Positions 1 to 38,056 of a stretch of DNA of 38,056 nt are shown in pieces. The notes under the pieces were generated by a model. It ran no database searches. It was given only the letters and a program-made list of their open reading frames with translations, and was not told the DNA's origin. A program made the position numbers and the translations under genes. The stretch is taken from contig DAIDHP010000040.1 of the NCBI GenBank assembly GCA_027459625.1, positions 1-38,056 of the forward strand, written 5' to 3'. This DNA is from Chthonomonadales bacterium (GTDB taxonomy: Bacteria > Armatimonadota > Chthonomonadetes > Chthonomonadales > CAJBBX01). Numbering within the stretch: the stretch's first letter is position 1; each line of letters starts with the position of its first letter.

Positions 1-115
1 TGATCGGTTTCCGAAATTGTTCGTGAAGCGGTAGGTGCGCCGTTTCCCGTTTTGGATGCGTGGCTATGCGGATGTGGTGTGTGATTCGATGGCTGTTTCG
101 TAAGCCGGGGTTTGC

Positions 116-137
116 GGGCGACCACAAGGGATCGCCC
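116..137. repeat. REP-like intergenic palindrome
   Basis: GGGCGA at 116-121 is complementary to TCGCCC at 132-137, around a 10-base loop. Short palindromes of this GGGCGACC..GGTCGCCC type are scattered between genes in many bacterial genomes. It sits directly before the tandem repeat array. Only one copy is seen in this window. Confidence 0.55.
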
Positions 138-140
138 CTA

Positions 141-370
141 CGAACTCGGCGGGACATCTTGCGGTGTGATATAGGTTTAACGAAATACGCGAACAATGCG
201 GGAATGCGGCTGGACATTGTGCGGTGTGATATAGGTTTAACGAAATACGCGAACAATGTGGGAACTCGGCGGGACATATTGCGGTGTGATATAGGTTTAG
301 CGAAATACGCGAACAATACGGGAATGCCGCATAACTTTGTTCGGTTTGATGACACAATAACGAATACGAA
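141..370. repeat. 60-bp tandem repeat, three full copies and a decayed fourth
   Basis: Units start at 141, 201 and 261, with a degenerate fourth from 321. The core GCGGTGTGATATAGGTTTA recurs at exactly 60-bp spacing (161, 221, 281). Units 1 and 3 share ACTCGGCGGGACAT before the core, while units 2 and 4 share AATGC(G/C)GC, so the array probably grew by duplication of a 120-bp A-B pair. Because 60 is divisible by 3, both strands carry open frames through the array, but these look like by-products and no gene is called. The array lies just past the 3' end of the nuclease gene. Nothing else is seen in 1-371. Confidence 0.85.
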
Positions 371-371
371 A

Positions 372-1025
372 TCAGCGAAGGGCGCCGGGCGCACTTTGAC
401 GGAAATCCCAGGGCGGAACGGGGGAGGGATCCGCCCACAGCCCCGCTCGCTTTTTCCGTGCGAACTCTTCGCTTCCAGTGTATTTGTCGTCATGATACAC
501 ATACGCCCACGCGAACCCAGATAGAACTAACAATCTATTGATATTCCTACCGTCGCAATACACGTCACCCACAATTCGCCCGTAATTGTCCATGTCCATC
601 GTGCGAATGAGGACGTTCTTTCGGTATACAAGTTTGTCAGTGAAAGCCCGCGCTTCATAGCCGCGATTCTGCGCCAGTTCAGGACTGTCAATTCCATACA
701 ATCTGATTTTCGCAATGTTTCCGTTGTGATTCACGGTAATGGTGTCGCCGTCGTTAACATTCACCACATACCCCGAGAATATCTCATGTGCCGCGCCGAA
801 GTTGCCGATTGTTATCGCTGGAACATAGTTTATTACTGAGAAATTCGTGTCAAGAATGAGCGCAAAAGGTTCTATTACATCGATCAAATTATCGATCTTC
901 AATTCAACCCCTCCCATCTTGTTCGCGAAGCCTGTGAATCCCGAATCCAATTCATTCCGTGTACGCGCAAGAGTCGGTTGTGCGGGTATAATGCAGGAAG
1001 TTTTCAGGGAATCACACGTTTCCAT
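372..1025 (-). CDS. Staphylococcal nuclease-like (SNase/TNase) protein
   Basis: The C-terminal half (residues about 85-200) is a complete SNase fold, the calcium-dependent phosphodiesterase family that cuts DNA and RNA. The residues aligning with the S. aureus active site are all present: D94 in DGDT, R108 and D113/E116 in RLYGIDSPE, and R150 in DNYGR. The conserved end KKRAGLW is also there. The first ~80 residues are unlike the family, with no clear signal peptide or membrane segment, so location is unknown; a start at M37 (position 917) would remove part of this. The chosen ATG at 1025 has a weak GGGA upstream. The 5' end overlaps the probable promoter of the divergent GH2 gene; a TATAAT lies at 987-992 on the + strand. 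Family call is firm; start and substrate are not. Confidence 0.85.
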   Translation of the reverse strand: METCDSLKTSCIIPAQPTLARTRNELDSGFTGFANKMGGVELKIDNLIDVIEPFALILDTNFSVINYVPAITIGNFGAAHEIFSGYVVNVNDGDTITVNHNGNIAKIRLYGIDSPELAQNRGYEARAFTDKLVYRKNVLIRTMDMDNYGRIVGDVYCDGRNINRLLVLSGFAWAYVYHDDKYTGSEEFARKKRAGLWADPSPVPPWDFRQSAPGALR

Positions 1026-1061
1026 AAAGATTTTCCCGCATTGAAGAAGGAGATTCTTTTC

Positions 1062-3893
1062 ATGCGCCTTGGCATACGCTTACTTGCAATCACCCTGTTT
1101 CTCTCCGGCGTTACACTTACGTCATCCGCCACGGCGGCGTCCCCGCGACAGAGATTGAGAATGGACGCAGACTGGCGTTTCAGTCTCGACGCCCAATACA
1201 ACTCCATGTTGCACGGCGCGTCAATCGATAACTGGGTGTGGATTGCCGATGAAGCGGCTCCCGGCGATGCGAACAAAATGGCGTCTCCCGATCTGGATAC
1301 GTCCGCCGGCGATTGGGCGAAGGTGAATACCGGCACGGACGTGTTTCACGGGAGAATTGGGTTCGCATGGTATCGCACCGTGCTGCCCGCGCTCAAAATT
1401 CCCAACTCCAAGGAGTGCGCGATGCTACGCTTCACAAGCGTGGATGACAACGCCACCGTTTATCTGAACGGGAAAAAGCTGCTGCATCACGAGGGGTGGA
1501 GCGATCCGTTTAACGTCTATCTTTCCAAGACGTGGAAACCGAACGGTCCAAACGTTTTGGCGGTGCTGGTGGAGAACACGGACGGCGCGGGCGGAATTAT
1601 GGGAACGGTGACCCTCGCTGTGGTGAAAACCCCCAAGCAAGTGAACACCCCCGCCCAGGCGCGAATGGATTTCAACGATCGAGGCTGGCGAATGGTGCAT
1701 CTTCCCAACGATTACGTTGTGGAAACCCCCTTCTCGCGCACGGCGGATACGAGTCATGGCTTCCATATCGTGCAGCCGGCGTGGTATCGGAAGACCTTCA
1801 CGCTACCCTCCTCCTTCCGGGGGAAAACCCTCACCGTGGATTTCGACGGAATCTACCGCGACGCCAAAATTTGGCTCAACGGGAAATTCCTCGGGGAGCA
1901 CCAAAGCGGTTACATCGGGGTGCGATACGATATCACCCGTATCGCTCATATCGGGGGGAGGAACGTTCTCGTCGTGCATGTGGATCCAAGACAGTTCGAG
2001 GGATGGTGGTACGAGGGAGGAGGAATCTACAGGCATGTGTGGCTGGATGTCGAGAACCCGTTGCATGTGGCGCATTGGGGAACCTTTGTGATCTCCAAGG
2101 TGAACGGGGATGTGGCGCATCCCGCCTCCGCGAACCTGACGATCAAGACGACTCTGGTCAACAAATCCTCGCAAACGCAGTCCTGCGTCCTCACTTCGTT
2201 GATTAAGGATCCCAAGGGGGGAACGGTCGCGAAGGCGGTCAGCGAGATGGTGATCAAGCCAGGACGTAGCGTGGAGACGGTTCAGCGCGTCATGACGGAT
2301 CGCCCGATGCTCTGGTCGCTCCAAAAGCGAAACCTGTACCATCTGATCTCCCGTGTGAGCAGTCGGGGTGCGTTGAGAGACGAGTATCGCACCACCTTCG
2401 GGATTCGCACCATCCGATTCGACCCGAACCTTGGCTTTTTCCTTAACGGTAAATCCGTTAAGATCAAGGGCACCTGCAACCATCAGGATTTTGCGGGAGT
2501 CGGGATCGCCATGACGGATCACATTCTCGATTGGCGTATAGCCAAGCTGAAGTCGATGGGATCGAACGGGTATCGTTGCTCGCACAATCCTGTCGCCACC
2601 GAGTTACTGAACGCGTGCGACAAGCAGGGCATGCTGGTAATGGACGAGAACCGCCATCTAGGCGACACATATAGTCCCAAGTCCTCACCGAACACACCTT
2701 ACTCCAACCTTCAAGACTTGAAGGACATGATCTTGCGGGATCGCAATCACCCCTCCATCATCATGTGGTCGATCTGCAACGAGGAGGGGATTCAAGGCAC
2801 GGCGGCCGGCGCTCGCATTGCGGAAGCGATGAAGAAGGTGATCTACAAACTGGATGGCACTCGCCCTGTGACGGCGGCGATGAACGGCGGCCACGGACAA
2901 GGGATGACTAGCGTGTTGGACCTTCAGGGGTATAATTATGATCCCTCCGGATACGCCTGGTTCCACAGGAATTACCCGAACATCCCCCTCTTCGGGAGTG
3001 AAACGGGAAGCACCGTGAGCGACCGGGGCGTGTACGCCAACGATCCCGCGAAAGGGTATGTGAGCGCGTATGACCTGAACTTCCCCGGTTGGGCTCAGAC
3101 GGCGGAAAACGCATGGAGGCCCGTAGCCGAGGCGCCCTACGTGGCGGGAAGCTTCTGCTGGACGGGGTTCGATTACCGCGGAGAGCCGACGCCCTACGGA
3201 TGGCCCTGCATCAATTCCCACTTCGGCATCATGGACATGTGCGGCTTCCCCAAGGACAACTTCTACTACTATCTGGCGTGGTGGGGTGACAAGCCGCTGG
3301 TGCACATCCTGCCCCATTGGAACTGGCGGGGCAAGGAGGGACAGGATATCGACGTGTGGTGTTACAGCAACTGCGACCACGTGGAACTGTTCCTGAACGG
3401 CAAGTCCCTTGGCTCTCAAGCGATGCCCAAGTACGGTCATGTTCATTGGGAGGTTCCTTACGAGCCCGGCAAGCTGGTCGCCAAGGGGTACGACAATGGA
3501 AAGGTGGCGGCGACGGACGTTGTGGAGACCACGGGACACGCGGCGGCGATCAAACTAAGCTCGGATAGAACAAAATTCGAAGCGGATGGGGAGAATGACG
3601 CCTTGGTGACGGTTTCCATAACGGATTCGAAAGGACGCGTTGTTCCAACGGCGAACAATATGGTAACATTTCAGGTGTCCGGACCGGCGAGAATTGAAGG
3701 GGTTGGAAACGGGGACCCAAGTTGTCACGAGCCGGACAAGGCGTCCCGACGCAGCGCGTTCAATGGACTGTGCATGGTCATCGTGCAGTCCAAAAGCAAG
3801 CCCGGGGTGATCCGTTTGACCGCGCACTCGCCAGGACTACGGCCAGCCACCATCCTTCTGCGCACCGTCCCTTCCCCGGTGAAGGATTTATGA
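1062..3893 (+). CDS. Secreted glycoside hydrolase family 2 (beta-galactosidase-like)
   Basis: A 943-residue exo-glycosidase of the GH2 clan. The start at 1062 follows AAGAAGGAGA (1043-1052) and gives a signal peptide (MRLGIRLLAITLFLSG... ending ATAA), so the enzyme is exported. The order appears to be: a jelly-roll domain (about 30-195, YLNGKK), a second canonical GH2 sugar-binding domain (about 205-350, WLNGKFLGEH), an Ig-like domain (355-460), a TIM barrel (465-760), a DUF4982-like domain (LFLNGKSLG) and a C-terminal GH2 beta domain. The acid/base is E574 in CNEEG and the nucleophile E647 in GSETGS. The doubled N-terminal jelly roll is unusual. The symporter downstream suggests that the released sugar is imported. 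Exact specificity (galactoside, glucuronide, other) cannot be read from sequence. Confidence 0.9.
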   Translation: MRLGIRLLAITLFLSGVTLTSSATAASPRQRLRMDADWRFSLDAQYNSMLHGASIDNWVWIADEAAPGDANKMASPDLDTSAGDWAKVNTGTDVFHGRIGFAWYRTVLPALKIPNSKECAMLRFTSVDDNATVYLNGKKLLHHEGWSDPFNVYLSKTWKPNGPNVLAVLVENTDGAGGIMGTVTLAVVKTPKQVNTPAQARMDFNDRGWRMVHLPNDYVVETPFSRTADTSHGFHIVQPAWYRKTFTLPSSFRGKTLTVDFDGIYRDAKIWLNGKFLGEHQSGYIGVRYDITRIAHIGGRNVLVVHVDPRQFEGWWYEGGGIYRHVWLDVENPLHVAHWGTFVISKVNGDVAHPASANLTIKTTLVNKSSQTQSCVLTSLIKDPKGGTVAKAVSEMVIKPGRSVETVQRVMTDRPMLWSLQKRNLYHLISRVSSRGALRDEYRTTFGIRTIRFDPNLGFFLNGKSVKIKGTCNHQDFAGVGIAMTDHILDWRIAKLKSMGSNGYRCSHNPVATELLNACDKQGMLVMDENRHLGDTYSPKSSPNTPYSNLQDLKDMILRDRNHPSIIMWSICNEEGIQGTAAGARIAEAMKKVIYKLDGTRPVTAAMNGGHGQGMTSVLDLQGYNYDPSGYAWFHRNYPNIPLFGSETGSTVSDRGVYANDPAKGYVSAYDLNFPGWAQTAENAWRPVAEAPYVAGSFCWTGFDYRGEPTPYGWPCINSHFGIMDMCGFPKDNFYYYLAWWGDKPLVHILPHWNWRGKEGQDIDVWCYSNCDHVELFLNGKSLGSQAMPKYGHVHWEVPYEPGKLVAKGYDNGKVAATDVVETTGHAAAIKLSSDRTKFEADGENDALVTVSITDSKGRVVPTANNMVTFQVSGPARIEGVGNGDPSCHEPDKASRRSAFNGLCMVIVQSKSKPGVIRLTAHSPGLRPATILLRTVPSPVKDL

Positions 3894-3919
3894 TGGGAGG
3901 TGGCGCTTCCTTTTCTGCA

Positions 3920-3956
3920 TCTCTCTCCTCATCGGTTACAAGGATGAGGAGAGAGA
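3920..3956 (+). other. Perfect 13-bp hairpin between GH2 and symporter genes
   Basis: TCTCTCTCCTCAT (3920-3932) is fully complementary to ATGAGGAGAGAGA (3944-3956), with an 11-base loop. No T-run follows, so it is not a standard intrinsic terminator. It may stabilise the 3' end of the GH2 message or set unequal expression of the two genes. The rest of the gap (3957-4132) shows no other clear signal. Confidence 0.6.
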
Positions 3957-4132
3957 GAAGACAAATCCGTTTCAACCTATCACTAAGGATGAATTGATGT
4001 TCGGAGGCGATTGCGAAATTCGGAATGCGAAGCTTTTATCACATATCATGCGCTTGGTAAAAGACTGAATAGCGAATTTTGAAATTGCCGGGTTCCAATA
4101 AAAGGAGCTTGAATACAACAGGAGGAGCATGT

Positions 4133-5857
4133 ATGCCGCACACTTCACTAGTGCATCTTTCGCATGTGGACTATGTTATCTTAATTGTTTATTTCGCGTT
4201 TGTGCTGGGAATTGGGTGGGCGTTGAAGCGCTTCATGAAAACCAGCACGGATTTCTTCCTCTCGGGAAGAGCGATTCCGGCGTGGATTACCGGTCTTGCG
4301 TTCATCTCCGCCAACCTAGGCGCGCAGGAGGTGATCGGCATGGGGGCTTCCGGGGCCAAGTACGGGATCATGACAAGCCATTTCTACTGGGTGGGCGCGA
4401 TCCCCGCCATGGTGTTCATCGGCATCTTCATGATGCCCTTCTACTATGGCTCGAAGGCGCGTTCCGTTCCGGAATACCTCAAGTTGCGTTTTGACGAGAA
4501 GACGCGCGGTTTCAACGCCATCTCCTTCGCCGTCATGACCGTTTTTTCCTCCGGGATTTCCATGTACGCCTTGGCGAAGATGCTGCAACTCCTGCTCCAA
4601 TGGAACTACAATTTCAGCATCTTCATCTCCGCCATCATCGTACTGATCTACATATTCCTTGGAGGTTTGACTTCCGCCATCTACAACGAAGTCATCCAGT
4701 TCTTCCTGATCGTTCTCGGCTTCGTGCCTTTGGTCTTCATCGGATTGCACAAGATCGGGGGCTGGGATGGGCTGCAAGCTCAGTTGCGCGTGGTGGCGAT
4801 GAACAATCACCTTGCGGCGGGAGCCTTCAGCCACTCCTGGAAGTATATGGGGTCGGCTTCGCAGAACCCAATGGGGGTGGACTGGTTCGGGATGGTGATG
4901 GGGTTGGGCTTCGTATTATCATTCGGATATTGGTGCACCGACTTCCTTGTGGTGCAGAGAGCCATGGCGGCTAACTCGATGTCCGCCGCTCGCCGCACGC
5001 CTCTTATCGCGGCGTTTCCGAAGATGGTCTTTCCCTTCCTGGTGATTCTGCCTGGCATGATCGCCATCGCCTTGACCTCGAAAATAGGCAGCGGCTTCTC
5101 TCTTCCCCCTCAGGGCAATAGCTATGATTACAACATGGTTGTGCCGATGATGCTGGTGAAGTTCTTCCCCTCCGGCATGCTCGGGCTGGGGCTTACGGCG
5201 CTTATGGCGTCCTTCATGTCCGGAATGGCGGGCAATGTGACCGCGTTCAACACAGTGTGGACCTACGATATCTACCAGAGTTACATATTTCCAGGGCAGT
5301 CTGATAAACACTATCTGTGGATGGGACGCGCCGCGACGGTGGGGGGGATCGCATTGAGCATCGGCGCAGCCTATCTCGCCCACTCCTTCAACAACATCAT
5401 GGACATGCTCCAGTTGGTTTTCGCCTTTGTGAACGCGCCGCTCTTCGCCACCTTCCTTCTGGGCATGTTCTGGAAGCGGACCACCGGTCATGGGGCGTTC
5501 ATCGGATTGATCTCCGGCACGTTGGCGGCGGCGGTTCATCACGGTTTGACTCGACCCATCGGCGAGAACGCTCTGATCAAAGGCGGGTGGCTTGGAGTGG
5601 TCGTTCATCGTTATCCGAGCGATATGGCGCAGAACTTCTACACCGCCATCTTCGCTTGGACCGTCTGCTTCGTGGTGACGATCGTAATCTCGTTGCTCAC
5701 AACGCAGCGCAAGACGGACGAGGAGCTAACCGGCTTGGTCTACTCGCTCACGCCGAAGGTCAAGGACGAGCCGGGCGTGCCGTGGTACGAACGTCCTGTG
5801 GTGCTGGGAGTGATAGTGCTCGTCGCGGTGGTCATCTTGAACATCATCTTCTGGTAG
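4133..5857 (+). CDS. Sodium/solute symporter (SSS family), probable sugar importer
   Basis: A 574-residue inner-membrane carrier with about 13-14 hydrophobic helices. The N-terminal signature TDFFLSGRAIPAW followed by ANLGAQEVIGM is typical of the SSS (SLC5-like) family, which couples sodium entry to uptake of sugars, sialic acid, amino acids or similar. The start at 4133 follows GGAGGAG (4121-4127) at good spacing; an in-frame upstream start at 4079 has no ribosome site, and an ATG at 4129 is out of frame. It sits after the GH2 gene and 13 bases before a small membrane protein gene. From this context the substrate is probably the sugar freed by the glycosidase; that is inference. No premature stops or missing segments are seen. 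Confidence 0.9.
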   Translation: MPHTSLVHLSHVDYVILIVYFAFVLGIGWALKRFMKTSTDFFLSGRAIPAWITGLAFISANLGAQEVIGMGASGAKYGIMTSHFYWVGAIPAMVFIGIFMMPFYYGSKARSVPEYLKLRFDEKTRGFNAISFAVMTVFSSGISMYALAKMLQLLLQWNYNFSIFISAIIVLIYIFLGGLTSAIYNEVIQFFLIVLGFVPLVFIGLHKIGGWDGLQAQLRVVAMNNHLAAGAFSHSWKYMGSASQNPMGVDWFGMVMGLGFVLSFGYWCTDFLVVQRAMAANSMSAARRTPLIAAFPKMVFPFLVILPGMIAIALTSKIGSGFSLPPQGNSYDYNMVVPMMLVKFFPSGMLGLGLTALMASFMSGMAGNVTAFNTVWTYDIYQSYIFPGQSDKHYLWMGRAATVGGIALSIGAAYLAHSFNNIMDMLQLVFAFVNAPLFATFLLGMFWKRTTGHGAFIGLISGTLAAAVHHGLTRPIGENALIKGGWLGVVVHRYPSDMAQNFYTAIFAWTVCFVVTIVISLLTTQRKTDEELTGLVYSLTPKVKDEPGVPWYERPVVLGVIVLVAVVILNIIFW

Positions 5858-5870
5858 AAAGGAAATCTCC

Positions 5871-6080
5871 ATGCAACTGGATATTCGATTGCCGATGGGA
5901 TTGCTCTTCACCTTGGAGGGACTGATCATACTTCTCTACGGATTGATCTCCAAGCCCTCGATCTATGTGAAATCGGACAATTTCAACATTAATCTCTGGT
6001 GGGGGCTGACGATAACCGTCTTCGGATTATTTCTACTGCTAATGGCGTGGAATAAGATGAGATATGAGAAAATGAAGTAG
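5871..6080 (+). CDS. Small two-helix membrane protein next to symporter
   Basis: A 69-residue protein with two predicted transmembrane helices (about residues 8-26 and 42-59), joined by a polar loop (SKPSIYVKSDNFNIN) and ending in a basic tail. AGAAAGGAAA just upstream of ATG 5871 is a good ribosome site, and the start is 13 bases after the symporter stop, so the two are almost surely co-transcribed. Small two-helix proteins next to SSS carriers occur in several bacterial phyla and may be accessory subunits. I do not recognise a named family. A role in symporter stability or sodium coupling is conjecture. Confidence 0.75.
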   Translation: MQLDIRLPMGLLFTLEGLIILLYGLISKPSIYVKSDNFNINLWWGLTITVFGLFLLLMAWNKMRYEKMK

Positions 6081-6122
6081 ATAGTCGGAGAACAAAACCT
6101 GAATTAGCATTGAAACGGACTT

Positions 6123-6166
6123 CCCTTCATTCACCGAACAAGTGAGCGAGGGGGGTTCGTTTTTTT
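6123..6166 (+). terminator. Rho-independent terminator after the sugar operon
   Basis: The arm CCCTTCATTCAC (6123-6134) pairs with GTGAGCGAGGGG (6142-6153) with two wobbles and one mismatch around a 7-base loop. A run of seven Ts begins at 6160. It lies 43 bases after the small membrane protein gene and closes the GH2-symporter unit. Confidence 0.7.
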
Positions 6167-6340
6167 GCGTATGCTTTCCGGATTACCGCGATTTATTTGA
6201 TAGTAAGAATGTATCGAAATCCGCCGGAGAGGGGTGGAGGGTGAGTGATGGCATCGTGTGAAGGTCCACGGACTGAAAGTGCGCGTTTCCATAAAGGGGA
6301 AAAGAAGATATTTCATGATGAAAGTCATCCTGTAAAATCA

Positions 6341-6369
6341 TTGACAATTGATAGGCGTTGTTATACAAT
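6341..6369 (+). promoter_or_regulatory. Sigma-70 type promoter for small membrane protein gene
   Basis: TTGACA (6341-6346), a 17-base spacer and TACAAT (6364-6369) form a near-consensus promoter, with an expected start near 6376. The 5' leader to the gene at 6514 would be about 138 bases. The gap 6081-6513 otherwise holds only the terminator at 6123-6166. From about here the base composition becomes AT-rich. Confidence 0.75.
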
Positions 6370-6513
6370 TATCTTGTGATAAGTGGCATAGGTGTGGAGT
6401 TTTCCTTGGCATGGATTATGCGACCTGAGAGATTGGATGCATATCATTCAACGCTCATGGCGCAGACCTGTAATAAGTACTTATAAATCGAATATTCTAG
6501 AAAGGAGAATATT

Positions 6514-6696
6514 ATGTTTAAGATGGCATGGCTGCTGGTTTTGTTTGTGGTGCCTATAGTTTTATTAGTTGTAGTAGGTCTGGCAGTGATATTCGGAATA
6601 CTCGGAGCAGTTACAGCAATACCCGGCAATATGGCAAGAGGTGCAATTAAAGGTATTCCAGATCCTATGAAAAGGTACCCACGATCTAAAAGCTGA
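6514..6696 (+). CDS. Small hydrophobic single-pass protein
   Basis: A 60-residue protein with one long hydrophobic stretch (about residues 4-32, rich in V, L and I) and a basic C-terminus (MKRYPRSKS). The start is supported by AGAAAGGAGA just upstream. It has its own near-consensus promoter (6341-6369) and terminator (6771-6814), so it is probably transcribed alone. No family is recognised; it could be a membrane peptide or a small stress protein. It is immediately upstream of the kinase-rich locus, and its AT-rich composition matches the first two genes there, but no functional link is shown. Confidence 0.65.
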   Translation: MFKMAWLLVLFVVPIVLLVVVGLAVIFGILGAVTAIPGNMARGAIKGIPDPMKRYPRSKS

Positions 6697-6770
6697 ATTT
6701 AGCTCTTCAGCGAATTGAAGATTCATCTCATTCTATGAAGATTTGGATAAATTAGCATACATTCTTTTTA

Positions 6771-6814
6771 AGAGAGAAAATATGCTGTATGGTTTAATAT
6801 TTTCTCTCTGTTTT
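6771..6814 (+). terminator. Intrinsic terminator, possibly bidirectional
   Basis: AGAGAGAAAATA (6771-6782) is perfectly complementary to TATTTTCTCTCT (6798-6809), with a 15-base loop and GTTTT after it. It lies 75 bases past the small gene ending at 6696 and isolates it from the kinase gene. Confidence 0.75.
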
Positions 6815-6884
6815 ATTATATATATTTTACTTATATAGAGTGTAGATTATTTAATTTTTTTATCTTATAAAAATGGATATTCAA

Positions 6885-8309
6885 ATGGATTTTGGTTTGT
6901 GGAGTCTTTTTGAAAATCAATGGATAGAGGAAAGATACAGATTAGTAAAATGTATTGGCGCTGGGGGGAATGGTGGTGTCTTTCAAGCGGACCATGTTGT
7001 TGAGGATCGAATTCTTCGCCAAGTGGCGATTAAACTTATTCCATTTGATGAATCTCAATTAGATAATTGCATGTCTGAACTCCGTATAGCGACATCAATA
7101 GAACACGAAAACCTTATAGAGCTTTTCGATGCGGGAAGATGCTCTCTCCGGAATGTTAATTTGTTATATATGGTAATGGAACTAGCATCTGATAATTTGG
7201 AAACACATAAATTTAAGAGATACGATGAAAATGAAATGGTGGATATATGCCTTTCGATTTCAAATGCCATCGCATATTTCCATAATTCTTCGATTGTTTA
7301 TGTTCACAGGGATATTAAACCATCTAACATTGTGCTAGTGGGGAGAAAATGGAAACTTACGGATTTTGGATTGACAAGAAGGATAGATAATAATACAGAA
7401 ACAACCACCAATTTTCAAGGAACATATTCATATGCCGCACCGGAAGTGTACCAAGGAATAATTACACCTGCATCAGATATTTGGGCATTGGGCGTTGTTA
7501 TGACAGAGATGATTACAGGACAACATCCGTTTCCCTCCAATACTCCAATTGAACTTATTAATAAAATAAATAATATCGAACCTTTTTTTGAAAAATCACT
7601 TCCTTCTCCTTTTGATAATATTATTCCCTTGTGTTTTTGTAAAGATAGACATGAACGAATCACGATAGATCACATAATCCAATTCCTGCAAAAACCCGAA
7701 TGTATATCCGAATACTATTTTTACAAAGCAAGACAATTCGAAACGGGGAATGATGCCAGCAGGAATTATTCAAAAGCATTCGAATTATACAACAAGGCTG
7801 CGGAATTGGGAGATGATAAAGCGTGTTTTAGACTCGGTGTGATATATCAATATGGTCATGGGGTAACAAAGAGTTATGAGAATGCCGTTGAGTGGTATCG
7901 AAAAGCAGCGCAGAAAGGCAATTCCGACGCACAGTGCAATCTGGCCTGGCTTTATGAAAATGGTTTGGGAGTAGCAAAGGATTATTCAATCGCCATGAAA
8001 TGGTATCTAAAGGCTTCGGAAAGCGAAGATCCGGATGCGCAATTCAATATTGGACTGCTATATGAAAAAGGAAATGGGGTGAACCAAAGCTACAAGGACG
8101 CAAAAGAGTGGTATCAAAAGGCAGCCGATAACGGCTTATGTGATGCGCAGTGCAATTTGGCGTGTTTATATGAAAACGGTTTGGGAGTTCAAAGGGATTA
8201 CTCTGAAGCAAAGGAGTGGTATCAAAAGGCTGCGAATCAGGGGGATCCTGACGCAAAAGAGAAACTTAAAGAACTTACTGAAAAGATTAATATGATGCCG
8301 AACGTGTAA
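6885..8309 (+). CDS. Ser/Thr protein kinase with C-terminal Sel1 repeats
   Basis: A 474-residue cytoplasmic Hanks-type kinase. The glycine loop GAGGNGGV, the ATP lysine K50 (VAIK), the catalytic HRD 141-143 with DIKPSN, DFG 160-162 and APE are all present, so it should be active. After residue ~275 come about five Sel1-like (TPR-related) repeats of ~36 residues (AVEWYRKAAQKGN-type), a protein-binding solenoid. There is no membrane segment. An ATG at 6873 is also possible, but the ATG at 6885 has a GGA at correct spacing and puts all catalytic residues at the same numbers as in the kinase at 9523. The gene is AT-rich, unlike the genes from 9523 on, which suggests separate acquisition. A stand-alone Sel1 protein at the far end of the locus (19106) carries the same repeat type and may be a partner. 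The 275-base AT-rich gap after it shows no confident signal. Confidence 0.9.
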   Translation: MDFGLWSLFENQWIEERYRLVKCIGAGGNGGVFQADHVVEDRILRQVAIKLIPFDESQLDNCMSELRIATSIEHENLIELFDAGRCSLRNVNLLYMVMELASDNLETHKFKRYDENEMVDICLSISNAIAYFHNSSIVYVHRDIKPSNIVLVGRKWKLTDFGLTRRIDNNTETTTNFQGTYSYAAPEVYQGIITPASDIWALGVVMTEMITGQHPFPSNTPIELINKINNIEPFFEKSLPSPFDNIIPLCFCKDRHERITIDHIIQFLQKPECISEYYFYKARQFETGNDASRNYSKAFELYNKAAELGDDKACFRLGVIYQYGHGVTKSYENAVEWYRKAAQKGNSDAQCNLAWLYENGLGVAKDYSIAMKWYLKASESEDPDAQFNIGLLYEKGNGVNQSYKDAKEWYQKAADNGLCDAQCNLACLYENGLGVQRDYSEAKEWYQKAANQGDPDAKEKLKELTEKINMMPNV

Positions 8310-8584
8310 TATGGATTTAGTATAATACATTTAAATAATTATTTTATATTGTGAATAAACCATCATATCATTAATCAATTTTACAATCATATAATTATAT
8401 ATTTCATTAGATATATCATAAAATGTATTGGGTTTAATACTCTTTGCACTCATTATAAATATCATTATCTATTATACATATTATGATTTCTTGTTAAACA
8501 ATATTAATAGTTATTGTTCAGATATTATTATTTTCAGATAAGTTTCTATTCTCACGCTTATAATCGACGTTAAGGAATTCATCC

Positions 8585-9223
8585 ATGAGTAAATTAAGAA
8601 TATTTCACAAATTATCACCGGTTCACGTGCTTGGACCGGGAAGCCGCGCTGTGATATGGGTTCAAGGATGTCCATTTCAGTGTCCGGGATGTTTGGTGCC
8701 CGAATCGTGGTCCGAGGATGGCGGTTACGAAGAAAGTTCCGAAGCCCTTGCCGAATGGGTAATTGAACAAAAGGGGATCGATGGCTTAACACTTTCCGGA
8801 GGAGAGCCAATGCAGCAAGCTAAGGCTCTGGCGATGCTAGTGGATCGAGTAAGACTAAATGCGGATATAGGAGTTATCTGCTATACCGGATATAATATTG
8901 AATATATACTTCGTAATGGCAATTTCGACCAGCATGCCTTATTGAGTAAATTAGACATGCTGATTGATGGCACATACATACGTGAAAAGCATGCGGATCT
9001 TTTGTGGAGAGGATCTTCGAATCAGAGGCTAATTGCACTAACGGATAGATATAAGAATATTATAAATGAAACAACAAGCGATTTGGATCAGTCAGTGGGT
9101 TTGGAGTTTTTCCTGGATGAGGACGGGTATCCATCCTTCGCCGGGGTGCCATCCATGCCTGGGTTCAGAATGCAATTTGAAGAGATGATGCGAGCAAGGG
9201 GAATAGATTTAACAAAAGAATAA
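8585..9223 (+). CDS. NrdG-like radical SAM protein (4Fe-4S single-cluster type)
   Basis: A 212-residue short radical SAM enzyme resembling ribonucleotide-reductase activases and their paralogues. C29, C33 and C36 form the CxxxCxxC cluster motif (QGCPFQCPGC), and GGE at 72-74 contacts the methionyl group of SAM. The start at 8585 follows AAGGA at good spacing. No class III reductase (nrdD) is nearby, so it is unlikely to be NrdG itself. Similar short radical SAM genes sit beside AAA+ ATPase clusters in other bacteria, where the substrate is unknown. Here it lies between two kinase genes, so it may install a glycyl radical or modify a peptide or protein of this system; that is inference. Confidence 0.85.
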   Translation: MSKLRIFHKLSPVHVLGPGSRAVIWVQGCPFQCPGCLVPESWSEDGGYEESSEALAEWVIEQKGIDGLTLSGGEPMQQAKALAMLVDRVRLNADIGVICYTGYNIEYILRNGNFDQHALLSKLDMLIDGTYIREKHADLLWRGSSNQRLIALTDRYKNIINETTSDLDQSVGLEFFLDEDGYPSFAGVPSMPGFRMQFEEMMRARGIDLTKE

Positions 9224-9419
9224 TTATACGAAAAGAAGAACCCTCTTTAATTTCTCCTTATGAAGTTCATATGCGAAATTAAAAATATCAGGTTATCTTG
9301 ATCTAAAACCCAGTTCATTCCGGTATCGTATATTCGAGAGTTATTAAGATTATCAGTCAATTTAAAAACTTTTATTAGTCATCTAAATTCCAATTGGATA
9401 TTATCAAAACAATAAGAGG

Positions 9420-9500
9420 TAATTGCAAAATTTAGAAAATGAGGCTAATATCGCTCATTTCATGCTCGGCGAAATACCTGAAAAGCGAATTTTGCAATTA
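9420..9500. repeat. 13-bp perfect inverted repeat upstream of kinase gene
   Basis: TAATTGCAAAATT (9420-9432) and AATTTTGCAATTA (9488-9500) are exact inverse copies 55 bases apart, ending 22 bases before ATG 9523. The left arm, extended as AGAGGTAATTGCAAAATT, matches sequences near 16938 and 23893, so this may be two copies of a dispersed intergenic element. The rest of the gap 9224-9522 is AT-rich, with no clear terminator or promoter. Confidence 0.6.
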
Positions 9501-9522
9501 CTGAATAAATTAAGGATTTCGA

Positions 9523-11106
9523 ATGGCTGCAAATCTATGGAATCTTTTTGAGGGGCAATGGGTTGATGGAAAATACCATTTAGTTCAACTGATTGGCGTT
9601 GGCGGTTTCGGCGCGGTCTTTCTTGCGGACCATGTCATAGGAGACCGCCACCTGCGCCGCGTGGCTGTCAAGCTCATCCCGATCGAGGATGGCGATAGGG
9701 ACAGGCAACTTGCCGAAATCTCCATCGCCGTCTCCCTCCGCCACCCATGCCTACTGGAATCATATGACGCCGGAACGTGCGCGGTGCAAGGCGTTTCGAT
9801 GCTCTACCTTGTCATGGAGGTGGCGGATGAGAGTCTTGATAAGCGAACAGGCGGGAGGATATCCGCTGAGGACACCCGAAAGATCATGGTTGATGTGGCG
9901 GAGGGCCTTGCGTACCTTCACGGTCTTCCAGAACGCTATGTCCACAGGGATGTGAAGCCCTCGAACATTCTTCGCGTCGGGGCTAGTTGGAAGCTTTCCG
10001 ACTTCGGCATAACCCGCGGAGTAGGGCGTCAGACCCATTTGCAAACGGCTCATCTTCTCGGAACTCCCGCCTACGCCTCTCCGGAGACTTACGATGGGGT
10101 TGTCTCTCCTGCGCAGGATGTGTGGGCTTTGGGCGTGGTGATGTCCGAGATGCTTACCGGCTCTCATCCGTTCCCCTCCGGCACCCCCCAGCAACTGATG
10201 AAGCTGGTGCTTGGCTCCGAGCCTCAATTCCCCTCGCCCCTTCCCCCTCCATTCGACTCGCTTGCGCCGGCGTGTCTTCGAAAGGAGAGGAATGAGAGGA
10301 TCACGGCGGTGAATATCGTTAGGGAGTTGTCACTTTGTGAATCTCAAGAGAGCATCCCGCCCGCATCCCCTCAGGCGCGTACGCAGCCTACTCAAAACTG
10401 CAAAATCGTGAACGGTCTGGAGTTCGTCCGCGTGCCTGCGGGTGAGTTTTTATATGGCGACAAGAAAGTGAGAACATTCCTGAACGAGTTTTGGATCATG
10501 AGAAACCTTGTCACGGTGCGCCAATACCGCCAATTCCGCGAAGCGACGAATCGAAAGATGCCTGATGCACCCTATTGGGGCTGGATTGACGACCATCCCG
10601 TGGTGAATGTAACCTGGCATGACGCGGCGGCTTTCGCGCAATGGGCGGGGTGTCAACTGCCGACGGAGCGGGAGTGGGAGAAGGCGGCGCGGGGAACGGA
10701 CGGGAGGGAGTACCCCTGGGGGGATAAGTTTGACGCCTCAAAGTGCATATTCTCGGTGGGACATCGGCGCGATTCCACCGCCCCGGTTGGGAGCCTTCCC
10801 TCGGGAGCAAGCCCCTATGGCTGTTTGGACATGGCGGGGAACGCCTGGGAGTGGTGCGAGGATTGGTACTATAAGTCGCATGACGGCCGCGTTTTGCGCG
10901 GCGGTTCATTTCGGACCTCTTCCGCGCGGCGGATCGCTACGGATTCAATCCCGATGATACCTTCATTAACAGAGGGTTTCGTGTCGTGTTTCAGGGCTCC
11001 TTTTAGCCTTTGTACTTTAACCCTTTTACCCTTTGCTCTTCGCGCGCGAAGCGCGCCTGAAATATTTTCATTATCATACGGACGGCGGAATCCAAGAATG
11101 AACTGA
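9523..11106 (+). CDS. Ser/Thr kinase-FGS fusion (kinase A), C-terminus frameshifted
   Basis: The N-terminal Hanks-type kinase (about 20-270) has GVGGFGAV, K50, HRD 141-143, DFG 160-162 and ASPE. A Pro/Gln-rich linker follows, then a formylglycine-generating-enzyme/sulfatase-modifying (FGS, C-type-lectin-like) domain from about 294 (FVRVPAGEF, PTEREWEKAARG, YPWG, GNAWEW). Around 10921-10935 the frame departs from that of the sister gene at 17045. In the other frame the DNA encodes the normal FGS ending (NPDD...RGFRVV) and stops at 11004-11006; in the frame given, an unrelated ~40-residue tail is read to 11106. A small deletion in a GC-rich run, or a sequencing error, explains this. The FGS active-site cysteines are absent, so the domain probably binds ligand or protein. 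A perfect palindrome CTTCGCGCGCGAAG lies at 11038-11051. Confidence 0.85.
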   Translation: MAANLWNLFEGQWVDGKYHLVQLIGVGGFGAVFLADHVIGDRHLRRVAVKLIPIEDGDRDRQLAEISIAVSLRHPCLLESYDAGTCAVQGVSMLYLVMEVADESLDKRTGGRISAEDTRKIMVDVAEGLAYLHGLPERYVHRDVKPSNILRVGASWKLSDFGITRGVGRQTHLQTAHLLGTPAYASPETYDGVVSPAQDVWALGVVMSEMLTGSHPFPSGTPQQLMKLVLGSEPQFPSPLPPPFDSLAPACLRKERNERITAVNIVRELSLCESQESIPPASPQARTQPTQNCKIVNGLEFVRVPAGEFLYGDKKVRTFLNEFWIMRNLVTVRQYRQFREATNRKMPDAPYWGWIDDHPVVNVTWHDAAAFAQWAGCQLPTEREWEKAARGTDGREYPWGDKFDASKCIFSVGHRRDSTAPVGSLPSGASPYGCLDMAGNAWEWCEDWYYKSHDGRVLRGGSFRTSSARRIATDSIPMIPSLTEGFVSCFRAPFSLCTLTLLPFALRARSAPEIFSLSYGRRNPRMN

Positions 11107-11143
11107 GTGGGAATAACAACCATCACAGGAAGGAGATAAGCGA

Positions 11144-12442
11144 ATGAGCGGAACACCGAAATACAACAATGCGGCAATTGCGGCAGAGCAGAAGGAGCGA
11201 TTGCGGCAAGAACGGGAACGCAAGGCGGCATTGGAGGCGAAGCGGCGCGCGGAGGCGGAGGAGCGAGAGCGCAAAAGAAGATTGGAGGCGCTGCGGCGCG
11301 GATTGCTGGACAGGGCGACGAAGACGGTGGCGAATTTGCATGCCGGCAGGGTGAAATTGCGATCCGACGATTTCGCCAAGCTTGATGGCGAATTGCGGCA
11401 AACCATCGCGCGATTGCAAAATGGCGTATCGGAGCATGAACTGACAAAGATCGCGTCATCTATTCCGAAAATCGAAACGGCAATCGCCGAGTCCATCGCG
11501 GCGAAGCGCAGGGAGGACGAGGAGAAACAGATCAAGGCGGAGATGGACAAACTGCGCTATTCGCTTTCCGAATTGAAAAAGCGGTTGGATGGCGTCTCGA
11601 AGGATGACATTCAAAAATTTGATCCTGAGGGATACAAGAGCGCGGTGAAATCCATTGACAACGCTTCAATCATCATGCAAAGAGGGGATCCGGTATCGTC
11701 CCGCGCGTCGCTTACCGAAGCCATGAAGATTGCGCAGCATCACATGGATGCGGTTGCCTCCGGCAAAGCCCAATGGGAACGGAATCGAGTTGATGCGGAG
11801 AGGGCATGCGGGGAGATCCATGCGATCATCCTCGGGTTGAACGCCGACGAGGTGGCGATGAGATGGAAAAGCGATGACTTACGCGCAATGGAAAAATTCG
11901 TCAGCGAGGCGGAATTGGCTATCAGGGAGGAGCGATTCAACTCCGTCCATGACTTGATGAAGGCGGCGGAAGACAGGCAAGGCGAAATTATCGAGGAATC
12001 GAACGAACTTCAGTTGAAAGCGGATCAGCGCGATTATATCGCAAAAAGCATGGCCTCCACGCTTCAGAGCATGGGGTTCTATGTTGGGGACATACGGGAG
12101 GAATCGCCCGGGAACCCCGCATCCCCTTTGGTGTTCGGCGCCGCGCGGTCAGCTGGTAAGTCCGTATTTGTTAGCGTTCCCGTCGAGGGGGAAATATATT
12201 ACAATATGGATGGATACCCCAAAACCTCCGCCAACGTCATTGGAGGCGGTGTCGCGCCGGTGTGCGATGAAGCGGAGATCGTCTTGAATGAAATGCGCTC
12301 ACTTCTGGTGGATTCCTACGGAGTGGAGACGGATGAAGTCCGGTGGGAAGGGAAAACAGATCCGGACAGAATCCTTCGGACTGCGGATGAACTGCCAACC
12401 AATAGTGAGAAACCGGGAGGAATGGAAAGTCAAAAACCATGA
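11144..12442 (+). CDS. Coiled-coil protein with conserved alpha/beta C-terminal domain
   Basis: 432 residues. Residues ~15-55 are a highly charged Arg/Glu/Ala coiled coil, followed by further helical segments to ~310. The last ~110 residues change character (SMGFYVGDIREE, then VSVPVEGEIYYNMDGY, ending YGVETDEVRW) and look like a small alpha/beta fold. The pattern V-x-V-x-x-x-G-x-I...GY vaguely recalls the DUF2997/DUF1257 (Ycf35-like) proteins that accompany AAA+ ATPases in other bacteria; this is a weak pattern match, not a confirmed assignment. AAGGAGAT (11130-11137) precedes ATG 11144. Its stop overlaps the next start (ATGA at 12439-12442), so production is coupled to the ATPase, and it is a good candidate adaptor or substrate of it. 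No catalytic motif is seen. Confidence 0.8.
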   Translation: MSGTPKYNNAAIAAEQKERLRQERERKAALEAKRRAEAEERERKRRLEALRRGLLDRATKTVANLHAGRVKLRSDDFAKLDGELRQTIARLQNGVSEHELTKIASSIPKIETAIAESIAAKRREDEEKQIKAEMDKLRYSLSELKKRLDGVSKDDIQKFDPEGYKSAVKSIDNASIIMQRGDPVSSRASLTEAMKIAQHHMDAVASGKAQWERNRVDAERACGEIHAIILGLNADEVAMRWKSDDLRAMEKFVSEAELAIREERFNSVHDLMKAAEDRQGEIIEESNELQLKADQRDYIAKSMASTLQSMGFYVGDIREESPGNPASPLVFGAARSAGKSVFVSVPVEGEIYYNMDGYPKTSANVIGGGVAPVCDEAEIVLNEMRSLLVDSYGVETDEVRWEGKTDPDRILRTADELPTNSEKPGGMESQKP

Positions 12443-14463
12443 AAAAAGATTCTCGATGGGTGAGGAGCTTTGAAACGCAAGTTCTGAGAAGAAAACATGT
12501 GTTACTTTATGGAAACATCCATGACCAGTTTTTGTATCATGGCGATTATCAATCCTTGAACGATATTCTGTTTAACTATTTTGAAGAGGTGGGCTACGAA
12601 ATAATCTGCCAGTACAACCCTGCGGATGGTTTGAATTTCACGGATAACGCCACGAAACGCTCGGGGGTTCAAAGCATGAGTGATCGTTACGATGATATTA
12701 TGCGTAAATCCCTTTCGCTGGATGTCGCCCCCCCGCCCGGAGGAGCCATTCCTCAGGTAAATCCGAGAATCCCAAACCAGCCTCCTCCGAGACAGGTGCC
12801 CGGACCTCCCCCTTCCGCTTCCGCCAATGGGAGGATGCTGAAGTCCGTGGAATATTACGAGAACATGCGCACGGTGTTGCGTCAAAACCAGGTATCCGTC
12901 GTTGCCATTTCGGATATAACCGACATGCTGACCAGCGGATCGAACTATTTCAACGAGGACGAGAAACGCTCTCTAATCCTTATGAAAAAGTGCTTGCTGG
13001 AGGCTGCGATTCTGCGGAAAGACAAACTGAATGGATACCGAAATATGATGATTCTGGTGGCTGGTGATCTGAAGAGACTTCCGGAATGGATTTATCGGGA
13101 CAATCCTTACGTGGAGTTGATAGAGATCACGCTTCCGGACAAGGATGAAAGACACCAGTTCGCCATGCAATTTATCTCTCCTAATAGTTCCGGGCAAGGA
13201 GGGTTTTTCGGGGGCGATTCCATCGCGAATGCAATGCGATCAGACCCTAATTCGAATATGCTTTCCTGCCTATCCGAGGAGTTATCCGATCTCACGGAAG
13301 GAATGCGCACCATGGATATGGAGACCATGCGCATCGCTTCATGGCAAGCTGGCATTCCGATAGCGCCGAAGGCTGTCAGCAAATTGGTGGACTATTTCAA
13401 GTTCGGGATTAAGGAGGATCCCTGGGAAAAGCTAAGCCCGCAAAGGGTGCGCACCGCAAGGGAGGAGCTATCCAAAAGCGTTATGGGGCAGGAAAGCGCG
13501 GTGGACGCCGTGGTGACCATGCTGACTAGCGCAAGGATCGGATTGCAGATGACCGGCGCCGCCCAAAGCGCCGCACCCAAGGGAGTCTTCTTTTTCGTTG
13601 GACCCACCGGTGTGGGAAAAACGGAGTTGGCGAAGGCTCTGACCAAATTGGTCTTCGGGGATGAAAAGGCGTTCGCTCGTTTCGATATGAGCGAATACAA
13701 GGAGGAGCACGCCGCGGAGAAACTTGCCGGAGCTCCTCCGGGTTTCGTAGGTTACGATGAAGGAGGGCAACTTACCAATAGGGTGATGCGGCAGCCACAC
13801 AGCATTCTGCTTTTCGATGAAATCGAAAAAGCGCACCCCAAGGTGCTGGATAAGTTCCTTCAAATATTGGAGGACGGGCGTCTTACGGACGGGAAAGGCC
13901 AAACCGCCTATTTCAATCAGACCGCCATCATTTTCACAAGCAATATCGGTTCGTCGGATATCACCGATGTTCAAACAGGTCATATTATCCGTGAAGGGAT
14001 TATGAGGCGCGTATTGGAAACGGGGGTGGAACAATTTTCCTACGCTGAAATACGAAAACATTTCATGGATGAGGTGCAATGGTACTTCACAAGCAGGATT
14101 GGAAGGGCGGAATTGTTGAATAGGTTGGGGGATAACATCGTTGTCTTTGATATGCTGCGTCCGCAGCATATTCAAGCCATAGGGGAAAAATTTGTAAAAC
14201 TGCTCGCCGAAAGCGCAAGGGAAAAATACCATTTCACCCTGCAGGTGAATTCATCCTGGTATGATTTTCTGCAGACAAACATGATGGAATCGGATAATAT
14301 CCTATTGGGAGGCAGGCGAGTTAAAACTCTGACTTCCACGTTTCTTCGGGACGTCCTAAACGAGTGGATATTCAATCATGTCGACGATGTAACGACGCTT
14401 AAGGACAAAACATTGAAAATCGGCATCAATCAGGATTATAAAATGGAGGTGGAAATTGTTTGA
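12439..14463 (+). CDS. Clp-like AAA+ ATPase with N-terminal region lacking Walker A
   Basis: 674 residues. The C-terminal half is a ClpA/ClpB D2-type AAA+ module: Walker A GPTGVGKT (388-395), Walker B with D460/E461 (LLFDEIEKAH), the pore-loop-like region GAPPGFVGY, sensor 1 (FTSNIGS), an arginine finger in ELLNRLG, and a sensor-2-like GGRRVKTL. The N-terminal half (1-320) resembles an ATPase-like fold (HVLLYGNIHDQFLY, VVAISDITDML, MMILVAGD) but has no P-loop, and carries a proline-rich insert near 95-125. No IGF/IGL ClpP-binding loop is evident, so it may remodel proteins rather than feed ClpP. It overlaps the preceding gene by 4 bases and the next by 8. No T6SS structural genes are present, so it is not ClpV. 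Confidence 0.88.
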   Translation: MKKDSRWVRSFETQVLRRKHVLLYGNIHDQFLYHGDYQSLNDILFNYFEEVGYEIICQYNPADGLNFTDNATKRSGVQSMSDRYDDIMRKSLSLDVAPPPGGAIPQVNPRIPNQPPPRQVPGPPPSASANGRMLKSVEYYENMRTVLRQNQVSVVAISDITDMLTSGSNYFNEDEKRSLILMKKCLLEAAILRKDKLNGYRNMMILVAGDLKRLPEWIYRDNPYVELIEITLPDKDERHQFAMQFISPNSSGQGGFFGGDSIANAMRSDPNSNMLSCLSEELSDLTEGMRTMDMETMRIASWQAGIPIAPKAVSKLVDYFKFGIKEDPWEKLSPQRVRTAREELSKSVMGQESAVDAVVTMLTSARIGLQMTGAAQSAAPKGVFFFVGPTGVGKTELAKALTKLVFGDEKAFARFDMSEYKEEHAAEKLAGAPPGFVGYDEGGQLTNRVMRQPHSILLFDEIEKAHPKVLDKFLQILEDGRLTDGKGQTAYFNQTAIIFTSNIGSSDITDVQTGHIIREGIMRRVLETGVEQFSYAEIRKHFMDEVQWYFTSRIGRAELLNRLGDNIVVFDMLRPQHIQAIGEKFVKLLAESAREKYHFTLQVNSSWYDFLQTNMMESDNILLGGRRVKTLTSTFLRDVLNEWIFNHVDDVTTLKDKTLKIGINQDYKMEVEIV

Positions 14464-15694
14464 TATTGAAACGGCGTGGGATCGCCCAGCGCATAGGGGA
14501 CCCGAATCGGATCATATTTTGAGAATTCGAATAATCCCCGGCGCTGTCAACTCGGCAGGCATGCCGTTGCATCTATCGATCGCATTGGATACAAGCGGCA
14601 GTATGCAGGGTGAGAAGCTTGAAAATGCGAAGGAGAGTTGCAAGGCTGTTTATGACAGACTGCGTCCTGGAGACAAACTCTGGCTCGCTACATTCTCCAC
14701 GCAGGTGAAATCGGTTTTGGATGCCGCGGAGATCAGTCAATCCGTTAAAGCCGATCTAGATAGAAAACTGACCGACATAACCGCAAAAGGGGTTACAAGA
14801 ACCGATTTGGCATTACTATCTTTGAATAACTGTTTAACCTCGGGAAACGGAATAACACGCGTGGCCATACTTATAACGGATGGGTATCCCACGAACAGCG
14901 AAGGTTCGATATTGAAGGATAACACCCCTTTGATAGGCATGGCTAAAGACATCGGGGAAAAAGGCTCCACGCTTCTAACGGTGGGCTTGGGGGATGCAGG
15001 GAATTTCAACACTGGTTTTCTGGTCGAATTATGCGATCAGACACGCGGCGGTTTCATTTACGCCGAAACAGCGCGTGAATTGGAACCGCTTTTGGAAAAC
15101 CGACTGTCGCAATGCCAAACCATCGCGGCGGAGGATGCAAGGATCACATTCAAAACTCTGGCGAATGGCGTGAAAGTGAAATCCTTGTGCAGATACTCGC
15201 CTGAATTCAGTCCGATGGACGCGCCTGAAGAGAGCGCATCCATACGGATAGGAGCTTTGAGCGGGAATGATCCTACTGTTTTGTTGGTCAAGGTTGAAAT
15301 CCCCCAGGCTCCATTGGGGCAGCGCATGGGAAGCCAGGACATATTGGAAATATCCTTGGAATGCGATTCAAAGAGTCAACCCTTGCATGCCTTGGTTCCC
15401 ATCCAGTACACAAATTCCTATAGTGAAAGCATGCAACTCAACAAGGAGGTAAATGATGCACGATTGATATGGGAGATTAATACGTGTATGACTGACCTTG
15501 CGAACACCAAAAATCCAAATCAAACTCAAGCAATATTGGATCAAGCCATGGCCAATGCGGGTAAACTCGGCAATCACAAGATTACCCAAGAGCTTAAAAA
15601 TATGCAGGATGATTTGAAAAAAACGGGCAAGCTGAACGATTCCAATATAACCACCACACTAACCAAGACACGCAATACGGGGAACCTGAAATGA
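14456..15694 (+). CDS. von Willebrand factor A domain protein, intact MIDAS
   Basis: A 412-residue cytoplasmic protein with a vWA domain at about 35-215. The metal-ion site is complete: DTSGS (45-49), T114 in GVTRT and D142 in ITDG. The following ~100 residues are beta-rich, and the C-terminus (from ~330) is helical with a Thr/Asn-rich tail that could be phosphorylated. It starts with TTG at 14456 inside the end of the ATPase gene (8-base overlap), preceded by GGAGGTGG (14444-14451). vWA domains commonly pair with AAA+ ATPases (MoxR, CbbO, chelatases) or with kinases and phosphatases (TerY-P type). Here it pairs with both kinds. It is probably a metal-dependent scaffold linking the ATPase to phospho-readers; that is inference. 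Confidence 0.9.
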   Translation: MFDIETAWDRPAHRGPESDHILRIRIIPGAVNSAGMPLHLSIALDTSGSMQGEKLENAKESCKAVYDRLRPGDKLWLATFSTQVKSVLDAAEISQSVKADLDRKLTDITAKGVTRTDLALLSLNNCLTSGNGITRVAILITDGYPTNSEGSILKDNTPLIGMAKDIGEKGSTLLTVGLGDAGNFNTGFLVELCDQTRGGFIYAETARELEPLLENRLSQCQTIAAEDARITFKTLANGVKVKSLCRYSPEFSPMDAPEESASIRIGALSGNDPTVLLVKVEIPQAPLGQRMGSQDILEISLECDSKSQPLHALVPIQYTNSYSESMQLNKEVNDARLIWEINTCMTDLANTKNPNQTQAILDQAMANAGKLGNHKITQELKNMQDDLKKTGKLNDSNITTTLTKTRNTGNLK

Positions 15695-16110
15695 GCGAAA
15701 TAGGATCTAAGGCAATACCTGGCGTTGCATCAAACCAAAATGACAATTTGACTCTTATGAACGCCTGTTTGAAAATCCTTGACGGTCCAAGAAAAGACAC
15801 CGTTTTGCCCTTAAATCAGTTGAGAATGGTCGTGGGGCGAAATGATCCTCCGGCTATCACTGTGGATTTGGATTTGACCGACTATGAATTGGAAAAGGAT
15901 TTTAAGATATCAAGGCGGCATGCGGAATTTGAGTGGGATGACGGTAACCTGTATCTTATCGATTTGCCCAACACCAATGGCACTTGGATAGACAATGAGA
16001 AAGTGCAAAGAAAAAGTCCGAACGAACCCTCGGAAAGAAAAATGTTGCATGTTGGAACCTTGATACGGTTCGCCAATCTGGAGACGGAGGTAATCATAAG
16101 AAATGAATGA
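15691..16110 (+). CDS. FHA-domain phosphothreonine-binding protein
   Basis: 139 residues, essentially one FHA domain (about 25-137) after a short polar N-terminus. The binding residues are present: R50 in VVGR, S74 and H77 in SRRHAEF, and N96/G97/T98 in NTNGTW. FHA domains bind phosphothreonine peptides, so this is the likely reader of marks written by the kinases in this locus. The start overlaps the vWA stop (ATGA at 15691-15694), and its end overlaps the phosphatase gene by 8 bases. It has no DNA-binding, membrane or enzyme domain and therefore probably acts as an adaptor. Confidence 0.92.
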   Translation: MSEIGSKAIPGVASNQNDNLTLMNACLKILDGPRKDTVLPLNQLRMVVGRNDPPAITVDLDLTDYELEKDFKISRRHAEFEWDDGNLYLIDLPNTNGTWIDNEKVQRKSPNEPSERKMLHVGTLIRFANLETEVIIRNE

Positions 16111-16918
16111 TCACGCAGCCGAGGCCCAGCTTTTTTATGGTGTATCCGATCCGGGCTGCGTGAGGGAAAACAATGAGGACCGCTACCTCCTTCGTGAATG
16201 GAAGGATGGCAGCGCACTTCTTGCGGTGGTGACGGATGGCATGGGAGGGCACGCATCCGGGGAGGTTGCCGCGGATTTCATCGTGGAAACTTTTTCCGAA
16301 CACATTCCTATGGCATTTCCCGTTAGCGCACATGAAAGATATGATCTTTTAATGAATTGCATCGGAGTGGCGAATCAACGCATCAAGGAGCGATCCTCGC
16401 AGGAGATTCAACTGCGAGGGATGGGAGCGACCGTTGTTGCGGCGATCATAACCCCTTGCGAATGCATATACCTATATGCAGGCGATAGCCGATTGTATCA
16501 TATCCGGGATGGGCGAATACTGCATGTGACATCCGATCATTCCCTGATGCGGATCTTATTGGACAGCGGCAGAATCACTCCTGAGGATGTTCCCAATCAT
16601 CCCATGCGTTCAATCATCACTTCCTGTCTCGGGGGAGGTGAAAATGTGACATTGACCGTGGAACCCAATTGGGAGGGGGAACAGCCTGACATTCATCCAT
16701 GCGATCGACTATTGGAGCCGTGTGATATGGTGATGCTCTGCACGGATGGCCTTACCAACGAGGTGGGAGATGAAAGATTATGCGAACTCTCCCAGTTGCA
16801 TTTCATACCCGAATCGTTTTGCAATGCTTGCGTGGAGGAGGCGAGAATGAATGGAGGTCATGATAATATCACTGTCGTAGCAGTTCGTATTCCGGAACCG
16901 CGCTCCGTTTCTGAATAG
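16103..16918 (+). CDS. PP2C-family Ser/Thr protein phosphatase (Stp/PppA-like)
   Basis: A 271-residue soluble metal-dependent phosphatase. The metal ligands are visible: D26 in ENNEDR, D45/G46 in VTDGMGGH, the Asp of LCTDGL and the Asp of GHDN near the C-terminus. The length and SDPGCVRENNED opening match stand-alone bacterial PP2Cs that reverse Hanks-kinase phosphorylation. The start at 16103 lies inside the FHA gene, with GGAGG upstream (16086-16090). It is the last of five overlapping genes, with a kinase gene 126 bases downstream, so writer and eraser are made from adjacent units. Confidence 0.93.
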   Translation: MNDHAAEAQLFYGVSDPGCVRENNEDRYLLREWKDGSALLAVVTDGMGGHASGEVAADFIVETFSEHIPMAFPVSAHERYDLLMNCIGVANQRIKERSSQEIQLRGMGATVVAAIITPCECIYLYAGDSRLYHIRDGRILHVTSDHSLMRILLDSGRITPEDVPNHPMRSIITSCLGGGENVTLTVEPNWEGEQPDIHPCDRLLEPCDMVMLCTDGLTNEVGDERLCELSQLHFIPESFCNACVEEARMNGGHDNITVVAVRIPEPRSVSE

Positions 16919-16994
16919 ACGAGGATCCGTTGAGCTTTGCAATTACCTCGTTATAAAAGTAGAGTGTCTTAGGGTGATTGTGGAATTCACAATC
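16919..16994 (+). promoter_or_regulatory. Two inverted repeats between PP2C and kinase B genes
   Basis: ACGAGG (16919-16924) pairs with CCTCGT (16946-16951) right after the PP2C stop; its loop contains TTGCAATTA, part of a recurring intergenic motif. A second inverted repeat, GATTGTG (16976-16982) with CACAATC (16988-16994) around GAATT, has operator-like form. Neither is followed by a T-run. One or both may control kinase B separately from the coupled operon. Confidence 0.5.
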
Positions 16995-17044
16995 AAATGC
17001 GTTTGCATACTCGCGTGAATATATAAGCAGAGGGAATATGGAAA

Positions 17045-18550
17045 ATGTTATTAACCACTTGGAGTCAGCTTGCGGATTTTTGGGTGACGGATAGATATCA
17101 CCTTACGGAACTCCTCGGGGAGGGCGGTTTCGGTGCGGTCTTTCTTGCGGACCATGTCATAGGAGACCGCCACCTGCGCCGCGTGGCTGTCAAGCTCATC
17201 CCGATCGAGGATGGCGATAGGGACAGGCAACTTGCCGAAATCTCCATCGCCGTCTCCCTGCGCCATCCAAGCCTTTTGGAGTCACATGACGCAGGCTTGT
17301 GCACTGTGAACGGCGTGCAACTGCTCTACCTTGTCATGGAGGTGGCGGATGAGAGCCTTGAGAGGCGAATGGCAAAAGGTGTTTTGAAACCGGATGAAAC
17401 CCTCGAAATTATTCGTCAGGTGGCGGAAGGCTTGGCACACCTTCACGGTCTTCCAGAACGCTATGTCCACAGGGATGTGAAGCCCTCAAACATTCTTCGC
17501 GTCGGGGCTAGTTGGAAGCTTTCCGACTTCGGCATAACCCGCGGAGTAGGGCGTCAGACCAATTTGCAAACGGATAATCTTCGCGGAACTCCCGCCTACG
17601 CCTCTCCGGAGACTTACGATGGGGTTGTCTCTCCTGCGCAGGATGTGTGGGCTTTGGGCGTGTTGATGGCCGAGATGCTTACCGGCTCTCATCCGTTCCC
17701 CTCCGGCACCCCCCAGCAACTGATGAAGCTGGTGCTTGGCTCCGAGCCTCAATTCCCCTCGCCCCTTCCCCCTCCATTCGACTCGCTTGCGCTGGCGTGT
17801 CTTCGAAAGGAGAGGAATGAGAGGATCACGGCGGCGAATATCATTAGGGAATTGTCAATTTGTGAATCTCAAGCGAGCATCCCGCCCGCATCCCCTCAGG
17901 CGCGTACGCAGCCTACTCAAAACTGCAAAATCGTGAACGGTCTGGAGTTCGTCCGCGTGCCTGCGGGGGAGTTTTTATATGGCGAAAAGAAAGAGAGAAC
18001 AAGTCTGAACGAGTTCTGGATCATGAAAAATCTGGTTACTGTGCTCCAATACCGCCAATTCCGCGAAGCGACGAATCGAAAGATGCCCGATCCCCCTAGA
18101 TGGGGCTGGATTGACGACCATCCCGTGGTTAAAGTAACCTGGCATGACGCGGCGGCTTTCGCGCAATGGGCGGGGTGTCGACTGCCGACGGAGCGGGAGT
18201 GGGAGAAAGCGGCGCGGGGAACGGACGGGAGGGAGTACCCCTGGGGGGATAAGTTTGACGCCTCAAAGTGCATATGCTCGGTGGGACATCGGCGCGGTTC
18301 CACCGCCCCGGTTGGGAGCCTTCCCTCGGGAGCAAGCCCCTATGGCTGTTTGGACATGATGGGTAACGTCAGTGAGTGGTGCGATGATTGGTACATAAAG
18401 TGGATCAATTCCCGCGTTTTGCGCGGCGGTTCCTGGGACAATAATTATTACTGGACAGACTTCTTCCCCGCGGCGTTTCGCGACAGTGGCAATCCCGATG
18501 ATGCCAACGATTATAGGGGGTTTCGTGTCGTGTTGCGGGGCTCCGGTTAG
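17045..18550 (+). CDS. Ser/Thr kinase-FGS fusion (kinase B), intact
   Basis: 501 residues. The kinase domain has GEGGFGAV, K50, HRD 142-144, DFG 161-163 and ASPE. The FGS domain runs from about 295 to the end (FVRVPAGEF, PTEREWEKAARG, YPWGDKF, GNVSEW, RGGSW, RGFRVV) and is complete. The CxxxxC active-site cysteines of true formylglycine-generating enzymes are missing (RGGSWDNNYYW), so a binding role is likely. It is a paralogue of kinase A: long stretches of DNA are identical (for example 17135-17259 against 9613-9737), while the first 25 codons, the kinase N-lobe/hinge segment and the segment between RGGS and RGFRVV differ. The near-identity continues ~20 bases beyond both stops. AGAGGG upstream supports ATG 17045. 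Confidence 0.92.
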   Translation: MLLTTWSQLADFWVTDRYHLTELLGEGGFGAVFLADHVIGDRHLRRVAVKLIPIEDGDRDRQLAEISIAVSLRHPSLLESHDAGLCTVNGVQLLYLVMEVADESLERRMAKGVLKPDETLEIIRQVAEGLAHLHGLPERYVHRDVKPSNILRVGASWKLSDFGITRGVGRQTNLQTDNLRGTPAYASPETYDGVVSPAQDVWALGVLMAEMLTGSHPFPSGTPQQLMKLVLGSEPQFPSPLPPPFDSLALACLRKERNERITAANIIRELSICESQASIPPASPQARTQPTQNCKIVNGLEFVRVPAGEFLYGEKKERTSLNEFWIMKNLVTVLQYRQFREATNRKMPDPPRWGWIDDHPVVKVTWHDAAAFAQWAGCRLPTEREWEKAARGTDGREYPWGDKFDASKCICSVGHRRGSTAPVGSLPSGASPYGCLDMMGNVSEWCDDWYIKWINSRVLRGGSWDNNYYWTDFFPAAFRDSGNPDDANDYRGFRVVLRGSG

Positions 18551-18690
18551 CCTTTGTACTTTAACCCTTTCTTCGTGGCGCCTTACCTTCACCCCATGTG
18601 GCGAGTACTACGATGAAATTGACCATAAAATAATGGCTCATGTTTTTACTCGCCGTATCTATTCGTTCAGTTGGGAATAATTCATATTGG

Positions 18691-18990
18691 ATGACGCATA
18701 TGATAAATGATATTATTGGTTCGACGTTAAGCGAAATGATAAGTCGGTATGGGGTGTCCGTGTGCGAGAATCCCCAGCGCTGCGCCGCTCTTCTGAGGGA
18801 CCTGTGTCCTGAGAATCGCCGGGAGGTGAACGTCCTGACAGACGCTCTTCGAGAAGGGGTTCCCGCCGCGCTTCTTCGGAACTCCCAGGGCGTCCCCGTC
18901 GAGGCGCTGATAGGGAATCAGTTCGCATCCCCCTCTCGAAAACATCGCGTGAAAAAAAAGACATATGCTATCCAATCGCATGAAACATAG
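18691..18990 (+). CDS. Small protein with half of a widespread RYGxSVCxxPxRC-type domain
   Basis: 99 residues from ATG 18691; ATG 18700 is equally possible and ribosome sites are weak for both. Residues ~5-65 (LISRYGVSVC..PQRCAALLRDLC, REVNVLTDALREGVPAALL) resemble a domain of unknown function attached to kinases, FGS and repeat proteins in cyanobacteria, Chloroflexota and others. In those proteins a second helical half usually follows; here it is replaced by a short basic tail (SRKHRVKKK). It could therefore be a shortened functional adaptor or a remnant of a larger gene. It lies between kinase B and the Sel1 protein, and probably belongs to the same system. Confidence 0.6.
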   Translation: MTHMINDIIGSTLSEMISRYGVSVCENPQRCAALLRDLCPENRREVNVLTDALREGVPAALLRNSQGVPVEALIGNQFASPSRKHRVKKKTYAIQSHET

Positions 18991-19105
18991 GGTGTTTCGT
19001 GCCAAAATGGATATATGACAGGCGTTGGCGCCATGCGCAGCTGCTCGAAAAAGGATACTTGTGTAATGCGAGGCGGATTCATTTCCGCAAAGCGAGGTGA
19101 CTTCA

Positions 19106-20446
19106 ATGGTTTATATCTCACGCGATCGCAAGAAAAAGTACGCACCCACCGATCCGGAAAAACGGAACAGGCTTGGAATGTCCTATCTTTACGGATCGAC
19201 GGCTGATGAGGTCAAGGATTCCTGCAGTGAAAGCGAACACCATCCGGAGCATCCATCCAAGAGTGGGTTGAAATCCGTGTTCGACTTTGGCCCGGATGAT
19301 TTCTCCACTGAGAACTGCAACAGATTGGCATGGATTTTACTGCGGATCATGAGCAATGATTACAAGACGGTGAAACGGGACTATGCCGAGGCGTTGAAAT
19401 GGTTCCGATTGGCGGCGGATCAGGGGAACTCCGATGCCATGTATAATTTGGGAATTATGTATCAGGACGGACTTGGCGTGCCGAAGAGCGGATATACGGC
19501 GCGAAAGTGGTTTAGACTTGCCGCCTCGAATGGCAGTGAGAATGCGCAATATCGATTGGGGCGGATCTATCAGTACGGCGAGGGGGTTGTGAAAAACATC
19601 CCCGCAGCATTGAAGTGGTTGCGAATGGCTGCGGAGAGCGGACATTTCATAGCACAGTTCCATCTGGGATGGATATACGAATATGGGCAGGATGTAAAAC
19701 AAGATTACTCCAAGGCGTTTAAGTGGTACATCATTTCCGCCATGAATAATTCCGACATGACTCAGTATAAAGTGGGTGAAATGTACTTGCATGGCAAAGG
19801 CGTTGCGCAGGATTACACCGAGGCGATGAAATGGTTTCGCAAATCCGCGGAGCATAAGCACTCTCCCGCCCAATACGCCATAGGGATGATGTACGCCAGA
19901 GGACTTGGCGTCGAGATGAACTATCGCGAAGCCGCCAAATGGATTCGTCTTGCCGCCATAGGCGGGGATACGCAGGCGCAGTACCTGCTTGACAGATTGT
20001 ATGAAAGCGGGCAAGGAGTGAGGAGGAATTACGCAAAGGCTTTGGAATGGCTTCGTTCCGCTACGGAGCAGAATCATCCTGAGGCGCCAAACGAGATAGG
20101 AATGATGTATCTCTACGGAGTCGGAGTGAAGCAGGATTTCTCCGAGGCGGCGAAGTGGTTTTGGATGTCGGCGGACAGAGGAAGTGCGGTGGGAGAGTGT
20201 CGATTGGGGAAACTGTATATGGGAGGAATAGGCGTGGAGCAGGATTTTGCGCATGCGTGGGATTGTTTTATATCAGCCGCGCGAAAGGGCAATTCCGATG
20301 CGCAATTCCACCTTGGATTGATGTTTCAAAATGGGGCGGGCGTAATGGAGGACATTAACGAGGCTATAAGATGGTACAAGAAAGCTGCGGAACAGGGGAA
20401 TAGTCTCGCTTTGAAGATGCTTGAGGAGAAAAGAGGGGGTGAATAA
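19106..20446 (+). CDS. Sel1-repeat (TPR-like) protein
   Basis: A 446-residue soluble protein with a short charged N-terminus (RDRKKKYAPTDPEK), a linker, and from ~85 to the end about ten Sel1-like repeats of ~36 residues (AMKWFRKSAEHKHSPAQYAIGMMYARGLGV-like). Such solenoids bind other proteins and contain no catalysis. GAGGTG (19095-19099 region) precedes ATG 19106; a GTG at 19097 would lie within that ribosome site. No signal peptide is seen, although some Sel1 proteins are secreted. The repeats match those fused to the kinase at 6885, so the two proteins may compete for or share a partner. It is the last gene of the kinase/AAA+ locus. Confidence 0.88.
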   Translation: MVYISRDRKKKYAPTDPEKRNRLGMSYLYGSTADEVKDSCSESEHHPEHPSKSGLKSVFDFGPDDFSTENCNRLAWILLRIMSNDYKTVKRDYAEALKWFRLAADQGNSDAMYNLGIMYQDGLGVPKSGYTARKWFRLAASNGSENAQYRLGRIYQYGEGVVKNIPAALKWLRMAAESGHFIAQFHLGWIYEYGQDVKQDYSKAFKWYIISAMNNSDMTQYKVGEMYLHGKGVAQDYTEAMKWFRKSAEHKHSPAQYAIGMMYARGLGVEMNYREAAKWIRLAAIGGDTQAQYLLDRLYESGQGVRRNYAKALEWLRSATEQNHPEAPNEIGMMYLYGVGVKQDFSEAAKWFWMSADRGSAVGECRLGKLYMGGIGVEQDFAHAWDCFISAARKGNSDAQFHLGLMFQNGAGVMEDINEAIRWYKKAAEQGNSLALKMLEEKRGGE

Positions 20447-20469
20447 GGTCGGGTTCGCCACGGGAATCC

Positions 20470-20488
20470 TGCATTCTAACCGAATGCA
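20470..20488. other. Hairpin after the Sel1 gene
   Basis: TGCATTC (20470-20476) pairs perfectly with GAATGCA (20482-20488) around TAACC. There is no T-run on either strand nearby, so it is at best a weak or Rho-assisted 3' end for the Sel1 gene. Confidence 0.4.
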
Positions 20489-20564
20489 CTCTCGCCAACC
20501 ATACCACCTTTAAAATCCATAATTGGCTCAGCCTTGGTACAAGAACCCCATCAACAAAGAACAA

Positions 20565-20599
20565 GTTGGCGCCGGAAGGCATTCCCCTTCGACGCCAAC
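20565..20599 (-). terminator. Terminator-like hairpin for minus-strand genes
   Basis: GTTGGCG (20565-20571) pairs with CGCCAAC (20593-20599), and an inner GGAAGG/CCTTC-type stem extends it. Read on the minus strand it is followed by TTGTTCTTTGTT, a moderate T-rich tract. It lies 74 bases past the end of the small membrane protein gene. Confidence 0.55.
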
Positions 20600-20672
20600 G
20601 AGAAAAACCGGATTTCATACGATTATTTCTTTGATTTCAGGATGTTTGTCGATCCGACGATGGTTTCGCCCT

Positions 20673-20933
20673 TTATTTTCCTCCGGAGTTCGGCATGGCG
20701 ATCGGCGTTTTGCCGGGCATGGGCACGCTTGAACTCGCTCCCGGAGCGACCGCAGGCTTTGGAAATGCGGTATGCTGTCCCGCCCCGTGAGCTAGCGCTG
20801 CGCTTGTGGCTCCCACTCCAGAACCGCCTCTCGATTTACCCGTGTATATCCAAATGCCCACGCCAAGTATGACGACTATGACTGCAATGATAATCCCCGC
20901 CACCACCGGGGAAACCTCACTTCCGCCTTTCAT
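20673..20933 (-). CDS. Small single-pass membrane protein, Gly/Ala/Pro-rich tail
   Basis: 86 residues from the ATG at 20933, chosen because AAAGGAA lies 8 bases upstream. A short N-terminus (MKGGSEVSPVV) leads into one transmembrane helix (about 10-30, GIIIAVIVVILGVGIWIYTG). A low-complexity tail of Gly, Ala, Ser and Pro follows. Similar short proteins occur beside prepilin-like genes in Armatimonadota, and a prepilin-like gene is 130 bases upstream on the same strand. Its function is unknown; it may be anchored with the tail outside the cytoplasm. Confidence 0.65.
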   Translation of the reverse strand: MKGGSEVSPVVAGIIIAVIVVILGVGIWIYTGKSRGGSGVGATSAALAHGAGQHTAFPKPAVAPGASSSVPMPGKTPIAMPNSGGK

Positions 20934-21063
20934 TGTTTGATTCCTTTCGTTAAGCAAGGGAGGTGATATGCTCATCCTCCGTATCCATCCTTGTTTGAAT
21001 TCTCTCATTCATTATAAGATTGGATGGATGGAAATGATTAAGCCATGTTTTATATCGGATTGT

Positions 21064-21867
21064 TCAATGATCGCATTGGCCGACATCTATCGCATTTCCG
21101 GGGAAAGTTCCAGCGTTTGCGTAACACACTAGGGGCCAGTTTAAATCCAGGTTATCGCCAGTCTCTCCGGTCACTTTGTCGTTATTGTTTTGTCTAAGCA
21201 GCTTCGCGTGACCATCCAAAAAAACGGCGTTAAACACATGAGTGTCGCCTAAATTGGTGTCCCCGCCGTTCCACATACCGAAACTGCTGCCATGCCAATC
21301 CCATACATCCGAAAAGATGAACATCTGGGAGGGATAACCAATCATGGATTCTTTCAGAATGATGTTGGCACCTCCGTTCCAACCTGTTTGATTACTTGCC
21401 TGGGCTATATCCACCATGTATCGATAGTAATAAGAACCCATCGTGGAAGCGGTATTGCATGGGTAAACGACTCCATTATGGGTGCAATTTGAGCTGCCAG
21501 GTTGCCATTGGCTAATTCTTCCCCAATAATCCTGCTGGTTGTCATCCGGGCATTGGAAAAGGTTATTATTCTTAGTGTAAGGATATAGAATGAACTGGCT
21601 CCCAAAATTCAAGTTCATCCCGATGCTGGGGCCGAAAATATTCACCCCGGGATAGATATCCTGGGAGGAGGGCAGTGCTTCGTCGTAATCCTGTTCGTAC
21701 ATTTGAAGCGCGGTGCCGATTTGTTGAAGGTTGCTGAGGCAGCTTATTTGACGGGCTTTTTCACGCGCTTGCGCGAAAACGGGAAATAGAATTGCAGCCA
21801 ATATCGCGATAATAGCTATGACCACTAGCAATTCTATCAATGTAAATCCACTCTTTCGGACTTTCAT
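21064..21867 (-). CDS. Prepilin-like protein (type IV pilin N-terminus, H-X9-DG end)
   Basis: 267 residues from ATG 21867, preferred over 21885 because AAAGGA is 9 bases upstream of it. The class III leader [12 protein letters not shown] is cleaved before F8 by a prepilin peptidase; E12 is the usual +5 glutamate. The hydrophobic helix [21 protein letters not shown] follows, then a globular domain with H-x-F-N-A-V-F-x-D-GHAKLL near the end. The protein belongs to the large DUF1559-like pseudopilin group, which is expanded in Planctomycetota and Armatimonadota; it is probably displayed at the envelope. A perfect palindrome at 21898-21913 lies just upstream and may be an operator. Confidence 0.88.
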
Positions 21868-21897
21868 CTTAATCAATCCTTTCATTTCGAAATATTA

Positions 21898-21913
21898 ATT
21901 GTACGCGTACAAT
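21898..21913. promoter_or_regulatory. Perfect 16-bp palindrome, likely operator
   Basis: ATTGTACGCGTACAAT is an exact inverted repeat, 31 bases upstream of the prepilin start at 21867. Its form resembles sites of GntR- or LacI-family regulators (TTGTACG..CGTACAA). Read on the minus strand, the TACAAT half could double as a -10 element. No regulator gene is in the window. Confidence 0.6.
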
Positions 21914-22317
21914 CTGTTCCGATATTTCCGTGCGGATCGTTCAAACACTTTTCAATGCGAGATGATATTGTCCGTTCGTAGTGCCATCAATCAAGTGTGT
22001 TTTTTTCAACTCCTTTCTCCGAATATGTCACTTTTTGGCGCCATGCAACTAAAAAGGAAAATTACAATAACGTTTATCAGGTGTTGGACGGAGCGTGACA
22101 TCATGCGGAATTCGTCGTAATTACAATTGTAAATTCCATCTGGGCATGGAATTTGGATATAAACGCTCACAACCCCGTATGCATGCGCCTTCCTCGCCGA
22201 TGCGAGGCTGATGCGGGGCGGCGTTCCTTTCCTTCATAATCGCAATTGATTGAAGAAAAGTTCCCTATTGAGATAACCATAGCGTATGCATAACACATGA
22301 TACCCTTTATATGCGAA
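21914..22317. other. Long gap without a gene
   Basis: This stretch lies between the prepilin-like gene and the Nramp promoter. The only structure noted is a 12-bp palindrome TTACAATTGTAA at 22121-22132. Short open frames here have no ribosome site or recognisable protein. No tRNA or repeat is seen. Confidence 0.5.
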
Positions 22318-22346
22318 TTGACAGAACCCCTTCCTCGGAATATAAT
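22318..22346 (+). promoter_or_regulatory. Perfect sigma-70 consensus promoter for the Nramp gene
   Basis: TTGACA (22318-22323), 17 bases, then TATAAT (22341-22346). Both boxes are exact consensus, predicting a start near 22353. A fully consensus promoter feeding directly into a terminator-like leader suggests that control happens after initiation. Confidence 0.85.
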
Positions 22347-22351
22347 GTCAT

Positions 22352-22418
22352 GAGGTTTCGCCGATGAACCCTTCATCCCGAACAAAAAGCCTCTCAGGGC
22401 AGGGAGGAAGGCTTTTTT
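22352..22418 (+). promoter_or_regulatory. Transcription-attenuator leader (terminator/antiterminator)
   Basis: AAAAAGCCT (22384-22392) and AGGCTTTTT (22409-22417) form an intrinsic terminator ending in a T-run. GAGGTTT (22352-22358), right at the expected transcript start, can instead pair with AAGCCTC (22387-22393), which would dissolve the terminator. A small hairpin GATGAA-CCC-TTCATC (22363-22377) lies between them. The coding start is at 22456. This is the layout of a riboswitch or protein-controlled attenuator. The sensing region is only ~30 bases, and I could not match it to yybP-ykoY (Mn), M-box (Mg), crcB (fluoride) or preQ1 patterns. Confidence 0.6.
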
Positions 22419-22455
22419 GCATGTTCGCACCCATTCCTGTGGATAGGCCTCGCTT

Positions 22456-23757
22456 ATGTCCTTACGCTCTCTGCGAAGATCGCTGCTCAATAGTCGTCTC
22501 TGGATCCTATTCGCCATCATAGGTCCGGGGATCATCACCGCCAATGCCGACAACGACGCCACCGGCATCCTGGGATACTCCCTTGCCGGGGTGCAGTACG
22601 GCTACGCCATGCTCTGGGTGCTGGTGCTCTCCACCTTCGCACTTGGCATCGCACAGGAGATTTGCGCACGGATGGGGGCGGTCACGGGAAAGGGGCTTGC
22701 CGACCTGATTCGGGAGGAATACGGAGTTAAAATCACCCTCCTCGCCATGGCAACCCTCCTCGTGGCGAATTTCGCCACCACCATCGCTGAGTTCGCCGGG
22801 ATCACCGCCGCGATTCAGGTCTTCACACCGCCCAACCTTTTCGTCTACGTACGGTTCCTGGCCATGCCTCTCGTGGGATTGGGGGTCTGGTTCATGGTGG
22901 TGAAGGGCACCTATCGCGGGGTCGAGAAGGTACTACTCGGCGCCTCGCTGATCTATCTCAGCTACATCGTCAGCGCGTTTTTGGCGCATCCCCCTTGGTT
23001 TCATGTACTGAGGGAGACGGTGGCGCCGAATTTGAAGCACATCGGGCCCCTCACTCCCTACATCTTTATGGTCATCAACGTCATCGGCACCACCATCACC
23101 CCGTGGGGGCAGTTCTACGTGCAGTCGGCTGTGCGCGACAAGGGCATCAAAGCGGAGGAGTACGGCTACGAGCGGACGGATGTGCTTTTCGGATCGTTTT
23201 TCACCAACTTTATCGCCTTCTTCATCATCGTCTGCTGCGCCAAGGCGATCTACTTCCATCCGGAGTTGCACATCACCAACCTGAACGACGCCGGTCAGGC
23301 GGCTTTGGCGCTGCGCCCCGTGGCTGGGGAACTCGCCACGGCTCTTTTCGCCATCGGTCTCTTCAACGCTTCGTGTTTCGGAGCCATCATTGTACCGCTC
23401 TCAACGGCTTACGCCGTCACCGAGGCCCTTGGGTGGGAGAGCGGCGTGGGGCGAAGGTTGCGCGAGGCGCCGCTCTTCATCGGGGTCTACTCCTTCCTTA
23501 TTCTCACGGCGGTGATCGTAGTGATGCTGTTCCCCAACCACCTCACGATGCTGATGATCCTGCCCAATATCATCGGGGGGGCGCTTCTTCCGATTATTCT
23601 CACGCTGATGCAGCTATTGTCGAGCAAGCGTAGGCTGATGGGGGATTACGTCAACAGCAAAACCTTCAACACCATCGCGTGGATCTCCACGATTATCCTC
23701 ACTCTGCTCTCGCTGATTCTGCTCGTCACCCAGCTCTTCCCGATTGGAACATCTTAG
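22456..23757 (+). CDS. Nramp-related divalent metal transporter
   Basis: A 433-residue inner-membrane protein with about 11 helices and the Nramp (SLC11-like) opening FAIIGPGIITANADNDATG. In classical Mn/Fe importers helix 1 carries DPGN and helix 6 carries MPH; here those places read DNDATG and TPWGQF. The protein thus belongs to a divergent Nramp-related branch that includes Mg-type and other carriers, and its metal cannot be assumed to be Mn. The ATG at 22456 has only a weak GGATAGG upstream. It is a monocistronic unit with a perfect promoter and an attenuator leader, which suggests tight control by its substrate or by metal status. Confidence 0.85.
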   Translation: MSLRSLRRSLLNSRLWILFAIIGPGIITANADNDATGILGYSLAGVQYGYAMLWVLVLSTFALGIAQEICARMGAVTGKGLADLIREEYGVKITLLAMATLLVANFATTIAEFAGITAAIQVFTPPNLFVYVRFLAMPLVGLGVWFMVVKGTYRGVEKVLLGASLIYLSYIVSAFLAHPPWFHVLRETVAPNLKHIGPLTPYIFMVINVIGTTITPWGQFYVQSAVRDKGIKAEEYGYERTDVLFGSFFTNFIAFFIIVCCAKAIYFHPELHITNLNDAGQAALALRPVAGELATALFAIGLFNASCFGAIIVPLSTAYAVTEALGWESGVGRRLREAPLFIGVYSFLILTAVIVVMLFPNHLTMLMILPNIIGGALLPIILTLMQLLSSKRRLMGDYVNSKTFNTIAWISTIILTLLSLILLVTQLFPIGTS

Positions 23758-23947
23758 CGTGGGATTGTGGAAGGGAGCATTCCTCTCTCATTTCACGCCT
23801 GAGGAGGATCCTGACAAGTGAATTTTGCACATATTCGAGTGATAAGCGTGTTTCTTTGAGAGTTATAAGCGTCGAACTGGCATCTTTTCCCGTATTTTGC
23901 AATCACCTCGGGTAATATGTATTCATCCAAATTTTAACGGTGACACG

Positions 23948-24622
23948 ATGCCCGGTATCAAGGAACGATTGGAAGAGGTGAGAGAACGCATCGGGAACGC
24001 CGTCGGGAGAGCCGGACGGAATCCCGAGGAGATCACCTTGGTGGCTGTCTCCAAGACGGTGGACGCATCCCGTATTGGGGAGGCTTTTCAAGCGGGTGTG
24101 CGCGATTTCGGCGAAAACTATTATCAAGAGGCGCGGGAGAAGATTCCCCTCTTCGGCGAGGAGGTGCGTTGGCACTTCATCGGGGCGCTGCAATCCAACA
24201 AGGCGAAGTACGTGGCGGGGAATTTCGCATTGATCCACAGCGTGGATACCGTCCATTTGGCGGAGGAGATCAGTCGCAGGGCGCTGGCTAAGGGAATCGT
24301 CCAGCCTGTCCTCGCGGAGGTGAAGCTGGACGTCATCGAGACGAAGCATGGGATTTCCGAGGCGGGCTTGATGGAATTGGTCGAAATCGCAAGAGGCTTG
24401 GAGGGGCTGGAGTTGCTCGGCTTGATGGGGATGCCGCCGCTCACCGCCGAGCCGGAGGAGGCTCGACCCTATTTCAGCAGGTTGAAGGGGATGTTCGATC
24501 TGCTGCCGGAAGAGAACAGGAAGATCCTCTCGATGGGGATGTCCGCCGATTTCGAGATCGCCATCGAGGAGGGCTCCACTCTGGTTCGCGTGGGAAGCGC
24601 GATTTTCGGCGCCCGAAGCTGA
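23948..24622 (+). CDS. yggS: YggS/PLPBP-family pyridoxal phosphate homeostasis protein
   Basis: A 224-residue single-domain PLP-binding TIM-barrel protein (YggS/YlmE/PROSC). The PLP lysine is K36 in VAVSKT, the same number as in E. coli YggS. HFIGALQSNK, FGENYYQE and the closing MGMSADFEIAIEEGSTLVRVG-type segment are all conserved. It carries PLP and keeps cofactor and amino-acid/keto-acid pools balanced; no reaction is established. The ATG at 23948 gives the family's usual N-terminus (MPGIKERLEEVRERI); an upstream in-frame start at 23897 would add 17 unlike residues. Its position before sepF and proC matches the ylmE-sepF arrangement of Gram-positive bacteria and relatives. Confidence 0.95.
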   Translation: MPGIKERLEEVRERIGNAVGRAGRNPEEITLVAVSKTVDASRIGEAFQAGVRDFGENYYQEAREKIPLFGEEVRWHFIGALQSNKAKYVAGNFALIHSVDTVHLAEEISRRALAKGIVQPVLAEVKLDVIETKHGISEAGLMELVEIARGLEGLELLGLMGMPPLTAEPEEARPYFSRLKGMFDLLPEENRKILSMGMSADFEIAIEEGSTLVRVGSAIFGARS

Positions 24623-24656
24623 CGGCGGTGTACGGGTCGCACCGGGGCGTTCTTTC

Positions 24657-24781
24657 GATGCGAGCTGCAACGCTTGCATCCTGTCTGCGGAAACAGGTTC
24701 CAACGGGAGGAAACTCCCTTGCCAATGCGCGAATAGGGACGCGAGACTTGTGTGTTTTCGTGTTGGTGTGAAACATAAGTC
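24657..24781 (+). other. Strongly structured segment upstream of sepF (candidate RNA)
   Basis: Four hairpins follow each other: GATGCGAGC/GCTTGCATC (24657-24680, one G-U pair), CCTGT/ACAGG (24680-24697), GGGAG-GAAA-CTCCC with a GNRA tetraloop (24705-24718), and GACTT..AAGTC with inner pairing (24745-24781). GCAT (24676-24679) can also pair with ATGC (24725-24728), giving an alternative three-way junction. No T-run follows. The gap 24623-24924 has no gene. It could be a leader element of sepF-proC or a small RNA; no known class was recognised. Confidence 0.45.
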
Positions 24782-24924
24782 GATACGGAGCGTTTTGTCT
24801 TCGTTAATCGAGACGAGGCGGTCCGGCGAAATCATCCATGTTAGATAGGTGAATTGCGGATCGCTCTTTAAGAGGCGCCGCCTAATTGCAAGGGAATGGT
24901 CAATCACCAAGAAGGAGAGAGGTA

Positions 24925-25362
24925 ATGGCGCAGGAACAATACGATGATTACCCGCAACCGCGTGGGTTGTGGGCGAACGTGAAGGCTCGCGTATTCGGTA
25001 TGGACGACGCCGAGTACGATGAGGAGGAGGAGGAGAGCCAGGTCAACGCCCCCGAGGCAAGGCGGAAGTCCAGCCTGAGGCTTGATCACGCTCGCCCTGT
25101 GCGTGTGGCGGTTCGCAAGACCATCCTGGTTTTCAAGGACGCCAAGATCGCCGCGGACGGGTTGAAAGCCGGGGAACAGCAGATCGTCAACCTGGAGCGC
25201 GTACCCGAAACGATGCAGGCTCGAATTATCGATTTCCTTAACGGCGTGGTTTACGCTTTGGATGGCACGGCGGATCGCATCGGAGAGAAGGTGTATCTCT
25301 TCGCACCTGCGAACGTCGAGGTGAAGTCCGACGCCTCCGAGGATGTCAACGACAAAGGGTAG
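24925..25362 (+). CDS. sepF: Cell division protein SepF
   Basis: 145 residues. The N-terminus is charged and flexible, with an acidic patch (EYDEEEEES), and the C-terminal ~80 residues form the SepF fold (QQIVNLERVPETMQARIIDFLNG, YALDGTADRIGEKVYLFAP). SepF binds FtsZ and membranes and helps assemble or anchor the Z-ring, replacing FtsA or ZipA in many phyla. Here the usual amphipathic N-terminal helix is not obvious (WANVKARVFGM may serve). The start at 24925 follows AAGAAGGAGAGAGG. It is 22 bases before proC and after yggS, a common arrangement. Confidence 0.93.
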   Translation: MAQEQYDDYPQPRGLWANVKARVFGMDDAEYDEEEEESQVNAPEARRKSSLRLDHARPVRVAVRKTILVFKDAKIAADGLKAGEQQIVNLERVPETMQARIIDFLNGVVYALDGTADRIGEKVYLFAPANVEVKSDASEDVNDKG

Positions 25363-25384
25363 TCACCGTGCAAAGGGGATCGTC

Positions 25385-26191
25385 ATGAACATCAAGGTTG
25401 GCTTCATTGGTGTTGGAGCCATGGGCGGGGCTCTGTGCCGAGGGGTTATTCGAGCGAATGTCGCCTCGCCGGATTCCGTGTGGGTGAGCGATCCTCGCAG
25501 GGAGATTTGCGAAGAGATACATTCGGAGGTAGGGGCGCGGATCGCTGCGGATAACAGGGATATGCTCGCGCACTGCGATTACATCCTTTTGGCGGTGAAA
25601 CCTCACCTCGTCGAGAAGGTTCTCGCACCCATTGCCGACGGTTTCACGGCGGATATGACGCTTATCTCCGTCGCAGCGGGAGTGGATCTCGGCAAGCTTG
25701 AATCCCTGCTGCCTGCCGGTGTTCCGGTTATCCGATGCATGCCGAACACCCCCGCCTTGGTTGGCGCTGGGGTTACCGTGATTTGCGGAGGCTCCTCGGT
25801 GAAGGAGAATCACCTTCAGGCGGTGGGTGAGATATTCGGCGCCGCAGGTTTGGTTTTGGAGGCGGAGGAGAGACTGATGGATGCGGTGACCGGGCTCTCC
25901 GGAAGCGGGCCCGCCTACGTATATCTGTTCATCGAGGCTCTGACGGCGGGAGGAGTTAAAGCCGGGCTGCCGAGAGACGTGGCTCTCAAGCTCGCTGCGC
26001 AGACCACATTGGGTGCGGCGAAGATGGTTTTGGATACGGGGAAACACCCTGCGGAACTGAAGGACATGGTGACCACTCCGGGAGGAACCACTATCGCGGG
26101 TCTTGCGGAACTGGAGAGAGGCAATCTGCGCACCGCTTGCATGAACGCCGTGGATGCTGCAGCGAAACGCTCCTCGGAGCTTGGAAAGTAA
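25385..26191 (+). CDS. proC: Pyrroline-5-carboxylate reductase
   Basis: A 268-residue cytosolic enzyme for the last step of proline synthesis: NAD(P)H-dependent reduction of 1-pyrroline-5-carboxylate to L-proline. The Rossmann motif GFIGVGAMGGAL is at the N-terminus, MPNTPALVGAG in the middle, and the C-terminal dimerisation/substrate domain has GLSGSGPAYVY and MVTTPGGTTIAGL. AAAGGGGA precedes ATG 25385. The length is normal. The gene ends 18 bases before the converging RND pump gene; no clear terminator is seen in that short gap. Confidence 0.96.
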   Translation: MNIKVGFIGVGAMGGALCRGVIRANVASPDSVWVSDPRREICEEIHSEVGARIAADNRDMLAHCDYILLAVKPHLVEKVLAPIADGFTADMTLISVAAGVDLGKLESLLPAGVPVIRCMPNTPALVGAGVTVICGGSSVKENHLQAVGEIFGAAGLVLEAEERLMDAVTGLSGSGPAYVYLFIEALTAGGVKAGLPRDVALKLAAQTTLGAAKMVLDTGKHPAELKDMVTTPGGTTIAGLAELERGNLRTACMNAVDAAAKRSSELGK

Positions 26192-26209
26192 TTTCCCAAT
26201 CGGAGCGTT

Positions 26210-29200
26210 TTAGCTTTTTGCTCCGAACCAGTCGTCAAACAGCGAGTAGATCACGGGAATAATCACGAGCGTGAGGAAGGTGGACACCAGCAATCCCCCG
26301 ATGACGACAATCGCCATGGGCGCCCGTATCTCCGAAGCGCGTCCGATGCGTAGAGCCACCGGCAGCATACCGAAGATGGTGGCGAGGCTGGTCATTAGGA
26401 TAGGACGCATTCGGGTAGCCCCCCCCTCCACGATAGCCTCGTTTCGTTCGTGTCCCCTCGCTCTGAGAGTGCCAATGTAGTCTATTAACAGGATCGCGTT
26501 TCTTCCCATCAGCCCGGTGAGCATGATGACACCGATGAGCGCTACAAGAGAGAGGGATTCCCCCGTGATGACCAACGCCACCAAAGCCCCCGCCAAAGCC
26601 ATCGGCAGCGAGAACATGATGATGAACGGGTTCAGCAGCGAGTTGAACAGAGACGCCATCACGAGATAGACCAAAATGATGGCGAGTGCGAACGCCATTA
26701 CGAAATAGGATATGTTCTTGGCCATCGTCTCCGATTCCCCACCCCAGTGCACGTTGATTCCGGTCATTGGGATATCCGCCATCTGTGCGTTGATATCCTG
26801 TTGGGCGTTGCCAAGGGCGTAGCCAGGAGCGAGATTCGCGGTAACCGTCACCATCCTCTCTCCGTTGCTTCTCTCAATGGCTACCGGGCCGGTTCCATAC
26901 TGCATCTCCGCCACCTGACTTAAAGTGACTGGCGCTCCGTTGTTCACTCCCACCGGTATATCCTGCAAATCCTTCACACTGCTCCGGGAAACGTTCGCCA
27001 GGTTGATCAAAATCGGGTATTGCCCTGTTTGGGTGTCAAAATAGTTGTCGGTATTGCCCTCAATGGAGTCCCGCAGCACCTGACCGACCTGCGTGACGGG
27101 GATGTTAAGCGCTGCGGTTTTCGCCCTATCCACATGAACCTGCACCTCCGTCTTCCCGGTTTGCACCGAGGTGGCGGCGTCTAGGATGCCGGGCATTTGG
27201 GCGAGTCGCTCCTTTAATTGCGTCGCGGCTCCCATCAATGCGTTCAGGTCGGATCCTCGAAGTTGGATTTGAACGGGCTGCCCGACGGATTCCACACTTC
27301 GGATGGCGGTAACCGTGACCTTGCCCTCCGGGATATCCTTAAGCTCTTTGCGCAGTTGAGCGGCGATGTCATTATCGCTTAGCGTTCGCGTGTGGTACTT
27401 CGCGGCGGATGGGTTGAAGATATGCTCCAGGAAGCTGGCTTTCTCCGTCAATCTCACGTTAATTTGCGCGAATTGCGGGCCTTTTTGAGGAATGTCTCCG
27501 AATCCCCCCGGAATCTCCCCAACGGTCGAGACATAGTTGAGCACATCGGGCGTCACAGCCACCTTCTTCTCGATCAGGCGCGCCACATGATCCGTGGCGG
27601 AGAGAGATGCGTCCGGCGGCAATTGAACCGTGATGGATATCTGGCCCTGATCGGTGGAGGGAAGGAAAGAGAACCCGAGAACCGGCAGGGTCACCAAGAG
27701 CACCGCTGTTAGAACCGTGAATCCGACACCGACCACCCACCAACGGTTTCGGAGCGAGAAACGGAGGAACACCTGATATTTTCGCTCCAAGGCATCGTAT
27801 AGTCGGTTGAACCATTTGAAGAACCCCTCGCTGTGCTTCGCCACATCCCCTTGACGATACCATCGCGAAGCCAGGCTTGGAGTCACAGTGAAGGAGACCA
27901 CGAGGGAGAACAGCGTCGCCACCACCACGGTCATTCCGAACTGCTTAAAAAACGCACCCACGATCCCCCCCATGAAGGCGATGGGGAGAAAAACGACTAC
28001 GTCCACCAAGGTGGTGGTGATATCCGCAAACCCGATTTCCGATCTTCCGTTCCACGCCGCCTCGTCCGGCGGTTCGCCGTTTTTCAGGTGTCGTGTGATG
28101 CTCTCCAGAACCACCATGCTGTCGTCGATAAGGATTCCCACGGAAAGCGAAAGGGCGAGGAGAGTCATCTGATTCAGGGTGTAACCGGCGAAATACATTA
28201 CGAGGAAGGTCGCGATAATACATGCCGGAAGAGCGATGGAGACGATGATCGTGCCACGAAATGTGTTCAGGAACAGGAAGACCACCAGCATCGCCAGCAC
28301 GGCGCCGAGCACCAAAGTTCCCTCCACGTCGTCCAAGGCGTCCTTAACCATAACGGAATCGTCCCTGGAAAAGACATATTGCGTGTCCGGGGGCAATAGA
28401 TACTTTAATTGCGCCAGCTTCTCCTTCACCTGGTTGGCGACATCCACGGTATTGGCGTCGGAGGACTTGGTTACTATCAGGGCTATGCTGTCTCTGCCGT
28501 TCACACGGGTGATTGTGGATAGAGGCGCGTTTCCCTCGGTTACGGTTGCAACGTCTCCGACGGTCAACGGCGCGGGAACTTCTTGGTTGAGAGCGGGTGG
28601 ATTGCCGGTATAGGACGCCATCGCCGCGCCCATGAACGACGCGGAGGAGAGGATCTGCGTTTTGCGAATGTCCTCCAAATTGTTGAAAGCCCCCATGGTT
28701 CTGACGCCGAGGTTGGTGTATTTGTTAGAAAGACTGCCGGCGGGAATGTTATGGTTGGCGGCTTTGATGGAGTTGATGACGTCCTCAATGGTCAAGCCGC
28801 TTTGCAATAACCGGGTTTTGCTTACGGCGATGTGTATTTCCCGTTTCTCCCCTCCGAGCACATCCACCGCCGCCACACCTGGGATTCGAGAGAGTTGCGA
28901 CTTGATCTTTTGATCAACGATTCTTCGCAGCTCCCGACTGGCTATGCCGGCCGACAATCCGACATAGAGCACCGGCTGGGAGTTGATATCCAATCTCGCC
29001 ACGATTGGGGCGCTGGCTCCCTTGGGAAGCAACGCCCTCGCTGATTCGACCTTTTCCTTCACAGAGGAGAAGGCGTGGTCAAGATTCGTGCCCATATTGA
29101 AATCCATGCTGATAATGGAGACGGAATCCTGGGAGGAGGAGTAGACATTCTGGACGTTATTGACTGCGCCGACCGCCTCTTCGAGAGGTCGGGTGATAAG

Positions 29201-29383
29201 AGACTCGATTTCCTGCGGACCCGCCCCTGGGTAAATAGTGGTGATGGTTAGCGTGGGAATGTCCACACGTGGATTTAACTCGGCGGGAAGGCGAGTCCAT
29301 GCCAGGATACCAAGTACTGCGATTGCGGCCAGAGTCATCCAGATGATCACCGGTCGCCGAATTGCTAAGCGAGTGAGCCACAC
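26210..29383 (-). CDS. RND-family efflux transporter (HAE-1/AcrB-like)
   Basis: A 1057-residue inner-membrane proton-driven exporter with 12 helices in two halves and two large periplasmic loops. It opens with the family signature RLAIRRPVIIW and has the paired helix-4 sequence SLSVGILIDDSMVVLES, whose adjacent aspartates are the usual proton relay, plus GRNAILLIDY in the second half. The start is GTG at 29383, chosen because the conserved N-terminus begins there; no clear ribosome site is seen. No membrane-fusion protein or TolC-like gene is adjacent, since the upstream neighbour is the divergent cinA, so partners must be encoded elsewhere. The substrate (drugs, solvents, lipids) is unknown. 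Confidence 0.93.
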   Translation of the reverse strand: MWLTRLAIRRPVIIWMTLAAIAVLGILAWTRLPAELNPRVDIPTLTITTIYPGAGPQEIESLITRPLEEAVGAVNNVQNVYSSSQDSVSIISMDFNMGTNLDHAFSSVKEKVESARALLPKGASAPIVARLDINSQPVLYVGLSAGIASRELRRIVDQKIKSQLSRIPGVAAVDVLGGEKREIHIAVSKTRLLQSGLTIEDVINSIKAANHNIPAGSLSNKYTNLGVRTMGAFNNLEDIRKTQILSSASFMGAAMASYTGNPPALNQEVPAPLTVGDVATVTEGNAPLSTITRVNGRDSIALIVTKSSDANTVDVANQVKEKLAQLKYLLPPDTQYVFSRDDSVMVKDALDDVEGTLVLGAVLAMLVVFLFLNTFRGTIIVSIALPACIIATFLVMYFAGYTLNQMTLLALSLSVGILIDDSMVVLESITRHLKNGEPPDEAAWNGRSEIGFADITTTLVDVVVFLPIAFMGGIVGAFFKQFGMTVVVATLFSLVVSFTVTPSLASRWYRQGDVAKHSEGFFKWFNRLYDALERKYQVFLRFSLRNRWWVVGVGFTVLTAVLLVTLPVLGFSFLPSTDQGQISITVQLPPDASLSATDHVARLIEKKVAVTPDVLNYVSTVGEIPGGFGDIPQKGPQFAQINVRLTEKASFLEHIFNPSAAKYHTRTLSDNDIAAQLRKELKDIPEGKVTVTAIRSVESVGQPVQIQLRGSDLNALMGAATQLKERLAQMPGILDAATSVQTGKTEVQVHVDRAKTAALNIPVTQVGQVLRDSIEGNTDNYFDTQTGQYPILINLANVSRSSVKDLQDIPVGVNNGAPVTLSQVAEMQYGTGPVAIERSNGERMVTVTANLAPGYALGNAQQDINAQMADIPMTGINVHWGGESETMAKNISYFVMAFALAIILVYLVMASLFNSLLNPFIIMFSLPMALAGALVALVITGESLSLVALIGVIMLTGLMGRNAILLIDYIGTLRARGHERNEAIVEGGATRMRPILMTSLATIFGMLPVALRIGRASEIRAPMAIVVIGGLLVSTFLTLVIIPVIYSLFDDWFGAKS

Positions 29384-29504
29384 AAAAATATTATGACACT
29401 ATCCACGTTATTTAAACCATGGCATCCGCGGAATACGCGCAATGATTTTTTTGGTTTCATATGGAATGCACGGCGAGTGCGTAAATATGGATGGCTCAGT
29501 TATA

Positions 29505-29533
29505 TTGCCTTTTCACCCCCTAAAGTGTATAAT
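29505..29533 (+). promoter_or_regulatory. Promoter of the cinA-thpR-recA group
   Basis: TTGCCT (29505-29510), 17 bases and TATAAT (29528-29533) predict a start near 29540, 24 bases before the TTG start of cinA. It lies in the divergent gap with the RND pump gene. No obvious LexA-type palindrome overlaps it. Confidence 0.7.
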
Positions 29534-29563
29534 GGACTGGATTTACGTGGAGGTTTGTTTACA

Positions 29564-30826
29564 TTGCGGGCTGAAATTATCTCTGTTGGAACCGAATTGC
29601 TGCTTGGTCAGATCACGGACACGAACGCCGTGGCTCTTTCCCAATCGCTGTCCAAAATAGGCGTGAATCTGTATCGGCGCACCACCATTGGGGATAACCA
29701 CGCCCGGCTTTTGGCGGCGCTCGGTTCCGCTTTGGCGGATAACGATGTCGTTATCACCATCGGTGGGCTTGGCCCCACCGAGGACGACATCACTCGCGAC
29801 ACCCTTGCGGAAGCCATCGGGGACACTTTAAGGCGGGACGACGCCATCGCCGCACAACTGGCGGAGTTCTTCCAATCGCGAAACGTCCCTATGACGGAAA
29901 GCAATCTCCGACAGGCGATGGTTCCATCGCGCGGTCGCCCTCTGGACAACCCCAATGGCACCGCTCCCGGGCTGTTGTTTGAAAAGGATGGTAAAATCGC
30001 GATCGCCTTGCCCGGGCCTCCCGGCGAGTTTTTGCCCATGCTTCAAAACCATGTGATCCCCTATCTTTCCGCCAAAACAGGCGGCAGGCGAACCATAAGA
30101 AGCAGAGTCGTGAGAGTGTGCGGCATCGGCGAGGGATTGGCGGAGGATCGCATTCGCCCGCTTCTGCGGGATGACAAGGTGACCGTCGCACCCTACGCGA
30201 AGACAGGCGAGGTGCATTTCCGAGTCTCCTGCCTGACGGATGACCCCGCAGAGGCGGATCGATTGATTGACGAACGGATCGCCCGAATGCGCGAACTGCT
30301 CGGGGATCATATCTACGGCTTCGACGAGGAGACATTGGAGCAGGTGGTGGTTCACATGTTGATCGAGAGGCGGTTAAGCGTCGCCATCGCTGAGTCTTGC
30401 ACCGGCGGCATGCTGGCGTCGCGTATTACCTCCGTGCCCGGAAGCTCCGTCGTCTTCCCGGGTGGAGTGGTGACCTATTCCAATCGAATTAAGAATGAGT
30501 TTCTTGGCGTATCCGAGGATATTCTGTCTCGAGAGGGAGCGGTCAGCCGTGAAGTGGCGGAGGGGATGGCGAAAGCGGTGCGGGAGCGTTTCCACGTCGA
30601 TTACGGGATTGGCATCACGGGAATTGCCGGTCCGGACGGAGGGACGCCGGAGAAACCCGTGGGATTGGTGTGGATCGCGATTGCCGACAAAGATTGCGTT
30701 GTCGCTGAGAGGAATCAATATCTCGGCATACGCCAGGAGGTGCGCTATCGTTCGACTCAAACCGCGCTCACGATGCTTCGGGACAGACTTGCGCAAAAAG
30801 CAATCGAACCGACGACGGATGGATAA
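29564..30826 (+). CDS. cinA: CinA-family protein (competence/damage-inducible)
   Basis: 420 residues. The N-terminal MoCF/MoaB-like domain (RAEIISVGTELLLGQITDTNA, GGLGPTEDDITRD) is linked to a C-terminal CinA amidase domain (IAESCTGGMLASRIT, GVVTYSN, GITGIAGPDGGTPEKPVG). In characterised members these act as ADP-ribose pyrophosphatase and NMN deamidase in NAD recycling. The TTG at 29564 is preferred: GTGGAGG is at 29547-29553, the promoter is at 29505-29533, and the protein then starts exactly at the conserved MRAEIIS. Longer upstream frames lack these. It overlaps thpR by one base (TAATG) and precedes recA, an arrangement also seen in other phyla. Confidence 0.93.
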   Translation: MRAEIISVGTELLLGQITDTNAVALSQSLSKIGVNLYRRTTIGDNHARLLAALGSALADNDVVITIGGLGPTEDDITRDTLAEAIGDTLRRDDAIAAQLAEFFQSRNVPMTESNLRQAMVPSRGRPLDNPNGTAPGLLFEKDGKIAIALPGPPGEFLPMLQNHVIPYLSAKTGGRRTIRSRVVRVCGIGEGLAEDRIRPLLRDDKVTVAPYAKTGEVHFRVSCLTDDPAEADRLIDERIARMRELLGDHIYGFDEETLEQVVVHMLIERRLSVAIAESCTGGMLASRITSVPGSSVVFPGGVVTYSNRIKNEFLGVSEDILSREGAVSREVAEGMAKAVRERFHVDYGIGITGIAGPDGGTPEKPVGLVWIAIADKDCVVAERNQYLGIRQEVRYRSTQTALTMLRDRLAQKAIEPTTDG

Positions 30827-31413
30827 TGGCACACGAAACGGATAAAAGAAGGCTTTTTTTCGCCGTCATACTGCCCGATGATATCAAACACGTCATTGGC
30901 GAGGTGGTTTCACGGTTGAATGAATCGGTAACCGGCAATATGATCCGCTGGTGCAGTGATGACCAGTGGCATTTCACGTTGAAATTCCTAGGAGAGTTAC
31001 CTCACAGCCAGAGCGTCAAGGCGGTGGAGGCGGCGGAAAATGCTGCGCGGGTCGCCCCCCCGTTTTCGCTGAAACTGAATGGCGTCGGCGCTTTCCCGAA
31101 CGCCCAAAGACCAACCATCCTTTGGCTCGGGGTCTCGGAAGGCGCGAAAGAGATGGGCGATCTGGCGAATCAATTGGATACGGAGTTACGTTTAATGGGT
31201 TTTCCCAAAGAAAACAGAGCGTTTAAGCCACATTTGACTCTCGCGCGTATTAAATCATATGAACAGGAGAAGGAAGCCGCCAAGCTGCTTCAAAATCCGA
31301 CGACTGCGGAGTTCGACTCTGTTTTGATTTCTTCCTTCGCCTTAATGCGCAGTTATTTGCTTCCTGATGGGGCTAAATATGAGGTCACGGAGGTTTTCAA
31401 CCTCAACGGATAG
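30826..31413 (+). CDS. thpR: RNA 2',3'-cyclic phosphodiesterase (LigT/ThpR, 2H family)
   Basis: A 195-residue soluble enzyme of the 2H phosphoesterase superfamily. The two HxTx motifs are intact: HFTL at 49-52 and HLTL at 136-139, on the two lobes that form the active site. Family members open 2',3'-cyclic phosphates on RNA ends; some also ligate tRNA halves in vitro. Its start overlaps the cinA stop, so translation is coupled. recA begins 104 bases downstream with a strong ribosome site. Confidence 0.92.
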   Translation: MAHETDKRRLFFAVILPDDIKHVIGEVVSRLNESVTGNMIRWCSDDQWHFTLKFLGELPHSQSVKAVEAAENAARVAPPFSLKLNGVGAFPNAQRPTILWLGVSEGAKEMGDLANQLDTELRLMGFPKENRAFKPHLTLARIKSYEQEKEAAKLLQNPTTAEFDSVLISSFALMRSYLLPDGAKYEVTEVFNLNG

Positions 31414-31517
31414 CCAGCGTTTGCACCGTTCCTCGCAATAACCACCCCTTGGACGTGATGTACGCTCAAGGATGGGAGTGGGAATAGATTTGCGATTTTT
31501 ATCGGAAGGAGAGTTTT

Positions 31518-32534
31518 ATGGAAAAGCAGAAAGCGCTGGATATAGCGCTTAGCAACATAGAGAAGCAGTTCGGCAAAGGGTCCATCATGCGCTTGGGGGA
31601 GACCTCGAAGCTGGACATTGACTCCATACCCACTGGTTCCATCGCATTGGATATGGCGCTTGGCGTTGGCGGGATCCCGCGAGGGCGCATCACAGAGATA
31701 TTCGGTGCGGAATCCTCCGGAAAAACAACCTTGGCGCTGCATATTATCGCCGAGAGTCAAAAAAGCGGAGGGGTTTGCGCCTTTGTGGACGCCGAGCACG
31801 CTCTCGACCCCGAATATGCAAGCAAACTCGGAGTGGATGTGGATAGCCTGTATGTCTCACAGCCCGGGACTGGGGAGGAGGCGTTGGAGATAATGGATTA
31901 TCTGGTTCGTTCCAGCGCGATCGACGTGGTCGCCTTGGATTCCGTGGCGGCTTTGGTGCCTAAGGCGGAGATCGAGGGCGACATGGGCGATTCCCATGTG
32001 GGGCTCCAAGCGCGCCTCATGTCTCAGGCGCTGCGGAAACTCGCCAGCAACATCAGCCGCGCCAATTGCGCCGCGATTTTCATCAATCAGTTGAGAGAGA
32101 AGATCGGGATTATGTTCGGCAATCCGGAAACCACCCCGGGGGGCAGAGCCTTGAAGTTCTGGGCGAGCGTGCGTTTGGATGTCCGTCGGGCGGATACTAT
32201 TAAGTCCGGAACGGATATCATCGGATGCCACACCAAGGTGAAGGTGGTCAAAAACAAGGTCGCTCCGCCGTTCCGAGTTGCGGAATTCGACATCCTATTC
32301 GGCGAAGGGATTTCACGGGAAGGCGGCGTGCTGGATATAGGCGTGGAGATGAACATCCTTTCCAAAAGCGGAGCATATTTCAGCTACAATGACCTCCGTT
32401 TGGGCCAGGGCAGGGAGAACGCGCGCATTTTTCTCAAGGAGAATCCGCAAATCATGGAGGAGATTGAGCTTAAAATCCGGAAATCCGGTCAGCTGCCAGT
32501 GGCGCTTGCCGCTTCGAAAGATGACGAGGAGTGA
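31518..32534 (+). CDS. recA: Recombinase RecA
   Basis: A 338-residue ATP-dependent strand-exchange protein central to homologous recombination and SOS induction. Walker A is GAESSGKT (63-70), and the opening [20 protein letters not shown], the [13 protein letters not shown] and loop-2 [13 protein letters not shown] segments are all canonical. The C-terminal acidic tail is short (KDDEE). GGAAGGAG is at good spacing before ATG 31518. The gap upstream (31414-31517) shows no clear LexA box, so the mode of damage control is unknown. The length is near the usual 340-350. Confidence 0.98.
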
Positions 32535-32613
32535 GTTCGGTTTTCGAGTGTTCAAAATTATTTGAGTGCTCACGTATGGAATTCCCATTGTAATGACTTA
32601 AGGGAAGGGGAAC

Positions 32614-32635
32614 GGATACCCTTACTGTGGTATCC
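32614..32635. promoter_or_regulatory. Perfect 7-bp inverted repeat before the helicase gene
   Basis: GGATACC (32614-32620) pairs with GGTATCC (32629-32635) around CTTACTGT. TATCCT at 32631 could be a -10 box overlapping the right arm, so an operator role is possible. It is 21 bases before ATG 32656. Confidence 0.45.
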
Positions 32636-32655
32636 TAATATGTGGAGGGATTTTT

Positions 32656-34860
32656 ATGAGTTCGCCACATCCCCTTCTCGCCAAGTTAAATCCCCAACAG
32701 GCGGAAGCGGTTCAATGCACCGAGGGTCCGCTCCTCATATTCGCGGGAGCCGGGTCGGGTAAAACACGCGTCCTCACTCATCGCGTGGCTTGGCTCATAC
32801 AGGAAAAGAGAGTTTTTCCCTCGCGAATTCTCGCCGTCACTTTCACGAACAAAGCCGCCCAGGAGATGCGCGAGAGAATTGTATCGCTGGTTGGTCAGGA
32901 TAGCGCAAGCATATGGATCGGTACTTTTCACGCCATTTGCGCCCGCATTCTAAGAAAAGACGGCGATAAGATCGGCATTCCACGCGATTTCACCATTTAC
33001 GATGATAACGATCAGATGTCGCTTGTCACCGAATGCCTCCGACAGCTTAACATCGACGAAAAAAAATTCCCCCCGCGCGTTATCCTCTCCGCAATCAGCC
33101 GCTCCAAGGAAAAGCTCATCGATTCCGAGGATTACCCCCGGCATAACATCGGATATTTCGAGGGCTACTGCCATCGGGTCTATTCTCTTTACGAGGAGAA
33201 GTTACGACAGAGCAATGCTCTCGATTTCGACGATCTCCTGATGAAGACGGTCCGACTCATGGAGCAACGAACGGATATGCTCCAATACTATCAGGACAGG
33301 TTGCATTATCTCCTCGTGGATGAATATCAGGATGTGAATTACGCACAATACATGCTCCTCAAGCTTCTGGCGAGCGCAAGGAAAAATCTGTGCGTCGTGG
33401 GGGATGACGATCAATCCATCTACGCTTTTCGCGGGGCGGACGTCTCCCTTATCCTCCGGTTTGAGAAGGACTTTCCCGAAGCGAGGATCATCAAACTGGA
33501 GCAAAATTATCGATCCACCTCCCTGATCCTCGAAGCCGCGCACCATGTTGTGAGCAAAAACTCGGACCGAGCCGATAAGAGGCTTTGGACGGCGAACGAG
33601 GGCGGACGCCCCCCGGTGGTGCATGAAACGGAAAACGAGCAGGAGGAGGCGCTGTATGTCGCCCTTCAGATCAGCCAGAAGATATCCCGCGAGAATCGCA
33701 AATACAGGGATTTCGCCATCCTTTATCGTACCAACGCCCAGTCCCGATCGTTCGAAGAGGTTTTCTTTAACTTTGGTATTCCTTATCGCTTGATTGGCGG
33801 TATCCGGTTTTATGAGCGCAAGGAGGTCAAGGATATCATCTCCTATCTCCGTGTGCTTCAAAACCCGCAGGACACCGTGAGTCTGAAGCGAATCATGAAT
33901 GTTCCCGCGAGAGGAATCGGCGCCGCATCTTTGAGCCATATGGAGGAGAAGGCGAGGGAGATGCGAATATCCCTTTGGGAGATCATGCGGAATCCCGGTT
34001 ACGTTCCAAATCTCACCGCGAGGGCGAAAAATGCGGTCCACAGCTTCGTGGCGCTCCTGTCGGATATTCAGTCCGTGGCGTCCCGAAAATCCGTCACGGA
34101 AATAACGCAGGAGATTCTCGAAAAATCCGGTTACATACACGTGCTTGAAGAGGATAAGAGCCCTGAAGGACAGGGACGCTTGGATAACGTGAGGGAGATG
34201 ATCTCCGTGACCACGGAGTTTGATGTTTCCTCGGATGATCGCAGCCTTTCCGCCTTTTTAGAACAAGTATCGCTTGTCTCGGATCTGGACGCCATGAATC
34301 AGACGGCCAACTCCGTTACGCTGCTCACACTTCATGCGGCGAAGGGGCTGGAGTTTCCAATCGTTTTTCTTGCAGGCATGGAGGAGGGAGTCTTCCCGCA
34401 TTCCCGCTCTCTTTACAACAATTCCGATATCGAAGAGGAGAGAAGGCTTTGCTATGTCGGCATAACGCGCGCCAAGGAAGAACTTTACCTCACCCATGCG
34501 TATCGGCGCACGCTCTTTGGCTCCTCCTCATACAACCCCCCGTCCCGTTTCATCAAGGATATTCCCGCTGAGCTTTTCGAGGGCTCCTCTGGGGTCACCG
34601 GCCTCAAGCCCACGCCCCAACCCGTCAGGGTGGAGAAGTTATGGGTGGATTCGCCGGTCAACATGAGTCGCGTGAAAGGGGGCTCGGTGGAAGGGGATTA
34701 CCGCCCTGGAAGCAAGGTGAAGCACGCCACTTTTGGCATCGGCGTTGTTTTGAGCGTTCAGAAAAGTCAGGATGACAGCATTTTATCCGTGGCGTTTCCC
34801 GGACAGGGCGTCAAAAAGTTGGCGCTTTCCGCAGCGCCGATAGAGCCATACAACCGTTGA
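32656..34860 (+). CDS. pcrA: UvrD/PcrA-type superfamily 1A DNA helicase
   Basis: A 734-residue 3'-5' helicase used in repair and replication restart. Motif I is GAGSGKT (31-37), motif II DEYQD, motif III GDDDQSIYAFRGA, motif IV LEQNYRS, and motif V/VI region LTLHAAKGLEFP followed by LCYVGITRAKEEL. The C-terminal ~50 residues (GSKVKHATFGIGVVLSVQ) are the Tudor-like domain that contacts RNA polymerase in PcrA/UvrD. GTGGAGGG precedes ATG 32656. PcrA and UvrD cannot be separated by sequence alone; PcrA is favoured by the length and tail. It follows recA by 121 bases and may be separately controlled. Confidence 0.94.
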   Translation: MSSPHPLLAKLNPQQAEAVQCTEGPLLIFAGAGSGKTRVLTHRVAWLIQEKRVFPSRILAVTFTNKAAQEMRERIVSLVGQDSASIWIGTFHAICARILRKDGDKIGIPRDFTIYDDNDQMSLVTECLRQLNIDEKKFPPRVILSAISRSKEKLIDSEDYPRHNIGYFEGYCHRVYSLYEEKLRQSNALDFDDLLMKTVRLMEQRTDMLQYYQDRLHYLLVDEYQDVNYAQYMLLKLLASARKNLCVVGDDDQSIYAFRGADVSLILRFEKDFPEARIIKLEQNYRSTSLILEAAHHVVSKNSDRADKRLWTANEGGRPPVVHETENEQEEALYVALQISQKISRENRKYRDFAILYRTNAQSRSFEEVFFNFGIPYRLIGGIRFYERKEVKDIISYLRVLQNPQDTVSLKRIMNVPARGIGAASLSHMEEKAREMRISLWEIMRNPGYVPNLTARAKNAVHSFVALLSDIQSVASRKSVTEITQEILEKSGYIHVLEEDKSPEGQGRLDNVREMISVTTEFDVSSDDRSLSAFLEQVSLVSDLDAMNQTANSVTLLTLHAAKGLEFPIVFLAGMEEGVFPHSRSLYNNSDIEEERRLCYVGITRAKEELYLTHAYRRTLFGSSSYNPPSRFIKDIPAELFEGSSGVTGLKPTPQPVRVEKLWVDSPVNMSRVKGGSVEGDYRPGSKVKHATFGIGVVLSVQKSQDDSILSVAFPGQGVKKLALSAAPIEPYNR

Positions 34861-35055
34861 GAATATCGAGTGCGGACGCCTGACCGCAGGAGTTCATTCT
34901 TAAAGGGCAATAAGGTTCTGATGAGATCGGGTGATGGCGATTTTCGATTTTGAGCGTTTTCTTCGAGTGCTGATGAAAGTTCATTTTTTCGAATTTCGCA
35001 GTTAACCTGGCATCTTGTTTTTGAATGCCTAATCATAGTCGGAGAAGGTGATATA

Positions 35056-36525
35056 TTGCCTGAAAGCGTTCAGCGAAAATTATCCGATGAGCCATTTTGG
35101 TATCAGGAACACATCGCACTATTCATCAGCACGTTCAAATGGGCCATTTTAGGTGCCCTCGTTGGACTGACGGTCGGATATGCTTCTCACTTTTTCATAT
35201 GGAGCCTCGGTCTGTTTTGGGGCTATTCCCAACGTCTGAATATCGGTTTCCTCCATTTTTACTACTTTATCCCATTTGGCATTATGTTATGCGTATGGAT
35301 TGGCAGAACGTTCGCTCCGGGGGAGAAAGGCGATGGCACGGAGATTATCATCGCGGCAATCCATCAGAACTACGGCAAAGTCAAATGGCAATACACGCCA
35401 ATTAAGCTTTTCGGCACAGTGATGGATATCTCTCTTGGAGGATCAGTCGGGAAAGAGGGGCCATGCGCACAGATGGGCGCTTCGATAGCCAGTTTATTCG
35501 CTGATATATTCCGTATGAGCAAGGAGGATCGAAGAAAGCTCGTCATTTGCGGTATCAGCGCGGGTTTCGCCGCGGTGTTCGGGCTGCCAATTTCGGGAGC
35601 CATTTTCGGTATTGAGGTGCTCTATTTGGGACGCATCGAATATGCGGTGATGTTTCCAGCCATACTTGCGGGGATCACTTCACATATCACCTGCGGTTAC
35701 GAACCGTTTCTTCCTCGCTTTCACGGGGATATATTGGCGTCCATGCATCAAACCACCTGGATTCTCTACGCGATGCTTTTCGGGGTTATTTTCGGATTAA
35801 CCTCTTTGGTTCTAATTGAAACGATGAGGGCGCTTGAGAAATATCTTCTGCGCTACGAAAAGCATCCATATGGAATTGCCTTCTGGGGTGGGGTCGGGCT
35901 GGTGATCCTATACTATTTCGCAGGGGACCAGTTCGCAGGTTTGGGAGCGCCAATTATCGAAGATACGATGCAGGGCGTGATGCATCTGTTCTTTTTTGCG
36001 TTTCTCATCAAGATTATCTCCACGGCGATCACTTTGGAGACGGGTGGCAGCGGTGGAATAGTCACCCCTCTGTTTTTCATCGGCTCCACGTCCGGCGCAG
36101 TCTGGGCGCATCTGCTGCATCTTCCCATAAGCACATTCGCCTCCTTCGGCTTCGTAGCTGTGATGACATCGGCGACGAACACCCCTCTGGCCGGCGCCAT
36201 TATGGGGATGGAGATGCTCCCGACGGCTTTGGGCGTGTATGCAGCTTTGTGCACATGCATCGCTTTCATTATCGTAGGGCACCGTAGCGTTATAGCGAGC
36301 CAGAAAATAGGGCTTTCCAAATCCGCCGGATTGGAGGTGAAGCTGGGAGAGACCATCGGGGAAATATCCCACGCCGACATACGAATACGCAAGGGAAGTC
36401 TTGCGGAGAAGGCGTTAAGGCTTGGCGAGATAAGTGTGCGAAGAACGCATCGACGAAAACCGATTCCCGAATCACATGAACCGCGTGAAAAGGATCATCA
36501 GGATAATAACGATGCCTCCTCCTAA
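35056..36525 (+). CDS. CLC-family chloride channel/antiporter
   Basis: A 489-residue membrane protein of the CLC family. The selectivity-filter segments GGSVGKEGPCAQMG and FGLPISGAIFGIE are present. E134 in GKEGP corresponds to the gating glutamate E148 of E. coli ClcA. A glutamate in FGIEVL lines up with E203, the internal proton glutamate, which favours a chloride/proton antiporter over a channel. The C-terminal ~70 residues are charged and cytoplasmic, without a clear CBS pair. It starts with TTG at 35056 after GGAGAAGGTGA. Its end overlaps the methyltransferase gene by 14 bases. The fluoride-type filter is not present. Confidence 0.92.
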   Translation: MPESVQRKLSDEPFWYQEHIALFISTFKWAILGALVGLTVGYASHFFIWSLGLFWGYSQRLNIGFLHFYYFIPFGIMLCVWIGRTFAPGEKGDGTEIIIAAIHQNYGKVKWQYTPIKLFGTVMDISLGGSVGKEGPCAQMGASIASLFADIFRMSKEDRRKLVICGISAGFAAVFGLPISGAIFGIEVLYLGRIEYAVMFPAILAGITSHITCGYEPFLPRFHGDILASMHQTTWILYAMLFGVIFGLTSLVLIETMRALEKYLLRYEKHPYGIAFWGGVGLVILYYFAGDQFAGLGAPIIEDTMQGVMHLFFFAFLIKIISTAITLETGGSGGIVTPLFFIGSTSGAVWAHLLHLPISTFASFGFVAVMTSATNTPLAGAIMGMEMLPTALGVYAALCTCIAFIIVGHRSVIASQKIGLSKSAGLEVKLGETIGEISHADIRIRKGSLAEKALRLGEISVRRTHRRKPIPESHEPREKDHQDNNDASS

Positions 36526-37186
36526 TGGGACTCGAACGGATCAAACGGGCAAGGGGTTATCTAATGAAAGTGTCCAAAGATTTTATGACCGATTCAGCAC
36601 GTTCTACTCAATAGTGGAGAAATGGGATTCGCCTCCAAAGAGATTTCTGCTTGAGCAACTGGATTTAAATGAGAGCCATCTAGTTCTGAATATCGGAACA
36701 GGATCGGGGATCGATCACAATCGGATATGCCAAATCACGCCTGCGAAGAGGGTAATCGGCGTTGACATTTCACACAAGATGCTGCTGCTCACCAGCTCAC
36801 GCAGCGGCTCCCATGTTTGTCAGTCAGACGCAAGAAGGCTACCATTTAAGAGCGATACGATCGACAGGATCTATTGCTCTTACCTTCTGGATATATTTCC
36901 TCCCTGGGAGGCTCCGGATCTCCTCTTGGAAATGTGCAGGGTGCTGAAAACGGGTGGAAGAGTTGGGTGGATCACTCTTTCGGAAGGGGTCACACCGCTC
37001 AGTCGGCTTTTCATTTCCGTATGGAAGGGATTTTATTCCATTCACCCATCGATTTGCGGGGGGTGCCGTCCCCAACAGCTTTCCCACGTTTTGCCCGTGG
37101 GGAGGTTGCGTCTATTCCGGTCGCGCGTATTTCTCCAAATGGGGGTCCCAAGCGAGGTGGTTGTCGCTTTGAAAGAGGATGAATGA
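36512..37186 (+). CDS. Class I SAM-dependent methyltransferase (UbiE-like)
   Basis: 224 residues from ATG 36512, which has CAGGA 9 bases upstream and overlaps the end of the CLC gene. In-frame ATGs at 36434 and 36476 would add unlike residues. The SAM-binding fold is visible: NIGTGSGIDH (motif I), VIGVDIS, SDARRLPF (motif II) and a post-motif LLLEMCRVLKTGGRVGWI. The small C-terminal half (SIHPSICGGCRPQQL, VFLQMGVPSEVV) is like that of quinone or lipid methyltransferases. The substrate is unknown, and no quinone or lipid pathway genes are near. Confidence 0.85.
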   Translation: MPPPNGTRTDQTGKGLSNESVQRFYDRFSTFYSIVEKWDSPPKRFLLEQLDLNESHLVLNIGTGSGIDHNRICQITPAKRVIGVDISHKMLLLTSSRSGSHVCQSDARRLPFKSDTIDRIYCSYLLDIFPPWEAPDLLLEMCRVLKTGGRVGWITLSEGVTPLSRLFISVWKGFYSIHPSICGGCRPQQLSHVLPVGRLRLFRSRVFLQMGVPSEVVVALKEDE

Positions 37187-37320
37187 ATTGATTTTACAGA
37201 GGCGATTGCGATAAAAAACGGCATAAGAAGGCTAGTGCCTCATGCTACAAGCTCGGTCAATCACATTAATGGCGAATTATAGAACTGTCCGGGTTTCATC
37301 TCATTTTCATATTTCCAAGG

Positions 37321-37326
37321 TATAAT
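37321..37326 (+). promoter_or_regulatory. -10 element before prepilin-like gene
   Basis: TATAAT lies 28 bases upstream of ATG 37355. No good -35 box is found at 16-18 bases, so only half of a promoter is supported. Confidence 0.4.
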
Positions 37327-37354
37327 TCCAACAATGAACTTCAAGGAGATAAAA

Positions 37355-37996
37355 ATGTATTTAAAAATCGGGCGAAGCTACAGGAATCGCGGTTTTACTT
37401 TAATCGAATTACTTGTCGTAATTGCGATTATCGCTATTCTTGCTGCCATACTTTTCCCTGTTTTCGCTCAAGCTCGTGAAAAAGCGCGTCAGGCTTCCTG
37501 CGAGAGCAATATTAAACAGATCACATTAGGCGTTATGCAATATGTGGAGGATTACGACGAGCAGTACCCGTACCTTAACTGGGGCGTCTACCCGCATAAC
37601 GGTAGCTGGGAGACCACGGTAAATCCCTACATCAAAAGCCAGCAAATCTGGATATGCCCGAGCGCCTCGCCATCCTTGGCTACCAACGGGAACTGGGACA
37701 GCTACGATCCCCCATCGGATTACGCGTGGAACGAGGATGCCTGTGCAAACGATCAGAATATCGCTGCGGACGGACATCCCGCGAACACCTATCTTATCAT
37801 GGACAAGGGCAACTCCATGTGCTTCACCCCTTGGTATGATTGGCAGGGGAGAGCTCAGAATTCATGGAACGGCGGGGAGATTCCCGGCGTGCATTCCGGT
37901 GGGAAAAACGTGGGTTTCGCGGACGGACATGTGAAATTAATGACATCCTCAAGCATCACCGCAGTGGATTTGGGGCAAGTGTCAATGACGGCTTGA
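37355..37996 (+). CDS. Prepilin-like protein (type IV pilin N-terminus)
   Basis: 213 residues from ATG 37355, which follows AAGGAG at good spacing; an ATG at 37334 lies before that site. The leader ends [11 protein letters not shown], with the +5 glutamate, followed by the same helix and [13 protein letters not shown] as the protein at 21064. The globular part has [11 protein letters not shown] and, near the end, [17 protein letters not shown], the H-X-DG type closure. It is probably a pseudopilin-like envelope protein exported by type II/IV machinery. It is a paralogue of the minus-strand gene, with a quite different middle. The window ends 60 bases after it, with no other feature seen. Confidence 0.88.
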
Positions 37997-38056
37997 AAAT
38001 GCACAGTTTTTAGCGGAATGAAAATGTACATGTTTATTAGGTTTCCATGGTTTTTC

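Follow-up and report, generated by a model that had tools for sequence, protein, structure and literature searches.

A consensus promoter that is followed almost at once by an intrinsic terminator, and only then by a gene, raises the question of how that gene is expressed and which cue, if any, governs its expression. This arrangement precedes an Nramp-related transporter gene in the stretch of DNA analysed here (38,056 nucleotides, termed the window). Because a very strong promoter has a terminator almost directly behind it, the cell probably throttles the transporter gene by early termination. On the basis of the results described below, we propose, with a probability of about 0.6, that a strong promoter and an attenuator built on an intrinsic terminator control a gene for an Nramp-related magnesium transporter (NRMT), probably in a Mg2+-linked manner.

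Promoter, leader and terminator

The promoter (22318-22346, forward strand) is of the sigma-70 type and is perfect, as the preliminary description of this DNA had stated: TTGACA-N17-TATAAT agrees with the consensus at 12 of 12 positions. The exact pattern occurs 39 times in the 4.55-Mb genome compared with a single occurrence of the reversed control pattern, and the match is therefore very probably a real, working promoter. As judged from the position of the -10 hexamer, transcription should start at about 22352-22354. A start downstream of the terminator is unlikely, since the T-run lies just 37 bases before the ATG of the Nramp-family gene and a promoter scan reported no second promoter-like site before this ATG.

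The terminator (22384-22418, forward strand) was characterized by hairpin folding, a stem scan and comparison with a relative. It consists of a hairpin with a 5' arm at 22384-22395 and a 3' arm at 22404-22406 and 22409-22417, and of a T6 tail at 22413-22418; the strong terminator described earlier just 5' of the transporter gene is thus present. A scan of the 38-kb window revealed no other forward-strand stem of -10 kcal/mol or lower that is followed by an unbroken T6. The nearest upstream gene (21064-21885) lies on the reverse strand and is divergent, which leaves this promoter as the only one that the terminator can serve.

Between the start of the consensus promoter's transcript and the end of the terminator lies a leader of ~66 nt, ~30 nt of which precede the terminator. 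Its 5' part (22352-22383, forward strand) begins with GAGGTTT (22352-22358) and contains a weak hairpin of GATGAA (22363-22368) with TTCATC (22372-22377), whose pairing is not above that of shuffled sequences in the relative. It also contains CCTTCATCC (22370-22378), a possible partner for the 3' terminator arm, whose pairing in the relative again does not exceed shuffles. In the two-species alignment, outer arms CGAACA (22379-22384) and TGTTCG (22422-22427), spanning 22379-22427 on the forward strand, are identical in both species and can close around the terminator after RNA polymerase has passed. The folding energy of the whole leader is ordinary and not lower than that of shuffled sequences (z = 0.04).

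The relative is a species of the same genus (G001, locus L010) that displays the same order of promoter, leader, terminator and gene, with both promoter hexamers and the 17-bp spacing retained and a transporter protein that is 97% identical. Promoter, leader and terminator together are ~91% identical between the two species, and from the -35 hexamer to the ATG 11 of 139 aligned sites are substituted, compared with 54 of 238 fourfold-degenerate sites in the gene (Fisher p = 2e-4). Upstream of the -35 hexamer, the two sequences are unalignable. The terminator of G001 has a longer, unbroken stem, with changes from A-U to G-U and from C-G to U-G. The leader is absent from the other genomes of the order outside the genus and is known from two species; no further copies were found in the window genome, and a contig scan yielded no additional species of the genus, so that the structural comparison comprises two sequences. 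Conservation among close relatives, the lack of which the preliminary description had named as a refutation, hence holds at the level of the genus but not in the rest of the order.

Promoter, intrinsic terminator and gene follow one another on one strand, the order by which an attenuator is recognized. This anatomy, the lack of any upstream forward-strand gene in need of a terminator and the constraint on the leader agree with the attenuator proposed earlier ahead of the Nramp-like gene, and we consider it quite likely that the leader acts as one. The putative attenuator is of a kind already known, and its reading rests on anatomy and constraint.

The transporter and the leaders of its orthologues

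The gene behind the terminator (22456-23757, forward strand) is nrmT-like and encodes a protein of 433 amino acids that belongs to the Nramp family by Pfam (PF01566, E 1.6e-84), as had been described. Motif and structure narrow this assignment further. The ion-binding signature of NRMTs is DxxG-TxxA/T, and in EleNRMT a Trp replaces the first His of helix 6 (PMC8806188). The window protein carries D34-A-T-G37 in helix 1 and T212-T-I-T215 followed by P-W in helix 6; it thus displays the signature as DxxG-TxxT and shares with EleNRMT the Trp that takes the position of the first helix-6 His. An orthologue profile compared with known structures matches EleNRMT (7QIA) best, at 3e-129, as opposed to ~1e-34 for MntH, and the protein scores under the NCBIfam MntH cutoff. 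By motif and closest structure, the gene belongs to the NRMT group, and it probably encodes a magnesium importer.

Known NrmT members include Ca_c0685 and Ca_c3329 of Clostridium acetobutylicum, and M-boxes are associated with NrmT genes (PMC4072509). A member from Acidobacterium capsulatum fully rescued a Mn2+-transport defect, but a Mg2+ defect was relieved only when Mg2+ was in the low millimolar range (PMC4072509). Given this rescue of manganese transport by a group member, Mg2+ is the likely, not the proved, cargo.

The regions upstream of orthologues point to the same ion. An M-box Mg2+ riboswitch precedes the orthologues in three genomes (G012, G014 and G040), and in the more distant relatives Desulfosporosinus, Geomonas, Geomesophilobacter and Pelotalea an M-box lies 1.4-1.8 kb upstream, in keeping with the published association of M-boxes and NrmT. 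The window genome itself has an M-box with an intrinsic terminator (L114, 1771-1945; G000:C61) before another Nramp-family gene, and terminator-based Mg2+ control thus exists in this organism. A leader peptide is found before the orthologues of G017, G022, G024, G025, G026, G027, G055 and possibly G002. Promoter-plus-hairpin leaders occur in the window genus and, by sequence only, in G006 of the same family, where a perfect promoter and a hairpin resembling a terminator precede the orthologue.

Other orthologues have no leader and lie directly 3' of an ApbE-family gene (G005 and G007-G011; the ApbE identity is Pfam-confirmed for the G005 copy, L027, only), suggesting that orthologues close behind this gene are co-transcribed with it. 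Further orthologues stand behind a PD40-type gene, for example in G013, G015, G016, G018, G019 and G028, with PD40 Pfam-confirmed for the G029 copy only. At L017, L018, L021, L022, L025 and L027, the orthologue starts at most ~15 nt after the end of the upstream ApbE-family gene.

The same Mg2+-transporter gene is therefore placed behind at least three unrelated leaders, namely the M-box, a leader peptide and a bare terminator leader, and it illustrates cleanly how regulation linked to an essential ion has turned over within one order and its phylum. Since the gene is of the NRMT type by motif and closest structure, and since M-boxes stand at its orthologues, the metal link can be narrowed to Mg2+. 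By analogy, regulation of the window gene by Mg2+ may be put forward tentatively, at somewhat below even odds.

Two known systems resemble the window leader in part. Like the M-box (ykoK, RF00380), which precedes NRMT-type genes including orthologues of the window gene, it places a terminator before such a gene; unlike the M-box, it has no aptamer, and the ~30 nt before its terminator fall far below the 169 positions of that aptamer. Like MgtL of mgtA, it would end transcription early, before a Mg2+-transporter gene. MgtL relies on a translated leader peptide and on Rho-dependent termination (PMC11282234), whereas the window leader, in contrast to that of mgtA, has no conserved upstream open reading frame (ORF).

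The search for a switch and the rival explanations

In the proposed attenuator, the consensus promoter would initiate frequently, and most transcripts would go no further than the intrinsic terminator, ~66 nt from their start. Those that pass it would serve as mRNA for a magnesium importer of the NRMT type. Read-through may be regulated and would probably rise when Mg2+ is short, as with the M-box of the orthologues; for their leader-peptide leaders the same Mg2+ response is assumed. Read-through could be set by a protein that binds the leader, by an effect of polymerase pausing or simply by a constant leak.

According to the main rival explanation, a leaky terminator simply fixes the output of a very strong promoter at a low level and senses nothing. 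The results for the leader itself are compatible with such a damper, since neither a sensor nor a conserved alternative pairing was found and the leader occurs in two species only; a weaker promoter, however, would achieve the same more simply, and Mg2+-linked leaders stand at many orthologues. We regard this explanation as unlikely, albeit a serious one.

Alternatively, promoter and terminator may form a separate small RNA of ~66 nt, with the transporter expressed by read-through or from elsewhere. The unit is compact, as this would demand; it nevertheless lies directly 5' of the gene in both species, has no other copy in the genome and leaves the gene with no second promoter-like site before its ATG. 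An independent small RNA is thus improbable. Much the same holds for a repressor that would bind DNA at the start site and make the terminator secondary: an 8-bp inverted repeat, GAAACCCC/GGGGTTTC, flanks the -10 hexamer and is perfect in G001, but differences break it in the window species, and we dismissed it as an operator candidate.

The remaining alternatives attribute the control to the RNA itself. Rfam returned no family at gathering score for the whole window, M-box RF00380 and other riboswitches included, and no M-box match at E up to 1 was found in L009; the preliminary description had likewise recognized no riboswitch in the very short sensing part. Translation of the leader, by analogy with MgtL, was likewise dismissed, since no ORF is conserved between the window and G001: the ATG at 22364 is ACG in G001, and the frame from 22350 reaches a stop after 5 codons in the window and is open in G001.

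An antiterminator formed by CCUUCAUCC (22370-22378) and GGAGGAAGG (22403-22411), the latter in the 3' terminator arm, would be stable in the window species, where the pairing amounts to -14.8 kcal/mol, is equalled by 32 of 1000 shuffles and is the favoured fold at intermediate transcript length. The corresponding pairing in G001 attains only -7.6 kcal/mol, and 498 of 1000 shuffles are as good; this antiterminator was set aside as a feature of the window species only, and we hold it to be rather improbable. Least credible is the RNA switch of the preliminary description, in which GAGGTTT opens the 5' terminator arm on metal: the window does offer 7 complementary pairs, one of them G-U, but the pairing is at chance level (226 of 1000 shuffled leaders are as good) and as weak in G001 (362 of 1000), and this antiterminator was dropped. 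No candidate alternative pairing beat shuffles in both of the two sequences compared; an attenuator worked by a protein, or by a fixed leak, would need no such antiterminator.

The notion of a new metal-responsive RNA has hence fared unevenly, as its metal link is backed and narrowed to Mg2+ but no sensing element was found. That the leader RNA itself senses the cue is doubtful. Similarly, there is only a slim chance that the 66-nt leader is a minimal Mg2+-responsive terminator switch which replaced the M-box or the leader peptide of the orthologues; a true switch of this kind would work with neither an aptamer of known type nor a leader peptide.

A leader peptide before magnesium transporter genes

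The leader peptide of the relatives, first seen before Nramp orthologues, follows the pattern M-x-x-[D/E]-x-S-H-S-T-x-G-R and has ~21-32 residues (more in a weak G114 copy). It shares its targets with the window leader, namely orthologues of the window gene, and is also found at mgtE genes. Pattern searches showed it to be absent from the window genome, and it therefore does not explain the window leader. The peptide family is a more novel by-product of this analysis than the window attenuator.

The pattern occurs in 12 of 291 Armatimonadota genomes and its reversed control in none. In this phylum, the peptide is located some hundreds of nucleotides 5' of the genes for two unrelated types of Mg2+ transporter: Nramp orthologues (L011, L012, L013, L014, L015, L016 and L019) and, in five genomes, mgtE (L123, L124, L218, L228 and L242). 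Four newly found copies precede mgtE genes confirmed by Pfam (MgtE_N and CBS), and the weaker fifth (G114, L242) precedes an mgtE-like gene as judged by eye. Of two other copies (L126 and L131), one stands before an ABC permease and one before a protein with no Pfam match. Rfam gave no match for the peptide region. In the literature searched, the peptide pattern was not found, and no paper joins Armatimonadota with leader peptides.

Across 12 copies, all differences at codons 4, 7, 9 and 11 are synonymous, whereas codons 2, 3, 5 and 10 vary freely; this constraint partly follows from the search pattern, yet the six copies found by Nramp homology alone also show it. AGT encodes both serines in every copy. 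About 150 nt downstream of the start there are GACGACC-like stretches to which the Gly-Arg-Arg codons (GGTCGTC) are complementary. For two diverged copies, L013 and L016, the best pairing is the one within the same locus; across the whole set, however, the advantage of matched over mismatched pairs is only modest (-17.1 versus -15.2 kcal/mol). It is possible that the peptide serves as a Mg2+ sensor, in which case the family would represent a Mg2+ sensor outside Proteobacteria that precedes two unrelated kinds of transporter.

Two further matches were taken as chance, a short ORF rich in serine and threonine where a sulfate adenylyltransferase gene begins (L121) and a weak match before an unrelated gene in G142 (L241). 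A variant short ORF that begins M-D-S-H-S lies 150-210 nt before the Nramp gene in three genomes of another family (L088, L098 and L099 in G087, G148 and G140, respectively). On the strand opposite the leader peptide of G003, a fluoride riboswitch (RF01734, 41.9 bits) is located at 1701-1778 of L126.
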